Assembly (NCBI GenBank): GCA_014240275.1
Contig: JAAZXH010000018.1
Coordinates: forward strand, 1-47,934
Length of the DNA: 47,934 nucleotides
DNA from: Candidatus Peregrinibacteria bacterium
Lineage (GTDB): Bacteria; Patescibacteriota; Gracilibacteria; UBA1369; GCA-2718715
Direction of reading: 5' to 3'
Program-made: the position numbers and the translations under genes
Shown: positions 1 to 47,934 of the stretch, piece after piece
How the letters are laid out: every line of letters starts with the position of its first letter
How positions within the stretch are numbered: the stretch's first letter is position 1
Notes under the pieces: model-generated
Database searches by the model: none
What the model saw: only the letters and a program-made list of their open reading frames with translations
What the model was told of the DNA's origin: nothing

Positions 1-51
1 ATAGTACTTGGCTTTAGTATTTGTTTTGTCATTTTACAAAAATTAAATAAT

Positions 52-74
52 AAAAAAACCTCAAGCGATGAGGT
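52..74 (-). terminator. Rho-independent terminator of the ABC exporter operon
   Basis: On the minus strand a 6-bp stem (ACCTCA pairing with TGAGGT, 5-base loop) is followed at once by a run of seven T. It lies about 145 bp past the stop of the leftward ABC gene, and no other gene lies between, so it most likely ends that transcript. The 75-217 stretch between shows no ORF or RNA gene that I can recognise. Confidence 0.6.
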
Positions 75-217
75 CAAGTTTTCTGTTTTAAAGTGTACGC
101 AAACTACCTCATCGAATTTGAGTTAAAGAAAAATCCAAAAAAGAAAAAGTTGTTTGTGTGAGTCATAAAACGAGATTACAAATTAATTACACTCCTGGTC
201 TTGTAAATTGCAAGTTT

Positions 218-1948
218 TTAGCCACTAAACTCCCCGGCTTGGTTTTGCCAAAGTTTGTAGTACTCGCCTTTTCTTTTAAGTAGGTCTGCGTGGGTGCCAT
301 CTTCGACTATGCGGCCTGCTTTCATGACAATAATTCTGTCCATAATACTTAAAGTTGATAGGCGGTGAGCGATAGCTATGACGGTTTTGCCTTGAATAAG
401 TTCTTGTAAGGCAGATTGGATGTGTTGTTCGGACTTAGAGTCGAGTGAAGCGGTGGCTTCATCTAAAAGTAGAATTGGGGCGTTTTCTAAAATGGCTCGG
501 GCTATACCTATACGCTGGCGCTGCCCGCCTGACAGCTTAACCCCCCTTTCTCCAAGGACTGTATTGAGACCATTTTTTAAATTTTTAAGAACAGGTTTCA
601 AATGGGCTTTTTCAATGGCATTGCTTAACTTTTTAGAACTCACAGCTTGGTAAAGGCTAATGTTTTGTTTAAAGCTTTCGTTGAAAATATAGGTGTCTTG
701 CGGTACTAAAGACATGGTTTTACGAACCGAAGACTTAGAAAGAGTGGTAACATCATGACCTGCAAAATAGAGCTGTTTGGCATCGGGCACAATATTGGCC
801 ATAAGTAAATTGAATAAGGTGGTTTTACCGGCACCTGATTCGCCAACGATTCCAACTTTTTCACCTGGGTTGATAGTTAAATTTAAGTTTTTTAAAGCTA
901 GCTTGCCATCGTAGTAATATTTTAAATTTTTAAATTCTATTTTAGGATGCTGGGTCTTAAGATCCAAAACTCCTGCTTGGTCTTTATCTTCTTGAGGTAC
1001 AAAAATAGACTCAATGCCGTTTATTACTGAACCGGAGACCTTATAATACTCCCTTGCAAAACTAACTATGTAGTTGGTCACAATTTCTAGATGTAAGGTA
1101 AAAACAAGAAAAAAGGCAATATCACCAATCGTGATTATGTTGTTCAAGTATAAATAAATACTAAAGCTCAGTGTCAAACAGCGCATGGTTAAATCTGAAA
1201 AGTAAACAAACGTATTGATTTTGTAGGTGCCTAAGTCTTTTTTATGAATTAACCTTGCAAAGACTGCTTGGGATTTTAGGAGTTTTTTTATTTCTAATTT
1301 ATGCAAATTAAAAGATCTGACTATGTGAAAATTGGCGATATAATCTGCTAACTGCCCAAAAAATTTAGACCGCGACCGGGCTTTTTTAGCCTCAAGTTTT
1401 AACCATTGATTTTTTAAGATATTTTGAACCTTATAATTTAAAAAGATAAAATAAATAATATATACAATACCTATGGTGGTGTTAATATAAAAAATTAGTG
1501 CAAACTGTAAGATAATTCTGAGTATTGGGGCGACGGCTTTTTCAAGAAAAAGATAAGTAATATGGGCTACGTCCCGCAGGCTGACAATATCATTAGAAAG
1601 CTTACCTGCGATTGCGTTATTAAAGTAATTTTGATTATGATCTTTGATATATTTAGTTGTGTAGTCCATTATAAGATACACAGAGCGATTATAGGTATAA
1701 ATAGAAAAAACCTCATACAGTATCGATAACACAGGGTAAGTTAATAAAACGGCCGCTAGGATCCAAAAATTGGTCATAGCAACCTCAAGATTACCGCTTG
1801 TTAAGCCATCTAAAAACAATTTAAAAGAGTAACCTTTGAAACCTGCCACTAAGTTGGCTGCAATACCAATTGCAAACGCAGTAAAGTTCCATTTATTAAT
1901 GGATTTAGTAATTCGGAAGAAAAATTTAAAGATATTAGTTTTTTGCAT
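218..1948 (-). CDS. ABC exporter half-transporter (membrane plus ATPase domains), second of a pair
   Basis: A membrane exporter subunit that couples ATP hydrolysis to export of an unknown substrate (lipid, drug or peptide). From the chosen start it has 576 residues: about six membrane helices in the first 300, then a nucleotide-binding domain with Walker A (GESGAGKTT, about 369-377), the Q-loop Gln near 417, signature LSGGQ (472-476), Walker B LLLDE (493-497) and switch His 528. Both catalytic Glu and His are present. A longer reading frame opens at a TTG at 1987 inside the upstream gene; the ATG at 1948 leaves an 8-bp gap and is preferred. The adjacent upstream gene encodes a similar half-transporter, so a heterodimer is likely. 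The substrate cannot be told from sequence. Confidence 0.9.
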   Translation of the reverse strand: MQKTNIFKFFFRITKSINKWNFTAFAIGIAANLVAGFKGYSFKLFLDGLTSGNLEVAMTNFWILAAVLLTYPVLSILYEVFSIYTYNRSVYLIMDYTTKYIKDHNQNYFNNAIAGKLSNDIVSLRDVAHITYLFLEKAVAPILRIILQFALIFYINTTIGIVYIIYFIFLNYKVQNILKNQWLKLEAKKARSRSKFFGQLADYIANFHIVRSFNLHKLEIKKLLKSQAVFARLIHKKDLGTYKINTFVYFSDLTMRCLTLSFSIYLYLNNIITIGDIAFFLVFTLHLEIVTNYIVSFAREYYKVSGSVINGIESIFVPQEDKDQAGVLDLKTQHPKIEFKNLKYYYDGKLALKNLNLTINPGEKVGIVGESGAGKTTLFNLLMANIVPDAKQLYFAGHDVTTLSKSSVRKTMSLVPQDTYIFNESFKQNISLYQAVSSKKLSNAIEKAHLKPVLKNLKNGLNTVLGERGVKLSGGQRQRIGIARAILENAPILLLDEATASLDSKSEQHIQSALQELIQGKTVIAIAHRLSTLSIMDRIIVMKAGRIVEDGTHADLLKRKGEYYKLWQNQAGEFSG

Positions 1949-1956
1949 ACAAAGTT

Positions 1957-3678
1957 TTAAATATAACCACCTTTTTGGTGATCCCAAAATTCCTTATAAA
2001 GATTATCATAGTTCAATAATTGATTGTGCGTGCCTGAGGCGACAATTTTACCCTTGTCTAAAACTACAATCCTATCCATTTCTTTTAAAGTTGAAAGTCT
2101 ATGTGCCACGGCAATTAAGGTTTTATCCTTGACTAGACTTGCAATAGCTTTTTGAACTTTGGTTTCGCTGTGTGAGTCTAGGGCAGAGGTTGCTTCATCT
2201 AAAATGATCACTGGAGCATCTACCAACATTGCCCTAGCAATAGCTACTCGCTGCCTTTGGCCTCCTGAAAGCTTGACTCCCCTTTCACCAACCATAGTAT
2301 CTAGACCTTTTGATAAAGTTTTATAAAACTTATATAGCTGAGCTTGCTTTAAAGCAAGAATGATTTGCTTGTCAGACTTTGCCCCACTTAAATCGATATT
2401 TTCTCTTAAGGTCCTGTTAAAGAGGCTGGTGTCTTGGGGAACTTCTGAAAAATAGCTTCTTAATGTTTGATTATCTAGAGGTGCGATGTCTTGATCATCA
2501 ATGAATACCTGGTTTTTATCAATATGTAAGACCCCAGTTAGAATTTGTATCAAGGTGCTTTTACCAGAGCCCGAAAGCCCTATTAGACCAATTTTTTCGC
2601 CCTTTTGGATCTCTAAATCGAAATTTTTAAATACACACTGTGATCCATAACTAAAGGCGAGTTTTTGAATTTGAATATTAACACTTGCCAGGCTAGTTGG
2701 GTTTTGAAAATCTGCATCAAACAGGTCTTCCCGAGTTACTAAAGTCTGCTTTTGTGCAGTTTTAAGAGGTGCAAAACTGCGGTCGTATTCTATAAAAAAG
2801 TTAACCATAACCCATACCAAGTAGTCTAAGTATCCTAAAATAGCTTCATACACTAGCATGTCTCCAATGGTAATACTTCCTGCAAAGTACATAGGGATGG
2901 CAAAATACAAAAACAAAACAGCCATCAAGTTATGTGTTAACTTGGCACCGCCCTCGATGAGACCTCTTAAAGTCCATACCTCTTGAGCTTTTTTTTGGTA
3001 AGTTTGAATCCGCCTGTCAAAAACTTTTTGGTGAGCCTTGAGTTTATTAAAGATTCGTAAAACTGAAATATTGTTAATAAAATCAAATATTTTACTATCT
3101 AGCTGACTACGTTCAGCTTCATAAACTTCAGACTTGTGTTGCAGTTTTCTAAATGCGAAATACAAAACAATACCCGATACAATCGTCCAAACTGTGGCAA
3201 AGGTTCCAAGTATTGGGTTTAAGCCAATTAACACTCCAACTGTAATAACAATGTGTAATAAAATCTTTATCACATCCCTTATCAGGTTATTTAAGAAAAA
3301 AGATGCTTTGTCTAAAGCTATGACATCAGAAGTAATAGCACCAGCTGAATGTTTGGTAAAAAACTTATGATCATGTCCACTGATGTAGTTAATAATAAAC
3401 TTATAATAATTTAAAAAGTTTTTGTAAAACACAGTATAATCCTGCTTAGAAAACCAAGCTAAAAAAAGATTGGCTAATACTTGTAATAAAACAAATCCTA
3501 CTAGCGGTAAAACTATAACCTCAGTTTGTTTTAAAGATAATGCATCGATTACAAACTTCAGGCTTAATGGGCGTAAACTCAGCAAGCTTGTACTAATTAC
3601 TGCTAAGATAATTAATTTTCGAAAACCTTGCTTGTGAGGGCGAATAAACTGATAAGCAAATTTTATTAATTGCAGCAT
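1957..3678 (-). CDS. ABC exporter half-transporter (membrane plus ATPase domains), first of a pair
   Basis: A 573-residue type IV ABC exporter half. Membrane helices fill roughly residues 20-300. The ATPase domain carries Walker A GLSGSGKST (367-375), Q-loop Gln 415, LSGGQ (470-474), Walker B IILDE (491-495) and His 526, so this copy also looks catalytically intact. Many heterodimeric exporters have one degenerate ATP site, and that is not seen here. It is the first gene of a two-gene operon: a TTGACA-17-TACAAT promoter lies just upstream and the partner gene starts 8 bp after its stop. Function is assigned from the family only. Confidence 0.9.
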   Translation of the reverse strand: MLQLIKFAYQFIRPHKQGFRKLIILAVISTSLLSLRPLSLKFVIDALSLKQTEVIVLPLVGFVLLQVLANLFLAWFSKQDYTVFYKNFLNYYKFIINYISGHDHKFFTKHSAGAITSDVIALDKASFFLNNLIRDVIKILLHIVITVGVLIGLNPILGTFATVWTIVSGIVLYFAFRKLQHKSEVYEAERSQLDSKIFDFINNISVLRIFNKLKAHQKVFDRRIQTYQKKAQEVWTLRGLIEGGAKLTHNLMAVLFLYFAIPMYFAGSITIGDMLVYEAILGYLDYLVWVMVNFFIEYDRSFAPLKTAQKQTLVTREDLFDADFQNPTSLASVNIQIQKLAFSYGSQCVFKNFDLEIQKGEKIGLIGLSGSGKSTLIQILTGVLHIDKNQVFIDDQDIAPLDNQTLRSYFSEVPQDTSLFNRTLRENIDLSGAKSDKQIILALKQAQLYKFYKTLSKGLDTMVGERGVKLSGGQRQRVAIARAMLVDAPVIILDEATSALDSHSETKVQKAIASLVKDKTLIAVAHRLSTLKEMDRIVVLDKGKIVASGTHNQLLNYDNLYKEFWDHQKGGYI

Positions 3679-3696
3679 ACTTTTCTCTATAATACA

Positions 3697-3725
3697 ATTG
3701 TACCAAACAGTAGCCTTATTGTCAA
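3697..3725 (-). promoter_or_regulatory. Sigma70-type promoter of the ABC exporter operon
   Basis: Minus strand: a perfect -35 TTGACA (3720-3725), 17-bp spacer, -10 TACAAT (3697-3702). Transcription would begin near 3690, giving a leader of about 12 bases before the ATG at 3678. It is close to, and divergent from, the promoter of the LapA-like gene. Confidence 0.7.
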
Positions 3726-3757
3726 AATATAGTAGGGTTAAAAAATTGCTAGTATGC

Positions 3758-3785
3758 TTGTTTTGTTATAAAATGATTTTATAAT
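3758..3785 (+). promoter_or_regulatory. Promoter of the LapA-like gene, apparently leaderless
   Basis: -35 TTGTTT (3758-3763), 16-bp spacer, consensus -10 TATAAT (3780-3785). The ATG lies at 3793, seven bases after the -10 box, which is where transcription itself should begin. The mRNA would therefore start at or next to its start codon. Confidence 0.6.
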
Positions 3786-3792
3786 CAGATAT

Positions 3793-4011
3793 ATGGATAA
3801 AAGCCTTGTGTTCTTTCTACTATTTTTAGTCATAATTGGTATTATTACTTACGTTTGGGTGTCTTTAAAAAACACTCATACCACTGAGCTGGAACTATTT
3901 GGTGACCGTAAAAAACTCACAGTCCGAAGTGTCGTACTTGTAACTTTAAGTGATGGAATTTTAATTGGCTTATTGCTTGGCTTCTTGATTTTTCAAGTCA
4001 ATGGAGCATAG
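3793..4011 (+). CDS. Small two-helix membrane protein, LapA-like (DUF1049)
   Basis: A 72-residue protein with two hydrophobic helices (about 4-24 and 46-68) around a short hydrophilic loop containing N-x5-ELELFG. Two helices with an Asn and a hydrophobic strand between them resemble the LapA/DUF1049 family, which in Gram-negative bacteria helps assemble lipopolysaccharide; here only a general membrane role can be proposed. It has its own close promoter. Its stop is 4 bp from the stop of the convergent rnc gene, so it is a single-gene unit. Confidence 0.6.
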   Translation: MDKSLVFFLLFLVIIGIITYVWVSLKNTHTTELELFGDRKKLTVRSVVLVTLSDGILIGLLLGFLIFQVNGA

Positions 4012-4015
4012 TTGT

Positions 4016-4705
4016 CTACCAACCTTTAATTATCAAAGCTTTACGAGCTGCATCTTGCTCAGCTTTTTGCTTGGAACTTCCTGAACCAGTTGCTATTAAT
4101 TGTTCGTTTAAGTACACTCCCATATGGAAATTTTTGCTGTGATCAGGCCCGGCTTCTTTTTCTAATTTATAAACTGGTGTGGTGTTTTCTTGGCTTTGGG
4201 CTTCTTCTTGAAAGCGAGTTTTAGCACTAATGTGAGATTTGGTCGACATAATCTTTTCTAGAGAAGGCGTAATGTAGTCTAAAATAAAGCGTCTAGCTTT
4301 TTCTAAACCTTTGTCTAAGAAAATTGCCCCAATTAAGGACTCCATTACATTTGCTAAAATATAATCTTTAAATTCACCCTGTGAAGACTTTTCACCAGCT
4401 GAAAGTAAAATGCAATTATTAAGCTGAATCTTATTGGCAACTTCTGCGAGATGTGACCCTTTAACTAGGGCTGAACGTAGGCTTGTAAGCTCACCTTCAT
4501 CCTTATATACTTTTTCGTATAAATGCTCGGTAACTACCAATTCCAAAACAGCATCACCCAAAAACTCTAAACGTTGATTAGACTCAAGACTAGGTAGATT
4601 TTTTTCGTGAGTATAAGAGGCATGTCGAAAAGCGATCTCATACAAGCTCATATCATTTGCTTGGATCTTAATACTTTTTAAAAAGTCTGCTATGTTATTG
4701 GGCAT
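4016..4705 (-). CDS. rnc: Ribonuclease III
   Basis: Cleaves double-stranded RNA during rRNA maturation and mRNA turnover. The 229-residue frame has the catalytic signature NQRLEFLGDAVLEL (43-56, with Glu47 and Asp51), a second acidic helix ending in MESLIGAIFLD (Glu122), and a C-terminal double-stranded RNA binding domain (about 158-225) with the KQKAEQDAARKAL helix. Length is typical. I chose the ATG at 4705, which overlaps the end of nusB by 11 bases and begins just before the first helix; a start at 4735 is also open. It is last in the group DUF177, rpmF, nusB, rnc, all concerned with ribosome and rRNA production. Confidence 0.95.
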   Translation of the reverse strand: MPNNIADFLKSIKIQANDMSLYEIAFRHASYTHEKNLPSLESNQRLEFLGDAVLELVVTEHLYEKVYKDEGELTSLRSALVKGSHLAEVANKIQLNNCILLSAGEKSSQGEFKDYILANVMESLIGAIFLDKGLEKARRFILDYITPSLEKIMSTKSHISAKTRFQEEAQSQENTTPVYKLEKEAGPDHSKNFHMGVYLNEQLIATGSGSSKQKAEQDAARKALIIKGW

Positions 4706-5141
4706 TAGCTTTGGGTTTAGAAAGTGATTGGGCACCTAACTTGGCTTCAGCAACTTTAGATAAAACGGCGTTAATAAACTTAGAAGAATTTTCAGTTCCA
4801 AACTCTTTGGCAAGTTCAATAGCCTCATTGATGGCTACTAAGGCTGGAGCTTGTTGAAAGTATAAAATTTCAGTTAAACCTAGGCATAAAATTAGTTTAT
4901 CAGCAACAGCTATCTTGTCTAAAGGCCATTCTGGAGCATATTCCTGTATCAGTTCCTCACTTTCTAGCATAGAATCATTAACAGCTTTATGTAGGTCTTT
5001 GGCGAACTTAACATCTGGTAAATTGATTCCAAAATTATCAATCATATATTGAAGGAAACCTGATTGTTCATCAGGTTGATAGTGTTCTGCAAATAAAGCT
5101 TGAAACACAAGTTGACGGGAAAGATGTCGAAAGCTAGGCAT
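4695..5141 (-). CDS. nusB: Transcription antitermination factor NusB
   Basis: NusB binds the boxA RNA with ribosomal protein S10 and prevents premature termination of rRNA transcripts. This 148-residue protein has the expected all-helical pattern: an N-terminal R-x2-VFQALF segment, a central segment around EWPLDKIAVADKLIL, and the family signature INEAIELAKEFG followed by FINAVLSKV. It starts 4 bp after rpmF and its end overlaps rnc by 11 bases, so the three are probably translated together. Confidence 0.92.
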   Translation of the reverse strand: MPSFRHLSRQLVFQALFAEHYQPDEQSGFLQYMIDNFGINLPDVKFAKDLHKAVNDSMLESEELIQEYAPEWPLDKIAVADKLILCLGLTEILYFQQAPALVAINEAIELAKEFGTENSSKFINAVLSKVAEAKLGAQSLSKPKANAQ

Positions 5142-5145
5142 AAGT

Positions 5146-5370
5146 TTAAGCCTTAATAGTTGTAATATCTGATTTGGAAGCTGGGTCTAAGATTTGCTTA
5201 CCATTGTACTTACCACATTCTGAACAAACGTGATGATTGCGGATTACCGCTGAACAATGTTTACAATTTACTAAACTGAGTTTTTGTAACTTAGCAACTT
5301 GTTTTTGAACGTAAGCCTTATGTCTTGTTTTAGTTACTCCCTTGGATGTTTTCTTTTTTGGAACTGCCAT
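5146..5370 (-). CDS. rpmF: 50S ribosomal protein L32
   Basis: A 74-residue ribosomal protein beginning MAVPKKKTSKGVTKTR, the usual basic L32 N-terminus, and carrying a zinc ribbon of two pairs, CKHC and CSEC, separated by RNHHV. It keeps all four zinc ligands. It follows the DUF177 gene, the order seen in many bacteria, but a good promoter lies in the 58-bp gap so it can be expressed independently. Confidence 0.95.
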   Translation of the reverse strand: MAVPKKKTSKGVTKTRHKAYVQKQVAKLQKLSLVNCKHCSAVIRNHHVCSECGKYNGKQILDPASKSDITTIKA

Positions 5371-5393
5371 GGTATTTATTTAAAAGCTTTTTG

Positions 5394-5422
5394 ATTTTAC
5401 ACAGCTTTTTGATAAATTGCAA
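5394..5422 (-). promoter_or_regulatory. Promoter of rpmF-nusB-rnc
   Basis: Minus strand: -35 TTGCAA (5417-5422), 17-bp spacer, -10 TAAAAT (5394-5399). Transcription would start near 5387, about 17 bases before the rpmF ATG. It allows ribosomal protein synthesis to be uncoupled from the envelope operon upstream. Confidence 0.55.
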
Positions 5423-5428
5423 GATTTT

Positions 5429-5887
5429 TTAAAAAAGGTCTTTTAGGTTCTTAAAGGGCTGATTACCAGAATTATCAATTTTATTTAATGGCTTAGAACC
5501 CGGTTTATAAAAAACAGACGGAATAGACAATAAAATGGCTTCGTTGAGAACCGGCTCTAGGTCTATCTCTCCAGACTTATGGTTGATCATCTGGTACTCC
5601 TCTAAATCTTCATGCTCAGGTACTTCAATATAAAAGTGGGTTTCGGTTGGGGTGGTTGTAATCTCAGTTGTAAAAGCTTCAAGAGTTCTACCACAAATAG
5701 CCTGCCCAGCTATCGTTTGCTCTGGAATTAAAACTGCCAAACCATGTGGAACTCGGTATATTTCAAATTCCATTTTTTGATTTTTATCTAAGGTAAAATC
5801 TTCAACTTTTTCTAAGGCTATATCAACTTCTTTCTGAAACTTAGTACCAGAATGGGAATTTAAAATTTCTCCAATTTTTATAAACAT
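5429..5887 (-). CDS. DUF177 (YceD-like) protein, rRNA-processing partner of rpmF
   Basis: A 152-residue protein of the DUF177/YceD family, which is linked to 23S rRNA accumulation in bacteria and plastids and is usually encoded beside rpmF, as here. The family normally has a CxRCL motif; in this copy the equivalent site reads AICGRTLEAF, so one Cys remains and the second is Thr. The C-terminal part has the characteristic IDLEPVLNEAILLSIPS helix. It begins 9 bp after the FemAB-like gene and may be read through from the envelope operon. Confidence 0.8.
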   Translation of the reverse strand: MFIKIGEILNSHSGTKFQKEVDIALEKVEDFTLDKNQKMEFEIYRVPHGLAVLIPEQTIAGQAICGRTLEAFTTEITTTPTETHFYIEVPEHEDLEEYQMINHKSGEIDLEPVLNEAILLSIPSVFYKPGSKPLNKIDNSGNQPFKNLKDLF

Positions 5888-5896
5888 AAATTTTAG

Positions 5897-6916
5897 TTAG
5901 AATCCTCTTTTAATTTTTCGAAACATTTCTACAATAAAGTTAATTAGATACTTGTATGAAAGGATCTTATCGTGAGCTGGAATTAAAGCTCTATGTTCCC
6001 CGGAAAACCCCTTTTTAAAAGTTGTAATACCTTTAAATGGGTGCTTGCGACTATTAGGAGGTGCTATACCCCAAAAATTGTAGTACTTAAAGCCCTCCTC
6101 GTACGCGTCAGAAATAGCCTGAAATTGAAGTAGATAAGAAGCTGGAATCTTAGGGTGTTTCAAATTAGAAGCCCCATGTTTATACACAGCGTGGGTGCCA
6201 TTAAAAAAATGCATACTAGCCGCCACCACTTCGGAATCATAATAAGCTTTGTAGATACGAACCCCACGCTTTTGAAAAGCTTGAAACTCTTGTAAGAGAT
6301 ACTGGTACGAAAAGGGCGTAAAATTGTGGCGTTTAGCAGTTTCATTTAATAAATCTGATAAAACTCTGACGTCTTTGACATCCTGGCTTTTGACGATAGT
6401 CACCCCCTGACGGTGCGCACGTTTAATCAAATTCCGATGGTTTTGGCGCATACCTTTTAATAGTAATTCAGGTGGTTGGTCTAGCTTTAAAAACCAACAA
6501 TCTTCGGCTATCATATGCATTGGTGCTTTGATTAAACCTGCTTTTTTAAACCACTTATAAATTGAGTCTTGTTTGGTGTAAAAAGGAGAAATCCGAATAA
6601 AATTGACTGCATATTTGTTTTTAAGTTGAGATAATGAGTCTAAGAAAAGTTTAAAGTCTGCGTACTTAGCCTGCTTTGATACTAAAGGCCCGTAAGGCAG
6701 ATAAATAAAGTTGCCCCGTTTGGCAATGACAATAAAAGTCACTGCACCCAATACGATTTTGCCCTTTTGTTGGACTGTAACTATTTGAAAATCATCTCCA
6801 GTGTTTTTGTAAAAATCACCATAGGCTTTGGTTTGAACATAAATTTGATGTTCAAATTGATTTAGAAACTGCTGCCAGTCTCCGGCTTTGGTATTAAGAT
6901 TAACTTTACTGTTCAT
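5897..6916 (-). CDS. FemAB-like aminoacyl or peptidyl transferase (GNAT fold)
   Basis: A 339-residue member of the FemAB/FemX family. Known members use aminoacyl-tRNA to add amino acids to the lipid II side chain and build peptidoglycan cross-bridges. Seen here: two GNAT-like halves, the family motif with NLIKRAHRQGV around residue 165, and a C-terminal segment with YYNFWGIAP and the GITTFKKGFSG loop typical of the family. Its start overlaps the end of the DegT-like gene by 11 bases. The context with a MurF-like ligase supports a wall role; the amino acid it transfers is unknown. Confidence 0.82.
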   Translation of the reverse strand: MNSKVNLNTKAGDWQQFLNQFEHQIYVQTKAYGDFYKNTGDDFQIVTVQQKGKIVLGAVTFIVIAKRGNFIYLPYGPLVSKQAKYADFKLFLDSLSQLKNKYAVNFIRISPFYTKQDSIYKWFKKAGLIKAPMHMIAEDCWFLKLDQPPELLLKGMRQNHRNLIKRAHRQGVTIVKSQDVKDVRVLSDLLNETAKRHNFTPFSYQYLLQEFQAFQKRGVRIYKAYYDSEVVAASMHFFNGTHAVYKHGASNLKHPKIPASYLLQFQAISDAYEEGFKYYNFWGIAPPNSRKHPFKGITTFKKGFSGEHRALIPAHDKILSYKYLINFIVEMFRKIKRGF

Positions 6917-8102
6917 GAAACTTGTTAATTAACTGCGCAATTTTCTTTGCATCTTTAATTCTCGTTTGTAAGTTTACGGGCAGACCCACCAGTTGTAAAG
7001 CAAGTTGCCTGGCTTCTTCACATTTTTGGCTATAAGCGTCTAATGTAGCATTTTGAAATTTAGGCACGAAATTTGTAAAACTCCAACTTAAATTTATATA
7101 AATTCCATGCTGTTTTAGATACTGAGCTAATTTTTTTGGATCCTTTGTTTTCACAGGAAAGAATAAACCTTGAGGTGTTGCATGACTTAAGACCTGTAAA
7201 TTTTTATTTATACTTTTTTTATATATATTAAATAGTTGCTTGCGATAATGATAATGTCTTGGGAATTGTTTTAAAGCTTGCAAGCAAGTTAAGATCTGAA
7301 TCTTTGGTAATTTAAAATAATTAATACCTTTGATCTTAGAAGTTTTTTCCACTCTAGAGACTTGCTGAAGTGATCTTGGATTATACTTTAAAAACTTTGC
7401 CATAAGGGCTCCGATCCCACACCTATATAATCTCATAATTAAATAAACCATGAACATGCGTATGCAAGAAAACCAATTAATCAGCCAAGGTAGAGGCTTA
7501 AACTTTGTGACTATACGATATTTAGTTTTGTTAATTAATGCTCCCCCATAACTGCTGGCAAATAACTTATTAGAACCGAAACTTAATAGTACTAGATCTC
7601 CTTTTTCTCCAGTTTTAGGGTTGTAATAAGCGTGCGCTAAATCCTCAAATATGAATACCTTGTGATGTTTTAGCTTGCTTTCTATTTCTTCTATCTTTTG
7701 ATATTCACCAAAGGTGTGTTGTAAAAAGAAAACTAAGGTACTGGCATTTATTTGCTCAGAAGCTAGACTTTGATTCATTTGTAAGCTATTTTTTTTAAGA
7801 TCGACAAAGACTGGTTTTAAACCTGCCTTAAGCACTGCATTTACTACTACCTTACAGGTATAGGCTGGTATGATAACTTCATTTTTTTTAGGATACTCTT
7901 TCTTGAGACACAGCAAGCTAGCGTAAACCAAACTGCGAGCTCGCAAGGCATAGTGGACGCTTTGAATATTCGGGTAAAGTTCAAATAATTCCTGTTTAAA
8001 ATCTTGCTCTAATTTTGACTGAGTAGTGAAAACTCTCAACCAGTTTAGAAAAGTTTGTAACTGAAGATTAGGATTCAATACTCCAAATACCTTATGCTGC
8101 AT
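6906..8102 (-). CDS. DegT/DnrJ/EryC1/StrS-like PLP aminotransferase
   Basis: A 398-residue PLP enzyme of fold type I. The DegT family motifs are visible: VIIPAYTCKVVVNAVLKAG (substrate-side helix), FEDLAHAY (the Asp that contacts the PLP ring) and SFGSNKLFASSYGGALI (Lys for the Schiff base). Family members mostly transaminate nucleotide-linked keto-sugars to make amino sugars for polysaccharides and glycoproteins. The C-terminal third is divergent, so the substrate is uncertain. It overlaps its neighbours by 11 bases on each side, which ties it to the MurF-like and FemAB-like steps. Confidence 0.8.
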   Translation of the reverse strand: MQHKVFGVLNPNLQLQTFLNWLRVFTTQSKLEQDFKQELFELYPNIQSVHYALRARSLVYASLLCLKKEYPKKNEVIIPAYTCKVVVNAVLKAGLKPVFVDLKKNSLQMNQSLASEQINASTLVFFLQHTFGEYQKIEEIESKLKHHKVFIFEDLAHAYYNPKTGEKGDLVLLSFGSNKLFASSYGGALINKTKYRIVTKFKPLPWLINWFSCIRMFMVYLIMRLYRCGIGALMAKFLKYNPRSLQQVSRVEKTSKIKGINYFKLPKIQILTCLQALKQFPRHYHYRKQLFNIYKKSINKNLQVLSHATPQGLFFPVKTKDPKKLAQYLKQHGIYINLSWSFTNFVPKFQNATLDAYSQKCEEARQLALQLVGLPVNLQTRIKDAKKIAQLINKFHEQ

Positions 8103-9597
8103 ATTTTTCGATTAAATTTTGTGTACGCTGATACTGTCTTCCAGAAACGTAAACCAAGTCGTACTCTCTAAAATGTTTTGCTAAAAACTCTAGTTGTTTA
8201 TTCAGATCAGCAATTGTGATAACATTGTCGGAATTAATAGATTTTTCTAAAGATTTAGTTAAGACTGTGTGTTGGCAAATTTTAGAGGAAAGCTCTAAAA
8301 CCTTATCATGTTCTTTGCTTGTACTATCCCCTAATTCTATAAAACCTGAAAAAACAAATAATTTAGATGTATCCGGAAAATATTCCTGCATTAAACTTAG
8401 CATAGAAGAAACCCCAGCCGTAGTTGCGTTGTAGGTATCTAGAATTACTTGTGGGTTTGTACCAGAAATTTGCACAGCAAAAGCATTGGGGTCTAAATTG
8501 TCTAAACCATGTTGGATTTCTTGAGAACTTAATCCAAGGTTTAGGCCAGCCAGAATTGCTAAACTGAGGTTAGCCTGCAAATGTGGGGCAAAAACATTAG
8601 CCTGATATCTGTGGTCTCGAACTTGCACCTTTAGGTGAGGTAAGGCAGACAGTAAATTGTAATCTGAGTTGTCTTTAGCAAAAGTTTGGTAATTTTCTTG
8701 TTTAGGTAAATACTGAAAAAGCTTCTGAGGTACTGCATCTTGGTTTAGTAGGATCTTTCCGTTTTGACGCATGTTAGAAAAAATTTCTAACTTAGCATGC
8801 ATTAATTTTTCTAAAGACCCAAACAAACTCAAATGCTGATTACTAACAGCTGTTAAAATTGCTAAGTCTAAAGGTGTAATTTGTAATACCTTCTTGATCT
8901 CACCTTGTTTATAGGTTCCAATTTCTAGCAATAAAACTTGATGTTTAGCTTTCAGTTTTTTAAGAATTAGTTTTGCAATTCCAATTTCAGTATTAATATT
9001 TCTGGGTGTGACTAATAATTCGTATTTGCTAGCCAAGATATGGTGCAAAAAGGATTTGGTAGAAGACTTACCAAAAGAGCCAGTAATACCTACTACTTTT
9101 AGGTCTGGAAACTTAGCTAATTTCCGCTTCGCTCTGAAAATATAAACTTCTTTCAAACCATAATTAAGTGGAATTAAGATACAAACCAAAAAACTGGCTA
9201 AAGGTGCACTGAAAGCTAAGTTAAAAAACGCCCCAAACTGATAGTTTAGAAAATGTAAACTAATTAGCAATGCACAAATCACAAGTACTTTAGCCGTGGG
9301 TTTTGGCCGGTATAACCCAATATACCTAAAAAGAAATAGATTAGCCAGCAAACAAAGAGAGCTGCCAAAAGAGTCTAGATGAAAAAGTACCATATAACAC
9401 GAAATAAGAAAGAGCACTGGTGAGAGCGGGCTAAAAAATTTCTGCCAGCCGTTTTCATATCTAAATAGACAATAAATTCTATCTAAACGAAAATTCTTAA
9501 CTTGCATAAAATGTAAAAAACGCAAATTTTGGATAACTAAAACTAAAAATAGTAAAGTTAGGTTAAGATTCAAGAAAGTAAGAGCGGGATAGGTCAT
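8092..9597 (-). CDS. MurF-like Mur ligase with N-terminal membrane helices
   Basis: An ATP-dependent amide ligase related to MurF, which adds D-Ala-D-Ala to the UDP-MurNAc peptide. The N-terminal 140 residues hold several hydrophobic helices in place of the UDP-binding domain. The central domain has the P-loop GITGSFGKSSTK (a variant of GSNGKTT), NINTEIGIAKLIL, EIGTYKQGEI, and a Lys in MHAKLEIF equivalent to the carbamylated Lys. The C-terminal domain has DTYNATTAG and IELGDSTSKEH, as in MurF. I chose the ATG at 9597, which keeps the first helix; 9630 is also open. It overlaps the hydrolase gene by 35 bases. It could be the organism's MurF or a paralogue acting on a lipid-linked substrate. 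Confidence 0.82.
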   Translation of the reverse strand: MTYPALTFLNLNLTLLFLVLVIQNLRFLHFMQVKNFRLDRIYCLFRYENGWQKFFSPLSPVLFLISCYMVLFHLDSFGSSLCLLANLFLFRYIGLYRPKPTAKVLVICALLISLHFLNYQFGAFFNLAFSAPLASFLVCILIPLNYGLKEVYIFRAKRKLAKFPDLKVVGITGSFGKSSTKSFLHHILASKYELLVTPRNINTEIGIAKLILKKLKAKHQVLLLEIGTYKQGEIKKVLQITPLDLAILTAVSNQHLSLFGSLEKLMHAKLEIFSNMRQNGKILLNQDAVPQKLFQYLPKQENYQTFAKDNSDYNLLSALPHLKVQVRDHRYQANVFAPHLQANLSLAILAGLNLGLSSQEIQHGLDNLDPNAFAVQISGTNPQVILDTYNATTAGVSSMLSLMQEYFPDTSKLFVFSGFIELGDSTSKEHDKVLELSSKICQHTVLTKSLEKSINSDNVITIADLNKQLEFLAKHFREYDLVYVSGRQYQRTQNLIEKYAA

Positions 9598-10300
9598 ATA
9601 TTTTTTTCGGATAATGAATGTGCAAGCCATGATTGGCTCCTCTAATAATAGTCAAAAAAGCATTTATAAGCAAGTCACGCATACGATAGGCCATATACAA
9701 AGGGGTGTAGGTATCTTTATTTCCGAATACCAGGTGTATTGGTGTTTCTATCAGCTGTAAGTCTGAACTTAAATCTTCTGAAATCACTTTAGTAAACGTA
9801 GCTTTTAATTTAGGATCAGAAATCTGATTATAATCTTTGGAGCTGAGTATACGTTGGCCAATTTGACGCATGCCGGGCACGGCCTTAAGAAAACTCAGGA
9901 GCTGGCTGAGCATACGTTTGAAGCGTTCTAAGACAGTCAAACGATAAGGTAGGCCTGCAGCACCTAAGAAGACTGCTCTTTTGACACTACACTGTAGTTT
10001 AGAAATTAAGAGTGTGGCTATTTTACAGCCAAATGAGTGGGCTAAAATAAAGTCCGTTTTTAGATTATGTTTTTTGAGTACTTTTTGAATATATTGAGCA
10101 TATTCTAAGGTGGAAGAGGTAGACTTAAGCGGAAAATCTAAGCCTGGCAAATACATAAAAACCCATTTGAATTGTTGATCTTTGCTACAAAGCTGGCAAA
10201 AATTACTCCAAGATTTTTCTGTATTAAATCCCCAACCGTGTAAAATTATGACGGTTTTAGGCCCATGGCCAAAGATTTTGTATGCAGCAGTTTTATTCAT
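9563..10300 (-). CDS. Alpha/beta hydrolase
   Basis: A 245-residue alpha/beta-fold hydrolase. Visible elements: the oxyanion segment ILHGWGFN near residue 20, the nucleophile elbow AHSFGCK (Ser), the acid in FGNKDTYTP, and the catalytic His in GANHGLH close to the C-terminus. The triad is therefore complete. It starts 8 bases inside the upstream gene and ends inside the MurF-like gene. A hydrolase so tightly linked to a Mur ligase might trim an activated peptide or ester, but that is inference; no signal peptide is present. Confidence 0.8.
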   Translation of the reverse strand: MNKTAAYKIFGHGPKTVIILHGWGFNTEKSWSNFCQLCSKDQQFKWVFMYLPGLDFPLKSTSSTLEYAQYIQKVLKKHNLKTDFILAHSFGCKIATLLISKLQCSVKRAVFLGAAGLPYRLTVLERFKRMLSQLLSFLKAVPGMRQIGQRILSSKDYNQISDPKLKATFTKVISEDLSSDLQLIETPIHLVFGNKDTYTPLYMAYRMRDLLINAFLTIIRGANHGLHIHYPKKIYDLSRSYFLES

Positions 10301-11873
10301 TGTTAAAACTAAAATTAATGTTATCAGATTGCTCAGGGAGCGTCGGCGCCCAGAACGGTTGTAAGGCTACACTTTGGACCGTGAGATTCTGTAAGGAACT
10401 CAGGTGGTCTTTAGCTTGATCTATTGTGAGGTTTTTTAGGTACTGCTTTTCTGGGTCTAGATTTTGACTCACCCACTTAGCTTTACTCACATCAAAAGTT
10501 TCTGTGGCGTATATGTTGAAAATGATTTGGTCAAAACTTTCTCCATTTTCAATTTTTGGTCTTTGCTTTTCTATGTTTATGTTATGCAAATCAATGCTTG
10601 AAAGCAAATAATTGGGGGTGGTTTGCTTATTAAGAAAAGATTTAATGTTTTTAAATAGTTTTTTTTGATCAATGAGTTGGATTTCTAAATCTGGTTTGAG
10701 AACCAGAAAAAACTCCCCATGGCTTGAGAGACGAGTATCATCAATTGCATAATCTAAGTCAACTAGCTCTAAAAACTGTGGGTTTTCTAATAATATAAAT
10801 TCCTGACTGCTACTTTTTGCTAGATGTATCTTGGTGATTTTAAAGATATTCTGATTAAAATCGGCTTTGGCATAATCTAGTGCCGCCTGCTTTTGCTCCA
10901 TATTTAATACAAAGTCCTTACGGGTTGTAAGGTTCGCAATGGCCTGCTCGGTTACAAGTTGTAATTCTGGAAACTGCTTAGTGGTCAATATAGAACCTTT
11001 TGACAAGGAAATTTTATCACCAATATAGGATTGCGAAACTGAATAAAGATCTGGTTTAATTAAAGCTGTAGCTTGTCCTGGATTAGTTGATGAACCTGGG
11101 GGTACAATGATCAGTTGTTGATTACGGTACAGCTTACCAGTTTTGGACTTAAAGGCGGTATACGGGTTAATAGAAACTGGATGATCTAGAGGGTTGGAAA
11201 TTTGAGCTTGAAAGCTTGCTACCTCACCTACTTGAGCGGACTGATCGGCCTCAAACCGATAGGATTGTTGAATATCTTGAATCCGGGTTGGTATCAGCTG
11301 AATACCTTTTGAAGATTCATCGTTAAGATTGATTTTCATCACTCTTTCAATCCTATTAGAACGTGGCTCAAAAACAATGGTAGCTTTTGGAGAGGTAATG
11401 TAAACGGTTGAAAACACCACTAAGGCGATTACCAAACAGGCCCTGACAAGGTCTTTCCAGTTAAATTTAGTTAAAACTTGAGACTTTTTCCAAAAACAGA
11501 ATAAGTTTTTAAGAGTTTCAAATTCCTGATTGGGAGTTAAAACTTCATCAAACTTTTGCATAACTTGAGGCGAAGACTTGATCTTAGCTATCTTCTTAAT
11601 TTGAATACCATAGGCTTTTAAAGTCATAAAGGTCAGCTTTTGGACAACAATAATTTGAAAATTAGCTTTTAAGTCCTTGAGAACCTGGTCTAAAATACGG
11701 AGTTTTGAAATTTCAAACTCAGTAAGAACCTCCTTTTGCAAGTGCAACTCTAAGCGTGAATCTGGAAATCTACGTAAAATACTTTTGCATATAGATTTAT
11801 ACTGTAAGGGATTTAATTTTAAATCTAAAATTAAATTAAAAATATGTGACTGGGGATTCTGAAAGAGACTCAT
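10293..11873 (-). CDS. Single-pass membrane protein with baseplate-J-like outer domain
   Basis: A 526-residue protein of unclear function. Residues 1-140 are hydrophilic and presumably cytoplasmic, 142-160 form one membrane helix, and the rest is outside. After the helix comes PKATIVFEPRS, then around 216-260 a segment with AFKSKTGKLYR and LIIVPPG. The pattern of a Thr/Ala-Phe-x-Ser, Gly, Arg and VP-containing strand resembles baseplate-J-like extracellular proteins common in candidate-phyla genomes. It starts one base after the PilM-like gene ends, so the ATPase and this protein probably act as a pair. PilN-like function in a pilus platform is the alternative. Confidence 0.55.
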   Translation of the reverse strand: MSLFQNPQSHIFNLILDLKLNPLQYKSICKSILRRFPDSRLELHLQKEVLTEFEISKLRILDQVLKDLKANFQIIVVQKLTFMTLKAYGIQIKKIAKIKSSPQVMQKFDEVLTPNQEFETLKNLFCFWKKSQVLTKFNWKDLVRACLVIALVVFSTVYITSPKATIVFEPRSNRIERVMKINLNDESSKGIQLIPTRIQDIQQSYRFEADQSAQVGEVASFQAQISNPLDHPVSINPYTAFKSKTGKLYRNQQLIIVPPGSSTNPGQATALIKPDLYSVSQSYIGDKISLSKGSILTTKQFPELQLVTEQAIANLTTRKDFVLNMEQKQAALDYAKADFNQNIFKITKIHLAKSSSQEFILLENPQFLELVDLDYAIDDTRLSSHGEFFLVLKPDLEIQLIDQKKLFKNIKSFLNKQTTPNYLLSSIDLHNINIEKQRPKIENGESFDQIIFNIYATETFDVSKAKWVSQNLDPEKQYLKNLTIDQAKDHLSSLQNLTVQSVALQPFWAPTLPEQSDNINFSFNNE

Positions 11874-12821
11874 TTAAAAGTTCAGGTTATAGACTTTTAA
11901 TAATCGGTTAATTTGCTCATTGACATTGTACCCCTTGTTACTCCGTTTGTTAAGATAGAAGCGCTCAAAACAATATAAATTGTTATAAATACTTAAGCTT
12001 GAGCCGAGTTCATCGGATAAGTGAAGAATTTTCAAATCAGGGTCAGCTTCGTAGAGTTTTCGGATCAATTCTGGTACAAAACTCCCACCACCGGTTAAAT
12101 ATAGGGTTTGTACATTTTCTAAATTTAACTTTTCAAATAATCCTCGCGCAAATTTACGAGCGGCTTGCTGACAAATTTCCAACTGCTTAGAATTTAAAGT
12201 TGCAGGATGTTTCAAATAATCTAATGCTAATTCAAAGGCTGGATCCGAACTAATTTTGGCATATTCTTGAATCATTTCTACAAATAAAGCAAAACCAACT
12301 TCGGCTTTTAGACGGGTTTCAATATTATGATTTACAATTTGCAAAAGATAAGTTTGATAATGGCCAACATCTAATAGGCTGACTTTTTTAGCATTTAAAC
12401 ACGAATAAGCAATTTCGGCTGGGTAGAACTCCACCTGCAGACCTTGAAAAACTCCTTTAATGGCATCCATCTCTGATTCTTTGGCATTAGTCTCATACAA
12501 TGAAAGTTGTGCGTTGTCATGTGGCAAGTTGGCATAAAAAAACTTCCCCTGCAATTGCTGAAACTGCTTCTCCACCTCTAATATTAAACCTTTTGAAAGC
12601 TGCTTACTAGATAGGTCCAGAGTTTTGATTTGATAATAATCATCAGGTAGGAAAAACAAGACTCTGTTTATACCTTCGGCTTGAAATAGTTCTTTCAACA
12701 CCTTTAGATCATCTAGCAAATCAACCAAATTTAATTCAAAGCACCGCAGTTCTTGAATGGGTTTTTTCAGGGCATATTTAATGAACTTGGAACCAAGATC
12801 TACAATGGCAAATTCAGACAT
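11874..12821 (-). CDS. PilM/FtsA-like actin-fold ATPase
   Basis: A 315-residue actin-fold protein. The N-terminal phosphate loop is AIVDLGSKFIKYAL, the second phosphate motif is SLLDVGHYQTYLL (about 168-180), and the adenosine motif is LTGGGSFVPELI near 268. This spacing matches PilM, the cytoplasmic ring protein of type IV pilus platforms, more than FtsA because the 1C-domain insertion is short. The frame is open to a TTG at 12917, but the ATG at 12821 begins right before the first motif and lies about 13 bases after a predicted transcription start. First gene of a six-gene leftward operon. Confidence 0.75.
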   Translation of the reverse strand: MSEFAIVDLGSKFIKYALKKPIQELRCFELNLVDLLDDLKVLKELFQAEGINRVLFFLPDDYYQIKTLDLSSKQLSKGLILEVEKQFQQLQGKFFYANLPHDNAQLSLYETNAKESEMDAIKGVFQGLQVEFYPAEIAYSCLNAKKVSLLDVGHYQTYLLQIVNHNIETRLKAEVGFALFVEMIQEYAKISSDPAFELALDYLKHPATLNSKQLEICQQAARKFARGLFEKLNLENVQTLYLTGGGSFVPELIRKLYEADPDLKILHLSDELGSSLSIYNNLYCFERFYLNKRSNKGYNVNEQINRLLKVYNLNF

Positions 12822-12840
12822 ATCTTTTTTTAGTAACTTA

Positions 12841-12869
12841 ATTCTACTAGGGCTGGCCTTTATTTTGAA
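12841..12869 (-). promoter_or_regulatory. Promoter of the PilM-to-FemAB envelope operon
   Basis: Minus strand: -35 TTCAAA (12864-12869), 17-bp spacer, -10 TAGAAT (12841-12846). Transcription would start near 12834 and the ATG chosen for the PilM-like gene is at 12821. No further promoter-like gap exists before 5.9 kb, so all six genes probably share it. Confidence 0.55.
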
Positions 12870-12910
12870 TTGCCTAAAGTACCCAATTGTGATGCAATTT
12901 AGAATTACAG

Positions 12911-12939
12911 ATGACAATTGTGGTAAGGCCGCTTATAAT
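12911..12939 (+). promoter_or_regulatory. Promoter of the secreted fibre-like protein gene
   Basis: A consensus -10 TATAAT (12934-12939) is preceded at 17 bp by a weak -35 ATGACA (12911-12916). It would give a leader of about 18 bases. It is divergent from the envelope operon promoter some 45 bp away. Confidence 0.45.
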
Positions 12940-12963
12940 AATTTTGTTAATTAAATTTCCCAA

Positions 12964-13602
12964 ATGAACAAATTTTATTTATTTTTAAACATTTTGATAT
13001 TAGCCTTAGCCAGCGGCTACGCAGCCGTCAACCCTCCGGAAGGTGAAGTAAGCCCAAACTTTAGCGATGTTGGAGTTGAAGGAACTTTGGCAACTGATCA
13101 AATCGAAGCTAATAGCGGCAATTCGATCAACATTGCGGATGATGTTGATATCTCTGGAAATCTCAGCACTGAAGATGTTAGTATTCAGGGAGATTTAAAA
13201 GTAGATACTATCAAGTCAAGGGATACTGAGATGGCCGTTGTCATAGATGACGATCTACTTATCAATGATAGATTACAAGCCTCCTCCGTTACAGCTACTA
13301 CCATAGGTAATTTTAAAACATTTCGTAGAGATGCTCATTCTGGTTATTTAAACTCTAGTTGTCCAGAAGGTACTTTCCTAGTAAGTTGTAGAGGATGGTC
13401 AAAATACCCAAGGACCTATACCGGAATGGGATCTTTAATGAATAGATCTGTCCTAAGTTCTAATGTAACCTGTTCCTCTAAAATACAAATAATCCCAGGC
13501 GAAGCTGCACTAGCAAATGGCCTTAAATATCACGCGCATACTTACACCTGTTTTGACCCGCGAGCACGTTTTGATACTGATTTTGAAAATATCACAAATT
13601 AA
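12964..13602 (+). CDS. Secreted fibre-like protein with Cys-rich C-terminal domain
   Basis: A 212-residue secreted protein without a recognised family. Residues 1-21 form a signal peptide ending SGYAA. Residues 25-110 contain short Asn/Asp/Gly-rich beta repeats of the kind GNLSTEDVSIQGDLKVDTIK, which look like one side of a beta-solenoid or phage-fibre shaft. The last 100 residues form a different domain with four Cys (SSC, VSC, VTC, YTC) that could make two disulfides. It is transcribed away from the PilM/baseplate-J operon, so it could be a surface fibre linked to that apparatus. No LPxTG-like motif is present. Confidence 0.6.
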   Translation: MNKFYLFLNILILALASGYAAVNPPEGEVSPNFSDVGVEGTLATDQIEANSGNSINIADDVDISGNLSTEDVSIQGDLKVDTIKSRDTEMAVVIDDDLLINDRLQASSVTATTIGNFKTFRRDAHSGYLNSSCPEGTFLVSCRGWSKYPRTYTGMGSLMNRSVLSSNVTCSSKIQIIPGEAALANGLKYHAHTYTCFDPRARFDTDFENITN

Positions 13603-13607
13603 CAACA

Positions 13608-14012
13608 TTAGATAGAGTTCTTACAATCTTCTCTTAATTCATCATAGGATAATTTGTTACAAAACTTTGAGTCATTTTTAGATAATGCCAAATTGTAATA
13701 TATTTCATCTTCACATTGCACTTTGAGATTTTCTTGCTTGATCTGATTACAGGCTTTAACACTCATTGATTCTGTAGCTTTAACATAAATACTCAATCCA
13801 CGATTGATAGAATCCTGATAATCACCACTCTCTGACTTGGTTAATCCTTTTATTTCTGTCGTTTTCTTCGAACCGGCTTGGTTCCTGCTAATACTAGAAT
13901 CACCTGAGCCCTCTAGCTGAGTACTATCACTTATATTAGATTTTTTTGTAAAAATACCACATCCACTTAAAATAAGTAGACTTAAAAAAGCAATAAACGT
14001 TCTATATTTCAT
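13608..14012 (-). CDS. Small lipoprotein with paired-Cys repeats
   Basis: A 134-residue lipoprotein: the signal peptide ends in the lipobox LSGC with the lipidated Cys at 18. After a Ser/Thr/Gly-rich linker, the C-terminal half holds two similar helical segments, each with a pair of Cys roughly a dozen residues apart (CNQIKQENLKVQC and CNKLSYDELREDC). Such repeats suggest disulfide-linked helical hairpins. The function is unknown. Its stop is 5 bp from the stop of the convergent fibre-like gene. Confidence 0.6.
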   Translation of the reverse strand: MKYRTFIAFLSLLILSGCGIFTKKSNISDSTQLEGSGDSSISRNQAGSKKTTEIKGLTKSESGDYQDSINRGLSIYVKATESMSVKACNQIKQENLKVQCEDEIYYNLALSKNDSKFCNKLSYDELREDCKNSI

Positions 14013-14022
14013 ATTATTTTAA

Positions 14023-14817
14023 TTAAAGTCCAAATTTGTCGCGAAGCTTTTGTTGCGCTTCTAGTTCTTTTTTCTTGATTTCTTCTTGTTGGAAGTCGTG
14101 CTCTATAGACTCCCAGTCCAGAGCATGTTTTTTAGCTAGTTTTTCTAGTTCTGGCACATTCTTTTCTGGTAGTTTAGCAAACTCTACCTTCTCATCTTGA
14201 AAAATACGTATTAGCTCGTTGATTTGAAATAAAGATAAAGTTGGGAAGGATGTAACAATTCGCATTTTTTCAGCCTTTGAAAGAGAAATAGATTGGGCCA
14301 AAAGAGATAAAAACAAATTAGTATCTATATTTGGATGATTCGTGGTAATTTTAACTACCGTTTGAGACAAATCAATTAACTTGCCTAACTGAAAATTTGC
14401 AGGCTTAGGCGGTTCTGCAGCTTTTTGAGCCTGAGCTGCTCCTGGATTGGGATGCGGAGGATATGCACCACCTGGAACCGGAGGCCCTTGGCCTGCTGGC
14501 GCTCCTGCAGCCGGATTATACATTGGCTGTTGCTGAACAGGCGCTGGTGGAACTGGAGGCCCTTGGCCTGCTGGGGCTCCTGCTGGATTATACATTGGCT
14601 GTTGTTGAACAGGCGCTGGTGGAACCGGAGGCCCTTGGCCTGCTGGCGCTCCTGCTGCTGGATTATACATTGGCTGTTGTTGCTGACCATTAGCTGGTTG
14701 AACTCCTCCCATTGGGCCAAAACCAAATGGGTCAAATGGATCATAACTATTGAAACCATGATTGGTACCTTGAGGGTTTTGACCTTGGTTAGCTTGAGGA
14801 TCTGGAGTTTGGTTCAT
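14023..14817 (-). CDS. Pro/Gln-repeat protein with a helical C-terminal domain
   Basis: A 264-residue protein without signal peptide. Residues 1-45 are Asn/Gln/Gly rich, 46-118 contain three copies of a 24-25-residue repeat (QQQPMYNPAAGAPAGQGPPV and variants), 119-142 are Ala/Pro rich, and 143-264 are helical and charged. The helical part contains EK-x7-P-x5-QI-x2-L-x2-I-x3-EK (183-210), which recurs with identical spacing in the protein encoded at 21521-21946. The first half looks like a disordered linker. It may be a cytoplasmic scaffold; I do not recognise the family. Confidence 0.65.
   Translation of the reverse strand: MNQTPDPQANQGQNPQGTNHGFNSYDPFDPFGFGPMGGVQPANGQQQQPMYNPAAGAPAGQGPPVPPAPVQQQPMYNPAGAPAGQGPPVPPAPVQQQPMYNPAAGAPAGQGPPVPGGAYPPHPNPGAAQAQKAAEPPKPANFQLGKLIDLSQTVVKITTNHPNIDTNLFLSLLAQSISLSKAEKMRIVTSFPTLSLFQINELIRIFQDEKVEFAKLPEKNVPELEKLAKKHALDWESIEHDFQQEEIKKKELEAQQKLRDKFGL
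14474..14690. repeat. Tandem 72-75 bp coding repeat, about three copies
   Basis: Three consecutive near-identical units begin at 14474, 14549 and 14621 (spacing 75 and 72 bp); the last is partial. They encode the Pro/Gln repeats of the minus-strand protein. Unit length is a multiple of three, so gain or loss of a copy keeps the frame. Open frames on the other strands here are by-products of the repeat. Confidence 0.85.
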
Positions 14818-14953
14818 ACCTTAATAATATATTGATTTTACTTTACCATAGGCTATTTAAAATTGCAATCTGCTTTATGCGACCTTTTAATGGTTTTGTA
14901 AATTCAACCTTGGATATTTTTTTGTTAGAATTATCATGATTAATTCAAGAATC

Positions 14954-15559
14954 ATGGAAGGAAAAATTGTAGTATTTACTGGACCAATGAGCTCAGGAAA
15001 AACCACAGCACTACTTAATACAATACAAAGATATCAAATACGCGAAATACCTACTTTAGTAATTAAGCCTAAAATCGATAATAGATATGCAACAGACCAT
15101 GTCTTGACCCATGATAAAAAACATAAAGCTAGCTGTTTTAGTGCCACTAAGGCCAAAGAAATTTTAATAGCCTGCCAAGAATACTCAGTGGTAGGAATAG
15201 ATGAAGCAATGATGTTTGATTCTGAATTAATTTATGTTTGTCAGTACTTAAGAGCTATCGGAAAAACAGTTTATTTATCTACCTTAGATATGGACTTTAG
15301 GATGGAGCCATTTAAATTTTCGGATGGAAAATCAAGTGTGGGAGACCTCTTAGCGATAGCAAATGAGGTTAAAAAATTTCAAGCTGTCTGCACCCAAAGG
15401 AACCACCAAGGAATAGTAAATGGGACCGATGCTCACTACACGAGTCGTATTTCAGATTCCAAAAACCTCTTAGAAGTTGGTGGCCTAGAGAGCTATAATC
15501 CAGTGAGTTTAAATTTTCACCCTCGAATCAACTTTTTTAAACAATTGTATACAAATTAA
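14954..15559 (+). CDS. tdk: Thymidine kinase (type II), zinc site degenerate
   Basis: Phosphorylates thymidine to dTMP for salvage. The 201-residue frame starts MEGKIVVFTGPMSSGKTT, the usual beginning with its P-loop, and has the catalytic Glu84 in VVGIDEAMMF plus STLDMDFRMEPF (110-120). The family's structural zinc normally sits on two Cys pairs; here only Cys146 remains at the first pair (AVCTQRN) and the C-terminal pair is replaced by SLNFH. The lasso loop with YTSR and VGGLESY is kept, so the enzyme is probably active. An upstream ATG at 14936 is open, but it lies only four bases after a TAGAAT box, so 14954 is preferred. Confidence 0.88.
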   Translation: MEGKIVVFTGPMSSGKTTALLNTIQRYQIREIPTLVIKPKIDNRYATDHVLTHDKKHKASCFSATKAKEILIACQEYSVVGIDEAMMFDSELIYVCQYLRAIGKTVYLSTLDMDFRMEPFKFSDGKSSVGDLLAIANEVKKFQAVCTQRNHQGIVNGTDAHYTSRISDSKNLLEVGGLESYNPVSLNFHPRINFFKQLYTN

Positions 15560-15576
15560 AATTAATAACCTTACAC

Positions 15577-15605
15577 TTGACTAATTACCTATCTTTAACT
15601 ATAGT
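15577..15605 (+). promoter_or_regulatory. Promoter of comFC
   Basis: -35 TTGACT (15577-15582), 17-bp spacer, -10 TATAGT (15600-15605). Transcription should start near 15612, giving a leader of about 15 bases. A weak AGGT precedes the ATG at 15627. The arms TATCTTT and AAAGATA around the -10 box could fold into a small hairpin. Confidence 0.65.
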
Positions 15606-15626
15606 TTATAAAAGATAATTAGGTCT

Positions 15627-16289
15627 ATGTCTAAAAAATGTACAGTATGTACTGATCAATTTACAGAATCTTCGTGCCAAACCTGCCTGGCTGACCTCAG
15701 GTCGAATTTTAGTTTGAAGACAGATCGTTCTCCATCCGAATATCTTGATTCCTTGATCTACTTTGGAGAATATCACTGTATTGCTAAGCAATATATTCAT
15801 AATTGTAAATTTTTAAAACAGCAAAAGGTTTACGATACAATTGCGAAATATATCTCATTAGAAATTGGGAGCTTACCTATTAAATCTCTAATAACTTATG
15901 TACCCAGCTCTTGGTTACGTTTTTGTATGAGAGGTTTCAACCCATCTAAAGTCTTAGCAAAAAACTTAGCAGAATATACCAAGTCGGATTCTACCAAAGT
16001 TTTTAAACGCATTCGCTCTCACAGGAGTTTAACAACTATGAATCGAAAGGAACGAATGGCCTATAATGCTCAAAGCTACACCTATTTAAAACCGGAAGCA
16101 TTAAAAGACATTAATAATTTATACTTAGTCGACGATATTTTTACGACTGGTAGCACGCTCGACACCCTGGCAAAGCTTGCCAAAACGACTAACCCGCAAC
16201 TTAAAATTACAGCGATCTGTTTTGTAAAAACCCCCTTAGAACGAATCAAACTATTAAATGCAATTTCACCGGAAGTCTATTTGAATTAA
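15627..16289 (+). CDS. comFC: ComFC-like phosphoribosyltransferase-fold protein
   Basis: A 220-residue ComF-family protein, associated with DNA uptake during natural transformation. It begins with a small zinc ribbon (CTVC and CQTC pairs) and ends with a phosphoribosyltransferase domain whose PRPP-binding loop reads LVDDIFTTGSTL (about 170-181). The middle has the family's VPSSWLRFCMRGFNPS segment. ComF proteins are widespread in candidate-phyla bacteria, which rely on DNA import. No other competence gene is in the window. Confidence 0.85.
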   Translation: MSKKCTVCTDQFTESSCQTCLADLRSNFSLKTDRSPSEYLDSLIYFGEYHCIAKQYIHNCKFLKQQKVYDTIAKYISLEIGSLPIKSLITYVPSSWLRFCMRGFNPSKVLAKNLAEYTKSDSTKVFKRIRSHRSLTTMNRKERMAYNAQSYTYLKPEALKDINNLYLVDDIFTTGSTLDTLAKLAKTTNPQLKITAICFVKTPLERIKLLNAISPEVYLN

Positions 16290-16342
16290 AGTAATTGAAA
16301 TTAATCGCTATTCATATTAAGATAGGCAAGTAACAAATATTT

Positions 16343-17449
16343 ATGAAAGTTGCTATCGTCCATGAATTTTTAATGACTATTGGAGGGGCCGAAAAAGTCT
16401 TAGACAGTCTACTAAAACTTTACCCTGACGCTAAAGTTTTTACTCTAATGTATAAACAAGACGTGGTGGATGAAATGCAAATCAAAGCAATCGAAGCTAG
16501 CCCTTTGCAAAAACTACCTAACTTCTTTAAAAAACGTAGTAAATTCTTACTTCCTCTTTTTCCAATGATGGTAGAAAATTTTAACTTTAATGAATATGAC
16601 TTAGTAATTAGCAGTTCTAATTCTTTTGCTCATGGTGTCATTACTCGACCAGACTGTCTGCATGTCTGCTACTACCATTCTCCAATGCGCTATGTATGGG
16701 ATAGTTTTTTTAGTTACTTTGAGGAGCAAAAGTTTAATTTTTTGATGGGCTATGTAGTAAAAAAAATCTTACATAAGCTTCGTCAATGGGATCTGATAGC
16801 AAGCTTCCGACCAGATGTACGTATAGCGAACTCCCAAACTGTCGCTGATCGAATTCTTAAATTTTATCGGCAAGACACTGATGCTGTGATTTTTCCTCCA
16901 GTTACTATGCCAGCTAAATCTGATCTAACTAAAACAGAAGAATATGCCTTGGTTGTTTCGCGACTCTCACCGTATAAAAAAATTGATCAAGCTATACTAG
17001 CCTGTAAAAAACTTGGCCTCAAATTAAAAATTGCTGGAACCGGACAAGATAGAGATCGCCTAGAAGCTATGGCTGATAAGAACGTGGAATTTCTTGGGAA
17101 GATTACCGAGGCCAAAAAATGGGAACTGATGCACGGTGCATCGGCCTTTTTATTTCCTGGAATTGATGACTTTGGTATAACTCCAGTCGAAGCTATGGCT
17201 TCCCAAACTCCTGTGGTAGCCTTTGCCCAAGGTGGTGCAACAGAGACAGTAATAGACCAAGTCACGGGCACATTATATGCAGAACAAACTACGGACTCCC
17301 TCGCACAGGCTTTGCAAACCACTATTGAGAAACAAGAACAATTTCAGTCTAAAAAGCTTCGACAACACGCCGAAAAATTTACAAGCTCTCACTTTGAATC
17401 AAAATTTAAAAAATTAATTAATGACTCTATATCGAAAATATCGACCTAA
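16343..17449 (+). CDS. GT4-family glycosyltransferase
   Basis: A 368-residue GT-B glycosyltransferase. The N-terminal domain begins KVAIVHEFLMTIGGAEKVL with the glycine-rich donor loop; the C-terminal domain has VVSRLSPYKKID, and the donor-binding E-x7-E-like motif FGITPVEAMASQTPVVAF. The pattern is closest to mannosyl- or rhamnosyl-transferases of surface polysaccharide pathways (WbaZ-like), but donor and acceptor cannot be read from sequence. Its last 29 bases overlap dnaX in another frame, and the two are likely cotranscribed. Confidence 0.85.
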   Translation: MKVAIVHEFLMTIGGAEKVLDSLLKLYPDAKVFTLMYKQDVVDEMQIKAIEASPLQKLPNFFKKRSKFLLPLFPMMVENFNFNEYDLVISSSNSFAHGVITRPDCLHVCYYHSPMRYVWDSFFSYFEEQKFNFLMGYVVKKILHKLRQWDLIASFRPDVRIANSQTVADRILKFYRQDTDAVIFPPVTMPAKSDLTKTEEYALVVSRLSPYKKIDQAILACKKLGLKLKIAGTGQDRDRLEAMADKNVEFLGKITEAKKWELMHGASAFLFPGIDDFGITPVEAMASQTPVVAFAQGGATETVIDQVTGTLYAEQTTDSLAQALQTTIEKQEQFQSKKLRQHAEKFTSSHFESKFKKLINDSISKIST

Positions 17450-18986
17450 AAGTTTTTCAGAAATGGTCGGGCAAGAAGCTATTGTAAAAACTCTTACACA
17501 AGCCGCCATTTCTAACAATCTGTCACACGCCTACCTCTTTGCAGGCCCACGTGGAACCGGTAAAACTAGCACTGCTCGGATTATTGCAAAAATACTCAAT
17601 TGTACAGATCTAAAATCTGCCGAACCATGCCTGAAATGTGAAAACTGCCTAGGAATTGAATCTGGCCAAATGACTGATATTTTAGAAATAGATGCTGCCT
17701 CCAACCGCGGTATTGATGAAGTTAGACAACTAAAAAATAGCCTACAGTTTGCTCCAAGTTATGCAAAAAAAAAGGTCATCATTATTGATGAAGTCCATAT
17801 GTTAACCTTTGAAGCCTTTAATGCTCTTTTAAAAACATTAGAAGAACCACCGCCCTACGTACACTTTGTACTTGCCACCACGGAACTACATAAAGTTCCA
17901 GCTACTATTAAGTCACGATGCCAGATTTTTAATTTCAGTGAAGTTAGCCTAACACAGTTAGTTAAACACTTAGAGAACATTTGTAAAAAAGAACAATTAA
18001 AATATGAAACAGCGGCCTTAGAGCTAATTGCAGAAATGGCAAATGGCGGGGTTCGAGACAGCCTGAGTATTTTACAAAAGGTGGCTAACTTAGAAGAAAT
18101 TAAATTTCAAGAAACTCTTGAAATGCTCGGCGTAAACTTTATGCAGGATGCGAAAGATTTAAGCCAAGCTGTATTAGATATAGACACTCAACGATGTGCA
18201 GAAATTTGTGCACGTCAAAAAAATGCTGGTTGTGACCCTAAAGCTTTTGCCAAGCAGGTCGTGGACCAATGGCACCAACTTCTAAATCAGTCGGTTATAG
18301 ATAAAAGCCCACAGCTATCTTTAATTGCGCAAACCTTAAATCAATTTTATGAACTGGAATCCAACTTAGCTCATTCTCACTATTACTGGAGCACTTTTGT
18401 TATTCTTACGAGTTTACTTGACCCTGCCTCAGCAGTACAAGCTATCTCCCCTCCAAAAGTTGTTGCCCAAGCAGTGTTGCAGCCTAAGCTTAGCTCAAAA
18501 GCTGGTCCAACTCCCTCACAGCAAATTACTCCAGTGACGCCTATTGCTGTAAAGAAAACAGAGGCTAAGGAGCAACGTTCAAAAATTCTTACAGCTAATC
18601 CAAAGCCTAAGGTGGTCACTGTACAAGCTGAACGCAAGCAGCAAGCTGTTGTAAACTCCAAGCCGGGAGATGTTGATAGATTTATTAATGGTTTTGCTGA
18701 GATAAGAAAATCTGTCGATAATCCTAAATTGAAGCGCCTGTTGGCTCAAGTAAAGCTAGTGAAAACTGCTACTGGCTTAGAACTACAAATGACTTCAGAT
18801 TTTTTCTTATCACAATTAAAGGCGCCAGAACCACAAATGAGTTTGCAAAAGGTTTTTGCCCAACATGGTTTAGAAGGTCGTATTTCTTACGGACTCACCT
18901 CGAATGCTGCACAAAGCACATCAGAAACTATTCAACAAGTTGAAGAGGTAGCAGAATTTTTTGGAGGAGAAATTACTGATGACTAA
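17421..18986 (+). CDS. dnaX: DNA polymerase III subunit gamma/tau
   Basis: The clamp-loader ATPase, 521 residues. It starts MTLYRKYRPKSFSEMVGQ, with Walker A GPRGTGKTSTA (about 43-53), a zinc site of four Cys (NC, PC, KCENC), Walker B VIIIDEVHML and the sensor motif SRCQIF. Domain III and a Pro/Lys-rich linker lead to a C-terminal tau-like region. The start overlaps the glycosyltransferase by 29 bases. The gene ends interlocked with ligA: its TAA (18984-18986) shares two bases with the ligA stop on the other strand. Confidence 0.95.
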   Translation: MTLYRKYRPKSFSEMVGQEAIVKTLTQAAISNNLSHAYLFAGPRGTGKTSTARIIAKILNCTDLKSAEPCLKCENCLGIESGQMTDILEIDAASNRGIDEVRQLKNSLQFAPSYAKKKVIIIDEVHMLTFEAFNALLKTLEEPPPYVHFVLATTELHKVPATIKSRCQIFNFSEVSLTQLVKHLENICKKEQLKYETAALELIAEMANGGVRDSLSILQKVANLEEIKFQETLEMLGVNFMQDAKDLSQAVLDIDTQRCAEICARQKNAGCDPKAFAKQVVDQWHQLLNQSVIDKSPQLSLIAQTLNQFYELESNLAHSHYYWSTFVILTSLLDPASAVQAISPPKVVAQAVLQPKLSSKAGPTPSQQITPVTPIAVKKTEAKEQRSKILTANPKPKVVTVQAERKQQAVVNSKPGDVDRFINGFAEIRKSVDNPKLKRLLAQVKLVKTATGLELQMTSDFFLSQLKAPEPQMSLQKVFAQHGLEGRISYGLTSNAAQSTSETIQQVEEVAEFFGGEITDD

Positions 18987-20992
18987 GATGGCAGCCAATT
19001 AATAAATTCTTGTTCAGATACCGTTTTTACTCCAAGCTTATTAGCTTTCTCAAGTTTGGATCCAGCTTTTTCACCATAGACTAAATAGTCAGTCTTTTGA
19101 CTCAAACTCGATGGCGTCTTACCTCCTAGTAAGCGAACTTTTTCTTGAGCTTGATCGCGCGTTAACTGTTTGAGACTTCCGGTAAATACAAAACTCAACT
19201 TACTAAATTTGGAACTTTGATTAGTGCTTGGTGGCGACAGAAAACTAATGCCATATTGCGAAAAATCTTGTAAAAGCTCCTGGTTGAGTTCTTCTTGAAA
19301 CCAGGCATAGACACTGGCTGCGATCACGGCCCCTATTCCTTCGATTCCCAATAAAGATTCCTGGTCTAATTTAGATAATAACTCGGATAGCTCAGCTGGG
19401 TTGTGAATATTTTGTTGAGCATATAAAAATTGACTTAAGTCTAAGGCTGCCTTTTCACCTAAATGTCGAATATTTAGTGCAAACAGAAACTTCGGTAGAG
19501 GCACCTGTTTACTCTTTTGGATTTCAGATATTAGGTTTTCGATTTTTTTCTCGGCAAAACTAGGTAGGCCTGCTAGATCAACAGATTGAAGTTTATAAAG
19601 ATCGGCTGGGCTACTTAATAGTTTTTCTTGCAGTAAAAGCTCTAGGCTTTTGACAGCTAGTCCTTCGATATTAAGCCCTTTCTTGGAAACGAAGTGCTTG
19701 AGTCCAGCTAAAACCTGAGCACTACAATTCGGATTCTTGCAACGTAGGGCCGCCTGACCAGGATCTCGCTGAACCGTACTCCCGCAGGCTGGACAAATAG
19801 TCGGTAGAGTATAGGGCTGAGCATTTTTAGGACGCATATCCTGCAAGACCTCCACAACTTCTGGAATAATATCGCCAGCTTTTTGAATAACTACCGTATC
19901 TCCTATGCGAACATCTTTTTTATCGATTTCATCCTGGTTGTGTAAAGTGGCCCGTGAAACTACTGATCCATCTATCAAAGTTGGTTCTAAATAAGCTACT
20001 GGGGTTAATACTCCAGTTCTGCCAACTTGAACCTGAATATCTAAAACTTGAGTGAGTTTTTGGCTAGCGGGAAACTTATAAGCCGCTGCAAAGCGTGGAC
20101 ATTTGACTGTATGACCAAGTTTGGCATGTAACGCTAAGTCGTTAATTTTGACAGCTAATCCGTCTATTTCGTAAGGGAAACTGTCTTTTTGTTCTTGCAA
20201 GAGCTGAATTTGTTCGCCAAGAGACTTGGCATCTTGGACTAAAATATTTTTAGACTGAACCATAAAGCCTAATTTCTTTAAGTCATTTAATAATTTGGAT
20301 TGAGTTTGGGCCGGTTTTAAATTGTTAGAAACTCCTATTTGGTAAGCAAAAAACTGTAATTTTCGTTCCGCTGCAACTCTTGCATCAATTTGACGAATTG
20401 AACCAGACGCTAAATTTCTGGGATTCATATACTTTAATTCTTGTTCTGAATTCAGTTTTTCAAAATCAGCCCTTAAAATACATACCTCTCCCGTTACCTC
20501 ACAATCAATGTTTTGGTTGAGTTTGCTTGGTACGCTGGTAATAGTTGAAACCGTATGGGTTACATCTTCACCAATTTTACCGTTGCCCCTGGTTAAAGCC
20601 TTGTAAAATTCACCGTTTTTATACCAAACCGTAATGTTCAAACCATCAATTTTAGGTTCGATACTAAGAGGCAAAAAAGACTCTGAGGAATTTAACTTAC
20701 GGATAGCTTTTGCAAAAAATGCTAGTAGCTCTTCTATGTTAAAGCAATCCTGAAGAGAGTATTTTTTGGATTGATGAGGGTGTTTTGTGAATTTTTCTGA
20801 CAAACCGGAACCGATATTTTGACTTGGCGAATCAGGACTGATAAAACTCGGATGAGCCGCTTCGAGCTCTAGCAACTCTTTTTTTAATTGATCCCGTAGA
20901 CTTTCTGGAAACAGGAGTTTGTCTTCTAAAAAATAGGCTTGATTCCATTTGATTAACTGCTCTTTAACTTGCTGATAACGAGTTTGATTCAT
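18983..20992 (-). CDS. ligA: NAD+-dependent DNA ligase
   Basis: Seals nicks in DNA using NAD+. The 669 residues match the normal length. Present: adenylation Lys114 in EPKIDG, TRGNGKIGED, EVTGEVCI, NPRN with GSIRQID, an OB-fold, a four-Cys zinc site (CPACG and CKNPNC), helix-hairpin-helix repeats and a C-terminal BRCT domain (about 590-669). Domain Ia, which binds the nicotinamide end of NAD+, departs from the E. coli pattern: of Tyr22, His23, Asp32, Tyr35 and Asp36, this protein shows Tyr20, Phe21, Glu30, Arg33 and Asp34. Promoter boxes TTGAAA-17-TATATA (21030 to 21002) lie just upstream. Confidence 0.95.
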   Translation of the reverse strand: MNQTRYQQVKEQLIKWNQAYFLEDKLLFPESLRDQLKKELLELEAAHPSFISPDSPSQNIGSGLSEKFTKHPHQSKKYSLQDCFNIEELLAFFAKAIRKLNSSESFLPLSIEPKIDGLNITVWYKNGEFYKALTRGNGKIGEDVTHTVSTITSVPSKLNQNIDCEVTGEVCILRADFEKLNSEQELKYMNPRNLASGSIRQIDARVAAERKLQFFAYQIGVSNNLKPAQTQSKLLNDLKKLGFMVQSKNILVQDAKSLGEQIQLLQEQKDSFPYEIDGLAVKINDLALHAKLGHTVKCPRFAAAYKFPASQKLTQVLDIQVQVGRTGVLTPVAYLEPTLIDGSVVSRATLHNQDEIDKKDVRIGDTVVIQKAGDIIPEVVEVLQDMRPKNAQPYTLPTICPACGSTVQRDPGQAALRCKNPNCSAQVLAGLKHFVSKKGLNIEGLAVKSLELLLQEKLLSSPADLYKLQSVDLAGLPSFAEKKIENLISEIQKSKQVPLPKFLFALNIRHLGEKAALDLSQFLYAQQNIHNPAELSELLSKLDQESLLGIEGIGAVIAASVYAWFQEELNQELLQDFSQYGISFLSPPSTNQSSKFSKLSFVFTGSLKQLTRDQAQEKVRLLGGKTPSSLSQKTDYLVYGEKAGSKLEKANKLGVKTVSEQEFINWLPS

Positions 20993-21001
20993 GTGTAAAT
21001 T

Positions 21002-21030
21002 TATATACTTAATATAGCAGATTTTTTCAA
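21002..21030 (-). promoter_or_regulatory. Candidate promoter of ligA
   Basis: Minus strand: -35 TTGAAA (21025-21030), 17-bp spacer, -10 TATATA (21002-21007). The ATG lies at 20992, so the transcript would be almost leaderless. An alternative pair TTTAAA-16-TATATT a little upstream would give a leader of about 25 bases. Confidence 0.45.
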
Positions 21031-21089
21031 TGTTTAAAATTGTAAATTTAAGAATTTTGTGATAAAATTAAAGAGTATAATATTGGAAT

Positions 21090-21512
21090 ATGGAAACAAA
21101 TCATCCAGTTGGTAATCAAAAAAATGACACTCAAATTGAAGCTACTTCAGACGATTTAAATAAAATGATGGCTACTCCCCCTTCGGCAGATTCTGAATTT
21201 ACAGAAGATGAGCATGATTTTATTCAGCTAATTTTTAGCCTAATCGAAAAAGGCAACATTAACTTACACCAACCAAGTACCTTAATTAATCAGGAGTTTT
21301 ACAATAAAGCAAATGAAATGGCTCAGGGTAAGGCAGATATGACTGCGGTCAATTTTCTAGCTAAAATTCGAGAACTCAACGACTTAAGAGAACTTTCTGG
21401 AGCAGAACAAAACTATATTAAACCAACTTACCAAGCTAAATATTTAGTTTCTATGCTAAAATACAATAAAGAACAATATGAAGCTGCTCATGGAGACATG
21501 TATATAATTTAA
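21090..21512 (+). CDS. Small acidic helical protein, family unknown
   Basis: A 140-residue soluble protein with no signal peptide or membrane helix. The first 45 residues are polar and probably disordered; the rest is predicted helical, with FTEDEHDFIQLIFSLIEKG and a Tyr-rich end (YLVSMLKYNKEQYEAA). A TATAAT box at 21076-21081 ends eight bases before the ATG, so the transcript is short-leadered or leaderless. It is followed after 8 bp by another small acidic protein and the two form an operon. I do not recognise a family. Confidence 0.6.
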   Translation: METNHPVGNQKNDTQIEATSDDLNKMMATPPSADSEFTEDEHDFIQLIFSLIEKGNINLHQPSTLINQEFYNKANEMAQGKADMTAVNFLAKIRELNDLRELSGAEQNYIKPTYQAKYLVSMLKYNKEQYEAAHGDMYII

Positions 21513-21520
21513 TAATACCA

Positions 21521-21946
21521 ATGAATACTCAGCAAGATCCTCAAGCTAAGGACCCAAACAAAGATGATGCAAATCAAGAATTTGACATTCCCGATGTTGT
21601 AAAAGAGCAACATCCTGAATTAGTTGATATGATTTTAAAAACTGAATCGATGGATGCAGATGAAAAACAATACTGGTTCCACATTTTACCTATTATGAAG
21701 GAAGATCAAATCAAGCAATTGAATACAATACTAATAACAGAAAAAGACAAACTAGCTGAGATCGAAAAGAAGTACGCCAATGATGGCCAAGGAGCAGGTG
21801 GTCAAGATGTTGCGGCAGCTCGATCTAATTTTTCTGAAGAAGACTTCAAGAAAGAAAAAGAAGCTCTAGAACAAGCTGAAACTGCAGCTGAAACTGCAGA
21901 AAATGATGAGGAAGCTCAACTGCTTAAAGAAATTGAAAACTTCTAA
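21521..21946 (+). CDS. Small acidic coiled-coil protein sharing a motif with the Pro/Gln-repeat protein
   Basis: A 141-residue acidic protein. After a polar N-terminus comes a helical module (about 33-86) with EK-x7-P-x5-QI-x2-L-x2-I-x3-EK at residues 48-75, the same residues at the same spacing as in the protein encoded at 14023-14817. The end (105-141) is a Glu/Ala-rich helix likely to form a coiled coil. The function is unknown; an interaction module is plausible. Its stop interlocks with that of the convergent sortase gene over four bases. Confidence 0.6.
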   Translation: MNTQQDPQAKDPNKDDANQEFDIPDVVKEQHPELVDMILKTESMDADEKQYWFHILPIMKEDQIKQLNTILITEKDKLAEIEKKYANDGQGAGGQDVAAARSNFSEEDFKKEKEALEQAETAAETAENDEEAQLLKEIENF

Positions 21947-22902
21947 ACTGGTTTTGCAACTACAATCAACCTTTTTAAATTTGTACCAATTGGAGTACAG
22001 GTTATTAGAGTTAAACGATTATCTCCGCTGTCTCCAAGTACTGAAATTTGATCGGGAGTGATAGTAAATGACTCCTCTACTTTGTAGCGGTACTTTTGCA
22101 TATCGTGGTAAACTAAAATTTCATCTCCGACTACAACATTATGTAATACGGCAAAGACGTCTTTAAAACGCCCTGGATCCCAAGGGAAATAAGAAGAGTG
22201 CCCAGTTAATACAAAATTACCGGACTGATTAGGTTGAGGAGTACCTGGATAATGCACTACCCCATTACGCAGCGCGCCTTGAATATCATTTTCTAGGCCG
22301 GTCCAATCTCGAAGTAAGAGTTTTTCCTCAGCTACTCCAACTATTGGTACGTTTTTTCCGAGCCGGGGTAAAATAATGCGATTACCTGGTGGAATAATTT
22401 CAATATCCAAAGGTGGAATCTTTAAAGTTGGGGCAGATACAATACTTGGATTTAAGTTTTGACTGGCAAGTTCCTCCAAAGGATTTTCAGTTTCTAAATT
22501 TAAAAACTGCTGAACCCTAAACTCCCAGATCTGATAAAAGGCATCAAAATTTAAAGCTATTATAGTTACCAAAAAAATCAAACTAGCTTTAGATAAAGTC
22601 CAAAGATGAGTTTTCCAAGAAGCTTTGGCATTAATTTTGGATAGTAAGTCAGAGTGTGAACTTTTTTCTGTTTGGTTTGGGGTTTTAAGCTTACTAGTTT
22701 TTTTATTTTTATGATTTTTCGGGTTTCTTAAATCTAAAATATAGCTTTCTTGAGATTGCGCTGGGGCTGGGGCCTCTTGTTTTTTACTAGGCTTTGGTTC
22801 CGGCGTTTTGCTTGTTTTTTTTGGAGGTGCATCAGATTTTTCAAGTTTGTTAGACTTGAAGTGTTTATGAAAATCCGAGTTTTGATTAAAGATTGACGAC
22901 AT
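21943..22902 (-). CDS. Sortase (class D/E-like) with long cytoplasmic N-terminus
   Basis: A membrane-anchored cysteine transpeptidase that joins secreted proteins to the wall or to each other. The first 100 residues are polar, Lys/Pro-rich and cytoplasmic, much longer than usual; one membrane helix lies at about 103-119. The catalytic domain has His235 in LTGHSSYFPW, Cys302 in TLITCTPIG and Arg311, the complete triad. The TLxTC form fits class D/E sortases. No protein in this window carries a visible LPxTG-type sorting signal, so its substrates lie elsewhere or use a divergent signal. Confidence 0.88.
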   Translation of the reverse strand: MSSIFNQNSDFHKHFKSNKLEKSDAPPKKTSKTPEPKPSKKQEAPAPAQSQESYILDLRNPKNHKNKKTSKLKTPNQTEKSSHSDLLSKINAKASWKTHLWTLSKASLIFLVTIIALNFDAFYQIWEFRVQQFLNLETENPLEELASQNLNPSIVSAPTLKIPPLDIEIIPPGNRIILPRLGKNVPIVGVAEEKLLLRDWTGLENDIQGALRNGVVHYPGTPQPNQSGNFVLTGHSSYFPWDPGRFKDVFAVLHNVVVGDEILVYHDMQKYRYKVEESFTITPDQISVLGDSGDNRLTLITCTPIGTNLKRLIVVAKPV

Positions 22903-22937
22903 AGGAATTATTACGGTCTAATAATATCAAAATTATC

Positions 22938-22966
22938 TTGTAAATAAAATGATTTTTTTATAGAAT
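22938..22966 (+). promoter_or_regulatory. Promoter overlapping the antiporter start region
   Basis: -35 TTGTAA (22938-22943), 17-bp spacer, -10 TAGAAT (22961-22966). The ATG at 22965 lies inside the -10 box, so if this promoter is used, translation would have to begin at the next ATG in frame, 22986. Confidence 0.5.
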
Positions 22967-25067
22967 GAAACTGTTAAATCCCCGTATGTTATCAGCTTCT
23001 ATTTTTTTATCGCTGTTTACCCTACTATTTATTTCAATGGGGGTCTATTATTTAGCGAAATACATTAAAATTCCATATACTGTACTGTTAGTACTGGTTG
23101 GGGTATTGTTAATTCCTGTATCTCAAGTTTCGTGGTTGAGCTTCTTGTCTGAATTTAAACTCACTGCGGATTTATTGTTTTTTATCTTCTTACCGACTTT
23201 AATTTTTGAATCGGCTTATAACCTTAATGTTAAGTCTTTAAGTCGTAACCGTGTCTCGATTGGCTTGTTGAGTGTACTGGGCTTGCTGGTCTCTACTTTT
23301 TTAATAGCAGGCTTTGGTAGTTTATTGCTAGAGGCATTTGGTATTTCTATTCCTTTTGTTGTATTGCTTTTATTCGGCTCTATAGTGTCTGCAACTGATC
23401 CGGTGGCAGTGTTGGCTATCTTTAAAGACTTTGGAGCACCAAGACGTTTGGCACTTATTTTTGAAGGAGAAAGCCTATTTAATGACGCTACCGCCTTTGC
23501 CTTATTTACAATTATCTTAGAAGTCATGAGGACTGGCTTTCATGGTTTTACAACTATTTCACAAGGAGTGTTTACCTTTTTAATTATGATTATAGGGGGA
23601 GCTATAGTTGGTCTATTATTTGGTTTTACATTTTCAAAACTAATTGAATATATTAAAAATAATGAAAAAGTAGAAATCACCTTAACAATGATAGTGGCCC
23701 ATCTAACTTTTATTTTTACTGAGCTAATCAGCCAAAATGTCGAACTACTAGGTAGACCTCTGCACTTGTCCGCAATTATTGCTACTGTAACTTCTTCTTT
23801 AGTGGTTGGTAACTTTGGTCGTTATAAAATATCTCCGCAAATAGAAGAATATATGGATAAATTTTGGGAGTACTTTGCCTTTGTGGCAAACTCTATGGTT
23901 TTTATTATGATGGGTATTTTGTTTGCAAGTTTATTTAACGATAAAATGCTGTACATTAAACCGATGTTTTTAATGTTGGTAGTGGTAACAGTAGTTCGGA
24001 TTATGACTATTTATCCTATTTGTTTCCTAAATAATAAACTCTCCAAATTGAAGCTCCCTGCTACTTGGCAACACCTTTTAGCCTTAGGCGACCTTAAGGG
24101 GGCGCTAGCCGTAATAATGGTTCTATTAATCCCAGATAATTTAACCGTGGTTGGTTTGCCAGATGGTTATGTATTAAAAGAACTCCTCACTATAATGACA
24201 GTTGGAATTATATTTTTTACCTTGTTTTTCAAAGCCACCAGCCTTGGGTATATTATTAAAAAGTTAAAAATCAATAAATTTTCAAAAATTGAAAAAATTG
24301 AATACCTAGAGTCTAAGTCTTTGATTTTTGCAAAAGTTTTGAGTCGCTTACATAAGTTAAAAACTAAAGGCTACATCAATAACAAACTTTATAGTAGTTT
24401 AAAGAAAACTTACGAAAATAAATTTGAAAAAGCCTATAAAAAATGTGGTAAGCTTGCCTGCAAGTCAGAAAAAACTTTTTTAAGACTTTTGCGAACATAT
24501 GCAATTGGTATGGAGAAACATTCCTTAAAGCGCTTATTTACACGCTCTGAATTAAATGAAAAAACATATCGTGCATTGCTAGATAAACTTAGTTATCAAT
24601 TAGATTTAATTGAAGAAAATAAAGAAAATATTTATACCACCATGGCACCCAGCCGGGATGGTTACTGGGAAAAACTACTATATAAAGTCTTTTACGGAAA
24701 AGGCGTAAAAGATGACCCAGCAAGCATGTATATGTATTATCGAGCTTTGCGAGTTGCCTCTCGCAAGGTGGTAGAAGAATTATCTAGTATTATGAAACAA
24801 AGTCATTTAGACGAATATGACCACAAACACTACTTGGAAGATATTATTGCAACCTACGAAAAATTCTTTAGGTCTGCAAGCTATAAGATGAATGCAGTCT
24901 TAGAACAACATAAAGCTAGTTTAGAAAAATTAAACTTATCTTTTGCTAAATCTGCCATTTTTAGTACTGAAGAAAAACTCCTTAAGGAACTTTCAGCGCG
25001 TGAAATGATTACACCAAAAATCAACCTCAAGCTCAATGATGAGATTAAGGTTGAAAATTCGATCTAA
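22965..25067 (+). CDS. Na+/H+ antiporter, CPA1/NhaP type, with long cytoplasmic tail
   Basis: A 700-residue cation/proton antiporter for pH and sodium balance. About twelve membrane helices fill the first 430 residues. Diagnostic CPA1 motifs: SATDPVAVLAIFKDF in helix 5 and EGESLFNDATAFALF just after, which hold the ion-binding Asp residues. The last 270 residues are helical, charged and cytoplasmic, probably a regulatory domain. The frame opens at 22965, but promoter geometry favours the ATG at 22986, giving 693 residues starting at the first membrane helix. Convergent with the solute-binding lipoprotein gene, 14 bp away. Confidence 0.9.
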   Translation: MKLLNPRMLSASIFLSLFTLLFISMGVYYLAKYIKIPYTVLLVLVGVLLIPVSQVSWLSFLSEFKLTADLLFFIFLPTLIFESAYNLNVKSLSRNRVSIGLLSVLGLLVSTFLIAGFGSLLLEAFGISIPFVVLLLFGSIVSATDPVAVLAIFKDFGAPRRLALIFEGESLFNDATAFALFTIILEVMRTGFHGFTTISQGVFTFLIMIIGGAIVGLLFGFTFSKLIEYIKNNEKVEITLTMIVAHLTFIFTELISQNVELLGRPLHLSAIIATVTSSLVVGNFGRYKISPQIEEYMDKFWEYFAFVANSMVFIMMGILFASLFNDKMLYIKPMFLMLVVVTVVRIMTIYPICFLNNKLSKLKLPATWQHLLALGDLKGALAVIMVLLIPDNLTVVGLPDGYVLKELLTIMTVGIIFFTLFFKATSLGYIIKKLKINKFSKIEKIEYLESKSLIFAKVLSRLHKLKTKGYINNKLYSSLKKTYENKFEKAYKKCGKLACKSEKTFLRLLRTYAIGMEKHSLKRLFTRSELNEKTYRALLDKLSYQLDLIEENKENIYTTMAPSRDGYWEKLLYKVFYGKGVKDDPASMYMYYRALRVASRKVVEELSSIMKQSHLDEYDHKHYLEDIIATYEKFFRSASYKMNAVLEQHKASLEKLNLSFAKSAIFSTEEKLLKELSAREMITPKINLKLNDEIKVENSI

Positions 25068-25081
25068 TTAATCAGTGACTC

Positions 25082-26170
25082 TTAGTTAGTAGAAATAGCT
25101 TGTCCAGCTGTTACCTTATATAAACCTGATTTATATGAATTAAGCATATTTGTGTTTTTAAAATTCATACCCTCTACAACTAGGCCCTTTAGATTCATTT
25201 GAGTAAACTCCGACTGGACATCAGTTTTATTAATTTGACTTGCCTTTAATGCCCTGGCTAAGTTATTTAAAGCATCGGCTGTGGTTGCTACCATAAAGTT
25301 ATTTAAGGCTTGAAACTCTACCTTGGTGCCACTTTTCATAGCTTGGATTTTCGAGTCATCTACTTCAGGTGTTGCAACAATGATCATTCCTTCAGTTAAA
25401 CTTTGAACGTTAGCTCTGGAATCATCACTTAAATATGGTACATGAGAAATTAACTTGATATCTTTTAGATCTTGTTCAAATTCAGCTAATTGCAAAATTA
25501 ATTTTTTAGCATTGTCCCCGGCTTTTGGATTTAAAATCAAAACCTCAGGTTGCTCTTTAATTACAGTGCTTATCATATTACGAAAATCTGACTGAGTAGA
25601 TGGATATTCGTTTAAGACCAACTGTTTATCGGAATTGGTTTGAACTAATCCATTGTGGATGTCTATGTTAATATCAGATTGCTCAGAAATAATTGCAATT
25701 TTTTGTGAGCCTTGAATTTGTTTATTAATTCCATTGACTGTAAGTTGTGAACCGTAGACAAGCGAGTATAAGTGAGAACTTAAACCTTCAATTTGTTCAC
25801 TTCCACTGGTTGCAGAAACCGCCAAAAGCTTATATTGTTCGGTTAAAGGCCCAATTGCAAGTGACTCAGGTGAGCAAACTCCGCCAATAATTGCATCTAC
25901 TTGTTCGACATCTGCTAATTTATAAAAAGCAGTTGTAGCATCTACGCCGTTGCATTTTCCGTCTTCGATGACAAATTCTATTTGCAGATTATCTGTGGCC
26001 AATTTAGATGCTTCATATTGCAAGATACTTACAAGTTCAGTACCAAATGCTGCTGCAGGTCCAGACATAGGTGCAATTACTCCAATTTTGTGTTGATTAA
26101 TTCTAGAATTAGATGGGATGCTACAGCCAGCTAATAAACCTAAAATTATGACACTAATAATTTTTTTCAT
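25082..26170 (-). CDS. Orphan branched-chain-amino-acid-type solute-binding lipoprotein
   Basis: A 362-residue lipoprotein: signal peptide with lipobox LAGC, then a Leu/Ile/Val-binding-protein fold (periplasmic binding protein type 6). Typical features are KIGVIAPMSGPAAAFG at the start of the mature part and VDAIIGGVCSPESLAI (ligand-site loop). Normally such a protein feeds an ABC importer, but no matching permease or ATPase is in the window. It may serve a distant importer or act as a sensor. It is transcribed away from a TrmB-like regulator, which is a likely controller. Confidence 0.82.
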   Translation of the reverse strand: MKKIISVIILGLLAGCSIPSNSRINQHKIGVIAPMSGPAAAFGTELVSILQYEASKLATDNLQIEFVIEDGKCNGVDATTAFYKLADVEQVDAIIGGVCSPESLAIGPLTEQYKLLAVSATSGSEQIEGLSSHLYSLVYGSQLTVNGINKQIQGSQKIAIISEQSDINIDIHNGLVQTNSDKQLVLNEYPSTQSDFRNMISTVIKEQPEVLILNPKAGDNAKKLILQLAEFEQDLKDIKLISHVPYLSDDSRANVQSLTEGMIIVATPEVDDSKIQAMKSGTKVEFQALNNFMVATTADALNNLARALKASQINKTDVQSEFTQMNLKGLVVEGMNFKNTNMLNSYKSGLYKVTAGQAISTN

Positions 26171-26193
26171 AATGTAATATTAAATACAGCCTT

Positions 26194-26222
26194 AATGTAA
26201 CCCGGGATCGCTTAGCTGTAAA
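26194..26222 (-). promoter_or_regulatory. Promoter of the solute-binding lipoprotein gene
   Basis: Minus strand: -35 TTTACA (26217-26222), 17-bp spacer, -10 TACATT (26194-26199). Its -35 box is about 37 bp from the -35 box of the divergent TrmB-like gene, so one bound regulator could affect both. Confidence 0.5.
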
Positions 26223-26258
26223 GCAAACATGGCTTTTTGGAGGCTTATTATCAGTTGA

Positions 26259-26287
26259 TTTACATTAGTTTTTGTTTATGCTATAAT
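26259..26287 (+). promoter_or_regulatory. Promoter of the TrmB-like regulator with flanking inverted repeat
   Basis: -35 TTTACA (26259-26264), 17-bp spacer, extended -10 TGCTATAAT with TATAAT at 26282-26287. An inverted repeat AGTTTT (26267-26272) and AAAACT (26288-26293) brackets the -10 box and could be an operator, perhaps for the regulator's own control. Confidence 0.6.
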
Positions 26288-26318
26288 AAAACTGTCTTTA
26301 TTTGTCGAAAACTTCTAC

Positions 26319-27041
26319 ATGAATCAAAAACTTATCAAAATTTTAACAGATATTGGTTTAAACGAAAAACAAGCAAGAGTCTATTTAGCAATATTGCAAT
26401 TAAATGATCCGAAAGTAGCTGAAATTGCAAAATCCTCAAAAGTACATCGGGTGACAGTTTACGATATCTTAAAAAATTTGCAGAACATGGGTTTGGTTTC
26501 TGTTTTGAAAAAAAACAAAGAAAACATCTATAGAGCTTTAGATCCCAAAGAATTAGTACTTAAGCAAGAGCAGAAACTGCTTGGTTTAAGGTCCAACTTA
26601 GTTGAGCTGCAAACTTTACAGTATTCTGTACCGTCTGACATGGTGCGGTACTTTGAGGGGAAAGAAAATCTAACACTGATATTAAATGATATTCTGACCT
26701 CGAAATCTGATATCTTGTGTTTTTTACAAGCTGACGAGCTGATTAATAGTTTTTTTGAAGAAAGTATTAATTTTATGCGTAAAAGACAAAAACAAAAATT
26801 AGGTCTTAAGATACTCTGTCAAACTCAAAAAGCTTATACTCATTTGCAAAAGCTACCTTACCCAGAATCGAGAAAAGTGAAATTAGTAAAAGCTGATGCA
26901 TTTGCTAGCTCTTTATATATTTATGATAATAAAATTGCAATGATCGATTATAGTAGCCTTAGGTATGGAATTATCATAGAAAATCCCCATATGACTCAAA
27001 CTCAGCGTAGTGTGTTTGAGTTAATTTGGAAATCTGCGTGA
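26319..27041 (+). CDS. TrmB-like transcription regulator
   Basis: A 240-residue regulator. Residues 1-75 form a winged helix-turn-helix of the TrmB type (LTDIGLNEKQARVYLAIL, then VHRVTVYDILKNLQNMGL), followed by a coiled-coil linker and a C-terminal effector-like domain. TrmB proteins mostly respond to sugars in archaea; in candidate-phyla genomes the family is expanded and its ligands are unknown. It ends at a TGA in a sensible place, evidence that TGA is a stop in this organism. Its likely targets are its own promoter and the divergent lipoprotein gene, perhaps also the MgtC-like gene 35 bp downstream. Confidence 0.82.
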   Translation: MNQKLIKILTDIGLNEKQARVYLAILQLNDPKVAEIAKSSKVHRVTVYDILKNLQNMGLVSVLKKNKENIYRALDPKELVLKQEQKLLGLRSNLVELQTLQYSVPSDMVRYFEGKENLTLILNDILTSKSDILCFLQADELINSFFEESINFMRKRQKQKLGLKILCQTQKAYTHLQKLPYPESRKVKLVKADAFASSLYIYDNKIAMIDYSSLRYGIIIENPHMTQTQRSVFELIWKSA

Positions 27042-27076
27042 TTTATGGTATAATGAAATGAATCGAACCTAAATTT

Positions 27077-28330
27077 ATGGACTTTTTATTACTACTGAAA
27101 CAACTTGCTTATAGTTTTTTGATGGGAGGCCTACTAGGGCTTGAAAGAGAACGTAAAAGTCAAACTGAAAAGACTCCTAAAATTGCGGGTGTACGAACCT
27201 TTACCTTAATTGCAATTTGTGGTTGTGTTTCGCAATATGTATTAGAAATGTCATATGGATTCGGAGTAGCCTTTGTGGCGGTATTTTTAAGTATGCTAGC
27301 TTTGAGTTATGTGTTTGCAATTTTTAAAGAGGGTGTAAATTCTGCTACCAGTGAAGTGGCTTTGTTTTTGACTTTTTTAATAGGTTTTTTAAATGCCAAT
27401 AATGAATTTGTTTTAGCGGCTTTGATCACGACTGCAATTATTTTACTTTTGATTTCAAAAGAGGCTTTGCATTTGTTAGCTAAAAAAATTACTAAGTCTG
27501 AATTGAATTCAATTATTAAATTGATTTTAATTTCTTTTATTATATTGCCTATCCTACCTAATTTGGACATGGGTTATTTAGACTTTTTTAATCCTTATAA
27601 AACATGGCTCATGGTGGTTTTGATTTCTGTAATAACCATGGTCAGTTACGTTGCTATTAAGGTGATTGGTAATAAAAAAGGCCTGACTATTTCTGGGTTT
27701 TTAGGAGGAATGGTATCTTCAACTGCGATTACTTTGAGCTTTACCAACTTAAGCCGTAAAATTAATTCCTATCAAATTTTGGCAATGGGAATTATTATTG
27801 CTAACTCTGCCATGTTCGTCAGAGTTCTAATTGAAGTTCTGCTTGTAAACCAAGCGTTAGCTTTCAAGTTGATAGCTCCACTAGTTGGGGCTGCAGCGGT
27901 TGGTGTATTTTCTACCTACTACCTTTATACCAGCAAAACGGATGAAAAAAATGCGGTCTTTAATTTAAAAAAACCACTGGATCTTTCTAACGCTATGAAA
28001 TTTGGTGTTTTCTTTGCGCTTATTTCCTTTTTGGTGAGTTTTCTGAATGCAAAATATGGTGATTTAGGAGTGTATTTTTCAAGCTTCATTTCTGGTTTAG
28101 TCGATACCGACGCCATAGCTTTATCGCTGGCAAATTTAGCTCATCAGAGTTTAAGCCAGACAACTGCCAGTTTTGGGATAATCTTAGCGATCATTGCTAA
28201 TAGTTTAAGTAAAATAGGATTTGGTTACTACTTTGGTTCTCGCAAATTAGCTAACCTTTTAAGCTTGATTATCGGCTTACAAATTGTTGCTATCTTACTT
28301 GCTTCCGCTGTTAGTTTAATGTATTTTTAA
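27077..28330 (+). CDS. MgtC/DUF4010 membrane protein
   Basis: A 417-residue membrane protein with roughly a dozen hydrophobic helices. The N-terminal part has the MgtC/SapB motif GGLLGLERERK (about 17-27) and GVRTFTLIAICG; the C-terminal half matches DUF4010 architecture with SGFLGGMVSSTAITLSF and SGLVDTDAIALSLA. MgtC homologues are tied to growth at low magnesium and to acid or host stress, but transport has not been established for the family. No magnesium riboswitch can fit in the 35-bp gap upstream. Probably cotranscribed with the TrmB-like gene. Confidence 0.85.
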   Translation: MDFLLLLKQLAYSFLMGGLLGLERERKSQTEKTPKIAGVRTFTLIAICGCVSQYVLEMSYGFGVAFVAVFLSMLALSYVFAIFKEGVNSATSEVALFLTFLIGFLNANNEFVLAALITTAIILLLISKEALHLLAKKITKSELNSIIKLILISFIILPILPNLDMGYLDFFNPYKTWLMVVLISVITMVSYVAIKVIGNKKGLTISGFLGGMVSSTAITLSFTNLSRKINSYQILAMGIIIANSAMFVRVLIEVLLVNQALAFKLIAPLVGAAAVGVFSTYYLYTSKTDEKNAVFNLKKPLDLSNAMKFGVFFALISFLVSFLNAKYGDLGVYFSSFISGLVDTDAIALSLANLAHQSLSQTTASFGIILAIIANSLSKIGFGYYFGSRKLANLLSLIIGLQIVAILLASAVSLMYF

Positions 28331-28349
28331 AGAAAGTTAAACGCATAGC

Positions 28350-29051
28350 ATGCACCTTTCTGCCATTAAAACTCGTCTGATGAAACCTAGCGAAAATCTC
28401 AAGGATTTTCTTTTAGAGCACACCCAAATTCAAGAGGGTGATGTGATTGCTATTTCTACCAAACTCTTTAGCTATGCTGAAAATCGAATATTAGCAGTTG
28501 CAGATAAGGCTCAAGTGGCGCATTTAATTGAGCAAGAGGCTCAAGAAAGATACCCTGGAAAATACTTTGATATGTGCTTAAAATACGGTTTGTGGGTTGC
28601 AAATGCGGGTATAGATGACTCTAACTCACCTGCCGAAACTGTTATTTTGTGGCCCAAAGATCCCCAAGCATCAATTGACCAATTGCACAGAGACCTCAAA
28701 CTTCAAAGTGGAGTTCAAAATTTTGGCTTGATTATGGTAGATACCATCTGTAGCCCCTTACGCAAAGGTGTCACGGGAGCGGGCTTGTGTGTGGCAGGTT
28801 TTAAAAATATTATCTCAAAAATTGGTAAACCCGATTTATACGGCCGGCCTCTGGCTTATACTACTATTGGAGTAGCTGATAGTTTAGCGGCTTCTGCAAA
28901 CCTTTTAATGGGTGAGGCGGATGAAAAAACTGGAATTGTAAAAATCACAAATTGCGATTTGATTGAGTTTACATCCAAATATTACGATTCAATAAAATCA
29001 GCCTCAATGGACAAAAATGACTGTGTATTTAAACCGATTTTTAAATTTTAA
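28350..29051 (+). CDS. CofE-like gamma-glutamyl ligase (COG1478)
   Basis: A 233-residue member of the CofE family, whose founder adds gamma-linked Glu to F420-0 using GTP. Motifs: EGDVIAISTKLFSYAENR near 33-50, ANAGIDDSN (metal and nucleotide site), VDTICSPLRKGVTG and DLYGRPLAYTTIGVADSLA. All regions expected for activity are present and the length is near the usual 240-250. No other F420 gene is in the window. A folate glutamylation role (FolC2 proposal for this COG) is an alternative and suits an organism that also has folA and thyA a few kilobases away. Confidence 0.82.
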   Translation: MHLSAIKTRLMKPSENLKDFLLEHTQIQEGDVIAISTKLFSYAENRILAVADKAQVAHLIEQEAQERYPGKYFDMCLKYGLWVANAGIDDSNSPAETVILWPKDPQASIDQLHRDLKLQSGVQNFGLIMVDTICSPLRKGVTGAGLCVAGFKNIISKIGKPDLYGRPLAYTTIGVADSLAASANLLMGEADEKTGIVKITNCDLIEFTSKYYDSIKSASMDKNDCVFKPIFKF

Positions 29052-30271
29052 TTCCGGTTTTCACGAATTTCTTGAGAGGTATTTACCTTTAAGTAGGAGT
29101 TAGCTGACAAGTCTTGTTTAAGGACTGTATTTGGACCAAGTACTGAATTGGCTCCAATTTTTACTCCTGGGCATAAAACGGTGTGGCATCCAATTTGCAC
29201 ATTGTTACCTAAAATGGCACCTAGTTTTGCTTGCCCATCGATGGTTTTTCCATCTAGGCGATAATTGGCAGTAGTTACTCCGTAACCTAGTAAACAATGA
29301 TTTCCGATGTAGGAGTCCCCCACAAAGTTGGCGTGTAGCTTGTTGTCATCCCCAAGGTAAGAGCGAGTAATTTCACAGCGTGACCCTACCAAACAATTGG
29401 CTCCAATGTGAGAATCGCGGATCATGGTATATGAACCTACATAGGTATTATCACCAATAAAGGTTTGGCCTTTGATGATGGCGTATGCATCTATCACTAC
29501 ATTGTCTCCAAAAGTCACTGAGTCTTCAACAATAGCGGTTGGATGAATTTGTACATTAGACTGGCTTTTGACGTAGCCTTTGGCAATGAGGTGTTTTTGC
29601 ATATCTAAAAGGTTCCAGGGTTTTTTAACCGCTTGCCATTGGCCTTTGTATGGAATCACTAGCACAGGTATTTGCTTTGAGAGAGCTCTTAAGGCTTGTT
29701 CGTAACTATCATCTTCGAGTGGGCCTAGGTTTTTTAAGATTTTTTGAAAGGCACCAAGATCTTCAAAATAATGGTAAACTAAATTCACTAAATCGGATGG
29801 TTCTTGCCCAACGGGAGGTTTTTCGACAATGTCAGTCAAATGATTGTTGGCATCTACCGACAAGTAGCCACCCGGGAAATACGATTCGACTTGCTTGCCT
29901 AAAATCGCAGCTTTAGGTTTTTGGTCTTGAATGGTAGCAATCAGTTGCGCTAAAAACTGGGGCTCTAACATATCGTTGGCAGAAATGACCAGGGCGTTTG
30001 GTAAGTTTTGCAAACTTAAGATAGCTCCAGCCATACCATTGGCAGCGGCCTGAGGGAAAAGATTGATTTTTTGGTCAGCTCCAAAGCGATTTTCAAAGTA
30101 TGTTCGCTGGGATTCTTGAAAGATGATATTGATAGATTCTACGTTCGCCAAACTTTGAATTTCGTGAATATTGTAATCTAAGAGATCTTTACCAGCAATA
30201 TTGAGAGTGTTTTTGTTTGGAAGTGGCTGCATGCGGCGTGAAACTCCTCCAGCTAACAAGATAATATGCAT
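29048..30271 (-). CDS. GlmU-like bifunctional sugar-1-phosphate nucleotidyltransferase/acyltransferase
   Basis: A 407-residue, two-domain enzyme. The N-terminal domain has the nucleotidyltransferase signature LLAGGVSRRMQPL with downstream Lys. The C-terminal third is a left-handed beta-helix of hexapeptide repeats, including KLHANFVGDSYIG and YGVTTANYRLDGK, which resemble the acetyltransferase part of GlmU and archaeal homologues and keep the His. It may make UDP-GlcNAc for wall synthesis. The frame extends to a TTG at 30292, but that lies in the initial bases after a TTGCTT-17-TAGAAT promoter, so the ATG at 30271 is chosen. Its stop interlocks with that of the CofE-like gene. Confidence 0.82.
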   Translation of the reverse strand: MHIILLAGGVSRRMQPLPNKNTLNIAGKDLLDYNIHEIQSLANVESINIIFQESQRTYFENRFGADQKINLFPQAAANGMAGAILSLQNLPNALVISANDMLEPQFLAQLIATIQDQKPKAAILGKQVESYFPGGYLSVDANNHLTDIVEKPPVGQEPSDLVNLVYHYFEDLGAFQKILKNLGPLEDDSYEQALRALSKQIPVLVIPYKGQWQAVKKPWNLLDMQKHLIAKGYVKSQSNVQIHPTAIVEDSVTFGDNVVIDAYAIIKGQTFIGDNTYVGSYTMIRDSHIGANCLVGSRCEITRSYLGDDNKLHANFVGDSYIGNHCLLGYGVTTANYRLDGKTIDGQAKLGAILGNNVQIGCHTVLCPGVKIGANSVLGPNTVLKQDLSANSYLKVNTSQEIRENRN

Positions 30272-30326
30272 ATTTGTAATTTTATGGTGCAATTCTACTA
30301 AAAATCTGCAAAAAAAGCAAATCCTC

Positions 30327-30356
30327 TTGCGATTTTCATACCTTTCCAGTTATCAT
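30327..30356 (+). promoter_or_regulatory. Promoter of the isochorismatase-fold and flavin reductase pair
   Basis: -35 TTGCGA (30327-30332), 18-bp spacer, -10 TATCAT (30351-30356), giving a leader of about 14 bases before the ATG at 30377. It lies back to back with the promoter of the GlmU-like gene on the other strand. Confidence 0.45.
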
Positions 30357-30376
30357 ACAGGTACTAAAAAAGACTT

Positions 30377-30901
30377 ATGAAAGCACTATTTATCGATGTT
30401 GCTACCCAAAAAACCTATATCGAAAACTTTGGAGCAAACGCTATTGTAAACGCCCCTGAAATTCGCGAAAACCTAATGATGATCACCCATATGGCTATTA
30501 CTAAGCAAGTGCCAGTTTTGTCTTTGCTGCATATGGTTTCGGATGATCCAGAATTACTGGAAAAAGTCATGGACACCGAAATAGATGATGCCACTGACAT
30601 TAACGAAGGCATTGGACAGTACAATAACTTAGAATTTGCAAGTTTAGAGCAAATAGATTACATGCTAATAAAAGAGTTTATAAACTTTCATCAGGCGGAT
30701 ACCATTTTTGTGTATGGAGTTCCTTTAGAAATGACCCAGAAAATTGCCTTAAAGCTGCATGATTTTTGCGAAAAAGTATGGCTAGTAGCTGATGCTGTCA
30801 AAAGTAATGAGGGTTTTGAAAAAGACGCCTGCAAAGCTTTAAAACCTCACGGAATTAAGTCTTTAAGCACCCTGAGTCTGCAATCTTATTTAAACCTATA
30901 A
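30377..30901 (+). CDS. Isochorismatase-fold protein lacking the catalytic Cys
   Basis: A 174-residue protein whose strand order and motifs fit the isochorismatase-like hydrolases: an Asp in ALFIDVATQ at the end of the first strand, and YGVPLEMTQKIALKLHDF where active members have G-V-x-T-x-x-C-V. The nucleophilic Cys position is taken by a non-Cys residue, so hydrolase activity of the usual type is doubtful. It is followed two bases later by a flavin reductase gene and the pair is likely one operon. A role as a binding protein or a changed enzyme is inference. Confidence 0.6.
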   Translation: MKALFIDVATQKTYIENFGANAIVNAPEIRENLMMITHMAITKQVPVLSLLHMVSDDPELLEKVMDTEIDDATDINEGIGQYNNLEFASLEQIDYMLIKEFINFHQADTIFVYGVPLEMTQKIALKLHDFCEKVWLVADAVKSNEGFEKDACKALKPHGIKSLSTLSLQSYLNL

Positions 30902-30902
30902 T

Positions 30903-31625
30903 ATGTTTAGTTTTCCAGAAAAATTTAAGGCCAAAATCACTGATATTGTTGATTTAAACTCTAGTACCTCAAGCTATATGTTTGAAGTGGTAGAGGGTAA
31001 CTGCAGCTATAAAGCTGGTCAATTTGTGATGTTGGATTTTGAGTCCCCTTTTGAAAAAAGCGAAAGAGTGCAAAGAGCCTACTCGGTTGCCAGCCGACCC
31101 AATGGCAAGGTCTTTGAACTTTGTATAGAAAGAATAAAAGGAGGCCAAGCTGGAACTTTTTTAAGCAGTGTTCAAAAAGATGATGTTTTAGACTTTAAAG
31201 GTCCGTTTGGGCACTGCACTTTAAAAGACAAAGAATCAAAGCAACTCATTTTTGCAGCCACTGGCACTGGTATTGCTCCTATTAAAGCGATTTTAGAAGA
31301 TTTGGTGCAAATGCAGGCTGAAAACTCAATTAAAGTCTACTTTGGCATGCGCTACTTAAAAGACCTTTATTATCTGACAGAACTTAAAAACTTAATATCC
31401 AATTTAAAAAATGCCAAATTAGATATTTGTATTTCTAAGCCAGAAAATGCTGACCACTCTTACCATACAGGCCGGATCCAAACCCAATTTGATATAGAAA
31501 GCTGGGATGAAAACACGGTTGTTTACGCCTGTGGTAACGGGAACATGGTAAGAGATGTCAGAAGCAAAGCCCTGGTAGCCGGTGTTGATAAGAAGCAAAT
31601 TTTAGTTGAAATTTTTGATTCTTAG
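30903..31625 (+). CDS. FNR-type flavin oxidoreductase (ferredoxin/flavodoxin-NAD(P)H reductase-like)
   Basis: A 240-residue flavoprotein with an FAD-binding barrel (RAYSVASRP, the RxYS motif) and a NAD(P)-binding domain (AATGTGIAPIKAIL, then YACGNGNMV near the end). It transfers electrons between NAD(P)H and a small carrier or substrate. The C-terminus has no iron-sulfur Cys cluster, so it is not a PyrK-type subunit. Partner and direction are unknown; the only thiol-redox proteins nearby are a glutaredoxin at 32.4 kb and thioredoxin at 41.8 kb. Confidence 0.82.
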   Translation: MFSFPEKFKAKITDIVDLNSSTSSYMFEVVEGNCSYKAGQFVMLDFESPFEKSERVQRAYSVASRPNGKVFELCIERIKGGQAGTFLSSVQKDDVLDFKGPFGHCTLKDKESKQLIFAATGTGIAPIKAILEDLVQMQAENSIKVYFGMRYLKDLYYLTELKNLISNLKNAKLDICISKPENADHSYHTGRIQTQFDIESWDENTVVYACGNGNMVRDVRSKALVAGVDKKQILVEIFDS

Positions 31626-31648
31626 ATTTTTGTGTGTAATAAAATCTA
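31623..31648 (+). terminator. Weak AT-rich terminator-like hairpin after the flavin reductase
   Basis: An 8-bp stem TAGATTTT/AAAATCTA with a 10-base loop; the stop codon TAG forms the first bases of the stem and the hairpin is followed by GTCTTTTG. The stem has a single G-C pair in its core and another near the base, so it is weak. Confidence 0.35.
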
Positions 31649-31710
31649 GTCTTTTGAAGTTACAACTGACTGCTTTACTTGAGCTACAATTTTTAGCATA
31701 AAAAGCAAAC

Positions 31711-31742
31711 GACCACTATGTATTTTGTTATACAAGTTGGTC
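31711..31742. other. Imperfect inverted repeat in a 200-bp gap between convergent genes
   Basis: Arms GACCA-CT-TGTAT and ATACA-AG-TGGTC pair over 12 bp with two single-base bulges and a 6-base loop. It lies in the middle of 31626-31829, the longest intergenic stretch of the window, between convergent genes. A two-way terminator or a small RNA hairpin are possible; neither has a clear T-run. I see no ORF in this gap. Confidence 0.35.
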
Positions 31743-31829
31743 CTTTACTTACTTTAGTTAATTTTCTATGCAGACTTTTAATGGGTATAAGTTTTATCTG
31801 TGAATCATTTAGATGATAGAGCTTCTATT

Positions 31830-32342
31830 TTAGCGGTTTAACATTTGATCAATAAACTTAGCCTTGCTACTGGTATATAATTTACGCTGATTTGGATACT
31901 TTGCAGCAAGATCCAGTTTTAATTGGTTATATTGCTTGGCTAGGTGTGGGTTTGAGTTTAAAGTATCTCTGAATTTAAGCATCTTAAGCCATTGTGGGCC
32001 TTTGTATACTGCTAAGTGGAGGTAGTGGGTCCGGCAATTAGCCGGACCTTTGGCAAAAAATTTTCGATCAAAAAAATCATGTCTAAAAGTGTAACCTAGC
32101 TGCTTTAAGTTGTTTTGAATTGGAAGATAATTTTGATAAGTTTGGGTGTCAACTCCAAGGCAAATATCTATAATGGGTTTTGAGCAAACTAAGGGCATAG
32201 CAGTTGAACCCACGTGCTGAATGTCTACAATACTTTCTAAAAAAACTTTTTGTAGATTTATACTTTCGTTTTTGAAAAGCATTGGATAGTTTTTAGAATA
32301 TGGGGTGAGTGTGACTTTAGTTCGGTTTAATCCTAAGTTCAT
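31830..32342 (-). CDS. GrpB/DUF427-type UPF0157 family protein (nucleotidyltransferase fold)
   Basis: A 170-residue protein of the GrpB (UPF0157) family, related by fold to nucleotidyltransferases. Motifs: LTPYSKNYPMLFKNE near the start, DIQHVGSTAMPLVCSKPIIDICLG (metal-binding region) and THYLHLAVY. The cellular role of the family is unclear; some are fused to CoaE. The frame is open upstream to 32429, but that would overlap the divergent glutaredoxin gene; the ATG at 32342 sits ten residues before the first conserved block. Confidence 0.8.
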   Translation of the reverse strand: MNLGLNRTKVTLTPYSKNYPMLFKNESINLQKVFLESIVDIQHVGSTAMPLVCSKPIIDICLGVDTQTYQNYLPIQNNLKQLGYTFRHDFFDRKFFAKGPANCRTHYLHLAVYKGPQWLKMLKFRDTLNSNPHLAKQYNQLKLDLAAKYPNQRKLYTSSKAKFIDQMLNR

Positions 32343-32395
32343 ATGAGATTTTATTGAAATAATGATATTATGAAATTGTAAAATTAACTTAACAT

Positions 32396-32632
32396 ATGTT
32401 AGAACTATACGCGAATGCAGGTTGCCCATATTGTATGAAGGTGCTGCATAAACTCAATGATTTACAATTAGACTTTATCTGGAGGTCTCACGACTTTATG
32501 GCGGGTGAAAAGTCTTGGGGTTTTAAAATTGGTGGTAAAACTCAAGTTCCTCTTTTAGTAGACCAGCAAAAAGGCGTGACTATGTATGAATCTGGGGATA
32601 TTATTAAGTATTTGGAAGAAAATTATGCTTAA
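32396..32632 (+). CDS. Glutaredoxin-like thiol protein
   Basis: A 78-residue glutaredoxin fold: active site CPYC (Cys10, Cys13), cis-Pro in TQVPLLVD and the C-terminal YESGDIIKYLEENY helix. The dithiol motif implies disulfide reduction or glutathione-like thiol exchange; the natural thiol in this organism is unknown. It starts 12 bases after a TAAAAT box, so with almost no leader, and its stop abuts that of the convergent methyltransferase gene. Confidence 0.85.
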   Translation: MLELYANAGCPYCMKVLHKLNDLQLDFIWRSHDFMAGEKSWGFKIGGKTQVPLLVDQQKGVTMYESGDIIKYLEENYA

Positions 32633-33418
32633 TTAGCTTTTTTTGATACTATAAATCGCCATTTGAATTTGGAATGAAATGTTTTGGCAAATTTCCTTAT
32701 AAACATATTCGTCTTTTAGCTTATCTGGAAAATTTTGGCGTACAAAGTCTTGTAATCCTTTCAATTTAAATGTGTTGCCACCTAATTCATTGAGTCTTTT
32801 AGATAAGTCAAAAGTGTGGGTAAACTTATAAGGCTCAACCGGGTTTTGGAAACCAGCAGCTTGTAAGTTGGAGCGGGTTTCGGTATCTGTTGGAAAATAG
32901 CGATTTTCAACTTGGTGTTTAAAGCCACCTAAATCATCCTTTTTACGAACTATGGCTTGAAAGATTTCTTGAAAATTATTATCATCCAGAAAAATATGCC
33001 ATAATACTAATTTACCATCTGGTTTTAAAACACGAAATAGTTCTTTAAATAAAGTAACCTGCTGTTGTTTTTGAAGTTCGTGTACTCCCATTTTGACAAC
33101 TACTGTATCAAATTCAGCATTATCAAATTTCATTTCGCAGGCGTCTCCCGCAACGAAGTTTTCATCAGGTAAATTTAAGTTGGCTTTTGCCTTTGCTACT
33201 GCATCTGCAACTCTATCTTGTACAAAAAGTACGGCTTCTGGCTGATGCTTGAGTGTTTTTTCGGCCGCTTGACCTTGGCCACCCATACAATCTAATATTT
33301 TTTCTCCAGGTTGAGCATCTACAATATTAACAAAGGCTCCCCAGTGTCCTTCTTCAACATTGTGTAATTTTGTAAAGTCTACGCCTGCATTTCTAGCGTT
33401 TGAGTTGTCGATTGCCAT
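32633..33418 (-). CDS. Class I SAM-dependent methyltransferase (UbiE-like)
   Basis: A 261-residue methyltransferase. The SAM-binding glycine motif is EKILDCMGGQGQAAE (about 38-52), with acidic strand end FVQDRVADAV, motif II FDTVVVKMGVHEL, and the post-motif GKLVLWHIF. The C-terminal part with a beta-strand and several helices forms a substrate cap. Substrate unknown; family members modify quinones, lipids and small molecules. It is downstream of the tRNA-Phe gene and its terminator, and lies tail to tail with the glutaredoxin gene. Confidence 0.82.
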   Translation of the reverse strand: MAIDNSNARNAGVDFTKLHNVEEGHWGAFVNIVDAQPGEKILDCMGGQGQAAEKTLKHQPEAVLFVQDRVADAVAKAKANLNLPDENFVAGDACEMKFDNAEFDTVVVKMGVHELQKQQQVTLFKELFRVLKPDGKLVLWHIFLDDNNFQEIFQAIVRKKDDLGGFKHQVENRYFPTDTETRSNLQAAGFQNPVEPYKFTHTFDLSKRLNELGGNTFKLKGLQDFVRQNFPDKLKDEYVYKEICQNISFQIQMAIYSIKKS

Positions 33419-33468
33419 AATAAATAATGTTATAAGATCTGAATATACATCAATTGTTTGGGTTTGTC

Positions 33469-33495
33469 AAAAAAAACACCAAGTTTTGGTGTTTT
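33469..33495 (-). terminator. Rho-independent terminator of tRNA-Phe
   Basis: On the minus strand a 10-bp perfect stem (AAAACACCAA/TTGGTGTTTT, loop of three) is followed by a T-run (33469-33476 on the complement). It begins two bases after the CCA end of the tRNA. Confidence 0.85.
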
Positions 33496-33496
33496 G

Positions 33497-33571
33497 TGGT
33501 GCCGAGGGGCGGAATTGAACCACCGACACAAGGCTTTTCAGGCCTCTGCTCTACCACTGAGCTACCCCGGC
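33497..33571 (-). tRNA. tRNA-Phe (anticodon GAA), CCA encoded
   Basis: The minus strand gives a complete cloverleaf: acceptor GCCGGGG pairing with CCTCGGC (one G-T pair), D arm TAGCTCAGTGGTAGAGCA, anticodon stem AGGC/GCCT with loop CTGAAAA (anticodon GAA), T arm with GGTTCAATTCC, discriminator A, and CCA encoded. It has its own promoter upstream and a strong terminator downstream, so it is a separate transcription unit. Confidence 0.97.
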
Positions 33572-33582
33572 TAGGCTTACTA

Positions 33583-33611
33583 TTTATAGCAAAGAAATTT
33601 TAAAAAGGCAA
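33583..33611 (-). promoter_or_regulatory. Promoter of tRNA-Phe
   Basis: Minus strand: -35 TTGCCT (33606-33611), 17-bp spacer, extended -10 TGCTATAAA with TATAAA at 33583-33588. It ends 11 bases before the tRNA 5' end. The -35 box begins only two bases after the folA stop codon. Confidence 0.65.
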
Positions 33612-33612
33612 A

Positions 33613-34158
33613 TTATTTTTTAAGTTTGTAGCTTTGAAAGCGCAGGCGATATTTTTTTTGGTCTTGCCGGTTAAGGCATATGGTCTCTTGTTCAGTTTCT
33701 AGGCGAAAATCTGAATGAAAATCATGTAAAAAAGTATCACAGCTAAAATGACCCTCTACGTGGGTTAGTAAGACTTGGTCAATTAAATCTCGATCTAAAA
33801 ACTGATTGTAAATATTTGCCCCTCCGATACAAAAAATTTGACCACCATTATTGATCCTCTCTGCAAGTTCAATAGCTGCATTGATAGATTTTACAAAGTG
33901 TAGATTATCAGCCATTGGAAAGTCAGAAGCTTGTTTTGTGCGGGAAATTACAATATTGATACGGTTTTTAAGTGGACGGTGAGCTTTCGGGATACTTTCA
34001 TATGTTTTGCGTCCCATTATTAAAATATTAATTTTCCCTTGTAATTCTTGAGTTGTTTGATTGTGAAAAAACTGCATATCCTCTTTAAAATCCCATGGGA
34101 GAGTGTTGTTTTTTCCAATACCGAGTTCTGAGTCGGCTGCAGCAATTAATGTGTACAT
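33613..34158 (-). CDS. folA: Dihydrofolate reductase
   Basis: Reduces dihydrofolate to tetrahydrofolate using NADPH. The 181-residue protein has the N-terminal AAADSELGIGKNNTLPW loop, the catalytic acid Asp28 in LPWDFKEDMQFF, the NADPH motif IMGRKTYESIP and IGGANIYNQF. A little longer than E. coli FolA (159) because of short insertions. It begins one base after thyA ends; the pair regenerates the folate that ThyA oxidises. Confidence 0.95.
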   Translation of the reverse strand: MYTLIAAADSELGIGKNNTLPWDFKEDMQFFHNQTTQELQGKINILIMGRKTYESIPKAHRPLKNRINIVISRTKQASDFPMADNLHFVKSINAAIELAERINNGGQIFCIGGANIYNQFLDRDLIDQVLLTHVEGHFSCDTFLHDFHSDFRLETEQETICLNRQDQKKYRLRFQSYKLKK

Positions 34159-34159
34159 T

Positions 34160-34972
34160 TTAAACGGCTATAGGAAATTTAATAAAAGCGTCGTGCTCAT
34201 AATTTTCGAGAGAGAAATCTTCAAATTCAAGGTCCCAAAATCCTTTATCTGCAATTTTCAAGTTTGGTAGCTTCTGAGGCGTGCGTTGTAACTGCTTCTT
34301 TAAACCTTCGACGTGGTCTGTATAAATATGGGCATCCCCTATGGTATGTACAAATTCTCCTGGATTTAAATTGCATTCTTTGGCTACCATCATGAGTAAG
34401 GTGGCATAACTTGCAATGTTAAAAGGGACTCCTAAGGCTAAATCGGCACTACGTTGGTATAATTGTAGGTCTAAGCGGTCGCCTGCTACGTAAAACTGGA
34501 AAAAACTATGACAAGGTGGCAATGCCATATCTTCAATATCTGCTACATTCCAGGCACTGACAATAATTCGGCGCGATTGTGGATTAGTCTTAATAGTATC
34601 AATGGCTTTTTGGATCTGATTGATGGCTTCTTGTTTATAAGAACCATCAGCTTGTTTTATGAATTTTGGCCACTTGATCCATTGGTAACCATAAATTGGG
34701 CCTAGCTCCCCTTTTTCGTCGGCCCAGGCATTCCAAATTGGAGTATGTTGCGTCAGATTTTCATTAATATTGGTTGAACCTTTTAAAAACCACAGAAGTT
34801 CCCTAAGAACTGCAGCATACAAGGTTTTCTTAGTGGTGACTAAAGGAAACCCGCCTGCTAAATTGTAGCGAGTTTGTGTTCCAAAAACAGAAATGGTTCC
34901 GGTTCCTGTACGGTCTGTGCGTTTTTGGCCATTTTCTAAGACAAAACGCACCAAGTCTAAATACTGTTTCAT
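34160..34972 (-). CDS. thyA: Thymidylate synthase (ThyA type)
   Basis: Methylates dUMP to dTMP using methylene-tetrahydrofolate. The 270-residue protein has the nucleophile Cys154 in [13 protein letters not shown], phosphate-binding Arg21 in [16 protein letters not shown], the [13 protein letters not shown] segment and the C-terminal IAV-like tail. First gene of thyA-folA, with promoter boxes TTGTAG-17-TATCAT on the minus strand (about 35020 to 34992). Its presence with tdk shows both de novo and salvage routes to dTMP. Confidence 0.96.
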
Positions 34973-34988
34973 TGGCTTTTATTAAATC

Positions 34989-35018
34989 TTAATTTATGAT
35001 ATAATAGAAAGATATAAT
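34989..35018 (+). promoter_or_regulatory. Promoter of the VTT-domain gene, overlapping the thyA promoter
   Basis: Two TATAAT boxes 13 bp apart (35000-35005 and 35013-35018) precede the VTT start. The second has TTAATT 18 bp upstream (34989-34994) and lies ten bases before the TTG start codon. The opposite strand carries the thyA promoter in the same DNA, so the two transcription units compete for this segment. Confidence 0.5.
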
Positions 35019-35028
35019 CTACAACAAC

Positions 35029-35748
35029 TTGCACTTTACCAAAGTAAAATTTATTGCAACTTTAAACTTGTTAGGGCTAATGCTAGTTAGTTTAGCACTA
35101 TTTCAAAACTACGAAAGCGGTGGGTTAATATACATGCTGGCCAACAACGAGACCGAGCAATTTCAGCAGTACTTAGCCACTTACAAAACTTTTGAAATGT
35201 ATTTAGTGGTACTTGGATTGGTCCTGGTAGAAGTTATTGTTGGTATAGTACCTGCAGTAATACTGTACTCATTTGCAGGTTTTTTACTTGGAAATTACAC
35301 AGCAATTATTATTATTTTCCTGGGTAACTTCATAGGAAATTTAATTAATTATTACCAAGGAAAAATTATTGCGAGTGCTTTTTTAAGTAAAACACGGCAT
35401 AAAAGACACCTTGATAAGCTCTCTAACGAAGGAGCAAAAGCCTTGTTTTTACTGCGTTTGAATCCCCTGACATCGATTGACTCCTTATCTTATCTTGCAG
35501 GGGCTATAAATATGAATGTAAAAAGCTTTTTATTGGCTACCAATCTAGGTGTGGCACCTTTGATTGTTTTGGGAACTTTATTTGGCTCTTCAGCCTTAAA
35601 CGGTTACCGGTTTGGGTATGAGTTGTTTATTATTATAACTTTTGTTTATTTAGGTTATGTAATTCGAAAAAATCATCTCATTCGTAAAATCAAGACTGCT
35701 CATAAGAAACGAAAAATGAGGCGCTCTCGATCAAATACTGAGGAATAA
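35029..35748 (+). CDS. VTT-domain (TVP38/TMEM64, DedA-like) membrane protein
   Basis: A 239-residue membrane protein. It holds about five hydrophobic segments, the VTT core from FAGFLLGNYTAI to LIVLGTLFGSS, and the family motif in LFLLRLNPLTSIDSLSYLAG (about 138-157). Homologues act in membrane lipid homeostasis and lipid scrambling. The start is a TTG, supported by the close TATAAT box and the first membrane helix that follows; no ATG is available before that helix. The C-terminal tail is Lys/Arg rich and its last 59 bases overlap the convergent PEBP gene. Confidence 0.8.
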   Translation: MHFTKVKFIATLNLLGLMLVSLALFQNYESGGLIYMLANNETEQFQQYLATYKTFEMYLVVLGLVLVEVIVGIVPAVILYSFAGFLLGNYTAIIIIFLGNFIGNLINYYQGKIIASAFLSKTRHKRHLDKLSNEGAKALFLLRLNPLTSIDSLSYLAGAINMNVKSFLLATNLGVAPLIVLGTLFGSSALNGYRFGYELFIIITFVYLGYVIRKNHLIRKIKTAHKKRKMRRSRSNTEE

Positions 35749-36133
35749 GGCGCTCAACATCGTAGCGTGTAGCGTTGCGTGGTAGGTTTAATTTTGTATC
35801 TAAAGCATAAAGTAAAAAGCGGTAGGTATGTTTTTTGTTTGGTGGGCATGGTCCACCATAGCCAATTTGACCAAAGTCATTTACTCCAACAATGGCGTTG
35901 ATTGGTTCGCTATTTTCTGGGATTTCAGTAATAGCTGGGTCCATATTCCATAAGAACCAATGTAACCAATTTTTATCAGCTGAGTTTAAGTCATCAAAAA
36001 TCAAAACTAAGCTTTTACACTCCTCTGGTATTTCTAAAAATTCTAAATCTGGGTTAATATTGGTTCCATTACAAGTATATTGCTTTGGAATATCTCCCAA
36101 ATTAACTAAAGACTTGGAGGTGATTTTTAGCAT
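35690..36133 (-). CDS. PEBP-family protein (YbhB/YbcL type)
   Basis: A 147-residue phosphatidylethanolamine-binding-like protein of the bacterial YbhB type. Motifs: CNGTNINPDLEF near residue 21, LVLIFDDLNSADKNWLHW with the conserved Asp and His, and YGGPCPPNKKHTYRFLLYAL, the family signature. Molecular role in bacteria is unknown. The last 59 bases overlap antisense to the VTT gene; it starts 4 bases after rmuC ends. Confidence 0.88.
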   Translation of the reverse strand: MLKITSKSLVNLGDIPKQYTCNGTNINPDLEFLEIPEECKSLVLIFDDLNSADKNWLHWFLWNMDPAITEIPENSEPINAIVGVNDFGQIGYGGPCPPNKKHTYRFLLYALDTKLNLPRNATRYDVERLIPQYLIESASFFVSYEQS

Positions 36134-36137
36134 AGTT

Positions 36138-37280
36138 CTAATTGGTTAAATGTTTTTGAGTAATATTTGGAATATCTAGGTCGTCGGTGGTAGATTTTTG
36201 GTCACGTAAGTTTTTGAATTTACGCATTTGCGGTAGCACTGATCGCTCATAAGAGCCTTGAATTTTATTAAAGGCATTATTGGCAGACTGCAAGCCCTTA
36301 CCAACGTGTTGAATGTGCGAGACAAAAGTTTTGATTCGGTCTATTAAAGTTGCGCCCTCCTTATAATGGGCCTGAATTTGTTCGGAGAGTTTTTGGTCCT
36401 GCCAGGACTTCTCAATTAATAAAAGCATAGCCAATAGTGTAGAGGGAGTTGCTATGACGACATTTTTGCTCATGGCAAAGTCTAAAAGATCAGAACTATG
36501 GTCTAAAGCCACACTAAATAAGTTGTCGTTTGGGACAAACATGATTACAAAAGGGGCCGAATGCTGAAACTCCTTTTGGTATTGTTTTTTCTCTAAGTCT
36601 TGGATGTGTTTTTTAAAATCAGAAATAAAAGTCTTAATGAATCTAGCTTTTAATTGCTCCTGCTGGGTCTCTATACTTTTGAGGTAATTACTTAATGGGG
36701 CCTTAGAGTCAATAATTACAACTCTTTGGTTAGGTAGGTTTAAAATCAAATCTGGCCTTAGGCTACTACCGTTTTCTGCCGTAATGGTAGCCTGGGTTTG
36801 GTAGTCTACATACTTTTTAAGACCGGCTAATTCTAAAATTCGACTTAGCTGGATCTCTCCCCAGCTACCCACGGCTTGATTAGATCGCAAAGCAGTTTCT
36901 AGGCTTTTGGTAGTTTTGGTTAATTCCTTTTCGGACTGCATAAGAGATTGTAAGTTGGAGGAAAGTTTGGATAATTGGTCTAAATTTTGCTTTTCCACCT
37001 GATGTACAAATTTTTGATGATGGTGGAGGTTTTTTTCAATATTATCAATTAGACTTTGAATTTGAGTTTTTTGATTTTTTAAATCTTGGTTGGCAAGATT
37101 CTGTAAAGAATTGAATTGATTGCCAGCTAACTTTAAAAACTCCTGATTGTTTTCTAACAAACTTTGGCGACTTAACGAACTTAACTCAGCCTTAAGCTGA
37201 GATGATAACTTGTTAGATTTGAACTTATCTGCAACCAGGTAGCCTAACAAGCAGCCGATAATAAAGATTAAAATGTGCAT
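36138..37280 (-). CDS. rmuC: RmuC-type nuclease-fold protein
   Basis: A 380-residue RmuC protein, a family that limits DNA inversions at short inverted repeats and has a nuclease-like domain. The start is a membrane helix (2-18), followed by a long coiled coil (about 25-130), then the RmuC core with GSWGEIQLSRILELAGL, LRPDLILNLPNQRVVIIDSKAPL and PFVIMFVPND. The acidic and Lys residues of the PD-(D/E)XK-like core (RPDL and DSK) are intact. It lies between an unknown protein and the PEBP gene in a leftward operon. Confidence 0.9.
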   Translation of the reverse strand: MHILIFIIGCLLGYLVADKFKSNKLSSQLKAELSSLSRQSLLENNQEFLKLAGNQFNSLQNLANQDLKNQKTQIQSLIDNIEKNLHHHQKFVHQVEKQNLDQLSKLSSNLQSLMQSEKELTKTTKSLETALRSNQAVGSWGEIQLSRILELAGLKKYVDYQTQATITAENGSSLRPDLILNLPNQRVVIIDSKAPLSNYLKSIETQQEQLKARFIKTFISDFKKHIQDLEKKQYQKEFQHSAPFVIMFVPNDNLFSVALDHSSDLLDFAMSKNVVIATPSTLLAMLLLIEKSWQDQKLSEQIQAHYKEGATLIDRIKTFVSHIQHVGKGLQSANNAFNKIQGSYERSVLPQMRKFKNLRDQKSTTDDLDIPNITQKHLTN

Positions 37281-37288
37281 AACTTAAC

Positions 37289-38560
37289 TTACTTAAACTC
37301 TTTAAAACTTTTCAGGGGTTGTAAATCCAAAACGTTTTCTGGATGGCATTTGAAATATAATGGATTGATAAAAACTGGAGTATGGATAGCTTGAGGATCA
37401 TCTGTAAAGCGAAACATCATATCGTCTAGTGGTACTATAAAAGTCCGAGATTCAGTTTGAATTTCTGAAGCTAGATTGTCAAATCCATAACTAGTTAAAA
37501 GATTGGCAGCCATTCTGCCTGTTTCTTGAAATAAATCTGGATAATCATCAAGCAATTCAGGGTAAAAGCCTTTAATGACTTTTTGCATGTCAGATGGAAT
37601 CGGGTTATATGCCTCCAGAGTTATAGTAACTTGACCAACATCTACAATGATCACGTGTAGGGGTTCACTGTGAACTGTGGGTAATATAAATCCGGTTTGC
37701 CCACGTTTGAGATAAATCATTTCTGATTTATTTTTACTTTTGCTACCACCTTGGGTGGTATCCGCCTCTTGTTCAGAATGTATTATTTTAGACTTCGAAC
37801 TTATACTTGGAACATAAATTTCAGTTTTTGGTATGATTTCTTCAAGTTCTAAATAAGGAGGAGTTGGCTTGTTGAAAAAACCCTTAAGATCAAAACTAAG
37901 GTTATTTAATTTTTCAGGAAAATTAGCAGCATTTAACATCATAAACTCTAGTGTGGTCACTTCTACATCCTTCATCTTGCGGGTACACTCAACTTCTGGA
38001 TAGGTTCTGACTTTGACTTCTGGGCGGGTTGGATACCTTTTTTCCTGCTGTTGGTCTAGCTGCGGATTGTATTGCGCGGACACAAAAGAAACTTGCGGGT
38101 CTACTATATCGGTATGAGCATGATACATAGAACAAATATCGTTAAATTGCCAAGCAGTAGTAGTTAATAGTTGCAGTCCGTTGGGATTATATAAATACAT
38201 GCGTGCTAGCAAATCGTTTGTCAGAATACGGGCTAGTGCATTTGGCTGAACGTAACGCGGCCAATGCGGACACATTTGAGCAATGGTGAAAAAACTATCT
38301 TTAGAAACTAATAATTCTTGAACTTGTTCTAGCGGGATAAAGTTGTTTCTTTGGATGTAAAATAGTATTTCATCTCTCAAGGTTTGACGTTCCGGAACGT
38401 GCTGATCGATTGGGAATTGTACGTGCTGGTATCTTTCAAGGGTATAGCGAATTTGACTCAATGTTTCTTGGCGCGGTGTTCGTGTCATTTCTGGAGTTGA
38501 TGACTGTGGAAACTCTGAGGGTTTTGGGCTTGTAAGTTTTTTAAATAATTTATCAAACAT
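37289..38560 (-). CDS. Hypothetical 423-residue soluble protein upstream of rmuC
   Basis: I do not recognise this protein. It has no signal peptide or membrane helix. Residues 1-35 are polar; 40-190 look helical with several aromatic and Cys residues (AQMCPHWPRYV, FNDICSMYH); 200-290 is a variable, Ser/Lys-rich linker; 290-423 is mostly beta with YLKRGQTGFILP and HVIIVDVGQVTITLEAYNP. It is the first gene of the operon with rmuC (8-bp gap) and PEBP, and a TTGTAC-18-TATAAT promoter lies upstream on the minus strand near 38600-38630. Confidence 0.6.
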   Translation of the reverse strand: MFDKLFKKLTSPKPSEFPQSSTPEMTRTPRQETLSQIRYTLERYQHVQFPIDQHVPERQTLRDEILFYIQRNNFIPLEQVQELLVSKDSFFTIAQMCPHWPRYVQPNALARILTNDLLARMYLYNPNGLQLLTTTAWQFNDICSMYHAHTDIVDPQVSFVSAQYNPQLDQQQEKRYPTRPEVKVRTYPEVECTRKMKDVEVTTLEFMMLNAANFPEKLNNLSFDLKGFFNKPTPPYLELEEIIPKTEIYVPSISSKSKIIHSEQEADTTQGGSKSKNKSEMIYLKRGQTGFILPTVHSEPLHVIIVDVGQVTITLEAYNPIPSDMQKVIKGFYPELLDDYPDLFQETGRMAANLLTSYGFDNLASEIQTESRTFIVPLDDMMFRFTDDPQAIHTPVFINPLYFKCHPENVLDLQPLKSFKEFK

Positions 38561-38708
38561 AATAGGGTGAGGAATTAATCCAATTTAATTATATCGTTCT
38601 GCCTTCTTCCTGTACAAATCATTTAGATTGCTTGATCTAGACTTTGTTTTGTAGGTACTTGGCAATCACAAAAAACTCAATTAATATAAACATATAATCC
38701 CAAGCAAT

Positions 38709-40106
38709 ATGAATAGTTTGAGTGAAACTTACACTTTTACTACTCAGGCTCTTATGGAAGCTGAAAACCTATCGGAAGTTGATATCATAGAAAATAGAAT
38801 TCAAAATCAAGTTATTACAATTGATCCAGTGGGAGCAAAGGATTTGGATGATGGAATTTTTGTATCTCTGCATACCGGCTGCATCGTTTTAGACATTGCA
38901 ATAACTGATGTAAGTAGTTTTATTAGTCCGGGTAGTGCCTTAGACCAAATAGCGATTGCTCGCAAGCATTCAATTTATGACAACTTTATGCCAGCACCAA
39001 TGCTGCCACCGATTCTGAGTGAAAGCAAGTTTAGCCTCCTACAGAATACTGAAAGACCGACAATCACGCACCGGTCTTTTTTTGATTTTAACTTTCATTT
39101 AAGAGACTACGAAATTCTACAAACTGCAACTTCGGTTTTAGCCAATTTTTCTTATGACGATATTGACAATCTTTTGAGTGATAAAGCTAAGGCGAATAGT
39201 TTTAACTTGAGCCTGGCTTCTAAATTAGCTTTAAACCTCAAAGCGACTCGTTTGCAAAAAGCAGTTGTTTCTGACTTTTGCTGTTCCCACACAATGGTTG
39301 AAGAATTTATGATCCATGCCAATAACACGATTTCACAAATTGCTCGATCAGAAAACCTTGCATTTATTTTTCGTAATTTTGATGAAAAAATTGATACTCG
39401 CGCATTTTATGGCGCTAGATCTTTTGGACACTCCCAGCTACTGGTTAAAGATTATGGGCATTTTACATCCCCTATTCGCAGAGCACCTGACTTGATTTCT
39501 CATAGAGCCATTAATGCTTGCTTGCTTTCTTTACCACAGGAATACAATCAAAATGATCTAGATGGACTTTGTAAGCATTTCAACCAAAGGTTTGAGGAAA
39601 TTCAACAACGTCAAGAAGAGCATATAGACTCAAGCTATAATCCATTCCATATTAATAATTTGGTAGAGCACCCAGAGCTTATAAAACACGCCGAACCTGA
39701 AATGTTAGAAATTTTATATAGGGAAATTCATATGGACCAGCTAGCATTAAAGTCGGTGTGTAAACTGGCCTTTTACGAAAGCTACTCCGCTTTTGAATTT
39801 ATTAACAATATCCGTAATTTAATTTTAGCTAAAGCCCAAGAGAGCTCTAAGCTAGCGCAAAACCTTTTACTAGAGGCTGTAAACCAACATTACAATGGGA
39901 TCCAAGATTTGCATTTTTTAATTACAAGTAATCATTCGGATCAATTCATTATTAAAATTGCATTTGAAAAAGATGGAAAATATTGGTGTGCAGAACAAAC
40001 GGCCATAGGACCGAATATGATAGACACCAAAAGGCAAGCCTGCTTGATTGCACTACAAGCCTATTTCACCAAGACCCTAAATGAGCATCCTCCTTATATG
40101 TTGTAA
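38709..40106 (+). CDS. RNB-domain exoribonuclease without cold-shock or S1 domains, with dsRBD-like tail
   Basis: A 465-residue 3'-5' exoribonuclease-like protein built around an RNase II/R (RNB) catalytic domain. The four metal-binding Asp are at 39, 45, 47 and 48 in TIDPVGAKDLDDGI; EEFMIHANNTISQIA and YGHFTSPIRRAPDLISHR are the other core motifs (the usual Tyr after RR is Ala). The N-terminal cold-shock domains and C-terminal S1 domain of RNase R are missing. Residues 385-455 instead have an alpha-beta-beta-beta-alpha-like pattern ending in DTKRQACLIALQAYF, which resembles a double-stranded RNA binding domain. TATAAT (38693-38698) lies close to the start. Confidence 0.75.
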   Translation: MNSLSETYTFTTQALMEAENLSEVDIIENRIQNQVITIDPVGAKDLDDGIFVSLHTGCIVLDIAITDVSSFISPGSALDQIAIARKHSIYDNFMPAPMLPPILSESKFSLLQNTERPTITHRSFFDFNFHLRDYEILQTATSVLANFSYDDIDNLLSDKAKANSFNLSLASKLALNLKATRLQKAVVSDFCCSHTMVEEFMIHANNTISQIARSENLAFIFRNFDEKIDTRAFYGARSFGHSQLLVKDYGHFTSPIRRAPDLISHRAINACLLSLPQEYNQNDLDGLCKHFNQRFEEIQQRQEEHIDSSYNPFHINNLVEHPELIKHAEPEMLEILYREIHMDQLALKSVCKLAFYESYSAFEFINNIRNLILAKAQESSKLAQNLLLEAVNQHYNGIQDLHFLITSNHSDQFIIKIAFEKDGKYWCAEQTAIGPNMIDTKRQACLIALQAYFTKTLNEHPPYML

Positions 40107-40107
40107 G

Positions 40108-40182
40108 TGGAGCGGGTAAGGAGAATCGAACTCCTGTCTTTGCCATGGCAAGGCAACGTAATAGCCACTATACCATACCCGC
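40108..40182 (-). tRNA. tRNA-Gly (anticodon GCC), CCA encoded
   Basis: The minus strand gives acceptor GCGGGTA pairing perfectly with TACCCGC, a D arm with TAGTGGCTATTAC, anticodon stem TTGCC/GGCAA with loop TTGCCAT (anticodon GCC), T arm AGGAGTTCGATTCTCCT, discriminator T and an encoded CCA. Its 3' end lies one base past the stop of the convergent RNB gene, so any terminator must lie inside that gene; I found none that is clear. Confidence 0.97.
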
Positions 40183-40192
40183 GCGTGTTTCT

Positions 40193-40220
40193 ATTTTAGT
40201 AGATGCAAAATAAATTTCAA
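40193..40220 (-). promoter_or_regulatory. Promoter of tRNA-Gly
   Basis: Minus strand: -35 TTGAAA (40215-40220), 16-bp spacer, -10 TAAAAT (40193-40198), ending ten bases before the tRNA 5' end. The tRNA can be transcribed independently of ychF, which ends a few bases upstream. Confidence 0.6.
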
Positions 40221-40228
40221 GCCTTTTT

Positions 40229-41323
40229 CTAATTGTTAAACTTGAATAACATTACATCGCCGTCAGATACTACGTAATCCTTTCCTTCTAGGCGTAACTT
40301 ACCGGCATCTTTTACCCCGGACCATCCATTGAATTCTACAAACTCATTAAATGAAACCACATCGGCTTTTATAAATCCTTTTTCAAAATCAGTATGGATA
40401 ACTCCGGCAGCCTGAGGTGCCAGACTCCCCTTTTTAATAGTCCAGGCGCGGACCTCTTTTTCACCAGCGGTAAAGTAGGTTTGCAAACCAAGAACTGAAT
40501 AGGCCGTGCGAATTAAGGAGTTTAAGGTCGGTTCTTTCAAACCCATTTCGTCTAAAAACATGTTAGCCTCTTCCTCATCTAGAGCCATAAGTTCAGCTTC
40601 AATTTGGGCAGAAACAGCTACGATGAAATCGTGTTCTGTTAATTTGAGCTCTTGTTTATATTGAGCAAGATCTAAACTGGATAATTGGTCCTCTTTAGCA
40701 TTTACTACATAAATAAAAGGTTTGTTAGTTAAAAGATGTAGGTCTTTCAGTAATTCTAAACTTTCGGCATTATCAGTAAAATCAATGGCCTTCTGACCAT
40801 TTTCGAGGTGTTGATTTAGCCCGGTAATTAATTCTAAATATTTCTTTTTGTCAGGCTTACCAGATTTAGCTTCGGCTTGAGCTTTTGAAAGACGTTTTTG
40901 CACAGTTTGCAGATCGGCAATAATGAGTTCGGTTTCAATTACCTCTTTGTCAGACAATGGGTCAATTTTGCCATGAACGTGGTGAATATCTTCGTCTTCA
41001 AAAATTCGAATTACGTGAGCAATGGCATCAACTTGGCGAATATGACTTAAAAATTGGTTACCTAAACCCTCCCCCTGAGAAGCTCCTTTTACTAGACCGG
41101 CAATATCGACAAATTCAATGGCAGCTGGCAGAACTTTTTCTGGCGAAACAATTTTGGCCAAAGCATCTAGACGTGGGTCTGGTACTTCTACTATCCCGAC
41201 ATTTGGATCAATTGTACAGAAAGGGTAATTGGCAGACTCCGCAGAGTGCGACTTAGTAAGGGCGTTAAAGAGGGTTGATTTACCTACATTTGGTAAACCT
41301 ACGATTCCAATTTGTAAACTCAT
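40229..41323 (-). CDS. ychF: Ribosome-binding ATPase YchF (Obg/OLA1 family)
   Basis: A 364-residue P-loop NTPase that binds ribosomes and modulates translation under stress. P-loop GLPNVGKST (9-17), switch region [13 protein letters not shown]3 [11 protein letters not shown]4 NAKED in place of NKxD (the change that makes YchF prefer ATP) and a C-terminal TGS domain with [15 protein letters not shown]. Full length and ordinary. Promoter TTGCAA-18-TATACT lies in the 51-bp gap shared with the divergent rnhA. Confidence 0.95.
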
Positions 41324-41374
41324 AGCAAAAATTTATAAGCTAAGTATAATAAGAATACACGTAATTTTGCAAGC

Positions 41375-41827
41375 ATGAATTTTATTGTTAAAGCCTATAC
41401 CGATGGTAGTTGTCTAGGAAACCCCGGTGTTGGAGGTTATGGAATCTATTTAGAAAAATATGACCAAAGCAGAAAACTCCTTAAACAAGCTGATTTATCA
41501 GGAGCTGCGCTGAATACTACCAACAACCGTATGGAAATGCTGGCGATTATTAAAGCCTTAGAGTTTTTACACCTTAAGCAAATTTTTCACTCTGAAATCG
41601 AAATCATTACAGACTCTAATTTAATTGTTAGCACTATCAACAAGGGTTGGAAGAAAAAGGCCAACCAAGATCTGTGGAGGCAAATGGACGGACTACTTAG
41701 TGAAACCAGAATGCACGGTAACGATTATAAGGTGACTTGGATCAAAGGTCATGCTGGCCACCCAGGCAACGAAAGAGCTGACCAGTTGGCCAACTCTGCC
41801 GCGACACGTTTAAGAGATTCACGCTAA
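41375..41827 (+). CDS. rnhA: Ribonuclease HI
   Basis: Degrades the RNA strand of RNA-DNA hybrids. The 150-residue protein has the catalytic set: Asp9 in YTDGSCLGNPG, Glu in NNRMEMLAII, Asp in IITDSNLIV and Asp in ERADQLAN. It keeps the basic protrusion around GWKKKANQDLW. A TATAAT box at 41345-41350 gives a leader of about 18 bases. Its last nine bases overlap the convergent thioredoxin gene. Confidence 0.95.
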   Translation: MNFIVKAYTDGSCLGNPGVGGYGIYLEKYDQSRKLLKQADLSGAALNTTNNRMEMLAIIKALEFLHLKQIFHSEIEIITDSNLIVSTINKGWKKKANQDLWRQMDGLLSETRMHGNDYKVTWIKGHAGHPGNERADQLANSAATRLRDSR

Positions 41828-42130
41828 CTCTTCGATTTTTTGAAGAAGAGCGTCTTTGGATTGAAAACCAGTTACAGTCTCTTTAGCTTCACCACCTTTA
41901 AAAAACACTAAAGTTGGAATAGATGAAACACTAAACTCTTGAGCTAGGTCTTGAGAGGCATCAACATCAACTTTTACAATTTTGACTTTTTCGCCAAGTT
42001 CTTTTTGGATATCTTCTAAAATTGGAACTAACATTTGGCAAGGTCCACACCAGTCAGCAAAAAAATCTACAATTACTACTCCGTCAGACTTTACATGCTC
42101 TTGGAAGGTGTTTTTATCTACAATTTCCAT
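41819..42130 (-). CDS. trxA: Thioredoxin
   Basis: A 103-residue thioredoxin with active site WCGPC (Cys28 and Cys31), FFADWCGPC context, cis-Pro in SSIPTLVFF and the closing helix. The open frame extends 57 codons further upstream, but the ATG at 42130 gives the standard length and lies about 20 bases after a TTGCAT-17-TAAAAT promoter. Ends with TGA, supporting TGA as stop. Confidence 0.95.
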   Translation of the reverse strand: MEIVDKNTFQEHVKSDGVVIVDFFADWCGPCQMLVPILEDIQKELGEKVKIVKVDVDASQDLAQEFSVSSIPTLVFFKGGEAKETVTGFQSKDALLQKIEELA

Positions 42131-42156
42131 AATTTTTATTAAATAATAGTACCCTA

Positions 42157-42185
42157 ATTTTATCATTGCTTTGAAAATTATGCAA
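42157..42185 (-). promoter_or_regulatory. Promoter of trxA
   Basis: Minus strand: -35 TTGCAT (42180-42185), 17-bp spacer, -10 TAAAAT (42157-42162). It overlaps the divergent promoter of the wall-hydrolase gene. Confidence 0.65.
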
Positions 42186-42200
42186 AGCTTTGCTAGAATT
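42171..42200 (+). promoter_or_regulatory. Promoter of the amidase/SpoIID gene, overlapping the trxA promoter
   Basis: -35 TTGAAA (42171-42176), 18-bp spacer, -10 TAGAAT (42195-42200), transcript start near 42207 and ATG at 42221. The -35 lies within the spacer of the trxA promoter on the other strand, so RNA polymerase can occupy only one of the two at a time. Confidence 0.65.
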
Positions 42201-42220
42201 TTTATAGTTAATATCACTAT

Positions 42221-44986
42221 ATGAAATATATAAGAATTGCTGTTATCAGCATGTTTTGTTTGGCACTTAACATCAGCTTGGCAAAAGCCGATTTTGTGCA
42301 AAAAGTTAATTTAAATCAAAAGTCTAACGCGGTCATACTCGAAGTGCCGGCAGACTTGGACCATCCGGAGTTATCAGTCCAAGCTGGTGATCAAGATGAG
42401 GTACATATTAGTTTTGAAAAAATTGGGACTAAGTACACTACTATTTTCAATTACAACCCTACCGACCAATTAAGGTATCATGCCAATTTTGATTTAAAAT
42501 TACTGTGGCGAGAATACATTACCTATAAACCTGAGCTGCTAGCTGGACCATACACCCTACCGGGTGGAAAAATTATAAGCCGATCTGAATGGGGTGCAGA
42601 CGAAAGCCTCACTTATCGCAGCCAAAAATATGCAGGCCACTCTCTTAAGTTTTATGCTGATAGTGTGAACCATCCAGAAATTGACCGAGTAGATATGTAT
42701 GATGGAGACAGGATCTTAACTTGGCCTAAAGAATATGCAAAATATATTCGGGGAGTTGTTTTGCATCATACTGCTACAACTCGAGAACTAGATAATCCAA
42801 CCCAAGCTGTTCGTAACATTTACAATTACCACAGTAAACATTTAAAATGGGGTGATGTAGGTTACCACTTTTTAATTGCTCCTAATGGTCAAATTTTTGA
42901 AGGCCGCAAGGGTGGCAAAGCAGTAATTGGAGGCCACACTCCAGCTTTAAATAAAACTACAATTGGAATTGCGGTGCTTGGAAACTATCAAGATGAACCG
43001 CCAAGCCAGGAGGCTTTGCATAGCGTAGAGTTTTTGATTTCGGCTTTAAGTCACGAATATGGTTTAGATCCTAAGTCTAAATTTATATACAAACAAAAAG
43101 CATACCCGGTAGTTTCAGGACACCGAGACAGCGACCATACTTTGTGCCCTGGAGAGTTTTTTTACGATCTTATACCTGGGATACTCAACAACGTTGTAAA
43201 TCTAAAAGGTGGGAATTTTGCCACCCTCCCTCCTCAGCTGGCAGCTTTTGAATCGTATAAGCCTAACTACAAATATAAAATCTTACTAAGAAATTCGGGT
43301 AAAGAAACCTGGCAAGCCGACAAGACTTACCTATTAAGAGAGTCAGATCAGAAGAAATATTTTATTCCAAAAGATATTAGACGTTTTAAAACAACTAGTT
43401 TTGAACTCGAAGCCTTAAACCTTGAGCCTGGCTTTAATAACCAAGCTTTTAGCTTTTACATTAACGGGAAAATAGAATCCAAAAAAATTAATCAAGCTGT
43501 CATTTATCGAATGCCACCAATTAAGTTAAACGTTAAAATTGCATCAGATAATTTAAAAATTACAAACTTATCAGATCGAACAATAGCAAGTACAGACTTA
43601 ATGGTGATCGACCAAGACGGATACAAGATCAAGGGTCGTTTTTCAAACACACAGATCAATCCATCTCAAACAGTTGATTTTAAATTTACGAAAACTACAG
43701 ACATCAAATCTATGCAAGTGATAACTGCTAAGCGCTATAAACTCTTGGCTAACACTGTTTACCCTGCCCCGTTGAAAAAAGCTAATATCAAGCATTCTAA
43801 TGGGTATGAGTTTGATCTAAAATCGCAAAGCCAGACAATTTATTTAGAATTGCAAAACCCATTAACAACTCAATTTAATACTCGAGACTTAAAGGTGTTT
43901 ACCCTAAAAAAGAAAGCCATATCTGTACAACCTATGCTTAAAAGTCAGTTAATTCGCCCCGGAAAAAGCTTTAAATTAGCACTCAAAGTAACATTACCAG
44001 AATTAAAAAATGAAAACTTAAAACTTAAATTGTATTATAAAGGTAAATCCTTATTTGATAACTTTATAAAGATTCAGTTACAAGCTGGGCCCTCAAACCT
44101 ATCAACCGCAAGCGAACCTGCTAAAACGCATTCACATGCCCATGCTATGCAACCTGAGATTAAAATTTTAATTTCTAAAGCACCTAAAGATAAACTGGTG
44201 CTCAGTAATTCTAAAAATCTAAATATTCCAGAATTAAAAACTAATATCCCAGCAAATCAAAAAATGAGCATTGATCCAAGTTCTAAAGGTGTAAAACTAA
44301 GCTTTGGAAATCAAAATTTTAAGTTAGATAAGTTGGATTTAGATGGCGAAGGTATTTGGACTGTACATAACTATGAAAATCGACCCGGCTGGAATAAAGA
44401 TTTAAACGACAATCGTTTTTTAGGAAGCTTGATAGTCCTTAATAATAACTTACAACTGGAGTTAATTAATCACCTGCCAATTGAAGACTATTTATATGGC
44501 CTGGGAGAAGTTTCAAATAGTGCAGAAGTTGAAAAAATGAAAACTATCATTGTGGCTGCTAGGTCTTATGCATACTTTTATACTCAACATCAGCGGAAAT
44601 TTGGACACACTCGCTTTGATCTAGATGACAGCCCAGAAAGATCACAAAAATACCTTGGCTATGGAATGCAGTTACGGTCTCCGCAAGTTGTGGCGGCAGT
44701 TAAAGCCACTCAAGGAGAAATGGTCAGCTTTAACGCAAAAGTTGTAAAAGTCCCTTACTTTAACCAAAGTGCGGGTCGTACTAAATCTGCGGAAAGTGTC
44801 TGGGGCTGGAAAAACACCCCATACCTAGTGTCAAGACCGGACCCTTACTGCAAAGAAACAGTATTCAAAGGGCATGGAGTCGGCATTTCTGGTTGTGGCG
44901 CAAGTGGTATGGCTCGCGCAAACTTTGACTATAAGGCAATTATCCAATACTATTTACCTGGAGTAAAGCTGGCTAAAATTTACTAG
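42221..44986 (+). CDS. Secreted fusion of PGRP-type amidase and SpoIID-type lytic transglycosylase
   Basis: A 921-residue exported wall hydrolase with two activities. Residues 1-23 are a signal peptide (cut near AKA-DF). An amidase_2/PGRP domain (about 118-320) has zinc ligands His182/183 in VLHHTAT, His301 in SGHRD and Cys309 in TLCPG, and should cut MurNAc-L-Ala bonds. Residues 345-625 look like Ig-like beta-sandwich linkers. A SpoIID domain (about 690-921) has Glu763 in LGEVSN, ARSYAYF (780-786) and GHGVGISGCGASGMA, and should cleave glycan strands. The two complementary activities in one chain recall the SpoIID-amidase pairs of sporulating bacteria. The downstream gene starts three bases later. 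Confidence 0.88.
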   Translation: MKYIRIAVISMFCLALNISLAKADFVQKVNLNQKSNAVILEVPADLDHPELSVQAGDQDEVHISFEKIGTKYTTIFNYNPTDQLRYHANFDLKLLWREYITYKPELLAGPYTLPGGKIISRSEWGADESLTYRSQKYAGHSLKFYADSVNHPEIDRVDMYDGDRILTWPKEYAKYIRGVVLHHTATTRELDNPTQAVRNIYNYHSKHLKWGDVGYHFLIAPNGQIFEGRKGGKAVIGGHTPALNKTTIGIAVLGNYQDEPPSQEALHSVEFLISALSHEYGLDPKSKFIYKQKAYPVVSGHRDSDHTLCPGEFFYDLIPGILNNVVNLKGGNFATLPPQLAAFESYKPNYKYKILLRNSGKETWQADKTYLLRESDQKKYFIPKDIRRFKTTSFELEALNLEPGFNNQAFSFYINGKIESKKINQAVIYRMPPIKLNVKIASDNLKITNLSDRTIASTDLMVIDQDGYKIKGRFSNTQINPSQTVDFKFTKTTDIKSMQVITAKRYKLLANTVYPAPLKKANIKHSNGYEFDLKSQSQTIYLELQNPLTTQFNTRDLKVFTLKKKAISVQPMLKSQLIRPGKSFKLALKVTLPELKNENLKLKLYYKGKSLFDNFIKIQLQAGPSNLSTASEPAKTHSHAHAMQPEIKILISKAPKDKLVLSNSKNLNIPELKTNIPANQKMSIDPSSKGVKLSFGNQNFKLDKLDLDGEGIWTVHNYENRPGWNKDLNDNRFLGSLIVLNNNLQLELINHLPIEDYLYGLGEVSNSAEVEKMKTIIVAARSYAYFYTQHQRKFGHTRFDLDDSPERSQKYLGYGMQLRSPQVVAAVKATQGEMVSFNAKVVKVPYFNQSAGRTKSAESVWGWKNTPYLVSRPDPYCKETVFKGHGVGISGCGASGMARANFDYKAIIQYYLPGVKLAKIY

Positions 44987-44989
44987 ATT

Positions 44990-46438
44990 ATGATTTTATT
45001 TATAAATTCCGTTATAGAACCTTATACTATAGGTATCCTGGATGCAGAGTATAAAGTGCTTACGAAAGCTCAAGTAGAAGAAAATGCTAAAAGCTTTCGC
45101 AGTATAGCTGTGGAATTTTTGCACCGGCAACGCGAGCAAATAGCTGCATGCCAAACAGTTATTTACGTAAATGGCCCAGGTAAATTTAATGATGTGAGAG
45201 CGGGCTACCTCTTAGCACAAAGTGTGAGTGCGGCTTTTCCATCCATGCAATTGCTTTGTGTGCGAAGCTTAGATTTACTCAAGCAAGTCAACCCCCATAA
45301 CTGCTTTATAAAAGCATCAAAATCAGAATTATACACCTTAATAGATGGCAAGATCACAACTATAGATAAACCGGATAATTTTCAGGCGACAAAATTTAAC
45401 TTAGCTCGGACTGGCACGCAACTATCTAAAATAGACTGCAGCTTCAATGCTGAGCAACTGATCTATGGGAAGGAACCAAATATCCAAGCTCCTAAAAGTG
45501 TAAAAGCTTATGTAATGCTTACCATGACCTTAGTTTTAATTATGGTAAGCGTACCATTAGCACTGATGCTGTCGAATTTAAATACTCAAAGCAAGCGCTT
45601 GATTTCTGCCAGCATGGATCTAGAAAATGCCACACTAATAGGCACTCCTAAATTAAAACAAGAAGCCTCCCTATTGCAAAAAGATGGAACCACTCAAAAT
45701 GTAAATATTGATGTTATTGAAATTGATGACAGGTATAAATTAACAGTTCAGCACATTGAGGTGAATGACATACCGCAAATACCAACTCGACGAGCAGATG
45801 AGCAGAACCAAGAGAATGAGGCTCCAAGTTTTGACGAAGCAAAAACCGGTACGCCTATAGATTTTGCAAACCCTGATTTTGAGCGTAACGAAGGTGACAA
45901 TCTTATTTATACTATGCCCGCCCATGGCTCAGGCAATACATTAGATACCTGTAAGCCAATGCATTATTATCCTATGGAGCATGATTGTAACTATTGGAAC
46001 CTTACATCGGATGAAAGTTTAGTCATGCCAATATATGGCAACCCATTTCCGTTAGAGCTTAATATCAAAGCCGACTTACTTGGAAATAATTTACCATTTG
46101 AGCTAATGATATTGAATGAGAATGGTGATACTGCGATATTGGAGCCTGAGGATAATGTGAATACTCATAAATTCAGGCTTCTTCAGCAAAATCTGTTGTC
46201 AGACGGTATAAACAGTTTTTTGATAGTTCGTTTTAATGAGAAATATCCGAAACTATCAGACAACAAACGTACCAACCAGCTTAAAATCCAGTTAAGAAGC
46301 CATAATCCAATGACTTACATCAGAAACTTTACATTTGGTCAAATATACGATATTAGATTATCCAAGTCTTTTAATATAAGTCAAATAGTCCATCCGGCCA
46401 TATTTGATGGAGATTTAGGGATTTTACATCAAAACTAA
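44990..46438 (+). CDS. TsaB-like domain fused to a membrane helix and a large outer domain
   Basis: A 482-residue protein with unusual build. Residues 1-165 resemble TsaB (YeaZ), the non-catalytic partner in tRNA t6A synthesis: a short N-terminal strand (MILFINSVIEPYTIGILD) and GPGKFNDVRAGYLLAQSVSA at 62-81, equivalent to the TsaB GPGSFTGxR motif. A membrane helix at 173-195 with Lys on its N side predicts the TsaB-like part inside and residues 200-482 outside; the outer part has an acidic Asn/Glu linker (about 270-310) and a beta-rich end. It follows the wall-hydrolase gene by three bases, so they are probably translated together. No TsaD or TsaE is in the window. Confidence 0.6.
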   Translation: MILFINSVIEPYTIGILDAEYKVLTKAQVEENAKSFRSIAVEFLHRQREQIAACQTVIYVNGPGKFNDVRAGYLLAQSVSAAFPSMQLLCVRSLDLLKQVNPHNCFIKASKSELYTLIDGKITTIDKPDNFQATKFNLARTGTQLSKIDCSFNAEQLIYGKEPNIQAPKSVKAYVMLTMTLVLIMVSVPLALMLSNLNTQSKRLISASMDLENATLIGTPKLKQEASLLQKDGTTQNVNIDVIEIDDRYKLTVQHIEVNDIPQIPTRRADEQNQENEAPSFDEAKTGTPIDFANPDFERNEGDNLIYTMPAHGSGNTLDTCKPMHYYPMEHDCNYWNLTSDESLVMPIYGNPFPLELNIKADLLGNNLPFELMILNENGDTAILEPEDNVNTHKFRLLQQNLLSDGINSFLIVRFNEKYPKLSDNKRTNQLKIQLRSHNPMTYIRNFTFGQIYDIRLSKSFNISQIVHPAIFDGDLGILHQN

Positions 46439-46439
46439 C

Positions 46440-46468
46440 TTGCTATATATAAAGTTATGTCCTATAAC
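46440..46468 (+). promoter_or_regulatory. Candidate promoter of the repeat-containing secreted protein
   Basis: -35 TTGCTA (46440-46445), 17-bp spacer, -10 TATAAC (46463-46468). It would start transcription near 46475, about 19 bases before the first ATG (46494). Read-through from upstream is also possible. Confidence 0.45.
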
Positions 46469-46493
46469 TACTATGTAGTCTAACTTATTTCAC

Positions 46494-47934
46494 ATGTTTG
46501 AATTATTTAAAACAAGTGAAAAGCTAATGTTTCCCCAAACTATGCCAGTTGTTAAAAGTATAAGAAATCTTTTAAATTCGGCTTTGCTTTTCACTTGCGT
46601 ACATTTTACATCGCCCTCTGGGGTGAATGCACAAGAATCTGAAGACCCTGTACTCCCAGATGTGATGCAGGTCTATGCTGACATGCTTGAAACGCAATGT
46701 CAATACGATTTTATTGGAAACTTAAATTCCAATATTACAAATACCGGGTTAGGCACTATAGATTTCGAAGATTATGCAAGGCCAGCACTTTTACCGAATT
46801 TAGGAGGTGGTTTTCGTTTTATAAGCGAAGATGGAGACTGCTACAGTACAGAATCACTTACTGAGGATACTGAGGTAAGCTTTATTTCCAATCAAGCCTG
46901 TGCTCCAGCTTTAGCAGACACTTATTTTCAAAGAGGTGAAGCCTATTTTGATTTATTACTTTCAAATGGGATGAATCCACCCTTGCCTGGTCAAAATTTT
47001 ATCAGAGGAGAATTTGATGCCCGCTTTTGGGATCACCGATCCGACCAGTTAGAGACTACCTTACGCCCATTGGCTAGAACCTGGAGGTATGACCTGCAAG
47101 TAAGCTTGCCAACTCGAGAGCTACTACTTTTTGCATGGGCCTCCAGAACCGAACTTGAAAGTACAGATGAGCTACATGTAGCTGAATATACTGCAGCTAT
47201 CCCTTTTGAAGATCTAGATAATTTTTTGCAAAATCAAGAGCTAGTACAATCTCCAATTGCGATCACTTTTGATTTTCCTCGTTTTAGCCAAAATGATAGA
47301 GTTATAGCGTTTCGTTTAATTTCTCCTTCAATCGCTATCACAATTAATACTCATCTAGATTCTCACCTCTTTGTAAGACACCCAGATCGACACGAATGGA
47401 TACTCGCTGATATAATTGCTCGAAACACCAACATGTTTGACACCTTAGTTTACGATCATGAAAATAATGCAGCTCATATCCCAAAGTCTGATGCTTCTTT
47501 TTCAGAATATAAAGTTATTTTCAACCCAGAAACAGATCAATATGAGGTTTCGCAACTTTCTTGTACTAGCACACTTGATGGTTCTAACCGAGCAGTAGCT
47601 TATACTATGCCTGAAAACTTAACAGATCCGTTTATAATTGAAGAACCTAATCAAGAAGTAGATGCAAGTATTGACGAAATAGATTCTTTTGTAGATGAAC
47701 CAGATTTTTCAGTAGATGCAGAAATTGATATTGATCCACAACAAGGCGGGTCTGAAAATGCCGGTGAAATGGCTGGCGATAACTCTATGGGTGGTATGCA
47801 AGATGCCGGTGAAATGGCTGGCGATAACTCTATGGGTGGTATGCAAGACGCCGGTGAAATGGCTGGCGATAACTCTATGGGTGGTATGCAAGACGCCGGT
47901 GAAATGGCTGGCGATAACTCTATGGGTGGTATGC
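46494..47934 (+). CDS. Secreted protein with C-terminal 15-residue repeats, cut by the window edge
   Basis: An open frame without stop from 46494 to the window end (480 codons seen). Three in-frame ATGs are possible: 46494, 46527 and 46542; the last puts a normal signal peptide (h-region LLNSALLFTCVHF, cut near VNA-QE) at the N-terminus. The mature part (about 50-380) is beta-rich with scattered Cys and no family I know. Then comes a very acidic stretch (Asp/Glu/Ile) and the repeats AGEMAGDNSMGGMQD, at least four. It starts 55 bp after the TsaB-like gene. A surface protein with a stalk or adhesive tail is likely, but that is inference. Its C-terminus, where a sorting signal might lie, is outside the window. 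Confidence 0.7.
   Translation, partial: MFELFKTSEKLMFPQTMPVVKSIRNLLNSALLFTCVHFTSPSGVNAQESEDPVLPDVMQVYADMLETQCQYDFIGNLNSNITNTGLGTIDFEDYARPALLPNLGGGFRFISEDGDCYSTESLTEDTEVSFISNQACAPALADTYFQRGEAYFDLLLSNGMNPPLPGQNFIRGEFDARFWDHRSDQLETTLRPLARTWRYDLQVSLPTRELLLFAWASRTELESTDELHVAEYTAAIPFEDLDNFLQNQELVQSPIAITFDFPRFSQNDRVIAFRLISPSIAITINTHLDSHLFVRHPDRHEWILADIIARNTNMFDTLVYDHENNAAHIPKSDASFSEYKVIFNPETDQYEVSQLSCTSTLDGSNRAVAYTMPENLTDPFIIEEPNQEVDASIDEIDSFVDEPDFSVDAEIDIDPQQGGSENAGEMAGDNSMGGMQDAGEMAGDNSMGGMQDAGEMAGDNSMGGMQDAGEMAGDNSMGGM
47757..47934 (+). repeat. Tandem 45-bp coding repeat, at least 3.9 copies
   Basis: Units start at 47757, 47802, 47847 and 47892; the fourth is cut at 43 bases by the window end. 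Copies differ only at the first codon (AAT, GAT, GAC, GAC), so the array expanded recently or is kept uniform. Each unit encodes 15 residues (N/D-AGEMAGDNSMGGMQ). Confidence 0.95.

Follow-up and report, generated by a model that had tools for sequence, protein, structure and literature searches.

Organization of the locus

The window, by which we mean the whole 47,934-nucleotide stretch analysed here, is contig 18 of a genome of 851 kb that is 79% complete, and absences in this genome are to be read with that figure in mind. It contains six minus-strand open reading frames (ORFs), at 5897-6916, 6906-8102, 8092-9630, 9563-10300, 10293-11873 and 11874-12917. The MurF-like ORF 8092-9630 has an internal ATG at 9597, and the likely ATG of ORF 11874-12917 lies at 12821. 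Taken by coordinate, the genes overlap by 11, 11, 35 (if the ligase starts at 9597) and 8 bases, and the last two, 10293-11873 and 11874-12917, abut. A sequence-only reading of this DNA had described the same overlapping or abutting genes, and its ORF coordinates and overlaps were confirmed, as was a secreted ORF on the plus strand (Table 1). The FemAB-, DegT- and MurF-like identities that it gave to the enzymes also held, with the Mur ligase middle domain matched at 2e-27 in Pfam. The promoter that it placed at 12841-12869 carries no evidential weight, because its match is 9/12 and it lies amid promoter-like sites (43 in the region) at a density near the shuffled background (34 ± 5). The co-directional run extends past 5897; yceD starts 9 bases on and is followed by rpmF, nusB and rnc.

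Table 1. Features of the locus in window coordinates.
Feature	Position	Strand	Basis or remark
yceD, rpmF, nusB, rnc	4016..5887	-	housekeeping genes prolonging the run; conserved beside the site
FemAB-type aminoacyl transferase	5897..6916	-	Pfam 2e-24; 45-46% identity inside the window's family
DegT-type aminotransferase	6906..8102	-	Pfam 1e-25
Membrane-type MurF-like ligase (501 aa; ATP loop preceded by four TM helices)	8092..9597	-	Mur domain match
Alpha/beta hydrolase of the four-gene module	9563..10300	-	Pfam 7e-12; same position in relatives
J, single-pass membrane protein, 526 aa	10293..11873	-	relatives, alignment, TM scan, model of a relative with Foldseek
J transmembrane helix, residues 142-160	11394..11450	-	hydropathy scan
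FtsAl, a divergent copy of the FtsA/PilM-type actin-fold protein (315 aa)	11874..12821 (ORF open to 12917)	-	position, relatives, fold
Repeat-like secreted protein, encoded divergently to the operon	12964..13602	+	proteins at other loci match it weakly

The six genes form two separable blocks, the FtsAl-J pair and a module of four enzymes. Named genomes holding relatives of the window belong to Candidatus Peregrinibacteria and other Patescibacteria, and the six-gene order is confined to the window's own family, where it is complete in genomes G002 and G003 and cut by a contig end in G001. The expectation that all six genes would recur in order in other candidate-phyla genomes was therefore borne out in that family only; the pair is phylum-wide and the enzymes are a module of their own. 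This module keeps the order hydrolase, MurF, DegT, FemAB in other families too, and in G012 it stands with neither FtsAl nor J in the surrounding 17 kb.

The FtsAl-J pair

Scanning the named genomes for the FtsAl family gave 80 loci, mostly from Peregrinibacteria; 49 further loci came from more than 40 other Patescibacteria families. J lies directly 3' of FtsAl in 77 of the 80 (the exceptions being L132, at a contig end, L113 and L134) and in 46 of the 49, and a J-like gene was present in 53 of 59 relatives. No pilus genes were seen at L113 or L134. The idea of a dedicated pair of actin-fold and single-pass proteins thus stands, and reaches far beyond this genome. The FtsAl-J pair is real and conserved, and its general kind is familiar; literature searches returned no description of it, nor of baseplate J in candidate phyla.

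In fetched loci with the upstream side present, FtsAl is an FtsA/PilM-type protein of about 400-430 aa encoded directly upstream of J. PF14450 was matched by 19 of 20 relatives (best 7.7e-20), with a weaker Pfam PilM score (1.3e-9). Local profiles gave the family 62 bits for FtsA and 14 bits for PilM, and a PDB search returned FtsA at 3e-19. By these sequence comparisons the conserved family is nearer FtsA than PilM, which corrects the earlier PilM-like label at the level of the family. The family has a strongly amphipathic C-terminal helix (mean moment 0.78 against a background of 0.40; 0.60 in the window copy), a putative membrane anchor resembling that of FtsA. FtsAl coexists with ordinary FtsA in relatives, and in the window genome the ordinary FtsA adjoins FtsZ.

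The window copy is very divergent. Neither it nor the window J has a significant Pfam or NCBIfam match of its own, and it fails the local FtsA profile (-2.6 bits). Taken alone, it scores highest against local PilM (28 bits, 2.7e-9), with 6 bits against the FtsAl profile, and a tree puts it next to PilM on a long branch. Its best match is the protein of G002 (31%, 3e-10), which itself hits the FtsAl family at 107 bits, and a profile built from these two recovers the family with up to 70 bits. From synteny and this one bridging relative, we infer that the window gene is FtsAl. In a structural model its C-terminal half matches PilM, ParM, MreB and FtsA, and its N-terminal half is poor. The phosphate-1 and adenosine motifs are retained; ATP hydrolysis appears doubtful because the phosphate-2 motif is altered. 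The copy also has a gap in the IC region, the binding place of FtsN/PilN-type tails. Another protein of the window genome with 32% identity to the actin-like protein (L033) was rejected as a candidate, being RuvX and a fold-level match.

FtsAl of G003 has 65-66% identity to relatives in other families, and those of G000 and G002 have just 18-29% to any. J behaves likewise, with 57% identity between G001 and G003 and 23-29% in pairs involving G000 or G002. NusB, Rnc and FemAB keep 43-57% inside the window's family. In G000 and G002, FtsAl and J thus diverged in step, and these three proteins did not. Cooperating proteins are expected to change jointly, and this pattern counts in favour of FtsAl and J working together.

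The window J has a single TM helix, a predicted cytoplasmic N-terminal part and, in its outer part, a baseplate-J-like barrel. A relative, L055, gave a confident model (pLDDT 82.9) with an alpha/beta domain at residues 25-102, a flexible linker, a TM-type helix at 190-211 and, beyond it, a large beta-rich outer part. Its barrel of about 110 residues is of the phage baseplate J/GlxA type: Foldseek matched it to Streptomyces GlxA (1.5e-6), phage Mu J (1.2e-5) and phage XM1 (4e-5), and it also resembles J proteins in BFVD. Pfam Baseplate_J reached only 1 of 21 J relatives, and the J profile had no informative hit in the PDB. Unlike phage baseplate J, J is a chromosomal, single-pass membrane protein, and no phage tail genes occur around it or in the neighbourhoods of the 80 and 49 loci. 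The barrel is a shared, general-purpose domain.

J also occurs in other settings. In two class-mates with FtsAl undetected (L147, L149), pgk is followed by J (530 aa) and then by a small membrane protein that by eye resembles the SanA/DUF218 type. Four further loci (L152, L154, L157 and L158) have J-like ORFs of 376-390 aa that lack the N-terminal domain and lie beside thrS or dnaE, with no FtsAl adjoining. Because J is found beside pgk, thrS or dnaE without an adjoining FtsAl, it would seem not always to depend on FtsAl.

The four-gene module and its membrane MurF

In Peregrinibacteria, the pair adjoins alr and/or ddl in 42 of the 80 loci and genes of the MurF module in 11, and no locus has both (chance 1e-4, with kinship of the genomes ignored). 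The module therefore occupies the site where relatives keep alr/ddl. As a separate observation, the ORF L044:4518-6899, which adjoins an FtsAl-J pair, encodes two D-Ala-D-Ala ligases fused in tandem (794 aa), and similar frames of ~800 aa occur in several families.

Like MurF, the window ligase has an ATP loop (GITGSFGKS, at residue 170) and the Mur ligase middle and C-terminal domains. It falls under the NCBIfam murF cut-off (176 vs 288.6 bits), is the best MurF of its genome, and forms one clade with other membrane types. Unlike MurF, these enzymes mostly have four or five TM helices ahead of the ATP loop; the N-terminal Mur domain, which binds UDP-MurNAc, was not found in them, and the helices stand in its place. 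Loss of this domain was considered as a trait unique to the module and rejected, as short MurF enzymes are without it too: those of L207-L221, from other Peregrinibacteria families, are about 430 aa long with the ATP loop near the N-terminus.

In the MurF tree, a single branch (97/99) separates all membrane types from the short types of relatives. The best MurF was the membrane type in 10 of 25 genomes, and the short type was seen in none of those 10. D-Ala-D-Ala ligase was undetected in 9 of these 10, save for weak ATP-grasp matches, and was found in 13 of the 15 short-MurF genomes, in some as the tandem fusion. Absence of Ddl differed between the two groups at p 2e-4 by genome and 0.036 by family, kinship weakening both figures. 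The exception, G007, has a membrane MurF together with a tandem Ddl. The window genome also carries a second FemAB gene, directly 3' of ftsZ (L142:6831-7706).

Possible roles of the pair and the module

We propose that FtsAl-J is an FtsA-FtsN-like coupler of wall growth and that the module is an alternative route of stem-peptide completion, a reading to which we give a probability of about 0.5. The first part is suggested because FtsAl is paired with J, has FtsA-type sequence and tail, and recurrently neighbours wall genes. FtsAl would sit at the membrane through its C-terminal amphipathic helix and touch the cytoplasmic part of J, by analogy with FtsA-FtsN and PilM-PilN, where the IA-IC cleft of FtsA or PilM receives the partner (PMC7613929). 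J, crossing the membrane once, would relay the state of FtsAl to its outer domain near wall-synthesis enzymes, on which the beta-rich part may act or which it may recruit. The pair differs from FtsA-FtsN in the bigger cytoplasmic alpha/beta domain and outer J-type barrel of J, and in that an ordinary FtsA is also present.

In the window's family, the module replaces the usual alr/ddl and the other MurF type. The membrane-embedded ligase may give the stem peptide an ending that is not D-Ala-D-Ala, with FemAB attaching amino acids and with the hydrolase and DegT making or trimming a substrate. An altered stem peptide is suggested because membrane and short MurF are mutually exclusive and Ddl is missing in 9/10 carriers of the membrane type. 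Several observations count against this reading as a whole, namely a possibly inherited mltG order, J without FtsAl, the IC gap and altered phosphate-2 motif of the window copy, and the Ddl of G007.

Wall building in ultrasmall candidate-phylum bacteria is largely obscure, and FtsAl-J, at first sight pilus- or phage-like and found across much of the phylum, would be core machinery there. A wider proposal is tentative and rather doubtful: that Patescibacteria have a second FtsA-type complex for wall growth, and that some Peregrinibacteria do without D-Ala-D-Ala, with the module completing another kind of stem peptide at the membrane, possibly on a lipid-linked precursor. Loss of D-Ala-D-Ala in some lineages, if true, bears on the targets of penicillin and glycopeptides.

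It is unlikely, though the point deserves weight, that the pair serves some purpose other than wall synthesis, such as envelope sensing or secretion, and that wall genes lie beside it through an old gene order. Outside Peregrinibacteria, genes typically run alaS, FtsAl, J, ruvX (35/49), mltG (31/49), with mreB, mreC and PBP2 next in some families. The alaS-ruvX-mltG order is like an old order in Firmicutes, and mltG beside the pair may therefore be inherited. Housekeeping genes are neighbours as well (alaS, ruvX, nusB, rnc and yceD, with nusB/rnc adjoining in 36-38 of the 80 loci), and the lineages with J alone and the general-purpose barrel fit such a role. However, wall genes reappear in forms that vary by group, and the recurrence of mltG/mre/PBP2, alr/ddl and the MurF module in independent settings favours a link to the wall.

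A pilus function seems quite improbable. Here FtsAl would be the type IV pilus PilM, or its replacement in this lineage, with J in the role of PilN. PilM is assigned to the pilus (PMC6744442; PMC12206443), and in PilM-PilN, too, an actin-fold gene immediately precedes that of a single-pass membrane protein. The PilM affinity of the window copy, in profile score and tree, speaks for this assignment. The sequence-only reading had noted that pilB and pilC were missing here; both were found elsewhere in the genome, as was a PilT-sized ATPase, and pilC, accompanied by a pilin gene, lies on other contigs. The pilC operon of the window genome contains small membrane proteins, with no PilM at its side, and FtsA is the sole PF11104 match there and in G002, though both have pilC, which is again consistent with a replacement. 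Against it, G003, of the window's family, retains the FtsAl-J pair and has in addition a full pilus operon (PilB, PilC, pilins, a PilO-sized protein and a separate PilM-type protein of 515 aa). About ten relatives carry the pilus PilM as a third, longer protein, which in several shares a contig with pilC. Because relatives, including G003, have a separate pilus PilM, the FtsAl family as a whole is, judged by sequence, not the type IV pilus PilM, and its profile is distant from PilM. Neighbour families of the 80 and 49 loci included no pilN, pilO or pilC, and just 1/80 and 1/49 loci have a pilin-like gene close to the pair. The earlier view that this is not an ordinary type IV pilus operon holds. 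Near the pilC operon are two adjacent large proteins with similar N-termini, L141:13940-16939 (999 aa, with no Pfam match) and 17046-19892 (948 aa).

We consider it very unlikely that the pair is a second FtsA of cell division rather than of general wall growth. FtsA is the closest characterised relative of the FtsAl family and the tail is FtsA-like, but the window genome has its ordinary FtsA beside FtsZ, and the mreB/mreC/PBP2 genes come after the pair in some families. The surface apparatus or fibre of the sequence-only reading is highly improbable: the barrel of J is of phage-baseplate type and a family related to the secreted protein is often close by (24/80 loci), but the bacterial enzyme GlxA has the same barrel, no export or assembly genes recur, and the secreted gene, on the opposite strand here, is a frequent Peregrinibacteria neighbour, not a constant one.

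Two further ORFs were noted. In L142:1897-4224, an aconitase-family ORF, the N-terminus duplicates that of a release-factor-2-like ORF downstream (4392-5474), and the ORF is either a chimera or an assembly artefact. Within the window, 42221-44986 encodes one 921 aa protein that combines Amidase_2 and SpoIID domains, two wall-lytic types.
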